Assembly: GCA_937934745.1 (NCBI GenBank)
Contig: CALGZC010000038.1
Span: forward strand, 62,001-126,000
DNA length: 64,000 nt
Source of the DNA: an uncultured Blastocatellia bacterium
GTDB taxonomy: Bacteria > Acidobacteriota > Blastocatellia > Chloracidobacteriales > Chloracidobacteriaceae
Direction: 5' to 3'
In this document: in pieces, positions 1 to 64,000 of the stretch
Numbering within the stretch: the stretch's first letter is position 1
How the letters are laid out: the number at the start of each line of letters is the position of its first letter
The notes under the pieces: model-generated
The model's database searches: none
What the model saw: the letters and a program-made list of their open reading frames with translations, nothing else
What the model was told of the DNA's origin: nothing
Position numbers and translations under genes: made by a program

Positions 1-1
1 C

Positions 2-775
2 CTTCAGGGGCAGCTCATCGGCATCAACACGGCCATCATTGCACGCGGTGCACAGGGGAACCAGGGCATTGGCTTTGCCGTGCCCATCAATATGGCACGG
101 CTTGTCATGGAGCAGCTCATCACCAAGGGGCGCGTCGTACGCGGCTACCTGGGCGTTACCCTCCAGGACCTCAATGAGGCCCTCGCCAAACAATTCGGCG
201 TCCCGGATCAACGGGGCGTTGTCGTCACCGATGTGGCGCCGGATAGCCCGGCGGCTAAGGCCGGGTTTCAGCCCGGCGATGTCATCGTGGCCTTTGCGGG
301 GCAGCCCGTCCGCGACCTCCGCACCCTGCGCCTAACGGTTGCCCAAACACCACCCGGCACGACGGTCAAACTCAAAATTCTCCGCAACAAAGCGCCGCGC
401 GAACTGACCGCCACCCTCGACGAACTCCCCGAAGATCAGCCACTGGCCAGAGAACCCGGTAACAATAACGAGCCGCCCGCCACCACACCGGCTGGCAGCG
501 CTTTGGCAGGTGTCGTTGTTGCCGAGCTTGCGCCGGCCGTGCGCGCCCGCCTCAACCTGAAAGGTGGGGTCGTTGTCCGTGCCGTCCAGCCATCTAGCGC
601 GGCCGCCGAAGCTGGACTCCAACGCGACGACATCATCCTCCAGGTCAACCAGCAACCCGTCTCCAGCGTCACGGCGTTTGACGCCGCCGTGCGCCAAAGC
701 CACGGCGAGGTCTTGCTGCGCATTTACCGTGGCGGTGTCAACCTGTTTCTCGTTGTCCCACTGGACCGCAACTAA
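2..775 (+). CDS. HtrA/Deg-family serine protease, C-terminal part (5' end outside window)
   Basis: Open from the first base in frame 2, so the start and most of the protease domain lie upstream. The visible 257 residues begin in the last strands of the trypsin-like domain (GIGFAVPIN is the usual Deg-family signature before the first PDZ). They continue through PDZ1 (starting RGYLGVTLQDL) and PDZ2 (about residues 165-255 of the visible part, with GLQRDDIILQVN). Family members are periplasmic quality-control proteases, the PDZ domains binding unfolded or C-terminal peptides. The catalytic triad cannot be checked here. The gene is followed by a good hairpin terminator, so it ends its transcription unit. 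Confidence 0.93.
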   Translation, partial: LQGQLIGINTAIIARGAQGNQGIGFAVPINMARLVMEQLITKGRVVRGYLGVTLQDLNEALAKQFGVPDQRGVVVTDVAPDSPAAKAGFQPGDVIVAFAGQPVRDLRTLRLTVAQTPPGTTVKLKILRNKAPRELTATLDELPEDQPLAREPGNNNEPPATTPAGSALAGVVVAELAPAVRARLNLKGGVVVRAVQPSSAAAEAGLQRDDIILQVNQQPVSSVTAFDAAVRQSHGEVLLRIYRGGVNLFLVVPLDRN

Positions 776-796
776 CCGGCACTTTTGGCGGCGGCA

Positions 797-830
797 GGCA
801 GGCGTCCACCGTGACGCCCGCCTTTTGTTT
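797..830 (+). terminator. Intrinsic terminator after the HtrA-type gene
   Basis: Stem GGCAGGCGTC / GACGCCCGCC (797-806 with 813-822, one A/C mismatch) closes a 6-nt loop. It is followed by CCTTTTGTTT. It lies 22 bp after the stop codon of the upstream gene. Confidence 0.6.
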
Positions 831-941
831 GGCAGCGAACCTTTGGTGTATGTTTGGCACAGGGTCTGCTGCCAGGCACCGCAGACTCCAAACCAACGCA
901 CCGTCTGAACCCTCAGCCGGCTCCCGTCAGCTCCCTACCAC

Positions 942-1391
942 ATGGCTTTCCGCTTCCAAAAACGCGACGCCCTCTTTGCCGCCGTCGTCGCGCTGGTCAT
1001 CGCCGGGTTGTCTTACCTGTCGAGCACCGGCAAGCGACCGCGGCCGGTAGCCGCCACCTGTGATGTATCGCGCCAAAAACCAGACCTGCCGGTACGCGAG
1101 CGGCGTGGGCAATGCCTCAGCTGCCATGACCCTCAGCACGGAGCGGCCGTAGCACATCGCCTACAGCCGACCCACCCGCAAAAATGGCTCGATGAAAAAT
1201 TTGCTTGCACCGGCTGCCATGTCCTCGCTAAACCCACATGGCCCACACAACCATCGCGCCAGACATCCCCACCGCCGGGAGGATACACACACTGCCATGC
1301 CGACCAAGAAAGCTTCTTCTGCTCCTGCTCACCAAACCGCCGCGCCGCTGACCTACGCCAACTACATCGGTGGCCAATGGGTTCCCGCTAA
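942..1391 (+). CDS. Small membrane-anchored diheme cytochrome c-like protein
   Basis: The 149-residue product has a basic N-terminus, one hydrophobic anchor (about residues 10-27) and two CXXCH haem-binding motifs, CLSCH (58-62) and CTGCH (89-93), separated by a stretch with several His residues that could serve as axial ligands. It resembles short c-type cytochromes of periplasmic electron transfer. After residue 97 the sequence is Pro/Ser-rich and unlike a cytochrome, and the frame overlaps the start of the aldehyde dehydrogenase gene by 95 bp. That is unusual among neighbours that overlap by 0-8 bp; a stop codon lies in another frame near 1229, so a frameshift is possible. No clear Shine-Dalgarno precedes the ATG. 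The haem-binding core is credible; the C-terminus is doubtful. Confidence 0.6.
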
Positions 1392-2829
1392 GAATGGAGA
1401 AACCTTTGCCAACTATAACCCGGCCGACACCCGCGACATTGTCGGCTACTTCCCCCACTCCACGGCCGAGGATGTCGCCGTCGCCGTCGAGGCCGCAGCC
1501 GAGGCCTACCCGAAATGGCGACGCGTCCCACCGCCCAAACGCGCCGAATATATCGTTCGCGTCGGTGAGATCCTAATCCGCGACAAAGAAGCCATCGCGC
1601 AGGATATGACACGCGAAATGGGCAAGATCCTCAAAGAAACGCGCGGCGACACGCAGGAGGCCATTGACATGGCCGCGTTTGTCGCCGGCGAAGGCCGCCG
1701 TCTCTACGGACAGACGACAACCTCCGAACTCCCCGACAAGTTCGCCATGACGGTGCGCGACGCCATTGGCGTCTGTGGACTGATCACGCCCTGGAACTTT
1801 CCGATCGCCATTCCTTCGTGGAAAATTTTCCCGGCCATTCTGTGTGGCAACACGGTCGTGATCAAACCGGCCGAAGATACACCCCTGTCGGTCTACCGTT
1901 TTATGAAGGCGTTTGAAGAGGCCGGCCTTCCACCCGGTGTCGTCAATATGGTGACCGGATACGGCGAAACGGCCGGCGCCCCGCTGGTGACGCATCCGAC
2001 GATTCGCCTGGTATCATTTACCGGCTCGACCCAGGTCGGGCGGCTCATTGCCATGCAGGCGGCCGACAAAGGCAAGAAGTGCAGTCTGGAAATGGGCGGC
2101 AAAAACGCCATCATCATCCTGGACGACGCCAATCTCGACCTCGCCGTTGAAGGAGCGATATGGGGTGCGTTTGGCACGGCCGGTCAGCGGTGCACGGCTG
2201 CGTCGCGGCTGATCGTCCACAAGAAAGTCCTCAAGAAGTTCACCCACATGCTCGTCGAACGCACCAGGGCGCTGCGCGTCGGCGACGGGCGCGATCCGGC
2301 GACTGACGTCGGGCCAGTCGTCAATCAGGATCAACTGGAACGGGTGCTACACTACATTGAGGTTGGGCGCACACGTGACAAAGCCAAACTGCTCTGCGGC
2401 GGTCTGCGCCTCACCGACGGCGATCTGGCACATGGCTACTTCATTGCCCCGACCGTCTTCGGCGAAGTAGACCCTGCGGCAGTCATTGCACAGGAGGAAA
2501 TCTTTGGGCCCGTCACGGCGGTCATTCCCTGCCACGACTTTGAAGACGCCATCCGCATCGCCAACGGCGTCAACTACGGGCTGTCGGCTTCGATTTACAC
2601 CGGCGATGTCAACCGGGCCTTCCGCGCCATGCGTGACCTTGAGACCGGCATCTGCTATGTCAACGCTCCGACGATTGGGGCCGAAGTTCATCTGCCGTTT
2701 GGCGGCACTAAGGGCACCGGCAACGGGCACCGCGAAGGCGGCTTACAGGCGCTGGACATTTTCTCGGAATGGAAAACGCTCTACGTTGATTTCAGCGGCC
2801 GATTGCAAAAGGCCCAGATCACCGATTAG
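1297..2829 (+). CDS. NAD(P)-dependent aldehyde dehydrogenase (semialdehyde dehydrogenase type)
   Basis: A 510-residue protein of normal ALDH length. Visible motifs are the nucleotide-binding [13 protein letters not shown], the general-base region LEMGGKN, the catalytic cysteine in GQRCTAASR, and the C-terminal EEIFGPV. The ending [17 protein letters not shown] is typical of alpha-ketoglutaric-semialdehyde and piperideine-6-carboxylate dehydrogenase subfamilies, so an omega-semialdehyde is a likely substrate (inference). The ATG at 1297 is preferred over the upstream start at 1192 because GGGAGGA precedes it (1277-1283) and homology begins shortly after. The next gene, a dienelactone hydrolase, is 80 bp downstream and probably co-transcribed. 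Confidence 0.93.
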
Positions 2830-2909
2830 CCAGGACGCGGCGCCGGTTGGCCTGCCGCCGCGCCCATACACCGGGATTTCCCTACGTTGACTTGTGGAGG
2901 CGCATCCTC

Positions 2910-3590
2910 ATGGCTGGACAACGAACTGAACTCACGGCAAACCACCTCACCGTTGGAGGCTACCTGAGCACGCCAGCAGACGGCGGGCCGGGCGTCATCG
3001 TTTTGCAGGAATGGTGGGGCCTGGTGCCCCATATTGAAGCTGTCGCCGACCGCTTTGCTGCGGCCGGTTACACAGCCTTCGCACCTGACCTCTACGACGG
3101 CCAGGCCACCACCTCACCCGACGAGGCCGGTAAACTCATGATGGCGCTCAACATTGCGACCACGGCCGAACGGCTGCGGGCCGTTGTCCAGGCGTTGTTG
3201 GTGCATCCCGCCACGCAGGGACACCCTAAAGTCGGTATCGTCGGCTTCTGCATGGGCGGGCAACTCGCCCTGTACGCCGCCTGCGAGAACCCCGACATCG
3301 GGGCCTGTGTGGATTTCTACGGTATTCACCCAAACGTCAAGCCTGACTTCGCCAAGTTATCGGCCCCGGTACTCGGCCTATTTGCCGAAAACGATTCCTT
3401 CGTGACGCACGAGACCATCGCCGCACTGCGCCAGGAACTCGACCGCCACAACAAAACCTACGAGTTCCACACCTATCCCGGTACTCAGCATGCCTTCTTC
3501 AACGACACGCGTCCGGAGGTCTATCACGCAGACGCCGCCTACGATGCCTGGGACCGGGTCCTGCGCTTTTTCAAAGCGCATCTGCCGTAA
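2910..3590 (+). CDS. Dienelactone hydrolase family protein
   Basis: A 226-residue alpha/beta hydrolase. The nucleophile elbow GFCMGG carries Cys, as in dienelactone hydrolases, not Ser; the acid is in AENDSFV and the catalytic His in GTQHAFFND. EWWGL near the N-terminus is also characteristic of the family. Members hydrolyse dienelactones from chlorocatechol breakdown, but many bacterial homologues have unknown ester substrates, so the substrate is not assigned. The start at 2910 is chosen because GTGGAGG ends 9 bp upstream; an in-frame ATG at 2847 would add residues without family resemblance. Confidence 0.92.
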   Translation: MAGQRTELTANHLTVGGYLSTPADGGPGVIVLQEWWGLVPHIEAVADRFAAAGYTAFAPDLYDGQATTSPDEAGKLMMALNIATTAERLRAVVQALLVHPATQGHPKVGIVGFCMGGQLALYAACENPDIGACVDFYGIHPNVKPDFAKLSAPVLGLFAENDSFVTHETIAALRQELDRHNKTYEFHTYPGTQHAFFNDTRPEVYHADAAYDAWDRVLRFFKAHLP

Positions 3591-3620
3591 CGCGCGCCCC
3601 TTGGTGAGAAAAATACCACA

Positions 3621-4043
3621 ATGTCGTTCAACAAAATCATCATCTACGGACACCTTGGCCGCGACCCAGAGCTACGCTACACCCCCCAGGGGGTGCCCGT
3701 CTGTACCTTTTCCGTTGCCACGACCGAACGCAAAAAGGGACAGGGCGACGCCGAACAGACGGAGACGACGACATGGTTTCGCATCACCGCCTGGCGTCAC
3801 TTGGCCGAAACGGCCAACAAATACCTCAAAAAGGGAAGCCCCGTGTATCTGGAGGGTCGCCTGACGGCGCGCGAGTGGCGGGACAATGAAGGCATCCCCC
3901 GCATCACACTCGAAGTAACGGCGACGGAGCTGCATCTGATGGGCGGACGTGGTGAGGGGGAGGCCCGTTCTGAACGGGCAGGCAGCGCAACTGGTGAGAC
4001 GGCACCCGAAACCGCTGTTGAGGACAACGATGTTCCCTTCTAA
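3621..4043 (+). CDS. ssb: Single-stranded DNA-binding protein
   Basis: The 140-residue product has an N-terminal OB fold (about residues 1-105, beginning with the FNKIIIYGHLGRDPELRYT-type SSB signature). A short Gly/Glu/Ala-rich linker follows, then the acidic tip DNDVPF that recruits replication and repair partners. SSB coats ssDNA as a tetramer during replication, recombination and repair. The gene stands between unrelated genes. A 14-bp sequence is tandemly duplicated across its stop codon (4039-4066). Confidence 0.97.
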   Translation: MSFNKIIIYGHLGRDPELRYTPQGVPVCTFSVATTERKKGQGDAEQTETTTWFRITAWRHLAETANKYLKKGSPVYLEGRLTAREWRDNEGIPRITLEVTATELHLMGGRGEGEARSERAGSATGETAPETAVEDNDVPF

Positions 4044-4567
4044 TGCACCGGTTCTAATGCACCGGTCCTGCCGCGGGCAGCCTGCACCCCGGTATCCGGC
4101 CGGAAGACCGGCAATCACGGTGCAGGTGTCCGTAACCTACCACACCGGTACCGTTGACCGTTATGCCGATTCGCCCCTGAAGCGTCCGGCCCCGGTGACG
4201 CACCGGAGGCAGCTTTGCCCGGTGTTCCCGTCTTACGCCGACCTCTGCACCGGATGGCCTGGGGTAGTCGGGTGGTCCAGTGCCGGGCTCGGCATTCCGA
4301 TCTGATTCGGCGTAGCCGAACAGAGCCGAGACGATGCCGGTGAGTACCGCCAGTATCTGCCGACAACTGACGCAAGCACGCACAGGCGTTGTTGTGGTTA
4401 GGGTGTTGTAGTCTCGGTACAATCGGGGTCTACAGAGCAGCCGGTTCAGGAAGGCAGCAGGCGCACCCGTGTCCCCGCAGGTTGGCGCTTGGGTCACGAC
4501 CCGATTGCCTCCCTCCGATTGCTTCGCCGGCACAGCATCCGCTGTGTCTCTCGGAAACACTTCGGCT
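4044..4567. other. 524-bp intergenic region rich in dyad symmetry
   Basis: No convincing gene is seen. The region starts with a tandem 14-bp repeat (TCTAATGCACCGGT at 4039-4052 and 4053-4066). Next comes a long nested hairpin: CCTGCACC (4081-4088) pairs with GGTGCAGG (4119-4126), and inside it CCGGT (4089-4093) pairs with ACCGG (4107-4111). It has no T-run, so it is not a standard terminator. A -10-like TACAAT lies at 4418-4423 and could start transcription toward the glycosyltransferase gene, giving a leader of about 140 nt. The start of that next gene has no strong Shine-Dalgarno. Confidence 0.5.
4081..4126. repeat. Nested inverted repeat downstream of ssb
   Basis: Perfect 8-bp arms CCTGCACC and GGTGCAGG enclose perfect 5-bp arms CCGGT and ACCGG. 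In RNA this would form a stable stem 37 nt after the ssb stop codon. It may cap the ssb mRNA 3' end; there is no poly-U stretch. Confidence 0.55.
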
Positions 4568-6274
4568 ATGGCGCATGCATCTTTACCGGTACCGCCGTTG
4601 ATGCCCATCCGACTTGAACTTCTAGCGCTTGTCTGCGGCGTTGCCTTTTTCTGGCAACTGGGCAGTGTTGGTTTGATCGGGCCGGACGAACCACGCTATG
4701 CACGTGTTGCCTGGGAAATGTGGACCCACGGCGACTGGATCACCACAACGCTCGGTGAAACACCCTGGTTTGAGAAGCCGGCCCTCCTCTACTGGCTCAT
4801 CGGCCTCGGCTACCAAGTTGTGGGCGTCAACGAGTGGAGCGCGCGCCTGCCGTCGGCTATTGCCGCAACACTGACCGTTCTGATCCTTACCGGCCTGCGA
4901 CCGGTTGAACTCGGATGGACGGCGGCGCTGGTGACGGCAACCAGCCCGCTCATGCTGGCGTTCGGACGAGCTGCTACATTTGAAGCTATTCTCAATCTGT
5001 CAGTTACAGCATCACTATTCATGTTCTACCTGCATTATATGGCCGCCCGACAGGAACGGACCACCGCCGCATCTCTAACTTGGGTACTGTTTTATGTTTT
5101 CCTCGGTATCGGCCTGTTGGCTAAGGGTTTAGTTGGCATCGTGCTACCATTCGGCAGTCTGCTCGTCTATGCACTGCTCACACCGGACATACGCCGGCAT
5201 CCACGGGCTTTTCTGCGCACCATGCGTCCCCTCAGCGGGCTGCTCATCACGGCAGCTGTTGCCGGCGTCTGGTATGTTCCCGTCATCGTTCGGCATGGGT
5301 GGACCTTTGTTGCAGAATTCTTCATCGCCCACCACTTCCAGCGCTTCACGTCAAACCGCTTTCGCCACCCAGGACCGGTGTACTACTACGGACCGGTCAT
5401 CATCCTGGGAATGTTGCCCTGGACGCCGTTTCTCCTCGTTGCACTGTACCGCAACGTGCGGCACCTATGGCGCGCGAATGACGTTGAGCACACGTCCCAA
5501 GAAACTTGTCAAAGCACCTTTGAAAAAGCAAGTCAAACGCTGACTCAGCTAGCTTTAGCTGCCTTTACTTTCCCGCTCCTCTTCTTCAGTTTCTCAGGCT
5601 CCAAACTGCCCGGCTACATCTTACCAGCCCTACCGTTCGGCGGCATTCTCGCCGCATACGGCTTTTGGAGTCTATCGGCACGTGTGCGCACACTGTGGGT
5701 CGGCGTCGCTGGACTGACACAGGTTGGACTCTACATCGGACTTCAAATTGCCATTCATAAAATTTTACTAGAACAGACTTTAGATGCAGTACCCTTTTTT
5801 GCCGGCGGATTGCTTCTCACCGGGCTTGGCGTAGGCGCGCTGTATGTTCGGCAGCCGGCACACACACTCTTCTGCCTCACCGGAGGCATGTTGGGACTCG
5901 TCCTCTGGCTGACCACGTACTTTCCAGCCATTGAAGCGAAGTTTTCCAGCAAGGGGATCTGCAGCGTCATTGACCGGACAGCGCGACCGGGTGAGTTGGT
6001 GACGTTCTTTGGCTGCCGTGAGTATGCGCCTGTTTTCTACAACCCGGCACAGACAAGTTGCTGTGATGCCGCCCGTGAACCCTACCAACTACCTAACCCG
6101 GCAGCCGTTGCTGCTGCCGTCGCCGAACGCGGGGGTCTGTTGGTCGTCGTTCCTACGGCCCGCCTGGCGGCTCTTCGGTCGTCGGACTATACCCTGACGT
6201 CACTCGGCCAAGCCGGACGTTTCACGCTGGTGCGACTCGAATCAACCCAACCGGGAAAAGTCGGTCACGACTGA
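4568..6274 (+). CDS. Membrane glycosyltransferase of the ArnT/PMT (GT39/GT83-like) superfamily
   Basis: The 568-residue product has about ten hydrophobic segments and the N-terminal loop motif GLIGPDEPRYARVAWEM. The acidic pair D-E in the first periplasmic loop is the hallmark of lipid-phosphate-sugar dependent GT-C enzymes such as ArnT. TPWFEKPALLYWL follows, also typical. Such enzymes move a sugar from undecaprenyl phosphate-sugar onto lipid A, protein or another acceptor on the periplasmic side. The specific sugar is unknown. Possible starts are GTG 4469, ATG 4568 and ATG 4601; none has a strong Shine-Dalgarno, and 4568 is a compromise. Its 3' end overlaps the convergent nucleotidyltransferase gene by 33 bp. 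Confidence 0.85.
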   Translation: MAHASLPVPPLMPIRLELLALVCGVAFFWQLGSVGLIGPDEPRYARVAWEMWTHGDWITTTLGETPWFEKPALLYWLIGLGYQVVGVNEWSARLPSAIAATLTVLILTGLRPVELGWTAALVTATSPLMLAFGRAATFEAILNLSVTASLFMFYLHYMAARQERTTAASLTWVLFYVFLGIGLLAKGLVGIVLPFGSLLVYALLTPDIRRHPRAFLRTMRPLSGLLITAAVAGVWYVPVIVRHGWTFVAEFFIAHHFQRFTSNRFRHPGPVYYYGPVIILGMLPWTPFLLVALYRNVRHLWRANDVEHTSQETCQSTFEKASQTLTQLALAAFTFPLLFFSFSGSKLPGYILPALPFGGILAAYGFWSLSARVRTLWVGVAGLTQVGLYIGLQIAIHKILLEQTLDAVPFFAGGLLLTGLGVGALYVRQPAHTLFCLTGGMLGLVLWLTTYFPAIEAKFSSKGICSVIDRTARPGELVTFFGCREYAPVFYNPAQTSCCDAAREPYQLPNPAAVAAAVAERGGLLVVVPTARLAALRSSDYTLTSLGQAGRFTLVRLESTQPGKVGHD

Positions 6275-7258
6275 CTTATCGCCCAACACCACGTTGTGCA
6301 GGACACTGCCGGCGCCGATATGGACGCCCCGCCCCAGCACCGAGGACAACACCACCGCCCCCTCTGCCAAGCGTGAACCGGCCAGCACCACGCTGTCCAC
6401 CACCTGCACCCCATCTGCCAAATAGCAGTTGGCCCCGATCACCGAACGGACAACCGATACCCCGGCTTTGAGCATAGCTTCGGCGGCTACCACCGAACCG
6501 TCGGGCGTCAACGCCGGGGATGACTCTGGGGGGTAGCGCCGCAGTCGCCCGGCCAATACATCCGCATTGGCGCGCCGGTAACGCTCCGGAGTCCCGATAT
6601 CAAGCCAGTAAGCATCGGTCACATCCCCGTACAGCGGCAACCCTGAAGCGAGCAGCCGTGGGAACAGATCGTACTCAAACGAATACTCACAACCCCCAGG
6701 GATCAGATCCAATACTTCAGGTTCTAATAAGTAAATACCTGCATTGACAGATTTAGCATCTGTCACACCTGGTCTTGGTTTTTCGTGGAAGGCCCGAATG
6801 CGGCCGTCAGACTCAAGTTCCACCACGCCGTACCCACTCGGATCGGCAACCTGCACCAACACCAGTGTCACGGCAGCGCGCCGCACCCGGTGGCGATCCA
6901 GCACCGGTCGCAGGTCAATATCCGTCAGGATGTCGCCGTTGAGCACCAGGAGCGTCCCGGTGACCTGCGGCCGTACATGGCGCATAGCACCGGCCGTTCC
7001 CAACGGCTGACGTTCAACCACCGGACGGATGACAATGTCACCCAGGGCCTCATGCGTCAGCACAGCCTCGATCTTGCGCGGCTGGTATGACAAGCTCAAC
7101 AACACTTCCATCACACCATTCACCGCTAACGGACGTAGCAAATCAAGCTGGTAGTACAAAAAGGGCCGATTTGCAATCGGGACAATCGGCTTCGGCGTGT
7201 GCAGGGTGAGCGGGCGCAAGCGTGTCCCCTTGCCGCCGGCCAGAATCAATGTCTGCAT
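6242..7258 (-). CDS. Sugar-phosphate nucleotidyltransferase (mannose-1-phosphate guanylyltransferase type)
   Basis: The 338-residue product opens with LILAGGKGTRLRPLT, the NTP-binding signature of sugar nucleotidyltransferases, followed by TPKPIVPIANRPF. NGDIL is the metal-binding Asp, and FHEKP and NAGIYLLEP are further family motifs. After about residue 250 come hexapeptide-type repeats (a left-handed beta helix). The best match is the GMP/GDP-mannose pyrophosphorylase subgroup, supplying an activated sugar for envelope glycans; glucose-1-phosphate thymidylyl- or uridylyltransferase cannot be excluded. It is convergent with the membrane glycosyltransferase, which could use products of the same pathway. 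Confidence 0.85.
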   Translation of the reverse strand: MQTLILAGGKGTRLRPLTLHTPKPIVPIANRPFLYYQLDLLRPLAVNGVMEVLLSLSYQPRKIEAVLTHEALGDIVIRPVVERQPLGTAGAMRHVRPQVTGTLLVLNGDILTDIDLRPVLDRHRVRRAAVTLVLVQVADPSGYGVVELESDGRIRAFHEKPRPGVTDAKSVNAGIYLLEPEVLDLIPGGCEYSFEYDLFPRLLASGLPLYGDVTDAYWLDIGTPERYRRANADVLAGRLRRYPPESSPALTPDGSVVAAEAMLKAGVSVVRSVIGANCYLADGVQVVDSVVLAGSRLAEGAVVLSSVLGRGVHIGAGSVLHNVVLGDKSVVTDFSRLG

Positions 7259-7360
7259 TGCGTGTTCTTCCCGTGAGAATCAAATTGTGACGCCACACAA
7301 AACACAGTACATTAGTCATGCGTCCACCGATCACCAAATGTAAGCCGAAGGGCCCGCACT

Positions 7361-7471
7361 ATGTGGAACGTCGTCGGTCAAATCATCTCCGTCATCTGCT
7401 TTTTCATCCTCACTGTTGGGACGCTGTTTGGCATCGCCTACGTATCCCATCTGCTTTCGCGGGGCCAGTGA
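7361..7471 (+). CDS. Candidate 36-residue single-span membrane protein
   Basis: ATG 7361 to TGA 7471 encodes 36 residues. The centre is one continuous hydrophobic span (about residues 5-29, including the stretch VICFFILTVGTLFGIAYV) and the C-terminus HLLSRGQ is polar and basic. GAAGGG lies about 10 bp upstream. It sits alone in the roughly 300-bp gap between the nucleotidyltransferase and the recombinase genes. Its function is unknown. It could be a small respiratory or envelope subunit, or a chance ORF. Confidence 0.4.
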   Translation: MWNVVGQIISVICFFILTVGTLFGIAYVSHLLSRGQ

Positions 7472-7554
7472 ACCCCTTGCCGGGGGTGTGAAGCCGTGGT
7501 CTCTCTCTGAGCCTGGGGCGCCGGGCATTCACACACCGGTCGTCCTGCGGTGGC

Positions 7555-8436
7555 CTATGAGCGGGGGTGGAACTTTCGGTAGGTCTCGCGTAAACGCTCT
7601 GAGGTGACGTGGGTGTAGATTTGGGTTGTGGCCAGATCGGCATGCCCAAGGAGCAACTGGACAGAACGCAGGTCTGCGCCGTGCTCTAACAGGTGCGTGG
7701 CGAAGGTGTGGCGGATCATGTGCGGTGTCACCACACCCAGCCCGGCCTGTTTGCCGTACTCTGAGACCATCTTCCAACAGGCCTGGCGCGTCAGGGGACG
7801 GCCGCGCGCTGTCACAAACAAGTACCGGTTACTTTGGTCGTCCCGCCGGGCAGCGCGGAACTGCAGATAACGGGTCACCGCCGTCAGCGCCGACCGTCCA
7901 ATCGGGACTTGGCGCTCCTTGCTTCCCTTGCCGAGACAAACTAGATACCCGACATCACGGTTGACATCGCCGATTTTGAGACTACATAACTCCGATACAC
8001 GCAGCCCTGTTGCATAGAGCAGCTCCAACACGGCACGGTCGCGCGCGCCGACCTCCGTTGTGATGTCCGGCTGCTGGAGTAGCTTCTCCATTTCCTCCGG
8101 TGTCAGAAACTTCGGCAGGGTCTGCCAACTTTTAGGCTGCGCCAGGGTCACCGTCGGATCGGTGCGCCGGTGGCCATCCAAAACAAGGAACTTGTAGAAG
8201 TTGCGTATCGCCACCAGCGCCCGCTCCACTGAGCGCGCGTCCAATCCCGCTCCAAACAGCGACTCTACAAACGCCGCCACATCCGCCCGCTCCAGCGTAC
8301 TAATGTCCTTTTGGCGACCGGTGGCAAACTGGGCAAGCTTTGCCAGATCGCGCCCGTAGGCTTCCAGTGTGTTGGCCGCCAGCCCCCGCTCCACCCGCAG
8401 ATACGCCAGAAACTCTGCGACAAGATCCCGCGCCAT
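7555..8436 (-). CDS. xerD: Site-specific tyrosine recombinase, XerC/XerD type
   Basis: A 293-residue protein with an N-terminal SAM-like DNA-binding domain (1-90) and a C-terminal catalytic domain. All catalytic residues are visible: Arg146 in TGLRVSEL, Lys in GKGSKER, His239 and Arg242 in HMIRHTF, His265 in LGHADL and nucleophile Tyr274 in TQIYTH. Length and the absence of flanking att-like repeats favour the chromosomal dimer-resolution enzyme (XerD) over a phage integrase. The start at 8436 is chosen because AAGGAGGTC lies directly upstream; the ATG six codons earlier lacks this. No dif site was recognised in the window. Confidence 0.92.
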   Translation of the reverse strand: MARDLVAEFLAYLRVERGLAANTLEAYGRDLAKLAQFATGRQKDISTLERADVAAFVESLFGAGLDARSVERALVAIRNFYKFLVLDGHRRTDPTVTLAQPKSWQTLPKFLTPEEMEKLLQQPDITTEVGARDRAVLELLYATGLRVSELCSLKIGDVNRDVGYLVCLGKGSKERQVPIGRSALTAVTRYLQFRAARRDDQSNRYLFVTARGRPLTRQACWKMVSEYGKQAGLGVVTPHMIRHTFATHLLEHGADLRSVQLLLGHADLATTQIYTHVTSERLRETYRKFHPRS

Positions 8437-8592
8437 GTCCGACCTCCTTAGCATGGCTTTCTTTCAGGGCTTTGTTGCTTCTTGGTTTCGTCCTCCCCCT
8501 AGGCTGAGTTGCCTTGGCGCGATCAATTGCGATTTACTTGTAGCCGTCTGATGCCCCCGCGGTGTCAGCCCTGACGACAGCCTGGTGTGTCT

Positions 8593-9135
8593 ATGAAAAT
8601 CGAAAACCACGCCACCTACAAAATTAACATCAATCTCGAAGAGCTGGTACACAGCACGTTTGCCGCCCTGCCGCGCAATCACACGGCCGGCGTCGTCCGT
8701 GTCGTCTTTGTCAACCGGATTCAGGATGCCCACGTTCCAGCCGAGCAACGCGAGAAGCTGCCGATCCTGTACCACCCCAAAACATCTGTCTCCGGCCCCT
8801 GGTTTGAGATTGCCCTCGAGCCATTTCTGGAGCATCAGGGCTGGTGGAAGCGCTTTGTCGCCCGCCGGACGCTGCGTGCCAACCTGACCTACGCCCTGCT
8901 GGCGCTGATGGGCCAGCATTACCACCTCAACTTCACCCGCGGCCGCAAAAAAACCGAGTATGAACCGCTCATTCGGGAGTACGTGCGCAAGGGCCTGGCT
9001 GCGCTACGCGAACAAGACACCAGTTACCGGGCATGGCTGATGCGCCCGCTGATTCCCTATCTTGACCGTTTTGCACGGTGGCTTGCCCGCCAGCAGCGCA
9101 AAGCCCTGCAAGCCCGCGCCAAACAAGCTAAATAG
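8593..9135 (+). CDS. Conserved-looking protein of unknown function
   Basis: The 180-residue product is rich in basic and aromatic residues, with no signal peptide or membrane span. The N-terminal half looks like mixed alpha/beta ([14 protein letters not shown]... [10 protein letters not shown]). The C-terminal half is helical and strongly basic ([18 protein letters not shown]), which would suit nucleic acid or membrane-surface binding. I do not recognise the family. It is divergent from xerD and its 3' end overlaps parB by 8 bp. ATG 8593 is preferred over GTG 8587 only by codon type; the ribosome-binding site is weak. Codon use matches the neighbours, so it is likely a real gene. Confidence 0.7.
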
Positions 9136-9985
9136 ACGCCGGGGCTTCCCCCTCGCGGCCGGTTTCCGCCAACTCCTGCTCAAGTGCAGCGACGACCTTT
9201 TTGAGTGCCGCGACAACCTGCGCCTTATCCACATCGGACTTGCGAAACTTCAGGTCGAGCGTAAATGCCCGCGACGGCTCCTGAAAGTGAAACTTAAACG
9301 GCTGTGCCCGCTTAGCCGGTTTTGCCGTCCGGCGGACCGCATCACGGGTCAACCCCAACTGTCGAATGCGGGCAATCAGCGCCCGCCGCTCCTCATCCGA
9401 GGCACGGCGCACAATCTGCAGCAGGGTTGACTTGGAGGTAATCCCGGCCTGCCGACATAACTCCCGGATTTCCGGCGATAGGCCGCCGATGGCCAGCGAC
9501 TCGGTAATGCTCGAACGGGACTTGCCCAGCTTGCGCGCCATCTCCTCGTGCGTGTAGTTGAAGCGCTCCGCAAGCGCCATCAACCCCTCGGCTTCTTCAA
9601 ACGGCGTCAGGTCTTTGCGCTGGAGGTTCTCGATCAGCGAAATCTCGGCTACGGCGCGGTCATCCACGTTCATCTCAATGCAGGGTAGCTCACGCAATCC
9701 GGCCAGCAGGCTGGCCCGGTAGCGCCGTTCACCGGAGATGATCATAAAGCGCCCGCCGACTTCCGCCGGACGCACTAGAAGTGGTTCGAGCACGCCCTTT
9801 TCCCGAATCGAGTTGGTCAACTCCTCCAGATCGCCGAACTCAATCCGCGGCTGGTTCGGGTTCGGCTCCAGGCGGTCAATCGGAATCATGCGCCCGACGG
9901 GTGCGCCCGTCCGGCTCCAGAGTTCCTCCACATAATGGGACTCATGGCGCATCCGCACCGTGGATGGCAGTCCGCGCTTAGACAC
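9128..9985 (-). CDS. parB: ParB/Spo0J chromosome-partitioning protein
   Basis: The 285-residue product has the ParB N-terminal nuclease-like domain with the CTP-binding signature [12 protein letters not shown] and the [14 protein letters not shown] motif. A helix-turn-helix follows ([18 protein letters not shown]). The C-terminal dimerisation segment is helical. ParB binds parS, spreads and works with ParA in origin segregation. The start is a GTG at 9985: GAGGAGGT lies 8 bp before it, inside the end of parA, and the two genes overlap by 8 bp. Upstream in-frame ATGs fall inside parA and are less likely. Confidence 0.93.
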
Positions 9986-10778
9986 GACGCAGTACCTCCT
10001 CGCAAAGCTTGGCATACTCCAGCGCACCGCTTGACTGAGGCGCAAAGGTAAAAATGGATTCCCGGTACGCCGGGCTTTCCTCTAACCGCACCGACTTGGA
10101 AATGACGGTTTCAAACACCTTGTCGCCGAACACCTCGTAAATCTGCCGGTGGATGTCACGCGCCAGCGCCGTTCGCTTATCGTGCAGGGTAATGAGGACG
10201 CCCAGGACCTGGAGATTGGGATTGGGACGCGCCTTGACCTTCTCGATGGTCTCCAACAGATCGTCCGTGCCCTCCATGGCAAAGTAGGATGACTGAATGG
10301 GAATCAGCACGTGCGAAGCTGCCACCAGGGCATTGACCGTAATCAACCCCAAGGTCGGCGGCGTATCGATCACAATCGTGTCGTAGGCCCGCCGCAGCGG
10401 CTCAAGCCGATCCTTGAGGCGGTATGGCGCGTCAAACTCCCCCACCAGGCGCGATTCCAGCTTTGCCAGGCTGATCCGCGCCGGAAGCAGATCAAGGCCC
10501 GGCACCGGCGTGGGCTGCACAATAGTCAACGGGTCGAGTGTGACATCCATCAGAAAGTCATAGGCCGACAGGCCCGCCGACTCATACGGCAGGTACGAAA
10601 GCGTACTGTTGGCCTGCGGGTCCAGATCGAGCAACAGTGTGCGGCGGCCGCGCAATGCCAAACCGGCGGCCAAGTTGATCGCGGTGGTCGTCTTCCCGAC
10701 GCCGCCTTTCTGGTTAGCGACCGCAATGATCACACAGGTCTCCACGCGCCGTGGAGCATGCCCGTTTTCCATTCCCAT
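9978..10778 (-). CDS. parA: ParA/Soj chromosome-partitioning ATPase
   Basis: The 266-residue product has the deviant Walker A KGGVGKTT (24-31), Walker B-region DLDPQ and DTPPTLG. These are the hallmarks of the MinD/ParA family. It lacks the N-terminal DNA-binding extension of plasmid type Ia ParA proteins, as expected for chromosomal Soj. AAGGGA precedes the ATG. It overlaps parB by 8 bp, so the two are translationally coupled. Usual chromosomal neighbours (rsmG/gidB, dnaA) are not within the window, and no canonical parS was seen. Confidence 0.94.
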
Positions 10779-10836
10779 GGTGTGTTCCCTTGCTCAGAAC
10801 GCCGACAGCTGCGGGAAAACACCGGCAAAACCGGCG

Positions 10837-11334
10837 TCATCCGCGCCCCCGGATATCGGATTCGTCAATTTCTTCAGGCCAGTCAAACTCCAGCTCGTCT
10901 GCTTTTTCGGACTCCTCGTCCTCTGCCCGCTCCACTACCACCGACGTGGAGCTTTCCAGAACCGACTCGTGAACAAAGATCGGCGCGTCCACCCGCAGCG
11001 CCAGCGCAATGGCATCGCTCGGGCGCGCGTCAAGGAAAATCATCTTACCGGCAATTTCCAGCTCGATGACGGCGAAAAAGGTGTTGTTGCGCAGCTCCGT
11101 GACGACCACCCGCCGCACGCGCCCATCCATTTGGAGGATGAGATTGCGCAGGAGGTCATGGGTCATCGGACGCGGCGGCGCCATTTTTTCAATTTCAAAC
11201 GCGATGGCGTTCGCCTCAAACGGCCCAACCCAGATCGGCAACAACTGATCACCGTCCACTTCCTTCAGGACAACGATCGGCGTATTGGCCGCCGGGTCAA
11301 TCATCAGCCCCCGAATCTTCATTTCACGTTCCAT
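10837..11334 (-). CDS. Bifunctional nuclease family protein (DUF151)
   Basis: The 165-residue product has the BFN domain over roughly residues 3-130, with the family motifs LPIWVGPFEANAIA and LDARPSDAIALALR. The C-terminal 30 residues are very acidic (EDEESEKADELEFDW). Plant and bacterial members have been described as RNase/DNase proteins and some act in stress signalling; the physiological role in this organism is unknown. GGAGGAGA lies upstream of the ATG. It is on the same strand as parA and recN with short gaps and may share transcripts with them. Confidence 0.88.
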   Translation of the reverse strand: MEREMKIRGLMIDPAANTPIVVLKEVDGDQLLPIWVGPFEANAIAFEIEKMAPPRPMTHDLLRNLILQMDGRVRRVVVTELRNNTFFAVIELEIAGKMIFLDARPSDAIALALRVDAPIFVHESVLESSTSVVVERAEDEESEKADELEFDWPEEIDESDIRGRG

Positions 11335-11426
11335 TTGCAGTCTCCTCCGTCTGTGGAATCAGGATCAAAATTGTCACGATAAAGGCTTTGAGGTCAATCA
11401 CTAAGCAAGCATGTCGGCGTGCCGAC

Positions 11427-13103
11427 TCAGCCCCTTTGCACAAGCAGATCACGGGCTGCCTGCCGCGCGGCCTCGGTGACCACCGACCCACCCAAAATTC
11501 GCGCCAGCTCCTCGACGCGCTCTGCCGCATCGAGCGCCGTAATTGCTACGCACGTTCGCCCGTCCACCACAAATTTTTCAACCCGCAGGTGCGTGGTTGC
11601 AAACCGCGCAACCTGCGCCTGATGCGTCACACACAAGACTTGCTGACGTTCCGCCAGCTGCCGCAGGCGGCGGCCGACTGCCTCGGCCACCCGCCCACTG
11701 ATGCCGACATCCACCTCATCAAACACCATCGTACGCGGAATATCCACCGGCGCAAGAATCGATTTCACGCCGAGCATCACACGCGCCAGTTCCCCACCGG
11801 AGGCAACCTTGGCCAGCGGGCGCGGTGGCTCGCCAGGATTCGAGGTCAACAACAACTCAACCCCTTCCAGTCCAGACGCCGTCCAGTTCGCCGGGTTGTC
11901 CGGGTCGCACTCGTCAAACGCCACGACCAACCGCGCCTGAGACAGCGCCAGCGCCTGCAACTCGGCCATCAGCGCTTCCTCAAAGGCCGGCGCCGTTGCC
12001 CGCCGGGCAACCCGCAACGCCCCTGCTACCTCTCGGTACCGGGTAGCCGTCGCCGTAACCTCCGCCGTCAGCCGCGCTCGCTCCGCTGCCCCCTGTTCAA
12101 CTGCCGCCAGTTCTGCCCGAAGCTGCTCCCACGTCGCCAGCACACGCTCCAGTGTCCCGCCATACTTGCGCTTGAGCCGGTCCAGGGCATCCAGCCGGGC
12201 TTCGACTTCCTGCAGCCGCTCCGGTGAGACCACAACCGCAGCCGCGTAATCCCGGAGGACGAAGGCAACCTCCTCAAGGCTATACCGAACAGACTCCAGC
12301 GTCGTCACCGCGTCGGCCAACGCCGGATCGGTCGCCACCAGTGACTCCAGTCGCCGCAACGCCTGCGCCACCAAGGTCAGCGCCGACACCTCGCGCTCGT
12401 ACAGCAGGTCGTAGCCCTCTGCCGCCGTGGCGGCCAGCCGCTCTGCATTCGCCAGCCGGAGACGTTCCTGCTGCAACGCCTCATCTTCGCCCGGGCGCGG
12501 CGCAACGCGCTCTAATTCCTGTAGCTGAAAAGTCAGCAGATCGAGTCGCCGGTGGCGGTCCGCCTCCGCCTGCTCAAAACGCGCCAACGCCCGCTGCGCC
12601 GCCTGCCAGGCAGCAAAGGCAGCCGCCGTGGCCTCGGCCAGAGCCACATGCCGCCCAAACCTATCCAGCACATCCCCATGCGCCGCAGGAAAGATGAGCG
12701 TCTGTTGATCGCCCTGCCCGTGAATGTCCACCAGGTAGGGACGCAGCGCCCGCACGGTCGCCAGCGAGCAGAGTTGATCGTTGATGAACAGTCGCCCCTT
12801 GCCGCTCGCCGCAACTTCACGGCGAATGAGTAACTCGCGCCCGGCTTCGATTTCCGCTTCGGACAGGATACGCGCAACGTCAGGGTGATCGGGACAGTCA
12901 AACAGGGCTTCTACAACCGCCCGCGATTCGCCGGCCCGGATCACATCTGCCGTCACCCGTCCCCCGACGGCCAGGGCCAACGCATCCACAATCAGCGACT
13001 TCCCAGCTCCTGTTTCACCCGTTACGATAATCAACCCAGCGTCAAACGCCACACACTGCCGCCGAACAACGGCGATGTTCTCAATCTGGAGTTGTTTGAG
13101 CAT
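11427..13103 (-). CDS. recN: DNA repair protein RecN (SMC-like ATPase)
   Basis: The 558-residue product begins with LKQLQIENIAVV, then Walker A GETGAGKS (29-36). A long helical coiled-coil middle follows. The C-terminal ATPase half carries the signature ASGGELARVMLG and Walker B DEVDVGISG. The order and length match RecN, which supports double-strand-break repair. The ATG at 13103 is chosen because family similarity begins immediately; an ATG at 13154 adds 17 dissimilar residues. No strong ribosome-binding site is visible. Confidence 0.95.
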   Translation of the reverse strand: MLKQLQIENIAVVRRQCVAFDAGLIIVTGETGAGKSLIVDALALAVGGRVTADVIRAGESRAVVEALFDCPDHPDVARILSEAEIEAGRELLIRREVAASGKGRLFINDQLCSLATVRALRPYLVDIHGQGDQQTLIFPAAHGDVLDRFGRHVALAEATAAAFAAWQAAQRALARFEQAEADRHRRLDLLTFQLQELERVAPRPGEDEALQQERLRLANAERLAATAAEGYDLLYEREVSALTLVAQALRRLESLVATDPALADAVTTLESVRYSLEEVAFVLRDYAAAVVVSPERLQEVEARLDALDRLKRKYGGTLERVLATWEQLRAELAAVEQGAAERARLTAEVTATATRYREVAGALRVARRATAPAFEEALMAELQALALSQARLVVAFDECDPDNPANWTASGLEGVELLLTSNPGEPPRPLAKVASGGELARVMLGVKSILAPVDIPRTMVFDEVDVGISGRVAEAVGRRLRQLAERQQVLCVTHQAQVARFATTHLRVEKFVVDGRTCVAITALDAAERVEELARILGGSVVTEAARQAARDLLVQRG

Positions 13104-13226
13104 GTGCCAGAAACAACTGCCGTGACCGCCCGACACCCCGGCCCACGGCGTCACCGTTGTACAACGACCAGATGCAACGACGTCCAGTCGTTCCCTAACC
13201 GACAGTTCCTCAACCGACAGCCAGCA

Positions 13227-13691
13227 ATGCCGATCCTACGCAGCCTCATACAGACGTACAAGCAACTTCTGACGGCCGGCCAAACCGTGCTGGACGACCT
13301 CCCGGCCGAAGCGCTCTACTGGCGTCCACCCCTCCCCCACCACGACTTCAACAACCGGTCCTGCGGAGAGTGGCTCATTACCATGGCCGGCGGGGTGGAG
13401 TACGTCATCAACGGTTTGCTGTCCAACTACTGGGACTACCCGGCCGAGTGGACCATGCGCGAAACCCTTTCCACTCCGGGGCACCTGCAAGCCTACTTCT
13501 GCGATGTTATCAGTCTCACGTCAAAATTGGAAACCACCCTCACCGATGCCGACCTCCCCAAAATCATCTATCTTCCCAACCCACGGCAAACGACCATTGG
13601 TGAACTCCTCGTCGAACGGTTGGCCCTCGCCGCCCAACACTACGGGCAGGCGCTGGCCCTGGCACGGCTCCTCACGGCCCGCCCCAGATGA
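13227..13691 (+). CDS. DinB/YfiT-fold protein
   Basis: The 154-residue product looks like a four-helix DinB-superfamily protein: an N-terminal helix (LRSLIQTYKQLLTAGQTVL), a HDFNNRSCGEWLIT segment, and a C-terminal helix with AAQHYGQALALARLL that carries a His typical of the metal site. Such proteins are often metal-dependent thiol transferases or stress-linked hydrolases, but many are uncharacterised. The same fold forms the N-terminus of EgtB, encoded about 2.5 kb downstream. The start at 13227 fits the beginning of the helical domain; earlier starts in the frame would overlap recN on the other strand. Confidence 0.6.
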   Translation: MPILRSLIQTYKQLLTAGQTVLDDLPAEALYWRPPLPHHDFNNRSCGEWLITMAGGVEYVINGLLSNYWDYPAEWTMRETLSTPGHLQAYFCDVISLTSKLETTLTDADLPKIIYLPNPRQTTIGELLVERLALAAQHYGQALALARLLTARPR

Positions 13692-13900
13692 TTTGGAAAA
13701 CGAGCCGCACCGCCTGTCAGCACCGGCAGCGAGGCCCCGCGGGCAGCACCTCTCCGGCGCCCGATTGCCGTTGGCCGGCTATACACGGTCGGGTATTTGT
13801 GTTACGAAAGCCCTTGACGCCACACCCCACATATACTTTAGCAAGTGACGCCAAAGACCGCTGCCCGATTCCCGGCGCTCCTTCCGAAAACCGTGACAGC

Positions 13901-16057
13901 ATGGCAACAAGTAGTGTCCCAGTCGTTGTTGTGGCATCCGACGCGGCACCGCCGTCGCCGACCGGCACCCTGCGCTGGTTGTATAACGCGCCGACCGACC
14001 TCCTCATCGGCTGCGGGTTGGGGTCGCTGCCGCTGCTGTTTCTAACGTACTTTGTTGAGCCGCACTTCACCGGGCAGTTTGCCGTTGCGTTCTACGCCGT
14101 TGCGCTCGTCTGTAACTATCCGCACTACGCGGCAACGTGGCATCGCGCCTGTGCGCGTCCGGCGGACCGGGTGCGCTATGGACGCGTTCTGGCGTGGTCG
14201 GCGATGTTGACCCTTGCCGCCTTGCTTCTGATTCATGCCCACCCGCCGCTACTTGTCTGGGCGTTCACGCTCTACGTGTTTTGGAGTCCGTGGCACTACA
14301 CAGGGCAAAACTACGGACTTGCTCTGATGTTTGCCCGCCGCAACGGCGTAACGGTGCTGGATCAGACCCTGACGCGCTGGCTTTGGGTTGCCTTTGCCCT
14401 GCCCTACGTGATGCTGCTCACGGCGTTCAACAGTGGTAGTTCGGCCGATCCGCTGCTGCTCTCGGCCGGAGTGCCGCCCGCGGTTACCAGCCTGCTGATC
14501 GGCGTCGGCGGGCTACTTTTCCTCACAATAAGCGTTCGTATCGGACGAACGGTGATCAACCGTCACGGTTGGCGCGCTGCAGGCCCGACCCTTGCCCTTC
14601 TGGGAACCCAGGCGCTGTGGTTTATCCCAGCCGCCATTATCGCTCTTGCCGGCAAAACGGTACTTCAGGTGCGCTACAGCTCCGGCATGTTGGCCGTCCT
14701 GCACTCGGCGCAGTACTTGTGGGTGACTTCCTATTATGCCCATCGCGAAAGCGGCGCACGATGGCGTCCGTGGCGCTATGCGCTGTTTCTGTTCGCCGTT
14801 GGCATTGCCTTATTCCTGCCGGGGCCGTGGGTGGCCAGCCTTGTCTGCGGCGTGGACTTCACCACCAGCTTCCTGACTTTCACTGCGCTGGTCAACATCC
14901 ACCACTTCATTCTCGACGGCGCTGTGTGGAAGCTTCGCGAGCCGCGCGTGGCGGCCGTCCTCGTGCAGGACGGCGCAGCAACCGACAATACCGACATTGC
15001 CCCACCTAAGCCAATCTGGCACAAGCTCGGACTGGCGGCCGCAGTCGTTGGGTTGACCCTGCTGGCCGGACTCGATCTGGTCAAATTCGTCCTCGGCGGG
15101 CGCCTGACAAACACCTCAGACCTGCTCCAGGCCCTCCGACTCAATCCGAACGACGCCCTTATCACGGCCCGTCTGGCGCGCGCGGCCCTGGCCGCGGGCG
15201 ACCGTCTGCGTGCCCGCGAAGCCCTTGAGCGCACCATCGCCCTCAACCCATACGACGCCGACAGTCAGGCGATGCTCGGACAAATGCTCATTGAGCAGGG
15301 CGAATATCAGGCAGCCTACCGTCACTATCAAGCTTTTCATGAACACTTGCCGAACAACGTCACCGCGCTCGTCAACCTCGGCACGCTCGCCGCGCAGCAG
15401 GGGGCGGAAAGTGACGCGGTCGCAGCCTGGGAACGCGCCGTCCACCTCGATCCCGACGGTCAACCGATTGCCTGGGCAAACCTCGGCGACGCCTACATGC
15501 GCGCCGGCCGCCCCCAAGACGCGGCACAAGCCTACGAGCAAGCACTCCGCAGCCTCCCCCCCGCTGCAGCGCAGCGACTTGAATGGATGCTCAAGCTGGG
15601 GGATGCTTACCTCAACCTGCGGACCTTCGATCAGGCTGCTGCCAGCTACGCACACGCCTTTGACGCGGCGCAAGAGGCGGGCAACGCTGTTTTGGCCAGC
15701 AGTGCGGCGACGCGCCAAGCCGGACTGGATGCCGCGCGGCAGAACCTTCCCCAGGCTATTGCGCGTTTCCAGCTCGCCTTACAGTTAGCCGAAGACAGCG
15801 GAGATGCCTATGCGCAGGGTGCGGCCTGGTACGAATATGCGCTGCTGCTGGCTCAGCAGGCTGCGCCGGCGGAATTCGTCTATGCAGCTTGTCTTCAGGC
15901 AGAAGCCCACTTCGGCGAAACGCCGCGCGGCGCGGCGGTCAAACCGACGGTGGCGGCTCGGCGCGCTGCCGTTGAGCACAAGCTCGGTGCACAAGCCGCC
16001 GCCATACGCGCCCGGCTGCGCGACATCAGCACCGCAGCACGTCGCTGGCGGCCGTAG
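13901..16057 (+). CDS. Polytopic membrane protein with C-terminal TPR domain, unknown function
   Basis: The 718-residue product has two parts. Residues about 25-390 hold roughly nine hydrophobic spans with conserved-looking polar motifs near them (NYPHYAATWHRAC, SPWHYTGQNYGLALMFARR, SAQYLWVTSYYAHRE, HHFILDGAVWKLREPR). The last lie at membrane edges and include many His residues, which could bind a metal or haem (inference). Residues about 410-700 form tetratricopeptide repeats (LNPNDALITARLARAALAAG and following units). The ATG at 13901 starts just before the first span; an in-frame ATG at 13688 overlaps the preceding stop codon but adds 71 residues of poor quality. A TATACT is at 13832-13837. 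I do not recognise the family. Confidence 0.75.
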   Translation: MATSSVPVVVVASDAAPPSPTGTLRWLYNAPTDLLIGCGLGSLPLLFLTYFVEPHFTGQFAVAFYAVALVCNYPHYAATWHRACARPADRVRYGRVLAWSAMLTLAALLLIHAHPPLLVWAFTLYVFWSPWHYTGQNYGLALMFARRNGVTVLDQTLTRWLWVAFALPYVMLLTAFNSGSSADPLLLSAGVPPAVTSLLIGVGGLLFLTISVRIGRTVINRHGWRAAGPTLALLGTQALWFIPAAIIALAGKTVLQVRYSSGMLAVLHSAQYLWVTSYYAHRESGARWRPWRYALFLFAVGIALFLPGPWVASLVCGVDFTTSFLTFTALVNIHHFILDGAVWKLREPRVAAVLVQDGAATDNTDIAPPKPIWHKLGLAAAVVGLTLLAGLDLVKFVLGGRLTNTSDLLQALRLNPNDALITARLARAALAAGDRLRAREALERTIALNPYDADSQAMLGQMLIEQGEYQAAYRHYQAFHEHLPNNVTALVNLGTLAAQQGAESDAVAAWERAVHLDPDGQPIAWANLGDAYMRAGRPQDAAQAYEQALRSLPPAAAQRLEWMLKLGDAYLNLRTFDQAAASYAHAFDAAQEAGNAVLASSAATRQAGLDAARQNLPQAIARFQLALQLAEDSGDAYAQGAAWYEYALLLAQQAAPAEFVYAACLQAEAHFGETPRGAAVKPTVAARRAAVEHKLGAQAAAIRARLRDISTAARRWRP

Positions 16058-16175
16058 GCGTCGCACTGCGTTTTGCAAGATAGGGCTGCCTGTGAAAACA
16101 TTGCCCTCAAGGTAGGTCATGTGGCCGCCGCAACCCGGTATGCACACCCGACAGTCCCCGAGGACAACAAGCCGT

Positions 16176-17474
16176 ATGCAGGTCGTTGACGACCCAACCC
16201 ATCCTGCCCACCCTAGCTTGCCGCCTGGCGACCGCGCCGGTTGGGCAGCCTACTACCGTTCTGTTCGCAGCGTTTCGGAAACGATCTGTCATCCACTTGA
16301 AATTGAAGACTACGTTATTCAACCGATGCCGGACGTCAGCCCCCCGAAGTGGCATCTGGCACACACGAGCTGGTTTTTTGAAACCTTCCTCCTCAAACCC
16401 TATGCCGCCGGCTACCAACCGTTTCATCCGCGCTACGACTATTTGTTTAACTCGTACTACGAAGCGGTTGGGGAACGTCACCCACGTTCCCGGCGCGGAC
16501 TGGTCACCCGTCCAACCATTCGCGATGTGTACGCCTACCGCGCCCATGTGGATGCCGCCATCGAGCGCTTCCTCGGCCACTGCACCGGCAAGGCCTGGGC
16601 AACGGCCCAACCGATTCTCGAACTCGGCCTGCACCACGAACAACAACACCAGGAACTCCTGCTGACTGACATCAAGGCCATTCTGGCCTCCAGTCCCCTC
16701 GACCCGGCGTATCTGCCACCGTCCACCTCACCACCGGCACCGGCCCGGACGGCCGAGGCGTGGTACACCGTGGACGGCGGGCGGTATGCCATCGGCCATG
16801 CCGGCACCGGTTTCGCCTTTGACAACGAAGGGCCGTGCCACGATGTCTGGCTACGTCCGTTTCGGATCGCCACGCGACTGGTCACCAACGGCGACTTCCT
16901 GGCTTTCATTGAAGACGGGGGCTACCGGCGGCCAGAGCTGTGGCTTTCCGACGGGTGGGCGGCCGTCAATACCTGCGCCTGGCACGCACCACTTTACTGG
17001 CGGCGCACCGAGTCCGGCCACTGGTGGATGTTCACCCTGCGCGGACTTCAACCCGTCAACCCGGATGAACCCGTGTGCCACATCAGCTTCTACGAAGCCG
17101 ACGCCTATGCACGCTGGGCCGGGAAACGGCTTCCAACCGAAGCTGAATGGGAAGTTGTCGCGCGCCAGTTGCCCGTTACAGGCAATTTTTATGAATCCGG
17201 CGCGCTGCACCCGGTGCCACAACCGGCACCGGCGCCCTTTTACGGCGACGTGTGGGTCTGGACGGCAAGCCCCTACACGGCGTACCCGGGGTTCCGTCCG
17301 GCTGCCGGGGCGCTTGGCGAATACAATGGCAAGTTTATGTGCAACCAGATCGTGTTGCGGGGCGGCTCGTGTGCTACGTCGGTAGCGCACATTCGCCCGA
17401 CTTACCGCAATTTCTTTCCGCCGAATGCACGGTGGCAGTTTACCGGTGTTCGGCTGGCGGAGGACGTATCATGA
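16176..17474 (+). CDS. egtB: Ergothioneine biosynthesis sulfoxide synthase EgtB
   Basis: The 432-residue product has a DinB-like N-terminal domain with the iron-binding histidines (HLAHTS at 60-65; HHEQQHQE at 153-160, giving the HxxxH pair H154/H158). A formylglycine-generating-enzyme-like C-terminal domain follows (about 195-430). EgtB is a non-haem iron enzyme that joins a thiol to trimethylhistidine with O2. The Tyr94-Tyr95 pair (FNSYYEAVG) matches, as I recall, the tyrosine pair of the type II EgtB of Chloracidobacterium, which uses cysteine rather than gamma-glutamylcysteine; the absence of egtA and egtC nearby fits. The start at 16176 has GAGGA 11 bp upstream; ATG 16119 is an alternative. 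The stop overlaps egtD by 4 bp. Confidence 0.94.
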   Translation: MQVVDDPTHPAHPSLPPGDRAGWAAYYRSVRSVSETICHPLEIEDYVIQPMPDVSPPKWHLAHTSWFFETFLLKPYAAGYQPFHPRYDYLFNSYYEAVGERHPRSRRGLVTRPTIRDVYAYRAHVDAAIERFLGHCTGKAWATAQPILELGLHHEQQHQELLLTDIKAILASSPLDPAYLPPSTSPPAPARTAEAWYTVDGGRYAIGHAGTGFAFDNEGPCHDVWLRPFRIATRLVTNGDFLAFIEDGGYRRPELWLSDGWAAVNTCAWHAPLYWRRTESGHWWMFTLRGLQPVNPDEPVCHISFYEADAYARWAGKRLPTEAEWEVVARQLPVTGNFYESGALHPVPQPAPAPFYGDVWVWTASPYTAYPGFRPAAGALGEYNGKFMCNQIVLRGGSCATSVAHIRPTYRNFFPPNARWQFTGVRLAEDVS

Positions 17475-18475
17475 GCCATCCCCAACCAGGCCAGGTGGCC
17501 CAAGCTACCTACGGCTACATTGTGTCCTTCCACGATTTGCATCCAACACCGGCAGCCTTTCGGGAAGAAGTCATTGCCGGCCTCCGGCGTCCGCACAAAG
17601 CCATTCCGGCTAAGTTTTTCTACGACCGGCGCGGTTCGGCGCTGTTTGATGAGATCTGTCAACTGGATGAATACTACCTGACGCGCATTGAAACCACCCT
17701 GCTGGAACAGCATGCGCCGGACATTGCAGCCCTTTTCGGGGACGAGGTGTTGCTCATTGAGTACGGCAGCGGCAGCGGGCGCAAGACCCGTCTCTTGCTC
17801 GAGTGTTTGCCGACCCTAGCGGCTTATGTGCCGGTGGACATTTCCAAGGAGCACCTCCTGGCGGCGGCGACAGAAATCGCCCAGGCGTACCCCCACCTGC
17901 GCGTGACGCCGGTCTGTGCGGATTACACACGGGAAATGGACTTCCCGGACTTTAATGAATTTCACTACCGCCGGCGGGCAGTGTTTTTCCCCGGTTCAAG
18001 CATCGGAAACTTCACACCGGAGAAAGCCGAGATGTTTCTGCGCCAAGCAGGGGAGGTCGCCGGACGGCAGGGGCTGCTCCTGATCGGGATAGATTTGAAG
18101 AAGGATCCGGTGGTGATTGATGCCGCGTACAACGACAGTCGCGGCGTGACCGCCGAGTTCAACCGCAACCTGTTGCGGCGGATCAACACCGAACTGGGCG
18201 CTGACTTTGACCTGCGGTTGTTTGAGCACCGTGCCTTTTACGACCCAATTCACGGACGGGTCGAAATGCACTTGGTCAGCGTTCAGCCGCAAACGGTGCA
18301 CATCGGCGATGAAACGTTCACGTTCGCCGCAGGCGAGACCATTCACACGGAAAACTCCTACAAGTACGAGCTGGACGTTTTTCAGGCCATGGCGGCGCGT
18401 GCCGGTTGGACGACCCGTGCCGTCTGGCAGGACGAACAGCACTACTTTGCCGTGTGCTTGTTCACCAAACCATAG
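17471..18475 (+). CDS. egtD: L-histidine N-alpha-methyltransferase EgtD
   Basis: The 334-residue product matches EgtD throughout: KFFYDRRGSALFDEIC near the N-terminus, the SAM-binding EYGSGSGRKT, PVDISKEHL, FFPGSSIGNF, and the C-terminal TENSYKY. EgtD makes trimethylhistidine (hercynine) from histidine with three SAM, the substrate for EgtB. The ATG overlaps the egtB stop codon (ATGA) and has GGAGG 8 bp upstream inside egtB, so the two enzymes of the core pathway are translationally coupled, with the second step encoded first. Confidence 0.96.
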   Translation: MSHPQPGQVAQATYGYIVSFHDLHPTPAAFREEVIAGLRRPHKAIPAKFFYDRRGSALFDEICQLDEYYLTRIETTLLEQHAPDIAALFGDEVLLIEYGSGSGRKTRLLLECLPTLAAYVPVDISKEHLLAAATEIAQAYPHLRVTPVCADYTREMDFPDFNEFHYRRRAVFFPGSSIGNFTPEKAEMFLRQAGEVAGRQGLLLIGIDLKKDPVVIDAAYNDSRGVTAEFNRNLLRRINTELGADFDLRLFEHRAFYDPIHGRVEMHLVSVQPQTVHIGDETFTFAAGETIHTENSYKYELDVFQAMAARAGWTTRAVWQDEQHYFAVCLFTKP

Positions 18476-18696
18476 GCCGCAAGCGTGCGGCGCAGCCGCG
18501 GGGCAATCGGCGCTTCGGATCCACGGTGACGCTGACGGCGCGAACATCACGTGCGCCGCCGCCTTCCGTCTTGCTCTGTGCATCGGCTATACTGCATAGT
18601 TCTCACCCGAAAACCCCACCAAAGCCGCCGGGATGCCCGCACCAACTGTTGACCGTTCGGGTTGCCCTCGGATGAGGCAAGGATCACCTCTGTGCC

Positions 18697-21600
18697 ATGC
18701 GTAGCGAACACTCCAGTTGTGGTGTTGGTTTTGTCACGTCCCGATGCGGCGCAGCTGAGCGCCACGTGGTGACGGCGGCGCTGCACGCTCTATGCTGCGT
18801 CGAACACCGTGGTGCATGTGCCGCCGACGGACTGACCAGCGACGGGGCCGGGATCATGACTGATCTGCCTTACGCACTGTTCGGCTATCTGCCCGAAAGC
18901 ATCGCCGTTGCGTTTTTGTTCCTTCCTTCCGACGCCGCCGTGAGCGTCAAAGCCTTTGACATCTTTACCGAAACCTTTGAGCTTTATGACCTCCACGTAC
19001 TGGAAAGCCGCGATGTCCCCACCAACCCCACCATTCTCGGCCCGACGGCGCAGCGGACACTTCCAACCCTCAAGCAAGCTGTTATCAAGCGCCCGGTGCA
19101 GGCGCGGACCCTGGCCGGGTTTGAACGCCTGCTCTACGCCGCCAAGCAGATGACCCGTAAGCGGTGGCGAAAGCTCGGACTCGACACACATTGCTTCTTT
19201 GCTTCCCTTTCCGCGACAACCGTGGTGTACAAGGCGCTGGTGCGCGCTCCCGACCTCGACCGGTTCTACCTTGATTTGCAGCACCCGGCGTTTGTCTCCC
19301 GCTTTGCCCTCTTCCACCGCCGGTTCAGCACCAACACGCGAACCGCCTGGGATCGCGCACAGCCGTTCCGGCTCATTGCCCACAATGGCGAAATCAACAC
19401 CATTGCCGGCAATCGCGCCTGGGCGGCTTCGCGCGAGCGGTCGCTGGGACTCGAAGCCGGCGAATTGCTGACGCAGACCGGCATCAGCGACACCGGAAGC
19501 CTCAACGAAATGATCGAGGCACTGCGCTACCGCAGTGGGGTGCTCAGTCTGGCCGAGGCGCTGGCCATTCTCATGCCCCCGGCCGAACCCGACCCGTACC
19601 ATACCTTCTGGGGTCGGGCGCTTGAACCCTGGGACGGCCCGGCCATTGTCGTCTTTGCCGATGGCCAAGTCGTCGGCGCGCGGCTTGACCGAAACGGTTT
19701 TCGTCCGGGGCGCTGGGTTGAGACCAATGACTTTTTCTACCTAGCATCCGAGGCCGGCGCCTTCACTGTGGACGAAGGCAAGGTGCGGGCCAAAGGGGCA
19801 CTGCACGCCGGCACCGGCGTCGTCGTGGACTTACGCTCCGGCAGCATCAGTTTCACCGAACCGCGTGCCCAGCCGACGGTTGCCGGTGCGGTGTTCGACC
19901 CGCGGACGCGCCGCCTGCCGCCGTTTCCGCCACCCTCGGCACCGACTGCGATGCATCTCGCCGTGGCCTTCGGTTACACTGCCGACGATGTCCAGGCGAC
20001 GCTGGTTCCAATGGCAGCGACCGGTAAAGAACCTATCGGTTCGATGGGCGACACGGCCTGTCTGGCAGTCCTGTCTGATTTGCCACGCCCGCTGTTTGAT
20101 TTTTTCTACCAAGACTTCGCCCAGGTCACCAACCCGCCGGTGGACTACCTCCGCGAAGGTTGGGTCATGAACACCACGGTCCACCTCGGCGCCAAGCCCA
20201 ACATCTTTGCCCCTAAGACACTTGTTCCACCTCCGCTTGCCATCGAACTGGACGGCCCGGTGCTGTCCCTTGCCGAGGTCGCCGGACTCCGCGACGCGGT
20301 GGGGACAACGCGCCTGGGCGTCCACGTTGCAGAACTGGATGCCACCTTTGCCGTCGCCAACGGCGCACGCGGCTTACAAACGGCGCTCGAGGAACTGCAA
20401 CGCCAAGCGCTCAACCTAACTGAACACGGCACGTCTGTCCTCATCGTCAGCGACCGCCGGGTTGGACCGACCCGGGCGCCCATTCCGTCTTTGTTGGCGC
20501 TGCGCGCGATTGTCAACGGGCTGAACGAAGCCGGGATGCTGCTCGACGCTGCGCTGGTGATGGACACTGGTGAAGCGCGCACGGCGCACCACATCGCCAT
20601 GCTCATCGGTTTCGGCGCAGCGGCCGTCGCTCCATATCTCGCGCTGGAGTGCGGACGGTTTGGTCACCACCCTGAGCTGGAAGCCCTACCACCCGATAGA
20701 CGCGAGGCCAACCTCATTCAGGCGCTGACCGGCGGAGTACTCAAAATCATGGCCAAAATGGGCATTTCCGTTTTGGCCGCTTACCAGAACGCCCAGCTCT
20801 TCACCCCGATTGGACTCGGGCCGAAGCTTCTCGAGACGTTTTTCCCAGGCAAGGAAAGCTATCTAGGCGGACTTGAACTCGACGATATTGCCCGGCGGCA
20901 AATCGCCCACCAGGCAGCCTGGTTGGCCGACCGCAACGGTGACCAGGAGGCGCTCGATCTGCGCCGCCTGCCGCGCCATTTTCGTTTCAAGGAAGACACC
21001 CAGGGCACACGCGGCGAGCGGCATGCCATGACCACGGCCCGCGCACGGGCCGTCCATGCCTTTGTGCGTGCCGACCGGCCGGCGCCAGAACACTATGCCA
21101 CGTACTTGGCGCTCGGTGCGGCCAACGAGCCGATCAGCCCACGTCATCTCCTGACGCTACGCACCGACGAGCCGGCACTCCCACTAGAGGCCGTGCAGTC
21201 TCGGACGGCTATTCTGCAAACCTTTGGGACGGGTGGGATGTCGTTTGGGGCGATCAGCGCCGAGTCGCAACGCGATTTGATCGTGGCGATGCAGCGCATC
21301 GGTGGGCGCAGTAACAGCGGCGAAGGCGGCGAAAACCCGTACTACTTTGAGACGGGCATAACGGCCGTCACCAAGCAGATCGGTTCGGCGCGGTTCGGCG
21401 TGACAGCGCGCTACCTTGTGACAGGTCAGGAAATCCAAATCAAAATGGCGCAGGGCGCAAAACCGGGTGAGGGGGGGCAGTTGATGCGCCATAAGGTGAC
21501 GCCGGAGATTGCACGCGCCCGATATACCGCTCCGGGAATTGATCTGATTTCCCCGCCGCCGATGCACGACATCTACAGCATCGAGGACCTTAAGCAACTC

Positions 21601-23067
21601 ATCGAAGAACTCAAAAGCCTGCATCCACAAGTGCGCGTCAGCGTCAAGCTTGTCGCCGGCGCCAATCTCGGAACGATTGCCGTCGGTGTGGCCAAGGCCG
21701 GGGCGGACATCATCCACGTCGCCGGCGGCGATGGAGGCACCGGCGCTGCCGGTCTGATGTCCATGGCGCATGCCGGACTGCCGTGGGAAATCGGCCTGTG
21801 GGAAACGCATCGGGCGTTGTGCGAGGAAGGTCTGCGCGGCAACGTCACCCTGCGCGTGGATGGCGGCTTAGCAACCGGACTGGACGTGGTGTTAGCCGCC
21901 GTACTCGGCGCAGAAGAGTTCGATTTCGGCAAACTGGCGCTCGTCGCACAGGGCTGCATCATGGCGCGGATTTGTGAAACCAATCGGTGTCCGGCTGGGA
22001 TTGCCACCCACGACCCTAAACGCAAGGCCAAGTACACAGGGCGTCCCGAGCATGTTGTGCGGTGGTTTGAGGCGATTGCCGATGACGTCCGGCAATGGCT
22101 GGCCAAAGCCGGGCTGCCGACGCTGACCGCCGCCATCGGACGGACTGACCGGCTGGCACCGAATCCGCGCCAGGCCAAGTACCTGACGGAGCGCCGGCTT
22201 GATCTTTCGTTCTTCCTGACCCCACCCCTGCCGCTGCCACCGGCAACGGAGCGTCCATCTTTTTCGGTGGGGGAACTCAACCAACGCATTGTGGACGATG
22301 TCCGGGCCAGTCTGTGTGCTGGACAAACAACCTACGTTGGCGACTATCCCATCACAAACCGTGACCGCGCCGTACCGGCGACGCTAGCCGGCTGGCTGGC
22401 GCAGATGGCCCACAGGCAGGCGTTCCAGCCCGATGGACACCAGTCACCCTCACCCACCTCCGTGACCCTGCGCTTTACCGGCAGCGCCGGGCAGGGTTTT
22501 GGGGTCTTTCTGACCGACGGGCTGCGGGTCGGCTTGCAGGGTGAAGCGAATGACTCGGTCGGAAAAGGCATGAGTGGTGGGAAGATCGTCATCCGCCCCC
22601 ATCCGGCCCTGCGCGGCGAGCAGGAAGCAAACGCCATTCTCGGCAATGCGGCACTCTATGGCGCAACAGGCGGCGTTCTGTATGTCGGCGGCTTTGCCGG
22701 TGATCGCTTTGCCGTCCGCAACAGCGGCGCAACGGCCGTCGTGTACGGCGTTGGACTGCACGCCTGCGAGTATATGACCGGCGGACGTGTGGTCATCTTA
22801 GGCCCGACCTCAAAAAATCTTGGCGCCGGGATGACCGGCGGTTGTATTTATGTGTACGACGGAGCACCGCCCGCGCATGTCAACTGGGATTTTCTGACCA
22901 AGCGCGCCCTTACGTCAGAGGAATGCGATGCGCTGCGGGAGCTGTTATTGGACTTCATGCTAGAAACTGACAGCCGCTCCGTGCGCACCCTGCTCGACGC
23001 CTGGGAAACCAACGCTGCCCGTTTCACGGCCTACGTCCCACGTGGACAGGAGCAACCGCGCACCTAA
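18697..23067 (+). CDS. gltB: Glutamate synthase, large (GltB-type) subunit
   Basis: The 1,456-residue product has the full large-subunit order: class II glutamine amidotransferase (Cys8 in SSCGVGFV, normally exposed after removal of a short propeptide), a central domain, an FMN-binding synthase domain (GTGGMSFGAIS..., SNSGEGGE), [3Fe-4S] cysteines 1087, 1093 and 1098, and a C-terminal GXGXG beta-helix (from about 1210). It transfers the glutamine amide to 2-oxoglutarate. No gltD (NADPH subunit) is adjacent: the next gene is yajQ. The electron donor, ferredoxin or a distant GltD, is therefore open. No strong ribosome-binding site is visible; the start is fixed by the short propeptide. Confidence 0.96.
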   Translation: MRSEHSSCGVGFVTSRCGAAERHVVTAALHALCCVEHRGACAADGLTSDGAGIMTDLPYALFGYLPESIAVAFLFLPSDAAVSVKAFDIFTETFELYDLHVLESRDVPTNPTILGPTAQRTLPTLKQAVIKRPVQARTLAGFERLLYAAKQMTRKRWRKLGLDTHCFFASLSATTVVYKALVRAPDLDRFYLDLQHPAFVSRFALFHRRFSTNTRTAWDRAQPFRLIAHNGEINTIAGNRAWAASRERSLGLEAGELLTQTGISDTGSLNEMIEALRYRSGVLSLAEALAILMPPAEPDPYHTFWGRALEPWDGPAIVVFADGQVVGARLDRNGFRPGRWVETNDFFYLASEAGAFTVDEGKVRAKGALHAGTGVVVDLRSGSISFTEPRAQPTVAGAVFDPRTRRLPPFPPPSAPTAMHLAVAFGYTADDVQATLVPMAATGKEPIGSMGDTACLAVLSDLPRPLFDFFYQDFAQVTNPPVDYLREGWVMNTTVHLGAKPNIFAPKTLVPPPLAIELDGPVLSLAEVAGLRDAVGTTRLGVHVAELDATFAVANGARGLQTALEELQRQALNLTEHGTSVLIVSDRRVGPTRAPIPSLLALRAIVNGLNEAGMLLDAALVMDTGEARTAHHIAMLIGFGAAAVAPYLALECGRFGHHPELEALPPDRREANLIQALTGGVLKIMAKMGISVLAAYQNAQLFTPIGLGPKLLETFFPGKESYLGGLELDDIARRQIAHQAAWLADRNGDQEALDLRRLPRHFRFKEDTQGTRGERHAMTTARARAVHAFVRADRPAPEHYATYLALGAANEPISPRHLLTLRTDEPALPLEAVQSRTAILQTFGTGGMSFGAISAESQRDLIVAMQRIGGRSNSGEGGENPYYFETGITAVTKQIGSARFGVTARYLVTGQEIQIKMAQGAKPGEGGQLMRHKVTPEIARARYTAPGIDLISPPPMHDIYSIEDLKQLIEELKSLHPQVRVSVKLVAGANLGTIAVGVAKAGADIIHVAGGDGGTGAAGLMSMAHAGLPWEIGLWETHRALCEEGLRGNVTLRVDGGLATGLDVVLAAVLGAEEFDFGKLALVAQGCIMARICETNRCPAGIATHDPKRKAKYTGRPEHVVRWFEAIADDVRQWLAKAGLPTLTAAIGRTDRLAPNPRQAKYLTERRLDLSFFLTPPLPLPPATERPSFSVGELNQRIVDDVRASLCAGQTTYVGDYPITNRDRAVPATLAGWLAQMAHRQAFQPDGHQSPSPTSVTLRFTGSAGQGFGVFLTDGLRVGLQGEANDSVGKGMSGGKIVIRPHPALRGEQEANAILGNAALYGATGGVLYVGGFAGDRFAVRNSGATAVVYGVGLHACEYMTGGRVVILGPTSKNLGAGMTGGCIYVYDGAPPAHVNWDFLTKRALTSEECDALRELLLDFMLETDSRSVRTLLDAWETNAARFTAYVPRGQEQPRT

Positions 23068-23124
23068 TGCATTAACCTGCTTCCTCCGACAAGGACAAGG
23101 CGACGACCAACCACGGTTACAACT

Positions 23125-23622
23125 ATGGCCAAGGACAACTCATTCGACATCGTTTCACAGGTTGATCTGGCAGAAGTCGTCAACGCCATCAACCAAGCCA
23201 CCAAAGAGATCGGTCAACGCTTTGACTTCAAAGGCAGTCAAAGTCGGATCGAGCTGGAAGGCCACGAAATCGTGCTGACGGCTGATGACGAATACAAACT
23301 CAAGAGCATCATAGACATTCTCCAGTCGAAGCTCATCAAACGCAACGTGTCACTCAAGGCGCTTGAATACGGCAAGGTTGAGCCGGCAGCCGGCGGCACC
23401 GTGCGGCAGCGGGTGAAGCTTCAGCAAGGGATTCCAACCGAAAAAGCACGTGAAATTGTGAAGTTCATCAAGGACACGAAGGCCAAAGTGCAGGCTGCCA
23501 TTCAGGGTGATATGGTGCGTGTCAGCGGCAAGGATCGTGACGTGCTTCAGGAAGTCATTGCCAAGCTACGGGCGCATGACTTCGGCATAGACATGCAATT
23601 TACAAACTACCGCTCCAATTAG
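23125..23622 (+). CDS. yajQ: YajQ family nucleotide-binding protein
   Basis: The 165-residue product matches YajQ over its whole length: the N-terminal SFDIVSQVD, the RFDFKGS motif, and a C-terminal repeat of the same fold ending [12 protein letters not shown]. YajQ proteins bind nucleic acid or nucleotides; some in Xanthomonas and Pseudomonas bind cyclic di-GMP. The role here is not known. It follows gltB by 57 bp on the same strand. Confidence 0.95.
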
Positions 23623-23753
23623 CGTATCTCCTGAGTGCGCCGTTGCCCAGCCAGGGCGGACACAAACCCTCCCGGCGTACACAGGGCTTGCAGGCAGGGG
23701 GGTCGGGGTGTCCGGCTCGGCGGCACACTCCAGGCACAGCGGAGCTTCCCTCC

Positions 23754-25457
23754 ATGGACGGCTTTCTTCTGACGGCGCTGGTGAAAGAGATCAGCGCCAC
23801 ACTGGCGCAAGGCAACCGTGGGTTGCCGGTCGGTAAGATTGCCGCGACCGGCCGGGACACCGTCACGCTCGACCTAGGGCAGCGCGGCCGCCGTTGGCTT
23901 GTTCTGGCCGCCCGCCCACACGACAGCCGCTTCTATTTGACCGAGCACCCTCCGCAGGGGGACAACGCCGTGGGCGAGCCACCCTTTGTTGCGCGGCTGC
24001 GTAAGGCGCTGCGCGGCGCACGACTGGTCGGCCTTGCCAAAGTCCCTACGGAACGTTCGGTGACGTTGACATTGGACGGTTTTAACACGGCCGAACAACC
24101 AACGCGGTGGCTTCTGCGCCATGACCTGACAGGGCGCTATGCCAATCTCTGGCTTCTGACCGAAGATGAAACCGTTGTGGACGCCCTGCGTCCGTGGGAC
24201 GGCGCACCCGGGGATCCCTACCGGAGTCCCACCGGGCCGGCCGCTCGGCGGCTCGCCTGGGACGCTGTGACGCCGGATATGTTGCCGGAAACAACGGCGG
24301 CGCTGGCGCAGTTTCTGCTCGAGCACCTCCAGGGTTGTCGGCCATCGGTCGCGCGCGAAGTTGCGTTTCGGGCGCAGTCCGGCACGGTATGGGCAGCATT
24401 TGCCGATGTCCGGGCGGAGCTCCTGCGTCCAACGGCATTCTTCCTCTACAAGAAACCGGAAGGCTGGGAATTGTCACCGGTGCAATTGACGCACGCACCG
24501 GACACCCTGGTCAAAACCTTTCCTTCGGCCCGCGAGGCCGTCGCCGCTCTGTTTGACCACCTGGAGCGACAGACGACCCAGGCAGCACAGCTCCGCCAAT
24601 GGCGGCGGGCGGCGACCACCTGGCGGCGGCGGCTGGAACGTGCGCTGCACAAGCTCGATCAAGCCACCGCCGCGGCGCAGAACGCCGAACAGTGGCGACG
24701 CTGGGGTGAGTTGTTGTACGCCAACCTGGCCACGGCCCGGCGAACTCCGGCCGGCGTGGAAGTTGTGGACTACTATGCCCCTGAACAGCCGACAATCCTG
24801 ATCCCCCTACCATCGGCTGCGGAAGATTTGGTGGCGGCTGCACAGCACTATTTCCACCGCTACCAGCGCGCACAACGCACCCTGGAGACCAACGCTGCAC
24901 GGCGCGCAACACTGGTGCAAGACCTGGCGACCGCCATCCAGCTCGAACAACAGGCAGCCACTGCCGGCAACACCGAAGCGCCGCCAAACTGGCTCGCTGA
25001 GCTGCGCACCCGGCTGCCGTTTGATCTCCGGCCACGTGAGCCGGCGGCAACTGACAGCAGCCGATTGCGCGAACAAAACGACTGGACTGGGTTGCGGCGG
25101 TATCGCGGTCCTGCCGGGTATGAGATTGTCGTCGGTCGGACGGCGCACGACAATGACCGCCTCACCTTTACCCTGGCCCGCCCCCACGACCTCTGGCTGC
25201 ATACGGCCGACTATCCGGGCGCGCATGTCATCATTCGTAACCCCCAGCGGAACCCTATCCCACCACAGGTTGTACTGGCCGCAGCCGAACTGGCGGCCTA
25301 TTTCTCACAGGCAAAGCAAGCCGGCCGGGTTGATGTGCGCGTGGCAGAGCGGCGGCACGTTGCGCGTCCGCGCCGGGGTGCGCCGGGGCAGGCGCTGGTG
25401 CGCAGGAGTCGGACGGTCACCGTCACCCCCCGTGAAGTGCTACCCCGCCTGGCCTGA
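23754..25457 (+). CDS. rqcH: NFACT-family protein (RqcH / fibronectin-binding protein A homologue)
   Basis: The 567-residue length is normal for bacterial RqcH. It shows an NFACT-N domain (about 1-220), a helical coiled-coil middle (about 280-430) and the NFACT-R domain with PHDLWLHTADYPGAHVII near residue 480. RqcH recruits alanyl-tRNA to stalled 50S subunits and adds C-terminal poly-alanine degradation tails. The N-terminal DHxxL region is divergent (DGFLLTALVKEI), so activity is likely but not proven. The ATG at 23754 has GGAG 9 bp upstream. The first 37 residues of the longer frame look non-coding. Confidence 0.83.
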   Translation: MDGFLLTALVKEISATLAQGNRGLPVGKIAATGRDTVTLDLGQRGRRWLVLAARPHDSRFYLTEHPPQGDNAVGEPPFVARLRKALRGARLVGLAKVPTERSVTLTLDGFNTAEQPTRWLLRHDLTGRYANLWLLTEDETVVDALRPWDGAPGDPYRSPTGPAARRLAWDAVTPDMLPETTAALAQFLLEHLQGCRPSVAREVAFRAQSGTVWAAFADVRAELLRPTAFFLYKKPEGWELSPVQLTHAPDTLVKTFPSAREAVAALFDHLERQTTQAAQLRQWRRAATTWRRRLERALHKLDQATAAAQNAEQWRRWGELLYANLATARRTPAGVEVVDYYAPEQPTILIPLPSAAEDLVAAAQHYFHRYQRAQRTLETNAARRATLVQDLATAIQLEQQAATAGNTEAPPNWLAELRTRLPFDLRPREPAATDSSRLREQNDWTGLRRYRGPAGYEIVVGRTAHDNDRLTFTLARPHDLWLHTADYPGAHVIIRNPQRNPIPPQVVLAAAELAAYFSQAKQAGRVDVRVAERRHVARPRRGAPGQALVRRSRTVTVTPREVLPRLA

Positions 25458-25546
25458 ATTCGGTTCCATTGCCGGCCGATCAGTGCCGTTCTGCGTGTGG
25501 CCGGTCGTGGCTGCCGGTGACCCCGTCCAAACCCGGCCCATCGCTC

Positions 25547-28075
25547 TTACAGCGTCCACTGGCGATAGAGGCGGGGCAACGCCTCCGGTAGCTGAACGGC
25601 CGTCCGAATCCGTGCATAGCGCCCGCGTCCGAACAAGGCATCCAGCAAGCCAGACTCCTGTCCGGCTTCGACTGCGACGGCCAGGGGCTTGACGCCGAGC
25701 GCCTGCGCCTCTCCCAGCGCCTGCCTTGTATCGGCAACAGCATACGTCACATCACCATAATCACCGTCCTGGGGCAGTCCATCGGTGACGATGAGCAACA
25801 ACCGTTGCCGTGCGGGCGCAGTCAAGAGCAAGCGGGTCGCATGCCGGACCGCCGCACCGAGACGGGTGTTCGCTGCCGGCGCCAGTGTGGTCAAGCGCGG
25901 CGCGAGGTACGCCGCCGATTCGCCGAACGTCTTGAGTCGGAAACACGCCACGGCATGCCGGCCGCGACTGTTGAATGCATAGACCGCAAACCGGTCTCCA
26001 AGCTGCTCGAGCGCCAAGGACAAACAGTGAATACTCTCAATGGCACTGTCTAGGACTCGGCGCATCCCCCCTGCTGCACCGAGGTCGTGGATCGGCTTGC
26101 CGGTAGAACGCGAAATGTCCAGCAATAGCAAAACGGCGACCGAGCGGGTCAGGCGCCGCCGGACGGCATACACGGCGTCGGCTGCTCGCCACCCGCTCCG
26201 CCGCTCGACGTAGCGATCAATGACTGCCTCTAGAAACAGCTCTTGACCGTCCGTTGTCGGACGAAGCCAGGCCATATCCGTTCGCGGCCACCGGTCACAG
26301 ACCCGCCGTACCTGCGCCACCGTCGAGTTGGCGGGAACGTCCGACGGTCGTCGGCCACCTGCTATGCCGAGGTCCAGCACGCGGCACCAGTTAGGGCGAT
26401 AATCTCCCAGGCGCACGTCCCATTCCGGGTACCGGTAGGTTTCCACCACAGTCCAGGCAGGTGCTAGATCGCCGATCCAGGCCCGATCGGATGCCAACGT
26501 TGTATTGGCGGGCGGCGCGCCGGTCGGTGTCATCATCTCAGGCAGCGGCACCGGCTCAGCTCCCAGACCGGCCGTTGAACCACGTGTCTCCCCGTCCGGC
26601 GGTGCCAGAACCGGCGCCTCGGCCGCAAGCCGCCCGGTGGAGTCCGTCGCCGATGGCGACGCCGCATCCTGGTTCGGTGAGCGAGCTTCCGGTGACCGGC
26701 ATTTTTGGGTCGGGGGTGGCAACAGCCGGTAGACCTCCAACGTTGCCCGCAACGAATCGGCGACCGTAGCTTCCTGGGTCAAACAAGGGGCCAGGGCAGC
26801 TGCAAGCGTGCCGGTCAAAGCAGCATATTCCGCTTCAATATCGGCTCCAACCTGCCCGACCAGCGCCAACCGAAACAACAGCTCGACGGCAGCCGTTGTC
26901 AGCGGGGCCCCGGTCAACGACCGGCGGCTGACCAGCAACGGCGCCGTCAGTGCGGCGGTGTCCCGGGCAACACCGCGGTATGCACGGCGCATACGCCAGA
27001 GAACGCGCGCCATTTCGATGACATCAAATAGGGCCTCCGCTGTGTCCCGGTCGGGAAACAGTGCCAGCGTATCGCGCGCCGTGATCACTGCCGGGCGGGG
27101 CGGTAGGACCGGTTCCACGGCGCGGGGACGGACGACGGCAAAATCAACGTGCGACAAGCCGCCGGCGCCGGCTCCCAGGCCGGCAAAAAACGCCCGCGTA
27201 ACCTCGTACGCCGCAACGACCGGCGGCATATCGGGCGTGTCCGTCCCAAAGAGCAACCGACCGGCGGCTTGGGCAGCTAAGAGTTTGTACAGCAGGAAAT
27301 TCCGGCTGCGTTCCGGAAAGACTGCAACCCGGCGCGGCAGGGACAAACAGTGGACATCAGTGGTCGGCGCTACGCGGCCGCCAATTTCCGTTCCAACGGC
27401 TTCCGAAGTCAGCGGGAGCAGACGAAAGTTCTGCCCGGTCAGCGCCCGCAAGTAGTACTGGAGGGTTGGCGCCACCTCCACCAACGGCAGTCCTGGGAGG
27501 CACGCCTCTAACAAGTGTTGGGCCTGATCCGTTTCCAGCCGTAAGAACGACCCCAGTTTGGACACCTCGCCGCCGCTGTGCGACCGGCTCACTGCCAGCC
27601 ACTTCACAAAGGCCTCGGCGGTGAGTTCTGGATGGTGAACCGCCGCCCGCAAAGCCGCCACACCGAGCAGCGGCTGTTCGGCATACAACGAACCTACGGC
27701 AACCAACAGCGCCACACTCCGTTCGTCCCGCGCCAGCGATGCGGCGACCTGACAGGTCTCCCGGATAATGTCGGCCAAGCGCGCTGTATGGTGGGTTTCG
27801 CCGGCCAACGTCAAGAGCCGACAGATTTCGACAAATGCGCCGGTGCCAAGTTGACCGACAAGCGCCGGCGCCCGGGCCGTAAAGTCATCCACAGCCTGGG
27901 GTGACAGGCGCTTCAACGCCGCGCCTACCGACGCCAACGCCGTCGCTGCAATAGCCGGAAGCGGTGCGCCCAGGTCGCTTCCCTGCGGCAAGGCTACGGC
28001 GGCAGGTGGCGTTTCAGGCAGACGTCCGTTTGCCGGCGGCCGGCGAAAGAACCGCGCCCAAGTCCGAAACCACAT
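25547..28075 (-). CDS. VWA-domain protein of the NorD/CbbO type
   Basis: The 842-residue product has a helical, Ala-rich N-terminal two thirds, a low-complexity Pro/Ser linker (about 450-530) and a C-terminal von Willebrand A domain. Its MIDAS motif is DISRSTG at residue 653 onward and it has VTDG later; YPEWD...YRPNWC before the VWA is typical of NorD and CbbO. Those proteins pair with MoxR-family AAA+ ATPases (NorQ, CbbQ) that activate nitric-oxide reductase or Rubisco. No such ATPase is nearby. The start ATG shares its A with the stop TAA of the RND pump gene (TAATG at 28077-28073), so translation is coupled to that gene. An upstream in-frame start at 28147 would lie inside the pump gene. 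Confidence 0.8.
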   Translation of the reverse strand: MWFRTWARFFRRPPANGRLPETPPAAVALPQGSDLGAPLPAIAATALASVGAALKRLSPQAVDDFTARAPALVGQLGTGAFVEICRLLTLAGETHHTARLADIIRETCQVAASLARDERSVALLVAVGSLYAEQPLLGVAALRAAVHHPELTAEAFVKWLAVSRSHSGGEVSKLGSFLRLETDQAQHLLEACLPGLPLVEVAPTLQYYLRALTGQNFRLLPLTSEAVGTEIGGRVAPTTDVHCLSLPRRVAVFPERSRNFLLYKLLAAQAAGRLLFGTDTPDMPPVVAAYEVTRAFFAGLGAGAGGLSHVDFAVVRPRAVEPVLPPRPAVITARDTLALFPDRDTAEALFDVIEMARVLWRMRRAYRGVARDTAALTAPLLVSRRSLTGAPLTTAAVELLFRLALVGQVGADIEAEYAALTGTLAAALAPCLTQEATVADSLRATLEVYRLLPPPTQKCRSPEARSPNQDAASPSATDSTGRLAAEAPVLAPPDGETRGSTAGLGAEPVPLPEMMTPTGAPPANTTLASDRAWIGDLAPAWTVVETYRYPEWDVRLGDYRPNWCRVLDLGIAGGRRPSDVPANSTVAQVRRVCDRWPRTDMAWLRPTTDGQELFLEAVIDRYVERRSGWRAADAVYAVRRRLTRSVAVLLLLDISRSTGKPIHDLGAAGGMRRVLDSAIESIHCLSLALEQLGDRFAVYAFNSRGRHAVACFRLKTFGESAAYLAPRLTTLAPAANTRLGAAVRHATRLLLTAPARQRLLLIVTDGLPQDGDYGDVTYAVADTRQALGEAQALGVKPLAVAVEAGQESGLLDALFGRGRYARIRTAVQLPEALPRLYRQWTL

Positions 28076-31000
28076 TACGGCACCTGCTCGCGGGCTGCGG
28101 CCGAAACATCCGCCGTGGCTTCTTTCGGCGGGGTTGCCCGCCGCCACCGGCGCAGCACATCAAACTGCGCCCACCACCAGGAACGGTCGGTCACATTGTC
28201 GAACACCTGGTACAACACGGGAATGGCGACCAGGGTCAGCAGCAGGCACAAGCTTTGCCCCCCGATGATGATGATGGCGACCGACCGCAGGGCCGCCGAG
28301 CCAGGCGTCTGCGCCACCGCCATCGGAATCAGTCCAGCAACGAGCGCCAACGTTGTCATCAGAATCGGCCGCAGTCGGTCACGGCACCCGGCAACAATGG
28401 CGGCGTAGCGCTCCTGGCCGCCGGCCCGCAACACGTTGATGTGGTCAATCTGCAAAATCGAGTTTTTCTTGACGACGCCGAACAGCATCAAAATGCCCAG
28501 CGCCGAAAAGATGTTGAGCGTTTCGCCGAACGGAATCAGCGACAGCAACGCAAAGGGCACCGCCATCGGCAAGCTCAGCAGGATCGTTACCGGATGGAGG
28601 AAGCTTTCAAACTGCGCCGCCAGGATCATGTACATGAAGATAAACGACAACACGAACGCCAGCAGAAAGTTGGCTGCCGCCTTGCCCAGCTCCTTGCTCT
28701 GCCCCAACTTGGCAGCGCGATATTCCGGCCCTAGGTTGAGTGTTGCGGCTTTCGCGTCTAGCGCCTGAAGGACGCGGTCGAGTGAGTAGCCTTCCTGCAA
28801 GTTGGCCGAAAGCGTTACTTGCCGCTGCCGGTTGTAGCGGTCAATCTGCGCCGGTCCCGTTCCGGCCGTCAGCGTCACAATATTGGCCAGGGGAACATTA
28901 CCGAGCTTGGTCGAAGGGACGTATGACCGCAGCAGGGTATCAGGGCCGGTGCGGTCCTCACTGCGCAGCCGAAACCGAACGTCGTAGCGATCATCTCCTT
29001 CGCGGTATGAGCCGACGATCTCGCCGGCCACAAGCGTTCGCAGCGCCAAAGCGATGTCCCCCACATTCACACCCAAGTTGGCTGCCTTTTCGCGGTCAAT
29101 TGCCACACGGATTTCCGGTTTGCCGACTTCCAGCGTTGTATCCACATCCACGACGCCAGGTACGGTTTTGAGAAAATCCAGCAACTGCTGTGAAGCATCG
29201 GTCAACTTTGCGATGTCCGGGCCGCGCACAACGTACTGAACCGGGGAGGCCGAGTTGCCGCCGCCCGAAATCGCCTGCACATACTGCACAGCAATCCGCT
29301 TATCCTGCTGGTCGGCGAGCTTGTCCCGAACCATCTGCATCAGCTCGGCCTGGGTCAGTTTGCGTTCGGTCAGCGGCGTCAGTTGGACAAAGATGTTCCC
29401 TCGGTTGACACGGCGCTGCTCATCGCCCCCCAGCGTCGTCAGGCAGTGCGTCACGTGCGGGATGGTCTTGACGGCGGACTCAATGGCCGCCATCTGCTTT
29501 TCTGCCTCAGCAAGCGTCATCCCTTCCGGTAACTTGACCGCCACTTCAAACATCGCCACATCATCAAACGGGATGAAGTTTTTGCCGATGACAGAAAAAA
29601 TCGGCACCACCGACACCACCGTCAAAACCGAAATTCCGACAATGGCCAGCGGTCGCCGCAGCGACCACTCCAGCAACCAGACGTAGCTGCGCTCCACCCA
29701 CCCGTACACGCCGCTCGCCCGCGACGACGCATGTCCCGCGCCGGCCTGCGACGGGCGCAAAAACCGCGAGCAGAGCATCGGCGTCAGCGTGAAGCTGACA
29801 AACATAGAAACCAAGATCGCAAAGGCGCACGTAAAGCCAAACGACGACATAAAGCGCCCGACAATGCCGCCCATAAACGCAACTGGGACGAAAATGACCA
29901 CCAGCGAAAGCGTCGTCGCCAGGACAGCAAAGCCGATGTCGGCCGTGGCTTCCTTGGCCGCCTCGAAGGCCGCCAGGCCCTTTTCTTCCATGAAGCGGTA
30001 GATGTTTTCGAGCACCACTACCGCGTCGTCAATGACAATCCCGACGCTCAGCACCAGCGCCAGCATTGTCATGCGGTTGAGCGTAAAGCCCATGGCGTAC
30101 ATCAGCCCGTACGTCGCCACAACCGATGCCGGAATGGCAATCGCAGCAATGATCGTTGAGCGCCAGCTCCGCAGAAACAGCAACATCACCAGCGCGGCCA
30201 TGATGCCGCCCAGGATGAGGTGTTCCTGAACGGCGTCAAAGGAGTCCTGAATGAAAATAGACTGGTCTTTGAGATACTGGACGCGGCAGTCCGGCGGCAG
30301 TTGCGCTGCCAGCTCCGCCATGCGCTCCTTGACCAGCCGGACAACTTCGAGCGTGTTGGTGCCCGACTGCTTACGAATCTCTACAATCACCGCCGGCTTT
30401 CCGTCGAGTCGGGCCAGCGAGCGCGGCTCTTCAACGCCGTCTTCGACGTAGCCGATGTCCCTGACGTAAATCGGCAGGCCGTTGCCGGACGTCCCGACGA
30501 TAATGTTGGCGAAGTCTTCCACGCGGGTCACACGTCCCAGCGTCCGCAGGGAAAGCTCGCGGCGGCCGTCGGCGAGACGACCGCCGGGCACTTCAATGTT
30601 CTGCGTGCGTAGCGCCTGCTTAATGGCGTTGACGCTGAGGTTGTAGGCGGCAATTTTCGCCGCATCGAGCACAATCTGGATTTCGCGCTTCCGGTCACCG
30701 ATCAACGATACACGCCCGACGCCGTTGAGCGATTCGAGATTTTGCTTGAGCACCTTGTCTGCAATCTCGGTGATTTCCCGCGCCGACCGATTCCCCGACA
30801 GCGCCAGCGACAACACCGGCTGGGTGTCAGGATCGAGTTTTTCGATGATCGGCACTTTGGCGTCGGATGGGAGTTCGCCCAGGATGCGGTTGACCTTATC
30901 GCGCACATCCTGCGCCGCTTCGTCAATGTTGCGCTCCAGCACAAAGACGACAAACACCTGCGAGATGCCTTCGGCCGACACCGACCGGATTTCATCCACA

Positions 31001-31230
31001 CCGGCAATCGTGTTGACCGCTTCCTCAATCCGCTTCGTGACCTGGGACTCGACTTCCTCCGGCGAAGCGCCGTCAAGCCGTGTCGTAATCGTCACGGTTG
31101 GCAGGTCAATCTTCGGAAAGAGGTCAACACCCAGCTTGAAGTAGGAAAATGCCCCCAGGACGATAAACGCCATCACGAGCATCGTGGCGAAGACCGGGCG
31201 TTTGATACATAGTTCGGCAAGTTTCTGCAT
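28075..31230 (-). CDS. RND-family efflux transporter, inner-membrane pump (HAE1/AcrB type)
   Basis: The 1,051-residue product has the family length and repeat structure: a TM helix at residues 12-30, a large periplasmic loop, a block of TM helices, then the second loop and TM block. N-terminal IKRPVFATMLVMAFIVLGAFSY and the later GIVIDDAVVVLENIYR (with the proton-relay Asp pair) are hallmarks of RND drug exporters. It exports hydrophobic compounds using the proton gradient, together with the adaptor encoded two genes upstream and an outer-membrane factor (a TolC-family gene lies at 38450). Its end overlaps the VWA gene. Confidence 0.95.
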   Translation of the reverse strand: MQKLAELCIKRPVFATMLVMAFIVLGAFSYFKLGVDLFPKIDLPTVTITTRLDGASPEEVESQVTKRIEEAVNTIAGVDEIRSVSAEGISQVFVVFVLERNIDEAAQDVRDKVNRILGELPSDAKVPIIEKLDPDTQPVLSLALSGNRSAREITEIADKVLKQNLESLNGVGRVSLIGDRKREIQIVLDAAKIAAYNLSVNAIKQALRTQNIEVPGGRLADGRRELSLRTLGRVTRVEDFANIIVGTSGNGLPIYVRDIGYVEDGVEEPRSLARLDGKPAVIVEIRKQSGTNTLEVVRLVKERMAELAAQLPPDCRVQYLKDQSIFIQDSFDAVQEHLILGGIMAALVMLLFLRSWRSTIIAAIAIPASVVATYGLMYAMGFTLNRMTMLALVLSVGIVIDDAVVVLENIYRFMEEKGLAAFEAAKEATADIGFAVLATTLSLVVIFVPVAFMGGIVGRFMSSFGFTCAFAILVSMFVSFTLTPMLCSRFLRPSQAGAGHASSRASGVYGWVERSYVWLLEWSLRRPLAIVGISVLTVVSVVPIFSVIGKNFIPFDDVAMFEVAVKLPEGMTLAEAEKQMAAIESAVKTIPHVTHCLTTLGGDEQRRVNRGNIFVQLTPLTERKLTQAELMQMVRDKLADQQDKRIAVQYVQAISGGGNSASPVQYVVRGPDIAKLTDASQQLLDFLKTVPGVVDVDTTLEVGKPEIRVAIDREKAANLGVNVGDIALALRTLVAGEIVGSYREGDDRYDVRFRLRSEDRTGPDTLLRSYVPSTKLGNVPLANIVTLTAGTGPAQIDRYNRQRQVTLSANLQEGYSLDRVLQALDAKAATLNLGPEYRAAKLGQSKELGKAAANFLLAFVLSFIFMYMILAAQFESFLHPVTILLSLPMAVPFALLSLIPFGETLNIFSALGILMLFGVVKKNSILQIDHINVLRAGGQERYAAIVAGCRDRLRPILMTTLALVAGLIPMAVAQTPGSAALRSVAIIIIGGQSLCLLLTLVAIPVLYQVFDNVTDRSWWWAQFDVLRRWRRATPPKEATADVSAAAREQVP

Positions 31231-31276
31231 AACGTTCTGAAAGCGCGGTCGGAGCCGCCGAAGGCAAAGTCGTACG

Positions 31277-32056
31277 TTAGACGGAAAGCTTCTTCACACT
31301 GTCGCGGTCGCGGTAACGCGCTTGTGTTTTCGGATGACCAAAAATGGCGTCGGCGATGAGGGGGATTTTGCCGAGGTACATCAGCGGGCGATACCACCAC
31401 GGCACCACAATCTTGCGCCGGGGCGACCGGAGCGCCCGTTCAATCGCGCGGGCAACGATGTCTGGCCCCGGCATGTTGTAACGCAGCCCGGCCGTCATTT
31501 CCGTCCGAATGAAGCCCGGCGCGACCAGGACGACGCAAATCCCCCGCCCCTTGACTTCCCGCCGTAGAGCGTCGTTGAAGCCGCGGACAGCAAACTTTGA
31601 CGCCGTGTACATCCCGATTGTCGCCACCTCGCCGGCCACCGAGCCGATGTTGACGATGACGCCGCCGCGCGGCAAATGGGGCACGGCATACTTGGCGCAC
31701 AACGCACAGCCGAGGACGTTGACTTCCAACACCTGGCGGAGCAGATCATCGCGGGTATCACATAGGTTGAGACCGCCGCCCATACCGGCGTTGTTGACCA
31801 AGGCGTCAATCCGCCCAAAGGCGTCGAGGGTTTCCCGCATCAGGCGCTGCACGTCGGGGCTTTGGGTCACATCGCCCGGAACGACCAGCGCCTCGCCGCC
31901 GTCCTGCCGGATGGCGTCCGCCAGGCGGCGCAATTCAGCGGCGCGGCGAGCGAACAGCACGGGCTTCGCGCCCCGCGCGGCGAGATGGCGCGCCGTCGCG
32001 GACCCGATGCCGCTGGAGGCGCCGGTGATGATGACCACGCTGCCGTTGAGTTCCAT
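31277..32056 (-). CDS. Short-chain dehydrogenase/reductase
   Basis: The 259-residue classical SDR has TGASSGIG (cofactor binding), NNAG, the catalytic Ser in NIGSVAGE and YTASK with the Tyr/Lys pair. The C-terminal 60 residues include a hydrophobic stretch (WWYRPLMYLGKIPLIADAIFG) that could associate with the membrane. GAGGAG precedes the ATG. It is placed between the adaptor and the pump of an RND system, with gaps of 22 and 46 bp. This suggests it modifies a compound handled by the pump (inference). The substrate is unknown. Confidence 0.92.
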   Translation of the reverse strand: MELNGSVVIITGASSGIGSATARHLAARGAKPVLFARRAAELRRLADAIRQDGGEALVVPGDVTQSPDVQRLMRETLDAFGRIDALVNNAGMGGGLNLCDTRDDLLRQVLEVNVLGCALCAKYAVPHLPRGGVIVNIGSVAGEVATIGMYTASKFAVRGFNDALRREVKGRGICVVLVAPGFIRTEMTAGLRYNMPGPDIVARAIERALRSPRRKIVVPWWYRPLMYLGKIPLIADAIFGHPKTQARYRDRDSVKKLSV

Positions 32057-32078
32057 CGGGCGCGCTCCTCTTTCAGCC

Positions 32079-33326
32079 TCAAAAAGTCTTGATTGGCGCG
32101 CCGTCGGTCAGACGGTCGAGATTATCGGTGATGACCTTTTCGTTGGGCTTGAGACCTTCGGTAATCTCGACGGCTTCGCCGTCGCGCTTGCCCAGGCGAA
32201 CGCGCCGCTCGACGGCCTTGCCGTCCACGGCGACAAACACTTTCTCAACGCCGGCCACACTCACGACGGCGGCAGATGGCACGAACACGGCCGGCACATC
32301 GCTGGCAATGTCCACATACACGCGCACAAACATACCCGGCTTGAGCAGCCCCTGGGGGTTGGGCGCAACGGCTTCGACCATCAGCAGCCGCGCTTGCTGA
32401 TTGAGGACGGGGCTAATGCGGGCCACGCGGGCCGGAAAGTCCCGCCCCGGATAGGCATCGGTCATAAAGCGCGCCGGCATGCCCACCTTGACGTAGGAAA
32501 CGCCGACTTCGGCGACATTGGCCTGAACGCGAATCGGATCGAGCCGCACGATGGTCACAATGTCGCGGTTGCCGCCCTGTTCGTTAATGAAATCGCCGCG
32601 CGACTTGTGGCGCGCACTGACAAAGCCCCCAATGGGCGCGCGCACGGTTGAGTCTTCGAGTTTTTTGCGGGCGAACTGCACCTCGGCCTGGCGCTGTTCA
32701 ACCAGGCCAATGCGCATAACGGCTTCGTCCCGGGCCGCCTGGTAGCGGGCGGCAGCGGCACGGTAGGTAGCTTCGACCGTATCCCACCGCTGGCGCGGGA
32801 GATCGCCGGAAGCCACCAATCGCTCGGTTCGTTCCATTTGGGCGCGGGCGTCATCCAGGGCCGCCTTAGCCTGCCGGACAACCGGCACGGCATCGATGTC
32901 AATCGGGTCATGCTGTCCGGCCTCGCCGAGCATGGCGCGTGCCTGTGCTAGTGCAGCCTCTGCCTGCCGGAGCTTCAACTCGTACTCTTTCGGCGCAATG
33001 CGGGCAATCACCTGTCCGGCTGTGACCGGACTCCCCACATCCACCGTCAGTTCCGTAATCTCGCCGCCGACCTGTCCGGCTACAACAACCTGCTCGTCCG
33101 GGACAAGTGATCCGACAGTTTCAATGGATTTCTGTATCCGCCGTTCAACGGCAGGCGTTGTCCTGACTTCAATGGCCGGGGGCGGCGCAGTGGCATCCGG
33201 CGCAGCGGCATTGACGGCCTCCTTCTTGTGCGAACAGCCGTTGAGGACGAACGCCCACAGCGCAATCGCGAACCAGAGCGCAACCCAGAGTGTAACGGGG
33301 GCAGAAGGAACACACGGAGTGGTCAT
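32079..33326 (-). CDS. RND efflux periplasmic adaptor (membrane-fusion protein)
   Basis: The 415-residue product starts with a lipoprotein signal peptide (hydrophobic stretch ending VLNGC, Cys31 being the lipidation site). The biotinyl-lipoyl-like hairpin domain follows (VVVAGQVGGEITELTVDVGSP), then a helical hairpin (about 115-215), a beta-barrel, and the membrane-proximal domain ending GLKPNEKV. It links the inner-membrane pump to an outer-membrane channel. Its ATG overlaps the stop of the tetR gene (ATGA), so regulator and adaptor are coupled. Confidence 0.93.
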   Translation of the reverse strand: MTTPCVPSAPVTLWVALWFAIALWAFVLNGCSHKKEAVNAAAPDATAPPPAIEVRTTPAVERRIQKSIETVGSLVPDEQVVVAGQVGGEITELTVDVGSPVTAGQVIARIAPKEYELKLRQAEAALAQARAMLGEAGQHDPIDIDAVPVVRQAKAALDDARAQMERTERLVASGDLPRQRWDTVEATYRAAAARYQAARDEAVMRIGLVEQRQAEVQFARKKLEDSTVRAPIGGFVSARHKSRGDFINEQGGNRDIVTIVRLDPIRVQANVAEVGVSYVKVGMPARFMTDAYPGRDFPARVARISPVLNQQARLLMVEAVAPNPQGLLKPGMFVRVYVDIASDVPAVFVPSAAVVSVAGVEKVFVAVDGKAVERRVRLGKRDGEAVEITEGLKPNEKVITDNLDRLTDGAPIKTF

Positions 33327-34018
33327 ACGTGATGCGTTGGGGCAGGATCGGGTGTCGTCGCCGGGCGCCGGATGCCGTCAAGGAAAATCGCAGTGTAGGC
33401 GCGCGCCAGCGCCTCCGGCGTGCCGGTGATGGTTTGATCACCGTGGAGTTGCTCAAACATTGTCTGGAGAAAAGGCATGGCAAAGAGCGACCGCGCCGCC
33501 ACCTGCGGATTGACTTCCCGAAACACGCCCTCCCGAATGCGCGCGGCGATGTAGTCGCCGAGGAAGTCGAAAATATCGCGCACATAAAACCGAAAGAACA
33601 TTTCGGATAACTCGTGTCCCTCAAGGGCGCTGAAAAACAGCAGCCGTTGGAAGGAATAGTCGGCGCGGTGGCGTTCGATGACGTGCTGCATAATGGCTTC
33701 AAAAAACCGCCGGTCATCGCGCCGGGCAGCTAGTTCGCGCATGCGCGTCCAGAACGCAGCGGCGTCGGCGTCCTTCATCTTCTGGTCGAGGATGGCGGCG
33801 TAAAGCTCCTGCTTGGTCGCGAAATGCCGGAAAATGATGGCTTCGCTGACGCCGGCTTCGGCGGCGATTTCCTTGGTCGTGACGCCGTTGAACCCTTTCT
33901 CGGAGAATCGCTGCATAGCAATCCGAACGATTTGCCGCCGCCGGTCCTCGCCCGACATACGACGGGGTGTGGCAGTCGGCAGGGAGGCAGGTGTAGCGGT
34001 GGGCGGGGCGCTGTTCAT
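33323..34018 (-). CDS. TetR/AcrR-family transcriptional regulator
   Basis: The 231-residue product has the TetR helix-turn-helix at about residues 25-75 (RQIVRIAMQRFSEKGFNG, TTKEIAAEAGVSEAIIFRHF). The C-terminal ligand-binding domain is helical. As the first gene of the efflux operon, it most likely represses the operon and itself, releasing DNA when a pump substrate binds. The N-terminal 20 residues are Pro/Ala/Thr-rich; ATG 33958 (Met21) is an alternative start. A pseudo-palindrome lies upstream in the intergenic region. Confidence 0.92.
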   Translation of the reverse strand: MNSAPPTATPASLPTATPRRMSGEDRRRQIVRIAMQRFSEKGFNGVTTKEIAAEAGVSEAIIFRHFATKQELYAAILDQKMKDADAAAFWTRMRELAARRDDRRFFEAIMQHVIERHRADYSFQRLLFFSALEGHELSEMFFRFYVRDIFDFLGDYIAARIREGVFREVNPQVAARSLFAMPFLQTMFEQLHGDQTITGTPEALARAYTAIFLDGIRRPATTPDPAPTHHV

Positions 34019-34049
34019 GGCAGTTGCGCTCGTGTGTGCGGTAGCTCAC

Positions 34050-34069
34050 GTTAGTTAGTGTTTACTTAC
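34050..34069. promoter_or_regulatory. Candidate operator for the TetR-family regulator
   Basis: The arms GTTAGTTA and TACTTAC form an imperfect inverted repeat (6 of 8 positions symmetrical) in the 102-bp gap between the tetR gene and the divergent acetyltransferase gene. The sequence is much more AT-rich than its surroundings and has the size and arm type of TetR-family operators. It starts 32 bp upstream of the tetR ATG. Confidence 0.45.
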
Positions 34070-34120
34070 CGACTAAGGGTACACTAGCGTTTGGCGCGGC
34101 GACAAGTTAGGTTTCCACCT

Positions 34121-34639
34121 ATGACGCCGGAAACGACCCCTATGCTGCCGAGTGACCCATTGCTTGTCTGGCAAACGGCCACCTTTGCGGACCTCACGGT
34201 GGATGCGCTCTACACGGTGTTGCAGGCGCGGATCGCGGTGTTTGTCGTTGAACAGCGGTGTCCATACCAGGATGCCGACGGGATAGATCGCCAGGCACAC
34301 CACGTCCTGGGTTGGCGAATGACGCCGTCGGGGCGCGTCCTTGTCGCTTACTGTCGCCTGGTGCCGCCAGGCGTCAGGTACGCGGAGCCGTCCATCGGGC
34401 GCGTCCTCACGCCGGCGGCGGGACGCCGGCAAGGCCTGGGGAAAGCACTGATGCGCCGCGCCCTGGCACTGCACGACGCGCTCTACCCAGGACAGGGAAA
34501 CCGCATTTCTGCGCAACAGTATCTGGAACGATTCTACAGAGCATTCGGCTACCGGACGGTTTCCGCACCCTACGACGAAGACGGTTTACCGCACGTCGAG
34601 ATGTTGCGGCCTGGCGCTAAAGCACCGCTGACGCGCTGA
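34121..34639 (+). CDS. GNAT acetyltransferase, ElaA family
   Basis: The 172-residue product closely follows the ElaA pattern: RIAVFVVEQRCPYQDADGID, HVLGW, IGRVLTPAAGRRQGLGKALM with the acetyl-CoA loop, and YEDGLPH-like ending (YDEDGLPHVEM). GNAT proteins transfer acetyl from acetyl-CoA to an amine; the ElaA substrate is not established. Possible starts are ATG 34121 and ATG 34142, and neither has a strong ribosome-binding site. It is divergent from the efflux operon. The next gene follows after 10 bp. Confidence 0.88.
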   Translation: MTPETTPMLPSDPLLVWQTATFADLTVDALYTVLQARIAVFVVEQRCPYQDADGIDRQAHHVLGWRMTPSGRVLVAYCRLVPPGVRYAEPSIGRVLTPAAGRRQGLGKALMRRALALHDALYPGQGNRISAQQYLERFYRAFGYRTVSAPYDEDGLPHVEMLRPGAKAPLTR

Positions 34640-34649
34640 CCAGAGACCA

Positions 34650-35285
34650 ATGAACTCAAGTCGTCATACCTTGCTCTCTGAAACGTCGGTGACCACATTG
34701 CTGTTGATCCGGCACGGCCAGACGGTGGATGGACCGGCGCCGCGCTGCCATGGGTGGACAGATTTGCCGCTTTCGGAAGAAGGCGTTCACCAGGTTGAGC
34801 GGCTGGCGCGCTACCTCCAGAGGCGGCACGTGGATGCGCTCTACGCCAGCGATCTGCTCCGCGCCCGGCATACGGCCGACATTCTCGCCCAGGGGCGCGA
34901 TCTTTGTCCCATAGTTGAGCCGGCGCTGCGGGAAATCAATTTTGGCGACCTGGAAGGTTGTTTGCTGGAAGAATTGTCGGCGCGTTTTCCGGCCGTGGTT
35001 GCTGCCTGGCGCACCAATCCGGCAACCTGTCGGTTTCCAAACGGCGAGAGTTTTCAAGAAGCCAAGCAGCGCATCCTCCTCACGGTTGAAGCCTTGCTGG
35101 CACAGCACGCCGGACAAACGGTTGCGCTGGCGCTTCACTCCGGCGTCAACCGGGTCATTCTGGGGTGGGCGCTGGGGCTGCCGGACGAACACCTGGTTCG
35201 CCTTGAACAAGATCACGGCTGTCTGAACGTCGTGGTCTTTGGCCCGCCGTACCCACGACTGACGCTCCACAACTTTGTTCCCTGA
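34650..35285 (+). CDS. Histidine phosphatase superfamily protein (CobC/phosphoglycerate-mutase-like)
   Basis: The 211-residue product has the catalytic RHGQT motif (Arg-His phospho-acceptor), LYASDLLRARHTAD, the acid-containing REINFGDLEG and the second catalytic His in LALHSGVNR. These match broad-specificity acid phosphatases, including CobC alpha-ribazole phosphatase. No cobalamin genes are adjacent, so the substrate is left open. It is on the same strand as and close to the acetyltransferase gene. Confidence 0.9.
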   Translation: MNSSRHTLLSETSVTTLLLIRHGQTVDGPAPRCHGWTDLPLSEEGVHQVERLARYLQRRHVDALYASDLLRARHTADILAQGRDLCPIVEPALREINFGDLEGCLLEELSARFPAVVAAWRTNPATCRFPNGESFQEAKQRILLTVEALLAQHAGQTVALALHSGVNRVILGWALGLPDEHLVRLEQDHGCLNVVVFGPPYPRLTLHNFVP

Positions 35286-35574
35286 GGTTTCCCGCTACTA
35301 CGTTGGGACGGTTTATCGCCGGCGCGCCGGGGTAGCCTGCCGGCAGGGTTTTGGAAAGGTCGGCCGAGTGGCGCCCGGGCGCGGGGCCCTAGTCCTGACC
35401 GGCCGGTTTACGGCAGCCCACCGGGCAACTTTGCTACAGGGTAATTTCGCTACGGGCCGCGGAGGTATTTTTTTCCGCTTCTAAAACCTGGTAGCCTCCT
35501 CGTATCCCGAAACCCTGACCGACTTCTGGTGACGGTTCAGCAGGTCAGCTCCACAAGGGTGAGGATAGACAGCC
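35286..35574. other. Intergenic region with a GC palindrome
   Basis: No gene is seen in these 289 bp. A perfect 12-bp palindrome GCGCCCGGGCGC is at 35371-35382, and a T-run is at about 35467-35474 after GGAGGTA. Neither makes a clear terminator. A ribosome-binding site (GGTGAGGA) for the next gene is near the end. Confidence 0.4.
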
Positions 35575-35958
35575 ATGAGCCAACTTGATGCACCAACGAT
35601 GAAGTTCCGCATGAGCGATACGCTGTTTACGGCCGTTCGCGCGGCGCTCGACATGGGTGGCGCGCGGCCGTTACTGGTGCTTTACATGCCGTATGGCATC
35701 GTGCGGGGGCGGATTTCCCGCTCTGTCACCGATACGCTGTCGTTGGCGCGCGATACTCGTTTGGAAAATGTCAGCCGCGTACGCATTGAAACCGACGTCA
35801 TTGAGCTGGATGACTGCGAAGTTGAGCACTTTCAAAACCACATTCCGACGGCGCACTTCCGCAAGCTGTACGTCTGCATGGATGCCGTGCAGAGTTTTAC
35901 CTTTGATGCCCAACCCAATGAAGTCTTCCCCTTTGAACCGGAGCCACTGACCCCATGA
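35575..35958 (+). CDS. Small protein of unknown function, partner of the JAMM protease gene
   Basis: The 127-residue product has no signal peptide or membrane span. The sequence alternates hydrophobic beta-like strands (LLVLYMPYGIVRGRIS, VSRVRIETDVIELDDCEVEHF, KLYVCMDAVQSFTF). This suggests a compact, mainly beta fold, possibly Sm-like (weak inference). There is no C-terminal di-glycine, so it is not an obvious ubiquitin-like substrate. GGTGAGGA lies 10 bp before the ATG. The stop overlaps the JAMM gene start by 4 bp (ATGA), so the two are translationally coupled and probably act together. Confidence 0.72.
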   Translation: MSQLDAPTMKFRMSDTLFTAVRAALDMGGARPLLVLYMPYGIVRGRISRSVTDTLSLARDTRLENVSRVRIETDVIELDDCEVEHFQNHIPTAHFRKLYVCMDAVQSFTFDAQPNEVFPFEPEPLTP

Positions 35959-36740
35959 CATTTCGCATCAAAACCATCCGCGAGGTGACGCCGACACGGC
36001 GCAAGCTGCCGCATATTCTTGAAACCGTTGGGCAACCACCGACCGACGGCCTCCAGGTCTTTCTTTCCAAGCAGGCGGAGGAAACCATTCTCCGCGCCGC
36101 GCCGCCGGAAAAACCGACCGTGACCATGCCCGATGTGGCGCGGGCGTTTCTTGGCGAAAATGAATGTGGCGGCCTGCTGATCGGGAACGTGTACGTCGGC
36201 CTTCAGAACGGCCGGGATGTGATGTTCACTGCCGTCGTGGAGGCCATTCCTGCCCAGGAAGCCGATGCCGGCCCGACCTTTGTCGAAATGGGCGCCGCCG
36301 ATCTCCTGGCCGTGATGCAGCACCTGCAACAACTCCGCCAGGGGCAGCAGGGTCAGAGCCGGGCCGACCTGCGCATCGTTGGCTGGTACCACACACACCC
36401 GGGCTTTGGGGTGTTCATGTCTGGAACGGACCGGTCCACCCAGCGCCACATCTTCGGTATGGCATGGCAGGTGGCGGTTGTGTATGACCCCCTCAACGGT
36501 GAGTACGGTGTGTTTTCCGGGCCGGATTCCGACTACCTTGCCGGGTGGTATCTCTTTGACGCTCAAGTCGAAGGGTTTCCCCTGCCGTCAATCTCGGCAC
36601 TACCGACGGCAACGAGCACGGGTGGATCACGGCCGAGCCACGACCTGTCGTTGCGGCGGCGTCTGATGACGGAGTTTGACGCCGTACGCCATGGCTTCCG
36701 TACAGCGCTTTCACATTATCGCGACGAGGATCGGTTCTAA
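35955..36740 (+). CDS. JAMM/MPN+ metalloprotease-like protein
   Basis: The 261-residue product has a complete JAMM zinc motif: Glu70 in GENECGGLLIG, then HTHPGFGVFMSGTD with His146, His148, Ser156 and Asp159 in the H-x-H-x7-S-x2-D spacing. JAMM enzymes remove ubiquitin or ubiquitin-like proteins in eukaryotes and archaea; bacterial members act in thiocarboxylate sulfur carriers, defence systems and unknown roles. The first 60 residues and the last 60 (Ser/Thr-rich, then basic helix) are extensions beyond the MPN core. No E1, E2 or ubiquitin-like gene is nearby. It is co-translated with the unknown 127-residue protein. Confidence 0.88.
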   Translation: MTFRIKTIREVTPTRRKLPHILETVGQPPTDGLQVFLSKQAEETILRAAPPEKPTVTMPDVARAFLGENECGGLLIGNVYVGLQNGRDVMFTAVVEAIPAQEADAGPTFVEMGAADLLAVMQHLQQLRQGQQGQSRADLRIVGWYHTHPGFGVFMSGTDRSTQRHIFGMAWQVAVVYDPLNGEYGVFSGPDSDYLAGWYLFDAQVEGFPLPSISALPTATSTGGSRPSHDLSLRRRLMTEFDAVRHGFRTALSHYRDEDRF

Positions 36741-36825
36741 AGCCGGGCCTCGCTGACCTTCCCCAGGGGCGGCGTTTCCTGTCCGGGTCTTGAGGCCGGC
36801 TACCGTCGTGCGTCATTGTTACGTC

Positions 36826-38049
36826 ATGTGGATTGACAACGACCGCGCTTTCCAGGATTTCTGCCGGCAAGCGCTCACGCACACAGAACTCACGGTCGAC
36901 CTGGAGTTTCAAGGTGAAGGGCGCTACATGCCGCTTGTGTGCCTTGTCCAACTTGGCCTGCGGCAAACGTTTGTCGCCGTTGACCCATTTCGAGTCAACC
37001 TCGCCCCACTGGGCGATGTTTTGACCGATGCGCGGGTTCGGAAAATTTTTCACGCCGGCGCACAGGATATTACCCTCCTGCGGCGCGAAACCGGCGCCGT
37101 TCCAGTCAACGTTTTTGACACGCAGATTGCAGCGGCCTTTCTCGGATACGGCGAAGCCACCGGCTACGCCGCCCTCGTTCAGCGCTTTACCAAAGTTTCT
37201 CTCAGCAAGAAGCAGCAATTTACCGACTGGACCCGGCGCCCTCTGCTGCCGGAGCAACTTGAGTACGCCCTCAACGACGTGCGATACCTGTTCCCGGTGT
37301 ACGATGAGTTGCTCAAAGAGCTGGACCGGCGGGGACGCACGACGTGGGCGCTGGATGCCTGTGCCGACGTTGTGGCGCAGACCGTCAAGGGACGCGAAAC
37401 CGGACAGGAGTATCTCCGGATCGGCAAGTTAGGCGGACTCAGCCGACGCGAGCTGGCCGTTCTGCGCGAGCTATACCAGTGGCGGGAGGAGACGGCGCGC
37501 AGTCGAAACCGTCCGGTGGGGAGCATCTTGCACGACGACGCCCTGCGGCAAATTGCTTACACACTGCCCCGCACGGAAGCAGCGCTCCGGCAAGTGCGTG
37601 GCGCCACCAACCTGTCACGTGAGGCAGTGCTGGAAGTTCTGGCAGTGATCCAGCAGGCGTTGGCGCTGCCTGAAAGTGAGTGGCCCGAGGCGGTGACGGT
37701 CCGCGAATACGATCCCACCTTGGATGGGCTGGCTGCCCTGCTTGGCGCTGTCGTTCGCCTCCAAGCCGGTGCGCTGGACATAGCTCCAAACCTGCTCGCG
37801 ACACGCGACGATCTCCTGCGCTTTGCCGCCTGGGCACTGCAGGGCAGTCCACCCGACAAAGCCGGTGAGTTCCCGATGCTCCACAGTTGGCGGCGGGCGG
37901 CTATCGGCAACTTGCTGCTCGATCTGGTTGCCGGAAAGTCTTTGCTTCAGATTGCGCCAACGGCGCCCGGTGGACTGCGGATCTTGAGCCCCGGCGGGTC
38001 TGCGCCGGAGGCTTCTACAGACCCTCCTGTACCTAAAACCACGCCTTGA
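36826..38049 (+). CDS. rnd: Ribonuclease D (DEDD 3'-5' exonuclease with HRDC domains)
   Basis: The 407-residue product has the DEDDy exonuclease motifs: TVDLEFQG (Asp and Glu), IFHAGAQDI (Asp) and DVRYLFPVY (Tyr/Asp), in residues 1-190. HRDC-type helical domains follow (about 200-290 and a second, weaker one after 300). RNase D trims tRNA 3' ends, which fits its position immediately upstream of a tRNA gene. ATG 36826 is used; a TTG at 36790 would add 12 residues. No strong ribosome-binding site is visible for either. The last 40 residues are Pro/Ser-rich. Confidence 0.92.
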   Translation: MWIDNDRAFQDFCRQALTHTELTVDLEFQGEGRYMPLVCLVQLGLRQTFVAVDPFRVNLAPLGDVLTDARVRKIFHAGAQDITLLRRETGAVPVNVFDTQIAAAFLGYGEATGYAALVQRFTKVSLSKKQQFTDWTRRPLLPEQLEYALNDVRYLFPVYDELLKELDRRGRTTWALDACADVVAQTVKGRETGQEYLRIGKLGGLSRRELAVLRELYQWREETARSRNRPVGSILHDDALRQIAYTLPRTEAALRQVRGATNLSREAVLEVLAVIQQALALPESEWPEAVTVREYDPTLDGLAALLGAVVRLQAGALDIAPNLLATRDDLLRFAAWALQGSPPDKAGEFPMLHSWRRAAIGNLLLDLVAGKSLLQIAPTAPGGLRILSPGGSAPEASTDPPVPKTTP

Positions 38050-38113
38050 CAAGCACTTGGGGGTCGGTTTACCCTCGGCATCTATCTCGCTTCGCCTTGT
38101 CAAAGGGCTGTGT

Positions 38114-38189
38114 GGGGATGTAGCTCAGCTGGTAGAGCGCTGCGTTCGCAATGCAGAGGTCAGGGGTTCGACCCCCCTCATCTCCACCA
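38114..38189 (+). tRNA. tRNA-Ala (anticodon CGC)
   Basis: A 76-nt cloverleaf. The acceptor stem is GGGGATG with CATCTCC (one G-U), the D arm GCTCAGCTGGTAGAGC, and the anticodon arm CTGCG-TTCGCAA-TGCAG gives anticodon CGC. The T arm is AGGGG-TTCGACC-CCCCT, and the CCA end is encoded (38187-38189). It is followed by a strong terminator. Confidence 0.97.
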
Positions 38190-38208
38190 CTTTGCTGCGG
38201 TTGCGCCA

Positions 38209-38233
38209 GGGCAGCGCCACGCTGTCCTTTTTT
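38209..38233 (+). terminator. Intrinsic terminator of the tRNA-Ala gene
   Basis: The 8-bp stem GGGCAGCG / CGCTGTCC (one G-U pair) closes on a CCA loop and is followed directly by six T. It lies 20 bp downstream of the tRNA CCA end. Confidence 0.88.
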
Positions 38234-38449
38234 CGTTTCTGAACGCATGTCAGGGCACACCAACGTCGGCGCGCTTTATTGATCTAGAACATCACGTCGC
38301 TTTTGGCTTTCGCGGTTGACGCGCATCAAGAGATGCGCATAAAGATTTGAAGACCTAAGTCTCAGCAGGCAATGTGCCCGCTGCGGTGGCGTCAACATAT
38401 CGCAGTACCAAGCCGCTCACAGCTCTCCGGTCAAGACGCATCGAACGCT

Positions 38450-40216
38450 ATGTTCCACCACCAATGTTCCGGTTTACTTCTGCGCCTCTGTTTCCTCCTG
38501 ACATTGACCGTTTTCTGCGGACCGGCGACAGCGCCGGTCAGGGCCCAGCTTGTTGTGGCCCAGCTTGCTGCAGCCCCCAACCCCGCACCAGGCGGCGTCG
38601 TACTCCAGAACCCGATGTCCCCGCCGGGCGGCGGGCAAACACCGTCTCTTCCGCTCGCCGATCAACGGACAAAGCGCGCCCTGGATGACCTTCCGACAAC
38701 GCGCATCGGCATTACTCCGGGACGTACGCTACGGTTGTCCCTGCGCGAAGCCATTCTCATGGCGCTCCGTAACAACCAGGACATTGAGGTTGAACGCGCC
38801 AACGTTCAGCTTGCCCAGTACAACGAACGCAGCGCCTTGGGAAGCTACGATCCGATCCTACAGGCGGCGGTGCAGTTTCAATCGTCTACCTCGCCCACAG
38901 CCCAGACCTTCATCGGCGCAGAAGGTGGGGCTTTCAAACGCGAACAATTGCAGTTTACACCCACCCTGTCACAAAACCTACCAACCGGAGCGAACTACAC
39001 CATTACGTTGACCAGCAGCCGTGAGACCAACAACGCCGGCTCGGCCGGTCTTAGCCCCCAGTACTTCACAACGCTTGATTTCCGTTTTACCCAGCCGTTG
39101 TTTCGGAATTTTCGGTCAAGCGCCAACGAACGGCTGGTCAAAATCAGCCGCAAGCAACTTACCATCAGTGACGCCCAGTTCCGGCAGCGTGTCCTGACGA
39201 CCATCGCTGCCGTGCAGACGGCATACTGGGACTTAGTGTTCGCCATTCGCAATCTGCAAATTCAGCGCGACGCCGTCGAACTTGCCGACATTTCCCTGGC
39301 CGTGACGCGCCGCCAGGTCGAGGTCGGCACCAGCGCCCCGATCAATGTCGTCGAGAACGAGTCCGAGCTTGAAAACCGCAAGAATGCCGCCATCAGCGCG
39401 CTCCAGCAGATCACGACGACTGAAAACCAACTCAAGCAACTCATTCTCGGCAATCCACAGGCCGACGAGTGGCAGGCCGCCATCGAACCAACCGACGATG
39501 TTGATTTCACCTCGGTTGAGCTGGATGTCCAGCAGGCGCTGGCCAGCGCCCTGCGCAACCGACCGGAGCTGGAGCAGCTTCACCTACAACAGGAACTGAA
39601 TGACATTGAGCGAGCGTTTGCTGAAAACCAACGCAAACCACAGGTGGATGCCTTTGCGGCGTTGACCTTGAGCGGGTTGGGCGGAACGTCGCGGGTAGAA
39701 AACCTACCCGGCGGCCCTGTGCTGATTAACGAGCGGTTCATCGGTGGTTATGGCACAGCCCTCTCCAACTTGTTTTCACTCGACTTCCCCACCTACACGG
39801 TCGGCGCCAACATTTCGTTTACCTTCCGCAATCGAGCGGCCGCAGCGGCCGTTGGACGCGCCCTCGCCACCGGGCGCCAGCTCAAAGCCCAGGAGCGAAA
39901 CCTACAGCAAAGCATTCAGGTTGAAGTGCGCAACGGCCTGCAGGCCGTTGCCTCCGCCCAACAACGGGTCGAGGCTACCCGTGCTGCCCGCATCGCAGCA
40001 GAGACACAACTGCGTGGCGAACAACAACGGTACGCTGCCGGACTTTCCACCACATTCTTGATCCTTGACCGTCAGAACCGACTTTCTATTGCGCGCGGGA
40101 ATGAAATTCAGGCGCTGACCGACTACAAGAAAGCCGTTGCTCAACTTCAGCGGACGCTTGGCACGTCGCTGGCCGCCAACGGGCTTGAAATCAAAGCCTC
40201 CGATCCGACGCCGTGA
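38450..40216 (+). CDS. TolC-family outer-membrane efflux protein
   Basis: The 588-residue product has a signal peptide (hydrophobic core LLLRLCFLLTLTVFC, likely cleaved near PVRAQ) and a Pro/Ala-rich segment to about residue 80. Two outer-membrane-efflux repeats follow (LREAILMALRNNQDIEVERANV...; DVQQALASALRNRPELEQLHLQQ...), each with long helices and strands that build the TolC trimeric channel. It could be the outer-membrane partner of the RND system encoded at 28-33 kb, though that operon is on the other strand 4 kb away. The start at 38450 is the ATG at the signal peptide. Confidence 0.93.
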   Translation: MFHHQCSGLLLRLCFLLTLTVFCGPATAPVRAQLVVAQLAAAPNPAPGGVVLQNPMSPPGGGQTPSLPLADQRTKRALDDLPTTRIGITPGRTLRLSLREAILMALRNNQDIEVERANVQLAQYNERSALGSYDPILQAAVQFQSSTSPTAQTFIGAEGGAFKREQLQFTPTLSQNLPTGANYTITLTSSRETNNAGSAGLSPQYFTTLDFRFTQPLFRNFRSSANERLVKISRKQLTISDAQFRQRVLTTIAAVQTAYWDLVFAIRNLQIQRDAVELADISLAVTRRQVEVGTSAPINVVENESELENRKNAAISALQQITTTENQLKQLILGNPQADEWQAAIEPTDDVDFTSVELDVQQALASALRNRPELEQLHLQQELNDIERAFAENQRKPQVDAFAALTLSGLGGTSRVENLPGGPVLINERFIGGYGTALSNLFSLDFPTYTVGANISFTFRNRAAAAAVGRALATGRQLKAQERNLQQSIQVEVRNGLQAVASAQQRVEATRAARIAAETQLRGEQQRYAAGLSTTFLILDRQNRLSIARGNEIQALTDYKKAVAQLQRTLGTSLAANGLEIKASDPTP

Positions 40217-40222
40217 AGGGCG

Positions 40223-40858
40223 ATGGCCGCAGCCTCCTCCCCGCCCGAACGGGCAGACCGTTTCTCAGTGCGGTGGGTCGCACAGGTGGACTCCACCAAC
40301 ACACGGCTCAAAGCGCTGGCGCGGGCCGGCGCGCCAGACGGCTTCTGTTTGTGCGCTGATGAACAAACAGCCGGACGCGGCCAGCATGGCCGCGTCTGGT
40401 ATTCGCCGCCCGGCCTCGGTCTCTACCTTTCCATTTTGCAGCGCATAGTTCCCGCACCGGAGCACTTAGGCCGCGTCACAACATTCGCCGGCTTGATGGT
40501 GTACGGCGCGCTGGCAGAAACCCTTGGCGAACCGACGCGCCTCCGGCTCAAAGCGCCCAATGACGTGCTTCTGGACGGACGTAAGGTTGCCGGTGTGCTG
40601 GTCGAAGTGGAGTGGCAACAGGGAAAGCCGGATTTTTTGGTGATCGGCGTCGGGATCAACATCGGGCACATGTCATTTCCCGACGGATTGCGCTACCCGG
40701 CAACATCCCTGCGGCTGGCGCTGGGCGATGCAGCGCCGACACGGGAGGTCGTACTCTGGCACCTACTCACCCAGGTTCAAACGCACTGGACAGCCTTCCT
40801 CGCCGCACCGGCCACGTTTACCACAAACCGCTTGCGAAGCGCCGTCTTTTCTCATTGA
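40223..40858 (+). CDS. birA: Biotin--[acetyl-CoA carboxylase] ligase, monofunctional
   Basis: The 211-residue product is a class I biotin protein ligase without a DNA-binding N-terminus. The motifs are VDSTNTRLK, the biotinyl-AMP loop AGRGQHGRVWYSPPG, and DVLLDGRKVAGVLVE. The usual KWPND is KAPND here. GVGINIGH follows. It attaches biotin to the carboxyl-carrier protein. The protein is short and lacks most of the usual C-terminal SH3-like domain; the last 15 residues (TFTTNRLRSAVFSH) are not family-like. The start is 6 bp after the TolC stop codon with GAAGGG just before it. Confidence 0.87.
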   Translation: MAAASSPPERADRFSVRWVAQVDSTNTRLKALARAGAPDGFCLCADEQTAGRGQHGRVWYSPPGLGLYLSILQRIVPAPEHLGRVTTFAGLMVYGALAETLGEPTRLRLKAPNDVLLDGRKVAGVLVEVEWQQGKPDFLVIGVGINIGHMSFPDGLRYPATSLRLALGDAAPTREVVLWHLLTQVQTHWTAFLAAPATFTTNRLRSAVFSH

Positions 40859-40935
40859 CGTGCAGACCACAACCGACAACCATAGCCTGACCGGTTTTCA
40901 CACCGCAGCCAGCCCCCACGTTTGGAGTCCCGACC

Positions 40936-41844
40936 ATGCACCATCCTGAGGAGTTCCTGCCACGCCGTCCCTCGCTCCGGGAGCAGGTCAGCACCGTCGC
41001 ACCCAGTCGCAATACATCCCTGATTTGGCTGCTGCTCGCCACATTGCTGACCGTCCTGCTGATGTCAGTGCCGCCGCTTTCAGTTCTGACGTTTCCCATC
41101 CGCATATTTGTGACCTTTATCCACGAAGGGAGCCATGCCCTGGCGGCTGTGTTGAGTGGGTACCAGGTCATCCGCATGACGGTCCACTGGGACGGCAGCG
41201 GACTGACCCTCACCAATGGGCAAAACTGGTTTGTTGCCAGTGCCGGCTACCTCGGCACCATACTGTTCGGCGTCTGGCTGCTTTACCAAGCCCAGCGCCG
41301 TGAACGGGCCGGCGTCCTCCTGGTTGGGTCGGGCATGCTGGTACTTTTGCTGACCATCTTGTTTGTCAACGGCCAGGCATCCTGGCTGATGGTGTTGCCA
41401 CTCGCACTCGCCGCAACACTGCTGCTGGGAAGCTTACGTCTGAAGTTCTCCATGCCGCTGCGGTGGGGGATGCTCGGTGCCGGCAGCCTGCTGCTGTGTT
41501 TGCTGGTGGGCTTGTGCGTCCTGACCGGAACACTCTATAGCTGGGTTAGTGGGCTGGGCATTGGTGTCAGCCTGATTGCACTCAGCGTCTTGACCAAGCC
41601 GGCCGCAGGACAGTTCACGGTGAACTTTCTCGCCGTTCAGTGCTGCCTCGATGCGCTCTCCGACCTGAAAACACTGTTTTTCCTTTCGGCGCTGACCAAC
41701 GTGCACAGTGATGCGGCCAACATGGCCCAGATGACAGGCATTCCGGCCGTTGTCTGGGCAACCCTGTGGTTGGCCTCCAGCGTTTTTCTCCTCGGACTGA
41801 CACTCTGGCTACTTTTCCTTCGCCCGACCAGAACCACCGCCTAG
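40936..41844 (+). CDS. M50B-like membrane metallopeptidase
   Basis: The 302-residue product has about seven to eight hydrophobic spans. The zinc motif HEGSH (in TFIHEGSHALAAVLSGY) is at the end of the second span, and LDALSDLKTLFFL near residue 240 would supply the third ligand as in other M50B proteins. The subgroup is known from bacteria and plants as integral-membrane putative peptidases of unknown role. The first 25 residues are cytoplasmic and basic. It is downstream of birA with no obvious link. Confidence 0.8.
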   Translation: MHHPEEFLPRRPSLREQVSTVAPSRNTSLIWLLLATLLTVLLMSVPPLSVLTFPIRIFVTFIHEGSHALAAVLSGYQVIRMTVHWDGSGLTLTNGQNWFVASAGYLGTILFGVWLLYQAQRRERAGVLLVGSGMLVLLLTILFVNGQASWLMVLPLALAATLLLGSLRLKFSMPLRWGMLGAGSLLLCLLVGLCVLTGTLYSWVSGLGIGVSLIALSVLTKPAAGQFTVNFLAVQCCLDALSDLKTLFFLSALTNVHSDAANMAQMTGIPAVVWATLWLASSVFLLGLTLWLLFLRPTRTTA

Positions 41845-42239
41845 GTCGGCGCAACAACCCACGCAGCCCCCACACCCTCCAGACGATGTGTGGCCGGGAG
41901 GTGGTTTGACCTGCAGCCGGCTCCTAGGAGCGGCCTGCCTGCCGCAGGGCTTGCCTGCCAAACTTCCGGCGCGATTCTGTGCCGGACTTCAAAAAGCAGC
42001 CCCCGGCGGAAGACGCGCCCATAAGACCGGGTAACCTACGATGGCTCGCCGGGAGCTGTGGGAGCAGCTCCCTCACTGGGACGGACTCGCCCCACGTGTC
42101 ACCGCTTCTGACGGGGCCCGTTCAGGCAGCTCGTTCCCGCGCACAACAGCGCGCTCATCGGCGCAGACTCGCGCATGGCGGCGCACTGTGATACTAGTCC
42201 CCGTAACGAAGTGTACTTGAGGATACAAAAAGCCCGCCT
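41845..42239. other. 395-bp intergenic region with hairpins before aconitase
   Basis: No gene is recognised. Clear dyads are GGGAGCTG / CAGCTCCC (42051-42058 and 42065-42072, 6-nt loop) and an imperfect stem around GGCTCCTAGGAGC at 41916-41933. CCGGC...GCCGG also occurs near 41965-41985. None is followed by a T-run. They may end the upstream transcript or structure the aconitase leader. GAGGAT precedes the aconitase ATG by about 15 bp. Confidence 0.45.
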
Positions 42240-44975
42240 ATGGACCTGACAACCCTAATCCGAACCTTTCCCCTTGGCGACGGCAGCGAAGGACGCTTGG
42301 TTTCACTGCCTGCGCTGGAAGCTGCCGGTTTCGGCGAGGTCTCGATGCTGCCCGTCTCGCTCCGCATCGTGCTGGAGTCCGTTCTGCGTAACTGCGACGG
42401 CCGGCGCATCGCCGAAGACGACGTTCGCCGGCTGGCCGGCTGGCAGCCGAATGCCGCCCGGACGGCCGAAATCCCGTTCGTCGTCGCGCGCGTCCTGCTC
42501 CAGGATTTCACCGGCGTGCCGCTGCTGTGCGATCTGGCGGCCATGCGCTCGGCGCTCATTCGCATGGGCAAGGATCCGGCTCTGATTGAGCCGCTTGTGC
42601 CGGTGGATTTGGTCATTGACCATTCCGTGCAGGTGGACTTCACCGGCCGCGAGCGTCATCTGCCGACCCTGGGCCACGACGGCGCGCCGGCCGATCCGCT
42701 GACGCTCAACATGCAACTGGAGTTTGAGCGCAATCGGGAGCGCTACGAGTTTCTCAAGTGGGGCATGCAGGCCTTCAAGACCTTCCGGGTCATTCCCCCC
42801 GGCATCGGCATCTGTCACCAGGTCAATCTGGAGTATCTGGCGCAGGGCGTCCTGTCGCGCGACGGGATATATTTCCCCGATACGCTCGTCGGGACGGACT
42901 CGCACACGACGATGATCAACGGGCTGGGGATTGTCGGCTGGGGCGTCGGCGGCATCGAGGCCGAAGCCGCCATGCTGGGCCAGCCCGTCGCATTCCTGAC
43001 GCCTGATGTCGTTGGCGTCAACCTCGTCGGGCGCCTGCGCGAAGGCGTCACGGCCACCGACCTGGTGCTGACCGTGACGGAAATGCTGCGCAAGGCGGGC
43101 GTAGTCGGCAAGTTCGTTGAATTTCACGGCGACGGCGCGGCGGCGCTGAGCGTCCCCGACCGGGCGACGCTGGCGAACATGGCGCCTGAATATGGCGCGA
43201 CGCTGGGCTTTTTCCCCGTGGATGAAAAAACCTGCGCCTACCTGCTGGCGACCGGGCGCGCGCCGGAGCACGTGGCTACCGTTCGCAACTACTTCCAGGC
43301 GCAGGGTCTGTTCGGGATTCCGGCCGCCGGCGCCTGCCGCTACTCGACCGTGCTGGAGCTGGACCTGGCGACCGTCGAAGCCAGCGTCGCCGGGCCGCGC
43401 CGCCCGCAGGATCGCGTGGTGCTGCGCCAACTTGCGACGGCCTTTGGCGAAACGCTGACCAAGCCGCCGGCGCAGGGCGGCTTCGGCGTTCCGCCGGAGC
43501 AGGCGACGGCGCGCGCGGCGACGCGCGACGCTTACTTCGGCGACCTCGGCCACGGCGACGTGGTCATTGCGGCGATTACGTCCTGCACCAACACCTCAAA
43601 CCCAAGCGTCATGCTCGCCGCGGGTCTGGTGGCGCGGAAAGCCGCTGCGCGCGGCCTGCGCGTCCGCCCGACGGTCAAAACCTCGCTCGCGCCCGGCTCG
43701 CGCGCCGTCACGGCCTACCTCGACCAAACCGGGCTGCTGGGCGACTTGCGGCGGATCGGCTTCGATGTCGTGGGCTACGGCTGTACAACGTGCATCGGCA
43801 ACTCGGGACCGTTGGAGCCGGCCGTCGAGGAAGCCATCACGATGCGCGGCCTGGTCGCAGCCAGCGTCCTGTCGGGCAATCGCAACTTCGAGGCGCGCGT
43901 GCATCCCAGCGTCAAGGCGAATTTTCTGATGAGTCCGCCGCTGGTCGTGGCCTTTGCGCTGGCCGGGCGCGTGACACTCGATCTGACGCAAGAGCCGCTC
44001 GGCTACGACGACGCCGGCCAGCCCGTGTATCTGCGCGACGTATGGCCGACCACCGACGAACTTGCCGCCCTGCTGGACGCCGCCTTCGACCGCGCGACCT
44101 ACCAGCGGCTGTACGCCGATTTCACCGCTGACCATCTGCTGTGGAACGCCATCCCGACCATCGCCGGACAGGTGTATACGTGGCGACCGGATTCCACCTA
44201 TATTCAGGAGCCGCCGTTTTTCGCCGACTTCAGCCTGACGACGCGTGCCTTCGCCGACATTCATGGCGGGCGGGTGCTGGCCATCTTCGGCGACTCGGTC
44301 ACCACAGACCACATTTCGCCGGCCGGAAGCATCAAGCCGACCTCCCCGGCCGGACAGTACTTGCAGGCGCACCACGTCGCCGTGGCCGATTTCAACAGCT
44401 ACGGCGCGCGGCGCGGCAACCACGAAGTCATGATGCGCGGGACGTTCGCCAACGTCCGCATCAGAAACCTCATGCTGCCGGGAACGGAAGGCGGTGTAAC
44501 CGTGCATTGGCCGAGCGGCGAGCAGATGGCAATCTACGATGCCGCCATGCGCTACGCCGCAACCCGGACGCCGTTGTTTATCTTCGCGGGGAAGGAATAC
44601 GGGACGGGCAGCTCGCGCGACTGGGCCGCTAAGGGGACGGCGCTGCTCGGTGTGCGTGTCGTTGTGGCGGAGAGCTTTGAGCGGATTCACCGCAGTAACC
44701 TGGCCGGTATGGGCGTTCTGCCCTGCCAGTTTCTCGACGGCGCCACTGCCCAGTCCCTGGCCCTCGACGGAACGGAAACCTTGGCACTGGTCGGGTTGGC
44801 AAACGGCATCGCACCACGCCAAACGGTGACGCTGGTTATCGAGCGGACGAGCGGCGCCGTCGAGCGCGTCCCCGTGCAACTCCGGCTGGACACGCCGGTG
44901 GAGATTGACTATTACCGGCACGGCGGCATCCTGCCCTACGTTCTGCGGCACATGCTGACCGCACGCGAAACGTAG
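42240..44975 (+). CDS. acnA: Aconitate hydratase (AcnA/IRP type)
   Basis: The 911-residue product is full length. Iron-sulfur ligand cysteines are in [10 protein letters not shown] and [27 protein letters not shown] and the C-terminal swivel-domain motifs (SSRDWAAKG) are present. It isomerises citrate and isocitrate in the TCA cycle; as an AcnA/IRP1-like form it may also bind mRNA when the cluster is lost. The body of the gene is visibly richer in GCG/CGC codons than its neighbours. It is transcribed in the same direction as the following genes but has its own leader. Confidence 0.97.
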
Positions 44976-45078
44976 GCAGCGGAGCCGAGCGTTGAATCGG
45001 CCAGAAGATGCCGACCTGCTCTGCGACAAACGCTGGGAGGAATGACAGCACTTGCAACACCTGAAGGATATGTCGCGG

Positions 45079-45849
45079 ATGCGCCTGACGATCTTCCGCG
45101 ACCACGGCTGGCTGCTGTACTCGCTTGTTCTGCGCGATCTGCGCGGACGCTACAAGGGGTCATTTCTTGGTTTTTTCTGGACATTCCTCAACCCGCTGCT
45201 GTTAATGCTCACGTACACGGTGGTGTTTGGGTATTTCTTGCAGGTCAATGCTCCGGCCTACCCGGCGTTTATTCTCAGCGGACTGCTGCCCTGGATGTGG
45301 TTTTCAACGGCCTTGCTCCAGGGCTCGACGTCCATTCTGGAAGGGGCCTCCTACGTGGGGAAGACCATCTTCCCCACACCGGTCCTGCCGCTTGTGCCGG
45401 TCCTGGCGGGCATGGTCAACTATCTCTTGTCACTGCCGCTGCTGCTGATCCTACTGTTGTTTTTCAAGCTGCCCGTCGGGTGGGGCCTATTGTGCTTTCC
45501 GGTGCTGCTCATCATTCAAACCCTGCTGCTGTGCGGGCTGACGATGGCGCTCTCGGCCCTGAGCGTCACCTTTCGGGACACCCAACACTTGCTCGGTCAC
45601 ATCGTGACGATTTTGTTCTTTATGATGCCGATTATGTATCCGCTGACGGCAATTCCAGAACGCGCGCGGTGGATTGTGGAGCATAATCCGCTGGTCGGCC
45701 TTTTTTACGGCTACCAACAAATCTTCTACTATGGTGAGGTCCCGCATCCACAGCGACTGCTGTGGCTGTTTGTTTTTGCCGTCGCCGTTTTCTACGGCGG
45801 GCAAGTGACGTTTAACCGGCAGTCGGAGTCGTTTGCCGAACACATTTAG
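45079..45849 (+). CDS. ABC-2 type permease for polysaccharide or glycolipid export (Wzm/TagG-like)
   Basis: The 256-residue product has six hydrophobic spans and the family's N-terminal LVLRDLRGRYKGSFLGFFW, the amphipathic motif before span 1. IFPTPVLPLVPVLAG and the C-terminal IPERARWIVEHNPLVGLFYGYQ are also typical. Wzm forms a dimeric channel with a Wzt ATPase to flip polymer or glycolipid to the periplasm. No ATPase gene follows; the next gene is an unrelated enzyme, so this permease is orphaned here. The ATG at 45079 has GAAGGA 10 bp upstream. TTG 45052 with GGGAGGA upstream is an alternative that adds nine residues. Confidence 0.9.
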   Translation: MRLTIFRDHGWLLYSLVLRDLRGRYKGSFLGFFWTFLNPLLLMLTYTVVFGYFLQVNAPAYPAFILSGLLPWMWFSTALLQGSTSILEGASYVGKTIFPTPVLPLVPVLAGMVNYLLSLPLLLILLLFFKLPVGWGLLCFPVLLIIQTLLLCGLTMALSALSVTFRDTQHLLGHIVTILFFMMPIMYPLTAIPERARWIVEHNPLVGLFYGYQQIFYYGEVPHPQRLLWLFVFAVAVFYGGQVTFNRQSESFAEHI

Positions 45850-45969
45850 TAGCCTCCATGAGCCTCACGGCCCAAACTGACGTCCGAGGCGAGGCGTACC
45901 GGTCACACCGTTTTGCACATGATGGTGTCCGGACAACACAGTTTCTGAAGCAGGAGCCTTGTTTACACC

Positions 45970-48900
45970 ATGAGCGCACCCACGCCGTCCGTTCGTCCTG
46001 TCATCAACCCAATTCGTACCCGCGCCGACTGGGAGGCACAGCGCGGTGCCTGCCGGCAAGACCCGGGTGCTTTTCACGGCGCCATTGCGCAGCGTGCCAT
46101 TCACTGGTTTGATGTCGCCCGTGCAGCCTGGCTAACGTATGACGAAGCTGCCGGATGCTGGACCGGATATGCCGCCCAAACCGGGGCCGCCGTTACGTGT
46201 GACGCGGCAGACTTTACCCCCTGGACGCGCGCCTTTGACGATACCGATGCTCCCTACTACCGCTGGTTTGTCGGCGGCTTCACCAACGCCTGCTTCAATG
46301 AAGTGGACCGCCACGTCCTGGCCGGCCACGGCGACGAGATTGCATTTTACTTCGAGGGCGACCGCTGGGATCAGTCGCTTGACGATGGGCGCGGCGGCCC
46401 GGTGGTTTCCTTTGCGGTGACGCGCAAGCGCCTGATGTTGGAGACGGTCAAAGCAGCGCTCGTACTCCAGGGACTGGGGCTGCGCGCCGGCGACCGCATC
46501 GCCATCAACCTGCCCAACATTATGGAGCAAATCTACTTCACCGAGGCTGCGAAGCGACTCGGCGTCATCTACACACCGGTTTTCGGCGGGTTTTCGGCAA
46601 AAACGCTCAGCGACCGCATCCACGACTCTGGAGCAAAGGTTGTCATTACGTCGGACGGTGGCTACCGCAATGCCCAGATTGTGCCGTACAAGGAAGCCTA
46701 CACCGACAAAGCCCTGGATGATTATGTGCCGGTTGCGGACGTTCTCGACATTGTCCGTGACACGCTCGAAATGCTGACCGAAAAATCCACCTTTGGGTGG
46801 ATGGGGGAGCACTTTCACGATGCCGTCATCGAGCATATTTGCCAGGCCGTGCGCGCCGCGATGGCCGGCGACATCACCGTGGAGCGCGCCGACGCCATGC
46901 GCGGCGTTGGCGTCGGCCTCAGTGAGCTACGCATGCTGTCGGCCAAGGCGAAGTCCCTGATCCGCACCGCCATCGCCAAGGCGCTCGTGACCACCCCGGC
47001 GCGCGTTGAAACGGTTGTTGTTGTCAAGCATACCGGACAGGAGATCGTCTGGCGGCCGGAACGCGACCGCTGGGCGCATGACCTGCTGGCGGAGGCGTCG
47101 CGTCGGCTGCTGGCGACGGCCCAGGAACGCGGCCTGCCCGTTGCCGCCGAAGATGACCTGCTCAATCTGCCGACGGCCGAGTTTGTCGGCGTTCTCTACG
47201 CGCACTCGCGCCCGCTGCCGGTCGCGGCGGAGTTTCCGCTGTTTTTCATCTACACGTCGGGCAGCACGGGCAAGCCCAAGGGCGTTGTCCATGTTCACGG
47301 AGGCTATGTCGCCGGCCTCGCCCACACGATGAAGGTTGCGTTTGACGCGCGTCCGGGCGATGTCATGTATGTCATTGCCGATCCGGGCTGGATTACGGGA
47401 CAGAGCTACCTCATTTCGGCAGCACTGACGACGCGCGTCACGAGCGTTGTCGCCGAAGGTGCGCCGGTGTTTCCCAACGCGGGGCGGTTTGCTTCGATCA
47501 TCGAGCGTTACCGGGTCAACATCTTCAAAGCCGGTTCGACGTTTCTCAAGGCAATTATGGCCGACCCGCAGCATCGCGCCGACGTGGAGCGTTACGACGT
47601 GTCTTCCCTGCACGTCGCTACATTTTGCGCCGAGCCGACCTCCCCGGCCGTCCAGCAGTTTGGGATGGAGTTACTGTGTCGGCAGTACATCAACTCCTAC
47701 TGGGCAACGGAACATGGCGGCATTGTCTGGACGCACTTTTACGCCAACGATGACTTCCCGCTCCGGCCAGACGCCCACACGTATCCTCTGCCCTGGATTA
47801 TGGGCGATGTGTGGGTGGCGGAGGAGACGGACGATGCCGGCGTCGCCATCCGCCACCGGCCGGCCGCCGTTGAAGAGAAGGGCGAAATTGTCATCACCCA
47901 GCCATATCCCTACCTGGCGCGAACCGTCTGGGGCGATGTGGCAAGCTTTACTGTCACCCTGACCGCCACCGGCAACGGCTTTGAGACCGCAGCCGTTGCA
48001 CCGGGCTGGCGCGGCGATTTCGAGCGCTATCAGAAGCTTTACTGGACGAAATGGGCCGGAACGCTCGCCTACACGCAGGGCGACTTTGCGCGTAAGTACG
48101 CCGACGGCAGCTTCAGCCTACACGGGCGCTCAGACGACGTCATCAACGTGAGCGGCCACCGGCTTGGAACAGAGGAAATCGAAGGGGCAATCTTGCGCGA
48201 CAAGCAGATGAACCCAAACTCGGTCGTGGGTAACGTCATTGTTATCGGCGCACCCCACCGGGAGAAAGGTCAGACGCCGGTCGCCTTTATCCTGACAGCT
48301 CCCGGACGCAAATTGACCACGGAAGACGAACGCCGACTTTCAGAGCTGGTGCGGCAAGAAAAAGGACTAACGGCCGTACCGTCCGATTACATTCCGGTCA
48401 GCGCCTTTCCTGAGACACGGAGCGGCAAGTACATGCGACGGTTTCTGAAGAACCTGCTGTTTGACGAGCCGCTGGGTGATACGACGACCCTGCGCAACCC
48501 TGAAGTCCTTGCGGAACTGGCGGCCAAGATCAGGGAGTGGCGTGAAAAAACGCGCTTGCGCGAAGAGCATCGCATCTTTGAGACGTATCGCTACGTGCGC
48601 GTGCAGTATTTCGATGTTGTTCCTCCAAAGAATGGGCAGGCTGCCCGGCGCATTGCCCTGGTGACCATTACGAATCCGCCCGTCAACGCGCTCAACGAGC
48701 GGGCGCTGGACGAGCTAATTACCGTTGTCGAGCACCTTGAGCGGCGCACTGATGTGCAGGTTGTCATTTTCACCGGAGAGGGAACCCGCTCGTTTGTTGC
48801 CGGCGCCGACGTCAAGCAGTTACTGGATTTCAAGACCGCTGCCGCGGCGCTCCCACTACCGAATAACGCCCACCTGGTCTTCAGTAAAATTGAGCAGATG

Positions 48901-49092
48901 GGCAAGCCGGTGATTGCCGCAGTGAACGGCGTTGCGCTCGGCGGCGGCAATGAGTTCCAGATGGCCTGCCACTACACGGTGAGCGAACCGACGGCCGTGT
49001 TTGGGCAGCCGGAAATTCGGCTCAACTTGATTCCGGGCTACGGCGGAACGCAGCGCTTGCCACGTCTGCTAGCGCTGCGCCGGGGCGAATAA
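45970..49092 (+). pseudogene. Truncated propionyl-CoA synthase (acyl-CoA synthetase plus partial enoyl-CoA hydratase; reductase domain absent)
   Basis: The 1,040-residue frame resembles the Chloroflexus trifunctional propionyl-CoA synthase from its first residues (NPIRTRADWEAQR) through the synthetase domain. That domain has the phosphate loop YTSGSTGKPKG at 428-438 and the catalytic Lys820 in PETRSGKYMRR. The enoyl-CoA hydratase domain starts near residue 885 and contains both crotonase glutamates (Glu995 in GGGNEF, Glu1015 in GQPEIRL). The frame stops a few residues after GYGGTQRLPR, in the middle of the crotonase fold. No frame downstream continues the protein. The roughly 780-residue remainder, including the enoyl-CoA reductase, is missing. 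The synthetase reading frame is intact, so a 3-hydroxypropionyl-CoA synthetase product is possible. Confidence 0.85.
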
Positions 49093-49135
49093 GTCGTCCA
49101 GTTATCGGGAATGGTTTTTTACAAATGCATCGGTT

Positions 49136-50251
49136 TTAGCAGGCATCCGTTCGGCGCCTGAAGAGGCGGCGCAGCGGTGCTGTCAGCCGCCATGACCGCG
49201 AGTGCAGGATATTCCTCAACTGTACCTCCACCCGCCGTAACTGTGCTTCTACCTCTCCGAGCTGCTCCGCAAGCCGGTCACGTTCGGCAAAGACGGCTGC
49301 CACCTGCTGTTGCAAATGGGCAACCTCGCCGTTTTTAGCGTGGAGGGCTTGCTCACACTCCGCAAGGCGGGTGCTTAGGGTGGCAAGCTCGGCGTCTTTG
49401 GCACGCCAGATCTCGGCGACATCGGCATCTTTCTTCTGAAGGGCAGCTTGCAACCGATGCTCAAACTCCGTTGCCTGGGCGACCAACGTCCGTTCAGATT
49501 CAAGCTGTACCTCGCGCAGGCGCTCCCGCAGTTCCAACACCCGGCACTGCATGGCGAGCGGGTCAAAATCCTCAACGCCCAGTGTCCGTAACAGCCGTAG
49601 CAACGGCTCAAACCGTTCACGCCGCCCGGACTCCAGCACCAAACACCACCGCGAGACCGCCAACGAGGGATGGATGTCTGCCATGGTGAGGAAAAGCGGC
49701 GTCCCGCCCTGCCGACGCAGCGCAGCCATCAGTTCACCAATCTGGATGATGTCCGTCGCATCCAGCCAGCGGCCCAGCACACCGTCGTAGGCCGCCAACG
49801 ACGGAACGGCTGCCAAACGGTCGAAGAAGCCGAGCTGCGGCGGCTCGGCGCCGAGATCGGCGGCAAATGTTTCAGCATAACGACGGACGAACGCAGCATC
49901 GTCTTCCTGCACCACGGCCGTCAGAAAACGCGACGGCCAACTGTTGAGGTCGTCCGGCACGGCAACTTGTTGAGCAGTGCCGTTGTCGCCACCCGGCCCG
50001 CCCTCCGGCACAAGCGCGAAGTCTCCCCGGACCAGCCCGCCGGTCCACACCAGATAGGCAATGCGCCGATCCAGTGCGTGCCAGGTTTCCGGCGCGGAGA
50101 CTCCGGGGGTGGCACCGATGGAGGTGGATGAACAGGCTTCGACGCGGCATTCCTCAATGGTATCGTATGCCTGACCATGTGATTTTTGTTCGGAGTGTGA
50201 AAACGCTCTTATGACCACGTTACCTGCATCGCCTATCAAGTATGCCGTCAT
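49136..50251 (-). CDS. Coiled-coil protein with glycosyltransferase-tail ending, probably a fragment
   Basis: The 371-residue frame has an unassigned N-terminal 200 residues and a long heptad-rich coiled coil (about 235-350). It ends in LRNILHSRSWRLTAPLRRL, a motif found at the C-terminus of many large glycosyltransferases and methyltransferases of polysaccharide clusters. No glycosyltransferase catalytic motif is seen. The 5' end is uncertain: the listed start overlaps the divergent methylthioadenosine phosphorylase gene by 41 bp, and no ribosome-binding site supports any internal start. It may be the remaining tail of a longer gene. It converges on the truncated propionyl-CoA synthase, 43 bp away. 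Confidence 0.55.
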   Translation of the reverse strand: MTAYLIGDAGNVVIRAFSHSEQKSHGQAYDTIEECRVEACSSTSIGATPGVSAPETWHALDRRIAYLVWTGGLVRGDFALVPEGGPGGDNGTAQQVAVPDDLNSWPSRFLTAVVQEDDAAFVRRYAETFAADLGAEPPQLGFFDRLAAVPSLAAYDGVLGRWLDATDIIQIGELMAALRRQGGTPLFLTMADIHPSLAVSRWCLVLESGRRERFEPLLRLLRTLGVEDFDPLAMQCRVLELRERLREVQLESERTLVAQATEFEHRLQAALQKKDADVAEIWRAKDAELATLSTRLAECEQALHAKNGEVAHLQQQVAAVFAERDRLAEQLGEVEAQLRRVEVQLRNILHSRSWRLTAPLRRLFRRRTDAC

Positions 50252-51104
50252 CGGCGGTAGCGGCTTCTATCGTATGGAAGCCTTTGAGGAAACGGAAGAA
50301 TTGTTTCTTGATACGCCCTTTGGAAAGCCCTCGGACGCGATTATTACCGGCCGGCTCGATGGTGTCCCGGTGGCCTTTCTACCACGCCACGGACGCGGAC
50401 ACCTGTTGCTTCCGTCAGAACTCCCCTTTCGCGCCAATATTTACGCCCTCAAAATGATCGGCGTGGAGTTTATCATCTCCATTTCTGCCGTCGGTTCACT
50501 CAGGGAGGAACTCAAGCCACTCGATGTTGTGATCCCCGACCAGTTCTTTGACCGCACACGCGGACGCACACAGGAATCAACCTTTTTCGGCGACGGGATT
50601 GTTGCGCACGTCACGTTTGCCGATCCGGTGTGTGCACTGCTCTGCGACCACCTCGAGGCCGCAGCCCGCGAACTGCACAATGTTCGCGTTCACCGGGGCG
50701 GAACATACCTGTGTATGGAGGGCCCGGCGTTTTCAACCCGCGCGGAGTCCAATGTGTATCGGCAATGGGGCATGTCGGTCATCGGCATGACAAACCTCCA
50801 GGAAGCAAAACTGGCGCGTGAAGCTGAGATGAGCTACGCAACACTGGCTATGGTCACCGATTACGACTGCTGGCACGAAGGTCACGCGGCCGTCACCGTA
50901 GAAATGGTCATTGATTTCCTGAACCGCAACGTGGCCACGGCACAGAGCATCGTGCGCGGGGCGCTGCGGCGGCTGGCAGCCACGAATCCAAGCTCACCCT
51001 ACGCTTCGGCGCTCAAAAACGCGATTATGACCCGCCCGGATTTGGTCTTTCCTGAAACGCGCCGGCGGCTGGCAGCCATTATCGGGAAGTACTTGCCGCT
51101 GTAA
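50211..51104 (+). CDS. mtnP: S-methyl-5'-thioadenosine phosphorylase
   Basis: The 297-residue product matches the family: GGSGFY near the N-terminus (phosphate binding), FLPRHGRGH, ISISAVGSLRE, the substrate-binding MEGPAFSTRAES and the TDYDCW loop. It cleaves methylthioadenosine, a by-product of polyamine synthesis, to adenine and methylthioribose-1-phosphate. A Pro/Trp-type TDYDCW favours methylthioadenosine over inosine phosphorylase. No other methionine-salvage genes are nearby. Confidence 0.94.
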   Translation: MTTLPASPIKYAVIGGSGFYRMEAFEETEELFLDTPFGKPSDAIITGRLDGVPVAFLPRHGRGHLLLPSELPFRANIYALKMIGVEFIISISAVGSLREELKPLDVVIPDQFFDRTRGRTQESTFFGDGIVAHVTFADPVCALLCDHLEAAARELHNVRVHRGGTYLCMEGPAFSTRAESNVYRQWGMSVIGMTNLQEAKLAREAEMSYATLAMVTDYDCWHEGHAAVTVEMVIDFLNRNVATAQSIVRGALRRLAATNPSSPYASALKNAIMTRPDLVFPETRRRLAAIIGKYLPL

Positions 51105-51341
51105 AGCACCTGCCGTCGTGGCGCCTCAGGACCGACCAGGTCACAACCGGCAGTCAACGGGCCCCAGTAACAACAGGCGTGTAAAAAAATGTTTTCCCTG
51201 TAGCCAGACGCCCACGCTTGGACCATACTGGGGAACAAATCAGTCAACCACCCCGGCAGTACGCACAAGCCACACACCCAATGAACGCTGCACGGCGACT
51301 CCCCCCGCTCATCGCACGCAAGGTTGAAGCGCGTAAGTTCA

Positions 51342-53354
51342 ATGGTCAAACCCACGCTTTTTGTCCAGCTCTGCCTGCTGCTTGGTGGCGCGCTGAGCAT
51401 CCCGGTATTTGCGCAATCCGAACGGCCGGGTGACGTAGCGCCGCCACGTGCTTATGCCATCGTCAATGCCCGTCTTTTTCCGGTCTCGAGTCCGCCCATC
51501 GCGCGCGGAACAATTGTGATCCGCAACGGCCTCATTGTTGCCGTGGGAGCGGACATCAAGCCGCCGGCCGACGCGCGTCAACTGGACGGGACAGACCTGA
51601 ACGTCTATCCCGGGCTGATCGATGCCGTCAGTCACGTCGGTTTTCAGGCATCCACACCGTCCACACCGCCTACCGGCGTTTTGCGCGCGGCGCCTAGCAC
51701 CCCGCCACCGCCGGCACCGGCCGGCGCCCTTGCCAATTCCACCCGTCCGACCGGTTTTCAACCTGAGTTGCTGAGTGCCGAACTGGTGCGTCCAAACGGC
51801 GAGGGACTGGAGCCGGCCCGGCAGGCCGGCTTCACGGCGGCGCTCACCATTCCCCGTGAAGGGATTGTGATGGGGCGGTCGGCCGTGATCGCTCTGGCCG
51901 GCAGCACGCCGCGTGATATGGTCATTCGGACACCCGTGGCGTTGCACATCACATTTCGTGTGGTCTCAGGCAGCGGCTATCCCAACTCGCTGATGGGTGT
52001 TTTCTCAATGGTACGGCAGGCGTTTCTCGACGCCCAACAGTACCAGGCACACTGGGCGGCTTACCGTGCCAACCCGCGTGGACTGAAACGCCCACCGGAT
52101 GACCCGTCGCTCGAAGCACTGCTACCGGCGCTCAAGCGCGAAATGCCCGTTGTCTTCCACGCTGACACCGAACGGGAAATCATCCGGGCGCTTGACTTTG
52201 CTCAGGAATTTAACTTGCAGCCGATCATTGCCGGCGGCCGCGAAGCCGACAAGGTCGCCAACCGCCTTAAGGCGGCTCAAGCGATGGTTCTGCTGTCACT
52301 GAATGTCCCCAAGCGGAATACAACATTCTCGCCCGAAGCCGATCCGGAGCCACTGTCACTGTTGCGCGCACGGGTGGCGGCGCTTAAAACGGCGCCGGTT
52401 CTCCACAAGACCGGGGTTTCCTTTGCCTTCCAAACCGGCGGTCTCACACCGGCCGAAGCCATAACCAATATCAAAAAATTCGTGGACAACGGCCTTCCGG
52501 CCGATGAAGCCCTGCGGGCGGTGACCTCGCGCCCGGCAGAGATCTTTGGTCTCGCCGACCGCCTTGGCACACTGGAAGTCGGCAAGGTCGCCAATCTCAT
52601 TGCCGTTCGGGGCGATCTCTGGGACGCCAAGCGTAAACTGGCCTTCGCCTTTATTGACGGGGCGATGGTCAACTTGCGCGGCCAGAACGTGTCTCCCGCC
52701 GATGTCAGCGGAACCTGGGGGACTCAGGGGCTGAAACTGACGGTGACCCGCAGCAATAACCAACTGACAGGCAACATCCGCATCGGCGCGCAGGAGATCG
52801 CACTGCGTGAGCTGCGGTTAGGTCTCGACGAAGATGCCTCACTGTCCACCATCCGCTTTGTCGCCGACCTGCCCCGCGACGGTGTGACCAAGACGGCCAT
52901 CTTTACGGGCAAATACCACAGCGAGGCGCTGCGTGGAAGCTTCCTCATAGACGGCCGGGCCGAACCGGAACTGACGTTCAAACGCGAAGCGGCGGGGACG
53001 GCCGGCGCAGCCGATAGTACCAATAGTAACGGCGCAGCAGGCGATGACCTCTTTGATTTCACCGGCACGTGGAACCTTCTAGTGTCATTTGGCCCCCAGA
53101 GCTTGCCGGCCACCCTGACGCTGCGCCAAACCGGAGCCAACCTCAGTGGAACCCTGGCGTTAGGGCCGCTGGGGAGCGTTGAACTCAGCAGCGGCAAAGT
53201 GACCGGTCATCGCCTGGAAGCAAGGGTGCAAGTTGATTTTGGGGGGCGCAGCGTCGAGCTACAACTGAGCGGCACGGGCAACGGGAACACCATTGAGGGT
53301 TCGGTAACCTCGCCCCAGGGCACGGCCGCGTTTACCGGTACGCGCCCTCAGTGA
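51342..53354 (+). CDS. Secreted amidohydrolase-like protein with duplicated C-terminal beta domain, degenerate metal site
   Basis: The 670-residue product has a signal peptide (hydrophobic 5-22, cleavage near VFAQS). The amidohydrolase composite domain and barrel span about 35-440 (YAIVNARLFPV..., GLIVAVGADI, RLGTLEVGKVANL). The first metal motif, normally D-x-H-x-H, reads DAVSH at 94-98, so one His is replaced by Val. After 440 come two copies of a beta-rich unit beginning SGTWG and TGTWN, ending AAFTGTRPQ. The substrate is unknown; family members cleave amide or peptide bonds. It is the first of three tandem homologues. The ATG at 51342 is at the signal peptide. Confidence 0.82.
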   Translation: MVKPTLFVQLCLLLGGALSIPVFAQSERPGDVAPPRAYAIVNARLFPVSSPPIARGTIVIRNGLIVAVGADIKPPADARQLDGTDLNVYPGLIDAVSHVGFQASTPSTPPTGVLRAAPSTPPPPAPAGALANSTRPTGFQPELLSAELVRPNGEGLEPARQAGFTAALTIPREGIVMGRSAVIALAGSTPRDMVIRTPVALHITFRVVSGSGYPNSLMGVFSMVRQAFLDAQQYQAHWAAYRANPRGLKRPPDDPSLEALLPALKREMPVVFHADTEREIIRALDFAQEFNLQPIIAGGREADKVANRLKAAQAMVLLSLNVPKRNTTFSPEADPEPLSLLRARVAALKTAPVLHKTGVSFAFQTGGLTPAEAITNIKKFVDNGLPADEALRAVTSRPAEIFGLADRLGTLEVGKVANLIAVRGDLWDAKRKLAFAFIDGAMVNLRGQNVSPADVSGTWGTQGLKLTVTRSNNQLTGNIRIGAQEIALRELRLGLDEDASLSTIRFVADLPRDGVTKTAIFTGKYHSEALRGSFLIDGRAEPELTFKREAAGTAGAADSTNSNGAAGDDLFDFTGTWNLLVSFGPQSLPATLTLRQTGANLSGTLALGPLGSVELSSGKVTGHRLEARVQVDFGGRSVELQLSGTGNGNTIEGSVTSPQGTAAFTGTRPQ

Positions 53355-53475
53355 AAGCCTGTATTCAAAAGCCTATGTTCATCGGTGAAAAGCTTTGCAT
53401 TGCGCACCGGCGCCGCGCCAATGTTCGCGCCAATGTTCTTGCTGCCTGACCTCACCGGTAAGGAGTCTGAGAGCC

Positions 53476-54897
53476 ATGAGATCCTGTTTCAGCCTTTGGT
53501 GCTTCGTGTTTGCCTCGCTGTTCGGTGCCCTGCTCAGCACGACAGAACTCCAGGCACAGCAGAACACCAAAGTGACGCTCATCAAGCATGCGACGCTGCT
53601 GACGGTCACACAAGGTGATCTTGAAAACACCGACCTGCTGATTGAAAACGGCAAGATCGCCAAAATTGGCCGCGGACTCTCGGCGCCGAGCGGCGCACGC
53701 ATCATTGACGCAACCGGCAAGTACGTCTTGCCCGGCATCATTGACTGTCACTCGCACTCGATGCTCGATGCCGTCAATGAAGGCTCGCTGTCGGTAACTT
53801 CGATGTGTCGCATCCGTGATGTCCTGAATCCAAACGACGTGGACCTTTACCGAGCCCTGGCCGGAGGCGTGACCACGCTCAATCTCCTGCACGGCTCGGC
53901 CAATGCCATCGGCGGACAGAACCAAGTCGTCAAAATCAAGTATGGACGCCCGATTGAGGAATTTCTCTTCCCCGACGCCCCGCCGGGCATCAAGTTCGCA
54001 CTGGGTGAAAATCCCAAGCGCTCGAATTTCCGTGTTCCGGGTCAAACACAGCGTTACCCTAACTCGCGTATGGGCGTCGAAGAAATCATTCGAGATGCTT
54101 TCGTTCGGGCGCAGGACTACAAACGGCAGTGGGATGATTACCGGGCTGCCAGGGCGCGCAACGAAAACGTTCCGCCACCCAGGCGCGACTTGCAGCTTGA
54201 ACCGTTGGTCGAGGTGCTCGAAGGTAAGCGGTACGTCCATGCGCACTGCTACCGCGCCGAGGAAATTCTCATGCTGATGAATCTGGCGGAAGAGTTTGGC
54301 TTTCGCGTGCGAACACTCCAGCACGTTCTTGAGGGCTACAAAATTGCGCGTGAGATTGCTCGCCATAGGGCCGGGGCGTCGGCCTTTGCGGACTTCTGGT
54401 CATACAAAGTGGAAGCTTATGATGCCATTCCCCATGACGCGGCGCTCATGATGCGCGCCGGGGTGCTTGTTTCGCTCAACTCCGACGACGATGGGCGTGC
54501 GCGCCGGCTCAACATGGAGGCGGCGCGGGTGATGAAATATGGGGATCTCACCGAAAATGAGGCCCTGCGACTGATCACCATCAATCCGGCAATTCAGCTC
54601 GGCATTGACCGGCGCGTTGGTTCACTGGAGGTCGGCAAGGATGCAGATTTAGCGATTTGGACGGCCCATCCGTTAAGCGTTTATGCGCGGGTCGAGACAA
54701 CCTTTGTGGACGGCGAGATCTTCTTTGACCGTCAGGCTGACCTGGCGCAGCGTGAAGCGCTGGCCAAGGAACGCGCCGAACTGGAAGCCGCCGAAGTCAA
54801 TCGCCCGCAGGGCAGCGGTGCCCCGCCGCCGGTTCCGGCCGGTCGGCGGCCGGCTTACCGGCTGGGGGATAGCTGCATGCAGACAACTAAGGAGTAA
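53476..54897 (+). CDS. Secreted amidohydrolase, metal-binding motif intact
   Basis: The 473-residue product has a signal peptide (to about LQAQQ, residue 29). GKYVLPGIIDCHSHS carries the HxH pair His92 and His94, YVHAHCY a further His, and NSDDDGRARRLNMEA an Asp. It is the only one of the three tandem homologues with a full set of ligands and is probably the catalytic member. AGGAG lies 10 bp before the ATG at 53476. It lies between a longer and a similar homologue, with gaps of 121 and 6 bp, so the three form an operon. Confidence 0.88.
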   Translation: MRSCFSLWCFVFASLFGALLSTTELQAQQNTKVTLIKHATLLTVTQGDLENTDLLIENGKIAKIGRGLSAPSGARIIDATGKYVLPGIIDCHSHSMLDAVNEGSLSVTSMCRIRDVLNPNDVDLYRALAGGVTTLNLLHGSANAIGGQNQVVKIKYGRPIEEFLFPDAPPGIKFALGENPKRSNFRVPGQTQRYPNSRMGVEEIIRDAFVRAQDYKRQWDDYRAARARNENVPPPRRDLQLEPLVEVLEGKRYVHAHCYRAEEILMLMNLAEEFGFRVRTLQHVLEGYKIAREIARHRAGASAFADFWSYKVEAYDAIPHDAALMMRAGVLVSLNSDDDGRARRLNMEAARVMKYGDLTENEALRLITINPAIQLGIDRRVGSLEVGKDADLAIWTAHPLSVYARVETTFVDGEIFFDRQADLAQREALAKERAELEAAEVNRPQGSGAPPPVPAGRRPAYRLGDSCMQTTKE

Positions 54898-54903
54898 GCA
54901 AGC

Positions 54904-56274
54904 ATGCGTAAAAACTGGTTTGTTCACCGGCAGCAGGCCACCCTGTGTGGACTGGCAATCCTGGTCTGTGGTGGGTGGGTTTCAACTCCTGGGGGGTCAA
55001 GTCTGGTAGCGCAGCAGAAGCTGGATCTTAGCCCACGGGTGACGGTTGCCATTCGAGACGCGCGCCTCGTGACGGTCGGTGGTGATGTCATCGAACGCGG
55101 CACATTAGTCATCCGCGATGGCAAGATTACCGCCGTTGGCACTACGGCGACGATTCCGGCCGGGGCGCAGGTCATTGACGGCAGAGGTCTGACGGTCTAT
55201 CCCGGCATGATTGACGCGGCCACCTCACTGGGCCTGGTCGAAATTCCGGCCGTCGCAGCTACGGTCGATCAGGGTGAAGTGGGGGATTACAACCCCAACG
55301 CGCGAGCGCTGGTCGCGGTCAATCCCCACAGCGCGCATGTGCGTGTTACACGCTACAACGGCATCACGACTGTGGCGACGATGCCCGATGGCGGGGTGAT
55401 TTGCGGACAGGCGACACTCATCAACCTCTACGGCACATCGCCACAGGAAATGGCGGTCGTCCCCTCATTAGGACTTGTCGTCAACTTTCCACGTCTGAAT
55501 CTGGGCGGTGGCGGCCCGTTTGCGGCCTTTCGCCAGCCGCCGCCAGCCAATATCGCGGAAGCGATTGCGGCGCGTGACCGGCGGGTTGAAGAACTACGCC
55601 AGGTATGGCGCGAGGCAGCCGATTATCTGCGCGCCAAGGAAGCGGCAGCCGCCGACCCAAAGGTCCCGCGTCCGGCGACCAACGTCGTTTATGAGAGTCT
55701 GATTCCGACCTTGCGCCGCGAGACGCCGGTTTTTTTCCGGGCCGACCGGGCGCAAGATATTCGCGCCGTTCTTGCCTTTGCTGAAGACATAGGGGTGCGC
55801 CCAATCATTGTTGGCGGCAATGATGCCTGGATGTGCACCGCGGAACTCAAGGCGAAGCAAGTGCCGGTGATTCTGACCGGCGTCCTGGACCTACCGGCGC
55901 GCGAGGATGACCCCTACGATATTCTCTATGAAAACGCCGCCAAGCTCCACCGAGCGGGCGTCAAGTTTTGTATTTCGACCGGCGACAACGGTGCCCACGT
56001 CCGCGACCTGCCGTACCATGCGGGGATGGCAGCGGCTTTTGGGCTTGATCCAAAGGCAGCTCTGCGCGCCGTGACACTTTCGGCGGCCGAAATTCTCGGC
56101 GTTGGTGACCGGTTAGGCTCGCTGGAGGTCGGTAAGATCGCTAACGTTGTCGTGGCGGATGGCGACTTGCTTGAACCCCGCACACGTGTCAAGTACGCCT
56201 TTATTGATGGACGGCCGGCGCAATTGACGAGCCGCCACACCGAGCTTTACGAGCAGTTCAAAGAACGCCGATGA
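54904..56274 (+). CDS. Secreted amidohydrolase-like protein with lost metal-binding motif
   Basis: The 456-residue product has a signal peptide (hydrophobic 13-27, cleavage near LVAQQ). The amidohydrolase fold runs over its whole length ([36 protein letters not shown]). The HxH position reads DAATS (104-108), so both His are absent; the later His-containing motif reads FFRADRA. It is probably non-catalytic or changed in mechanism, perhaps pairing with the intact neighbour. AAGGAGT lies just before the ATG, 6 bp after the previous stop. Confidence 0.85.
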
Positions 56275-56462
56275 TGTAGCGGATGATGTATCGGCGGAAG
56301 GCCCCGGCGGTATCTTCTCGGCCTAGCCTCTTCGCCGAAGAGCTAATGCCACCTGACCTGTCAACAGATAGGGTCCTGTGGCAATGGACGTTCAGGCGTG
56401 AAAACGTCCCCGGCGTTCGGTCACAGTTCGCCTGCGCGACCGACTACGACGGAACAACCTGT

Positions 56463-57278
56463 TTACCGAACAACATGTTCTGTGGACACGGGCTCGGCTT
56501 GCGTCGTCGGCTTTGACTTACGCCGATAGTCGCCGCGACTGAAATACTTTTCTAACCACACGTAGCAGCAAATAAAGAAGTACCGGCTGCCCATTTCTCG
56601 AATTTTGAGCTTGGCCAAACCCGTTCGCCGATTGCGCCAAGTAATCGGAATGACCGTCCAGGTGTATCCCCGCACAATGGCCTTGAGCGGGAGTTCAATC
56701 GTCAAGTTGAAGTGCGGTGAAAGAAATGGACGGCAGCCCTCAATGACCTCCCGGCGGTATGCCTTAAAGGCATTCGTCGTGTCGTTGAGGCGGATTCTGA
56801 ACAGCAGACGGACGAAGGTATTGGCCAACCGGTTGAGAACGAACTTCACAAATGGATAATCAATCGTGCCACCGCCTTTAATAAACCGGCTACCGAAGAC
56901 ACATTCATACCCCCGATTGAGTTCACGCCAGTACCGGACGACATCCCGGCAGTCATCTGACTCATCGGCCATCATAATCACCACGGCATCCCCTCTGATG
57001 TGGTCAAAGCCATAGATGATGGCGCGACCAAAACCATGTTCGCCAAGGTTGCGCACGGGACGGAGCGTTGGGATGTCGGCGCAGGCCGACTGGAGAACCT
57101 CCCAGGTGGCGTCGGTACTGCCGTCATCCACGACGACAATTTCATGTGGAATGTTGTTCAGGCGCAGCTCAACGTGCAGGTGCTCGATCGTCGATCGAAT
57201 ACACCCGGCCTCATCCCGCGCCGGAATGACCACGGACAACAACGTCAGCGGTGGGAGGGTTGGGTCAGGTGCATGCAT
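56463..57278 (-). CDS. Family 2 glycosyltransferase (dolichol-phosphate-mannose-synthase-like)
   Basis: The 271-residue product has the GT2 motifs LSVVIPARDEAG, VVVDDGSTDAT and MADESDD, where the latter is the metal-binding DxD region in altered form (ADESD). RNRRTGLAKLKIREMGSRYF near the C-terminus is the usual helix of the Dpm/PglD-like group. It would transfer a sugar to a polyprenyl phosphate, giving the donor for enzymes such as the ArnT-type protein encoded at 4.6-6.3 kb. The ATG at 57278 is used; a TTG at 57323 would extend it. It is convergent with the amidohydrolase operon. Confidence 0.9.
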   Translation of the reverse strand: MHAPDPTLPPLTLLSVVIPARDEAGCIRSTIEHLHVELRLNNIPHEIVVVDDGSTDATWEVLQSACADIPTLRPVRNLGEHGFGRAIIYGFDHIRGDAVVIMMADESDDCRDVVRYWRELNRGYECVFGSRFIKGGGTIDYPFVKFVLNRLANTFVRLLFRIRLNDTTNAFKAYRREVIEGCRPFLSPHFNLTIELPLKAIVRGYTWTVIPITWRNRRTGLAKLKIREMGSRYFFICCYVWLEKYFSRGDYRRKSKPTTQAEPVSTEHVVR

Positions 57279-57935
57279 TAGACATGGAGAAGGCCCGGCT
57301 GATGCTCTCGCCTTCAGGCGCAACAGGCTGCTTCGGCTTGGGTAACTTCGGTGGGTTCATTGCCTCCAAACACAATTGCCATCCACTTCCCCGTAGGCAG
57401 AACCTCCGCCCTTCCTGCTGGCGGACGGCTTGGTTATTGCCGGTGACTGTATGATAGTACAGCTCTACCGTCTTTGCTATTCCTCCCTCCCCTGAACGGC
57501 AGGCCCTGCTGCGCAGCATACTCCGGCAACCGGTGAAAGTTCCTGGATTGCTACACGACGGCCGATGTTAACTGCGGCGGCGGCAAACACACACATAGAC
57601 CGCCTACCGATGGCCGACTCACACTCTCTCACGAAGTACACAAACGTTTTTTCGCCTATCAAAACTTCTCCGCCCATTCCTTTGATATTTTGTCCTGTCA
57701 AGTCAGTCGTCAATTCATCATTTCTTTCATAGAGTATTCATGATTATCACCGATAAAAGTTTCGGTAAACTGTCCAGCAGGTTTTCATTTTCTAGTCCAA
57801 CTATGCACCATTTTTTTCAATCTAGAAAGTCAACAACGCCAAATTTAGTTACCTTGATCAGATGCATCCTAAGACGGCCGTTGCGCTCACCTGGGCAGAC
57901 ATTGCCACCTCATTCATGCTGCCGGACATCATTCA

Positions 57936-57956
57936 GTGAACATCACGTATGTTCAC
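57936..57956. promoter_or_regulatory. Perfect inverted repeat, candidate operator
   Basis: GTGAACAT (57936-57943) and ATGTTCAC (57949-57956) are perfectly complementary with a CACGT centre, a 21-bp dyad of the size bound by dimeric regulators. It lies 465 bp upstream of the TonB receptor start. Confidence 0.45.
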
Positions 57957-58270
57957 AGCGTGACGTTGTCATGGTATCAGATGCCCCTTGCTGAACCACC
58001 GGAGGGCTATGCAGTTCAGAGGCTGCCAGATGTTGAGACGGAATGGAGTCGGCGAACATGGCTCGGGAAGCTGACCGAAAGGCAAGCGTCGAGGTATTGC
58101 AAATGAGTATGGGGTTTGCAAGAAAACAGCGACACAACTTCGATGTCATAAGTAAACCAAAGCCCAAAGGCCGGTTGTGAGCATTGGGGTTTCCCTCTCA
58201 TCTCCGAATGCAGCTTTAGAGGGATGCCAAGTCTGCCACCGGCAATGCCGCACCCCATAGTCACCCATAG

Positions 58271-58289
58271 TTGTGTGAAGACCACACAA
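58271..58289. promoter_or_regulatory. Perfect inverted repeat next to a -35-like TTGACA
   Basis: TTGTGTG (58271-58277) and CACACAA (58283-58289) are complementary around AAGAC. TTGACA follows at 58298-58303. The arrangement suits a regulator binding just upstream of a promoter for the TonB receptor gene. Confidence 0.45.
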
Positions 58290-58420
58290 GAAAATCGTTG
58301 ACAAGCCCCCATCCTTTGTTTTTTCCATGGAGCGCACATAGTCACATTAGACTTAACGTCTTTCACATGCTTGATAGCCTATCTTGATTGACCTTTGTTT
58401 TTCAGGTTGAGGTAATTACC

Positions 58421-61400
58421 ATGAAGCATATTGTTATGCGGCTATTCGTCGGGCTATGCCTGATATGGCTAGCCCTGGCGTTGGTTTTCATTCAGGAGTC
58501 GGTGACGCAAGCACAAACAACGACCGGCACCATTCTGGGAACGGTCATTCAGCGTGACAAAACACCTGTCCCCGGTGCGATTGTCCGCATCATCAATAAA
58601 CTCAACGGTTTAACACGTGTTGCGCGCACCGACGCCGGCGGTGTCTATCGGTTTGATCTCATCCTGCCGGGTCTTTATGACATTCGTGCGCAAGCCGACG
58701 GTTTCCGCGAAAACGCCATCGAAAACTTCGTCGTTGAAGTCAACCGCGAGAAAATCATCCAACCGCCGCCCATTGTGCTTGAACCACCGACGGCTCCTGC
58801 CCCGGCGCCAGCCGCTCCGGCGCCATCGGGCGCTCTGCCGCTGCCAACGCCGGGCACGACGCAGGCCAACATCGCCGATCCGGCGTTGCGCGGTAGCGCG
58901 ACAGCGGAATTTATCCTCGCGTTGCCATTGCGCGGTATCCGCAACTTCGACACTTTCGCATTGCTCGCGCCAGGCGTCGCGCCCCCGCCCGCTTTCTTTG
59001 GCGCCAATGGCCCGGGCATCGGCCCGAATGTCGGCAGCGGCGATTTTGTGGTCAACGGCATCCGAGCGCGCGGCAACAACTTCACCATTGACGGCGCTGA
59101 CACCAACGATCAGGAAGCCGGCGGGCGGCGGCGCGGCTACGTGGCGACGGCGCCCCAAACCATCGAGAGCTTGCGGGAGTTCCAGATTACGACGCTCCTG
59201 GCCGATGCCGAAAGCGGACGCAATGGCGGCGGTCAAATCAACGTCGTGTCGCGGACGGGTGAAAACGAGTTGCACGGCAACCTGTATTCGTTTTTCAACG
59301 ACGCGCGGTTGAATGCGCGCGACCCGTTTGATTTCCGCGCCGGCTCGGTGCGCATCGGCAAGCCGGCCTTTACCCGTCACCAATCGGGCGCGACGCTGGG
59401 CGGGCCGCTCATTCGCAACCGGTGGCACTTCTTTACGGCGTTTGAGCGGATCGGCGTCAACCGCACCCAGGCGACGCACTTTGCCGTGCCGACGCCGGCC
59501 GAGCGCGCGGCGGCGTTGGCGCTGGCCAGCCCGCCAAGCCTGCTCGGACGGGATTTGCTCGACCTCTACCCCTTGCCCAACAACCCCGGCGGGCCGCATG
59601 GCGCGAACACGCTGACCCAGTTTTTGGCCGGCAATGGCGCGGCGACGCTGTTTTCCATCCGCAGCGATTACCAGTTCGAGCCGTTCGGTCGCCCGACGCT
59701 GTTTACGGCGCGCTATAACCTAAGCGATGATCGGGGGCGTCTGCCCAACGTCGGCGACGCCATTAACTCGGGCGTGGATTCGCGCACGCGCGCCCACAAC
59801 GTCGCGCTGGATTTCACCACGCGCCTCTCCGACGCTTTCTCAAATCAGTTGCGCCTATCTTACGGCCGGCAGCGGCTGGGCTTTGATGAAATTCCAAGCA
59901 GCCCCTTCATCTTTCAAACGCGCTCGATTGGCGTGGACCTGACCGGCGACGGCATTCCTGATGGACGCAGCGGCCCGCTTGGGCGCGTCGCGGCGCTCCC
60001 CTACAGCAGCATCGGGGTCGATCCGAGCATTTTCCCGCAGGGGCGCGTCACTAATACAATCCAAGTCGCGGACACGTTCATCTGGAACCACGGCCCCGGC
60101 GCGCTCAAGGCCGGCGCGGATATCCGCGTCATCCGCTCCAATAGCTTCGCCGATCTCAACTACCGGCTAACCCTCAGCTTCGCCCCGGGCATCGTCATCT
60201 CGCCCTCGGGCGCCTTCCGCTATGCCAGCGGCATTGATTTTGTTGGCTTGGGGCTGCCGTCCGACATTCGACAAACCTTCGTGCAGGAACGAAACTCGGC
60301 GCTTGACCTCCGTACAACGGAATACAACTTCTTCGTCAGCGAAACACTGCGGCTTGGCTCACGGGTTGTAGTGCGCGGCGGGGCGCGGTATGAGCTTAAC
60401 ACCGTGCCGGAAACCGGGGATGAGCGGCTGCGCCGGCAACTTGCCGTCCGCCCGGAGGATTTTCCGGTCGCACCGGGTGATCAGCCCCGCGCGACTGCCT
60501 TCTTTGCAGCGCTTAGCAACTACCGGGAATTTGTTAATGAACGCCGTGGCATATACGATCCGTCACGCACGAACATCGCCGGACGCGCGGGGTTAGCGTG
60601 GGATGTTTTTGGCACCGGACAAACGGCTGTGCGCGCCGGGTACGGCACGTTTTACGACATCATCCCGCTGACAATTGTCGGGCAATCGCGGAACTTGTTC
60701 CCGAACAGCACACAGGCCAACTTCCGGTCAGGCATTGTTTTTCCTGACATCTTGCGCTCGAACCCGGCGATTTTCCTCGGGCCATCCGGCGGCGGCGCCT
60801 GTGGCGGGCGGGTTCCCCGGCTGCCCAATGCCATAGGCGAGCAAATGCTGACGGCGACGGGCTGCGCGCCAGTCATTGTCGGCTCGCCGGCCCTGTTTCT
60901 GGGCGACCTGTTTGACCGGCGAAACTTTGCGCTGGCGTTTACCCTGCCGCGCCGCGCCATGAGGGTCGCGCGGGTTCACCAGGTCTCGCTTTCGGTCGAG
61001 CAAGCCCTGGCTGATCGTTTAATTGCGACGGTCGCCTATGTCGGCACGTTCGGCAGCGGCATCATTCGCCCCGGCACGCCCAATGGCGGGGCGCTCACGC
61101 CGCTGTATTACGCTCAGGCCGGTCCAGGACAGCCATTCGACGCAGTGTTTGTTCTTCAGCGCCGAAATGACGGCCGCGCCGGGGCGATTTCAGATTTTTC
61201 GACCGATGCCAGCACACGCTACCATGCGCTCCAGGTCAGCGTTCGGCAGCGGTACGCCTCTGGGCTGGCGTTTCAATCCGCCTACACCTGGTCGCATGCC
61301 ATTGACAGCATTTCTGACCTCTTCGACACGGCCAGCAATGCCAATCGGTCGCAAATCGAGCTGGACATCCCGAATATCGTTCGGCTCGAGCGCGGCAGCG

Positions 61401-61936
61401 CCTCATTCGATCTTCGGCACCGGTTCACAACTGCCGTCCAGTACGACCTGCCCTGGATGGCCGCAAACCCCTGGCTGGGGGGCTTTCAGGTTTCAGGCAT
61501 TATCACGCTCCAAACGGGGCAGCCCTTCACCGTCATCACGGGATTGGATACCAACCGTGACGGCAACCGTACCGACCGACTTGTCACGACCCAGGGGTTG
61601 ATCCGGCGCCGGCGTGGGGCGCAACAGCTTGCCATTGCTCCGGGCGTCAACCCGTTGGCGCTCACCGCCTTCAACCTGACCCAGCCGGGCGAGGGCCTGG
61701 TGGGGCGCAACACCTTCCGCGCGCCGGGCGTGGCGCTCGTGGACGCTGCCGTCACCAAACGTTTTTCCTTTTCAGAGCGATTCGCGCTGCTCCTGCGCGT
61801 TGAGGCCTTCAACCTTTTCAACCGGAGCCACTTCGGCATACCGGTGCGTATTCTCGAGGCGCCGGCTTTTGGACGCGCCGTCGCCACGGCGGTGCCGCCA
61901 CGGCAAATCCAATTTGCCGTGAAGTTCCAGTTCTAA
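58421..61936 (+). CDS. TonB-dependent receptor with N-terminal carboxypeptidase-regulatory-like domain (Oar-like)
   Basis: The 1,171-residue product has a signal peptide (hydrophobic about 7-24, cleavage near VTQAQ). A CarboxypepD_reg-like beta domain (about 35-120, GTILGTVIQRDKTPVPGAIV) follows, then a Pro/Ala-rich linker, a plug domain (FVVNGIRARGNNFTIDGADTND) and a long beta-barrel ending in Phe (QFAVKFQF), the outer-membrane insertion signal. This architecture is abundant in acidobacteria. The substrate is unknown. GAGGT lies 7 bp before the ATG at 58421. Its stop overlaps the convergent kinase gene by 4 bp. Confidence 0.92.
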   Translation: MKHIVMRLFVGLCLIWLALALVFIQESVTQAQTTTGTILGTVIQRDKTPVPGAIVRIINKLNGLTRVARTDAGGVYRFDLILPGLYDIRAQADGFRENAIENFVVEVNREKIIQPPPIVLEPPTAPAPAPAAPAPSGALPLPTPGTTQANIADPALRGSATAEFILALPLRGIRNFDTFALLAPGVAPPPAFFGANGPGIGPNVGSGDFVVNGIRARGNNFTIDGADTNDQEAGGRRRGYVATAPQTIESLREFQITTLLADAESGRNGGGQINVVSRTGENELHGNLYSFFNDARLNARDPFDFRAGSVRIGKPAFTRHQSGATLGGPLIRNRWHFFTAFERIGVNRTQATHFAVPTPAERAAALALASPPSLLGRDLLDLYPLPNNPGGPHGANTLTQFLAGNGAATLFSIRSDYQFEPFGRPTLFTARYNLSDDRGRLPNVGDAINSGVDSRTRAHNVALDFTTRLSDAFSNQLRLSYGRQRLGFDEIPSSPFIFQTRSIGVDLTGDGIPDGRSGPLGRVAALPYSSIGVDPSIFPQGRVTNTIQVADTFIWNHGPGALKAGADIRVIRSNSFADLNYRLTLSFAPGIVISPSGAFRYASGIDFVGLGLPSDIRQTFVQERNSALDLRTTEYNFFVSETLRLGSRVVVRGGARYELNTVPETGDERLRRQLAVRPEDFPVAPGDQPRATAFFAALSNYREFVNERRGIYDPSRTNIAGRAGLAWDVFGTGQTAVRAGYGTFYDIIPLTIVGQSRNLFPNSTQANFRSGIVFPDILRSNPAIFLGPSGGGACGGRVPRLPNAIGEQMLTATGCAPVIVGSPALFLGDLFDRRNFALAFTLPRRAMRVARVHQVSLSVEQALADRLIATVAYVGTFGSGIIRPGTPNGGALTPLYYAQAGPGQPFDAVFVLQRRNDGRAGAISDFSTDASTRYHALQVSVRQRYASGLAFQSAYTWSHAIDSISDLFDTASNANRSQIELDIPNIVRLERGSASFDLRHRFTTAVQYDLPWMAANPWLGGFQVSGIITLQTGQPFTVITGLDTNRDGNRTDRLVTTQGLIRRRRGAQQLAIAPGVNPLALTAFNLTQPGEGLVGRNTFRAPGVALVDAAVTKRFSFSERFALLLRVEAFNLFNRSHFGIPVRILEAPAFGRAVATAVPPRQIQFAVKFQF

Positions 61937-63351
61937 CTCAGTTGTAAGGGCAGGCGGACGGTGAAGGTCGTCCCCTGCCCGACGACGCTTTCAACCGAGA
62001 TGCGTCCGCGATGGGCTGTTACAATCCGCTTGACAATCGCAAGCCCGAGTCCAAAGCCCAGATCGTCGCGCGACCCACCCTGACAGTAGGGTTCAAACAT
62101 CACGGCCTGGAATTCGGGTGGAATGCCGCACCCCGTATCGGCGATACTTACCGTGATCCACTCGCCGTCCGTTGCGCCGCAGACCGAAATGCAGCCGCCT
62201 TCCGGGGTGAACTTGACGGCATTGGAGAGCAGATTGGAAAACGCACGTTCCAGCTTCGGGGCGTCCCCAACGAAAGGTGGCAGGTCCTCGGGAAGCTCCA
62301 CATTCAACGTAATGCCTTTGTTCTGCGCCTGGAGGGTGATTTCGTCGAGACAGCGTCGCAACAATACGATTGGGAACACAACGCCCTTGAGCAAGGTCAT
62401 GCCGGCTTGGTTGGAGCGAAATAACTCAAGCAAGTCGCCGGCGAGCTGCGTGACCTTGCTGAGACCCTGGCGGGCCAGGGCGATCAGGTCCTGTAGGTCT
62501 TCATTGGCGCAGGCATCGTGCTGCTCAAGGACATCCAGGGCGATTTGCACGGATGTCAGGGGCGACCGGATATCGTGGGCGACCATGGCGGTGAAGTCCT
62601 CGCGCAACCGTTCTGTCGCCTTACGCTCCGTTACATCTCGGATCAGGGCAACGAACGCCCCGGCACCGTCTGGGATAATACGCGCCTCGAAGTCACGCCA
62701 GGTCCCGGTGCAAGGCGCACGGTACTCAAAAACCTGTTGGTCTTGTTTCTGAAGCGCCTTCAGGAGCGGGACGACGGCTTCGGTAGGGAAGATGTCGGCC
62801 AGTTGCATGTCCGGCGTCAGGGCTAGCTCAGCCATTTCCAACGGACATCGTTCACTCGGCTTGAAGTAGAGGATTCGGCCGTCGCTGCGGACGCGGATCA
62901 CCATGTCCGGCAGCACATCTATCAGCATGCGATACTGCATCTCGCGCGCCTGGAGCTCGGCCGCGTTCTGTGCAGCGCGAATCAGATAGCGCAGGCGATG
63001 GTCGAGTAATTTGAGATTAATGGGCTTGGCAATAAAATCCGTTGCGCCGGCAGCAAAGGCCCCGTCAATTACCGGCTCAATGTCATAGGCAGTCATCAGC
63101 AAAATCGGCAATCTGGCGCCGCCTGGCCGCAGTCGCATTTGGCGACAGACTTCCAAACCCGATCCATCCGGCAGCATGGCATCAACCAGCATCGCATCCG
63201 GCAGCCCCTGCTGCCCGCGGACAAACGCCTCTGCAACACCGACTGCACTCCAAACACAATAGCCCTGCTGCTCTAAAAAACGCGCAAGCAACTGCCGTTG
63301 TAAGGCATCGTCCTCAACAACCAGAACTATCAGCGGTGAATCGGGCGGCAT
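61933..63351 (-). CDS. Hybrid histidine kinase with N-terminal receiver and PAS domains
   Basis: The 472-residue product has an N-terminal receiver (phospho-acceptor Asp57, Lys109 in IAKP), a PAS domain (about 135-245), HisKA with His259 in AHDIRSPLTS, and a HATPase (NLLSNAVKFTP, DTGCGIPP, GFGLGLAIVKR). The receiver placed before the kinase, without transmembrane spans, suggests a cytoplasmic relay protein that is itself controlled by another kinase. ATG 63351 fits the receiver start; ATG 63387 is an alternative. No partner regulator is adjacent. Confidence 0.93.
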   Translation of the reverse strand: MPPDSPLIVLVVEDDALQRQLLARFLEQQGYCVWSAVGVAEAFVRGQQGLPDAMLVDAMLPDGSGLEVCRQMRLRPGGARLPILLMTAYDIEPVIDGAFAAGATDFIAKPINLKLLDHRLRYLIRAAQNAAELQAREMQYRMLIDVLPDMVIRVRSDGRILYFKPSERCPLEMAELALTPDMQLADIFPTEAVVPLLKALQKQDQQVFEYRAPCTGTWRDFEARIIPDGAGAFVALIRDVTERKATERLREDFTAMVAHDIRSPLTSVQIALDVLEQHDACANEDLQDLIALARQGLSKVTQLAGDLLELFRSNQAGMTLLKGVVFPIVLLRRCLDEITLQAQNKGITLNVELPEDLPPFVGDAPKLERAFSNLLSNAVKFTPEGGCISVCGATDGEWITVSIADTGCGIPPEFQAVMFEPYCQGGSRDDLGFGLGLAIVKRIVTAHRGRISVESVVGQGTTFTVRLPLQLS

Positions 63352-63430
63352 AGCGATGCAGAAAAAGTAACGGCAAGATGGTAGCATGCGCCATCAAGCA
63401 AGCGAACTGCGAGCTGGAGGTATCACTCTC

Positions 63431-64000
63431 GTGCGTTGTTGTCGGTTATCGCTCTGGTGGCTTCTCACGCTTAGCTGGGTCGTCAGCACTGGATGGGAAA
63501 CCATCCTGGCAATGGCACAGCAGCCTTCGCACGTTGAACAACAGGATGCCAGGGTGCAGGAAGCGTTTGAACGTTTACGCACCGCCGGCTTTGATGCCCT
63601 CTATAACCTCGACTACCGCCAGGCGCGCACCGCGTTTGAAGAACTCACCCAGCTTTATCCGACGCACCCGGCCGGCTACCTCTACCTTACCAACTGCATG
63701 TGGGCTGAGAAGCTGTACCGAATGCGCCGCCTACAAGCGACAACATACGCCGGCACCTCCTTCTTTGCAGATACGAAGGAAACCTTTGATCACGACTTCG
63801 ACCGACGTTACCGAGACGCCATTGGCAGAGTCCTGCAAGTTGCCGATGCGCGGCTGCAAGCGAACCCGCGCGATACGGTTGCTTTGTACTACAAAGGTGC
63901 TGCCCACGGTCTGCTCGGCGCTTACGAAGCGACGGTCACCCGCGCCTTCTTCGCCGCCCTCAGTTACACCAACAAGTCGGTCTCCCTGCACTGTGAAGTA
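63431..64000 (+). CDS. Secreted or membrane-anchored TPR protein, N-terminal part (3' end outside window)
   Basis: GTG 63431 has GGAGG 10 bp upstream and opens a frame of 190 codons to the end of the window. It starts with a hydrophobic signal segment (LSLWWLLTLSWVV, cleavage near AMAQQ). TPR-like helices follow (FDALYNLDYRQARTAFEELTQLYPTHPAGYLYL) and a second helical pair near residues 140-185 (LQANPRDTVALYYKGAAHGL). The function is unknown; such proteins usually scaffold periplasmic or outer-membrane complexes. It is divergent from the kinase gene. Confidence 0.75.
   Translation, partial: MRCCRLSLWWLLTLSWVVSTGWETILAMAQQPSHVEQQDARVQEAFERLRTAGFDALYNLDYRQARTAFEELTQLYPTHPAGYLYLTNCMWAEKLYRMRRLQATTYAGTSFFADTKETFDHDFDRRYRDAIGRVLQVADARLQANPRDTVALYYKGAAHGLLGAYEATVTRAFFAALSYTNKSVSLHCEV

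Follow-up and report, generated by a model that had tools for sequence, protein, structure and literature searches.

The window, a stretch of 64,000 nucleotides from a genome of the genus Chloracidobacterium (in keeping with the first-pass annotation, which had taken the host for an acidobacterium), encodes the N-terminal half of a propionyl-CoA synthase (Pcs), and the complementary C-terminal half is encoded by a separate intact gene that the same genome carries on a different contig. The reading we favor, with a probability of roughly 0.85, is that gene fission split Pcs within its crotonase domain, and that the two products form a two-polypeptide Pcs, the crotonase domain of which is completed by their association, functioning in a partial 3-hydroxypropionate branch. 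As a genomic fact a Pcs encoded by two genes and divided inside the crotonase domain is well supported and constitutes a new variant of a known enzyme; its assembly and function, as judged from the sequences, are likely.

The N-half gene (Table 1) has no internal stop over its 1040 codons. Residues 18-1039 of its product align to residues 26-1051 of the Pcs of Erythrobacter sp. NAP1 (PDB 6eqo) with a score of 1286 bits, and its identity to fused Pcs ranges from 57 to 64%. Pfam profiles recovered ACAS_N, AMP-binding and AMP-binding_C, in that order, followed by ECH_1, which is matched over positions 5-144 of 251 only. The synthetase lysine K820 is present, and the two crotonase glutamates, E995 (in GGGNEF) and E1015 (in GQPEI), are both kept and both invariant. 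The stop codon lies 8 residues past the GYGGTQRLPR motif, and the gene 3' to it is on the opposite strand in a convergent orientation, with its end 44 bases downstream, so that nothing continues the N-half locally; indeed, no continuation was found downstream in the vicinity, whichever frame or strand was read. These observations bear out much of the first-pass annotation, which had described a frame resembling Pcs from its N-terminus through an undamaged synthetase and into the hydratase, ending just past the above motif with both glutamates present and with no downstream frame to continue it. An ordinary acetyl-CoA synthetase (AcsA), the placement that the same annotation had named as the contrary outcome for this domain, was rejected, as the NCBIfam equivalog TIGR02188 gave 468 bits, below its cut-off of 725. 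In five congeners (loci L014, L015, L016, L017 and L019) an ORF resembling phosphoribosylanthranilate isomerase (KICG...GLIFAPSS, recognized by eye) is found 3' of the N-half, and its place in the window is taken by the unrelated convergent gene.

Table 1. Features of the split Pcs and of permuted Pcs-like genes (coordinates without a prefix refer to the window)
Feature	Position	Strand	Basis
RBS-like sequence AGGAG ahead of the N-half ATG	45945..45969	+	direct sequence reading
N-half of split Pcs, 1040 aa	45970..49092	+	ORF, Pfam, 6eqo alignment, orthologues sharing its end
Acyl-CoA synthetase domain, ~residues 82-870	46213..48579	+	Pfam ACAS_N, AMP-binding, AMP-binding_C
Synthetase P-loop YTSGSTGKPKG	47251	+	
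Catalytic Lys820 within ETRSGKYMRR	48412	+	
Half crotonase (enoyl-CoA hydratase), ~residues 890-1034 (first ~145)	48637..49072	+	Pfam, dN/dS
Fission point, N-half ends GYGGTQRLPRLLALRRGE-stop	49036..49092	+	orthologue ends, comparison with fused Pcs
C-half of split Pcs, 821 aa	G000:C55:51476-53941 (= L079:10476-12941), outside the window		intact ORF, other contig
Permuted Pcs-like gene	L142:2452-9540 (G056:C72)		
Permuted Pcs-like gene	L143:1872-9005 (G225:C53)	-	

The reductase domain had initially been considered gone, and a search of the rest of the genome for it and for malonyl-CoA reductase had been proposed; both were recovered. A search of the window genome with the C-terminal part of the Rubrivivax Pcs (L043) yielded a single match, on contig C55, with 61% identity over query residues 2-795 of 798 and no stops, and across the window genome and G001-G005 the C-halves show 59-61% identity to the same protein (query residues 2 or 3 to 795 of 798), likewise without stops. 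The C-half comprises the C-terminus of the crotonase and the whole reductase. It possesses its own start, reading MSNLSASGTATASAAVPDTLLDAIEILVGGRN, a ribosome-binding-like site and a short, Ser/Ala-rich N-terminal extension of about 17 low-complexity residues, and the continuation of the broken crotonase is LLDAIEILVGGRN.... It aligns to residues 1054-1846 of 6eqo, and the two products hence tile the solved Pcs exactly, with a gap of 2 residues. By Pfam and by comparison with 6eqo they together provide the ACS, ECH and ECR domains in the order typical of Pcs, with homology over the whole length. As the three activities are spread over two ORFs, which sit on separate contigs or at a large distance on a shared one, instead of a single fused polypeptide, the pair is classed as a split variant of Pcs and not as a plain member.

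Fused enzymes read RLPRLLAARRGADGLRDALDLILGGRN across the break and, after the point corresponding to the end of the N-half, go on as (A)DGLRDALDLILGGRN, which implies that no conserved residue has been lost by the split. Across species the N-half ends 1-8 residues beyond the conserved part, with species-variable tails after LLALRR/LSLRK and a stop codon that is TAA in the window and TGA in the congeners read. A frameshift or readthrough mechanism was ruled out by these differing tails, the changing stop codon and the location of the C-half elsewhere, and a split intein by the absence of any extension of intein size from both termini. N-halves that stop at the same point are complete in five congeners (G001 and G003-G006) and have their start cut by the contig in a sixth (G002) and in a member of the sister genus (G008). 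C-halves occur in G001-G005 and, cut by a contig end, in G008, such that both halves of a split at the same residue are present in five other Chloracidobacterium genomes and in the sister genus. The shared break point indicates that the split is not the recent loss that had been suggested at first, a suggestion also at odds with the low dN/dS of the N-half (see below). In two-contig genomes contig C2 (~1 Mb) carries both genes, at a distance of 0.1-0.6 Mb from each other; the genes flanking the N-half differ from those flanking the C-half, and the genomes were assembled separately. A C-half search across 297 Acidobacteriota genomes recovered permuted relatives and a single weak match but no other member of the split form. 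The draft of G006 (99% complete, 90 contigs) encodes malonyl-CoA reductase and an intact N-half, yet no C-half was found in it. The segment that would hold the C-half and the neighboring dienelactone-hydrolase-like gene is missing from this draft (contigs C22 and C4), and the segments flanking the absent gene are rearranged, lying at two other places that are not contig ends; a gap in the draft is a plausible cause, with a true loss as the other candidate.

The fused Pcs used as references are those of NAP1, other proteobacteria and Gemmatimonadota (there was no Chloroflexota locus among the contig-scan matches), with 16 complete ORFs of 1822-1892 aa forming the comparison set. Of 704 columns invariant in these 16 proteins, 634 (90%) are conserved throughout the five complete split pairs, namely 301/332 in the ACS part, 73/81 and 25/29 in the crotonase before and after the break, respectively, and 235/262 in the reductase, with the retention being even on either side of the break. 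Both halves are under strong purifying selection: pairwise dN/dS is 0.05-0.11 over the C-half and 0.03-0.08 over the whole N-half, of which the half crotonase alone gives 0.03-0.06; many of these pairs have dS near or above 1, and the unsaturated pair G001-G004 gives 0.033 for the N-half and 0.072 for the C-half. The sole relaxed part is the N-terminal extension of the C-half (dN/dS 0.12-0.82), as expected of an unconstrained new terminus. In separate trees of the N- and C-terminal parts (a joint tree was also built) the split clade branches at the same place, with a gammaproteobacterial/rhodocyclacean group on one side and, on the other, a large group made up of further proteobacterial sequences and those of Gemmatimonadota. 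Such matching positions are what a single gene fission in a common ancestor predicts.

In the intact crotonase domain of NAP1, as modeled by AlphaFold (pLDDT 77; best PDB match 6eqo, TM 0.91), the break maps to the turn that connects helix H156-168 to helix H170-182. When the window protein is modeled alone, residues 984-1040, which hold both catalytic glutamates, have a pLDDT below 50. This is only suggestive of an N-half that may be unable to complete the crotonase active site by itself, as the models were built on shallow alignments (6 and 16 sequences), which may partly account for the low pLDDT.

These data also bear on explanations that require no association of the two chains. The N-half might by itself be a 3-hydroxypropionyl-CoA (or propionate/acrylate) CoA ligase with a vestigial or structural crotonase tail and the C-half by itself an acryloyl-CoA reductase, with some other enoyl-CoA hydratase acting between them. 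The in vitro activity of the isolated ligase domain of NAP1 Pcs (PMC11599936), the occurrence of an N-half without a detected C-half in G006 and the several ordinary crotonases in the genome would all be compatible with such an arrangement. However, a vestigial tail should decay, and the purifying selection on both parts of the crotonase, which matches or nearly matches that acting on the domains beside it, with the glutamates kept, thus counts against it, as does the fact that the halves meet without the loss of any conserved residue. We accordingly consider this arrangement improbable. The earlier proposal that the N-half was retained as a stand-alone 3-hydroxypropionyl-CoA synthetase is likewise not needed and leaves the conserved half crotonase unexplained.

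Far less probable still is a pseudogene decaying after the loss of its reductase: such a gene would be shorter than fused Pcs and lack a local continuation downstream, as is the case here, but the break is common to six congeners and the sister genus, dN/dS is ~0.06 (0.033 for G001-G004) and the C-half is found elsewhere. An equally slight chance attaches to a full-length gene broken by an assembly or sequencing artefact, i.e. a frameshift or a chimeric contig. Such breaks do occur, as in two metagenome-assembled fused Pcs (L054:2759-2990 and L048 near 5920), which have frameshift-type breaks in the crotonase region, near the same place; there the remainder continues directly downstream in another frame and the breaks have the look of assembly errors. 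In the Chloracidobacterium split, by contrast, the halves are separated by contig or by distance, in closed genomes too, among different flanking genes in separately assembled genomes, and the C-half brings a start, an extension and a ribosome-binding-like site of its own.

In the two-polypeptide Pcs proposed here, the N-half would supply the synthetase and both catalytic glutamates, and the C-half the rest of the crotonase and the enoyl-CoA (acryloyl-CoA) reductase. The two chains are predicted to associate, with the parts of the crotonase fold complementing each other, and the complex would, like fused Pcs, turn 3-hydroxypropionate into 3-hydroxypropionyl-CoA, this into acryloyl-CoA and the latter into propionyl-CoA, without releasing the reactive acryloyl-CoA. 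As the genes for the halves are unlinked, their co-expression is not guaranteed, and the malonyl-CoA reductase gene is linked to neither in Chloracidobacterium.

Malonyl-CoA reductase is present at full length (~1217 aa, 42% identity to the NAP1 enzyme over its length) in all seven Chloracidobacterium genomes, although the match in G003 has one internal stop; in G008 it is represented by fragments on two contigs. The enzymes of the window genome and of four cleanly aligned congeners, at 1216-1217 aa, have two SDR halves with a YxxxK motif in each (YVVPK and YAVSK), a count that leaves out G004, where the aligned row is a wrong antisense ORF, and G008, where the fragment does not reach the second motif. 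Upstream of the gene in the window genome (L110:5343-11264, contig C29) are a MaoC-like hydratase and an acyl-CoA dehydrogenase, and comparable ORFs are found ahead of it in G001, G004 and G006, possibly as one functional cluster. Four genomes were tested for further steps: each has four matches to the carboxyltransferase family PF01039 and two to the methylmalonyl-CoA mutase family PF01642, assigned at the level of family and not of substrate, and none has a match to the HpcH_HpaI family (PF03328; malyl-CoA/citramalyl-CoA lyase), for which the control gave matches in 9 of 14 genomes. By the established pathway malonyl-CoA reductase, Pcs, carboxylases and the mutase together would convert acetyl-CoA and 2 HCO3- to succinyl-CoA, which does not amount to autotrophy, and an HpcH_HpaI lyase is needed to close the bi-cycle. 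Thus, the carboxylase and mutase of the autotrophic 3-hydroxypropionate bi-cycle are represented and its glyoxylate-releasing lyase is not. The split Pcs would hence operate with malonyl-CoA reductase, biotin carboxylases and methylmalonyl-CoA mutase in an anaplerotic, reductant-consuming branch from acetyl-CoA to succinyl-CoA, not in the full autotrophic bi-cycle. The first-pass annotation had seen in the gene a hint that the 3-hydroxypropionate route once existed in, or was acquired by, this lineage; the gene does bear on this route, and the presence of malonyl-CoA reductase throughout the genus indicates that it is not only a relic.

For Chloracidobacterium thermophilum autotrophic CO2-fixation genes were reported absent and bicarbonate nevertheless required (PMC4376005), whereas in the emended description bicarbonate stimulates growth and is not essential (PMC12816986); both papers suggest an anaplerotic carboxylation of succinyl-CoA. 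Among Chloracidobacterium papers later than the 2012 genome paper, these two included, there was no mention of propionyl-CoA or malonyl-CoA reductase where the text was searched. Neither half passes the cut-off of any NCBIfam model listed, a possible reason for their being obscured in automatic annotation. We regard it as reasonably probable that a two-chain Pcs, with a crotonase active site formed only when the chains meet, provides together with malonyl-CoA reductase a bicarbonate-dependent route from acetyl-CoA to succinyl-CoA that published genome analyses missed, and that could explain the need for bicarbonate or the stimulation by it. This phototrophic acidobacterium thus appears to own a CO2-using pathway that it was said to lack, and malonyl-CoA reductase and both parts of Pcs offer a testable reason for its bicarbonate dependence. 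Pcs moreover serves as a stock case of enzyme fusion in which a closed chamber retains a toxic intermediate (PMC10176485). A natural form severed midway through one catalytic domain, and maintained in that state in a genus and in its sister, puts to the test whether the chamber needs its parts to be covalently fused.

Other Acidobacteriota (family code f24) encode a permuted Pcs-like protein of 2362-2377 aa, in which an extra crotonase, the synthetase and the reductase are followed by the Pcs-type crotonase in last position (Table 1). The split form has its three domains, their linear order and the tested catalytic residues in common with the fused Pcs known from Chloroflexus and from aerobic anoxygenic phototrophs, among them NAP1 (6eqo); it differs in consisting of two polypeptides from unlinked genes, with the break inside the crotonase and an added Ser/Ala-rich extension on the C-half. 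The malonyl-CoA reductase of these genomes is likewise a full-length homologue of the bifunctional NAP1/Chloroflexus type, but in NAP1 its gene is directly 3' of pcs, whereas in Chloracidobacterium it is unlinked. A form of Pcs made of three separate enzymes has also been mentioned (PMC10176485). Separate 3-hydroxypropionyl-CoA synthetase, dehydratase and acryloyl-CoA reductase similarly divide the overall reaction among several polypeptides; these are however whole and independent enzymes, whereas the Chloracidobacterium break bisects the dehydratase, leaving neither chain with a complete one.
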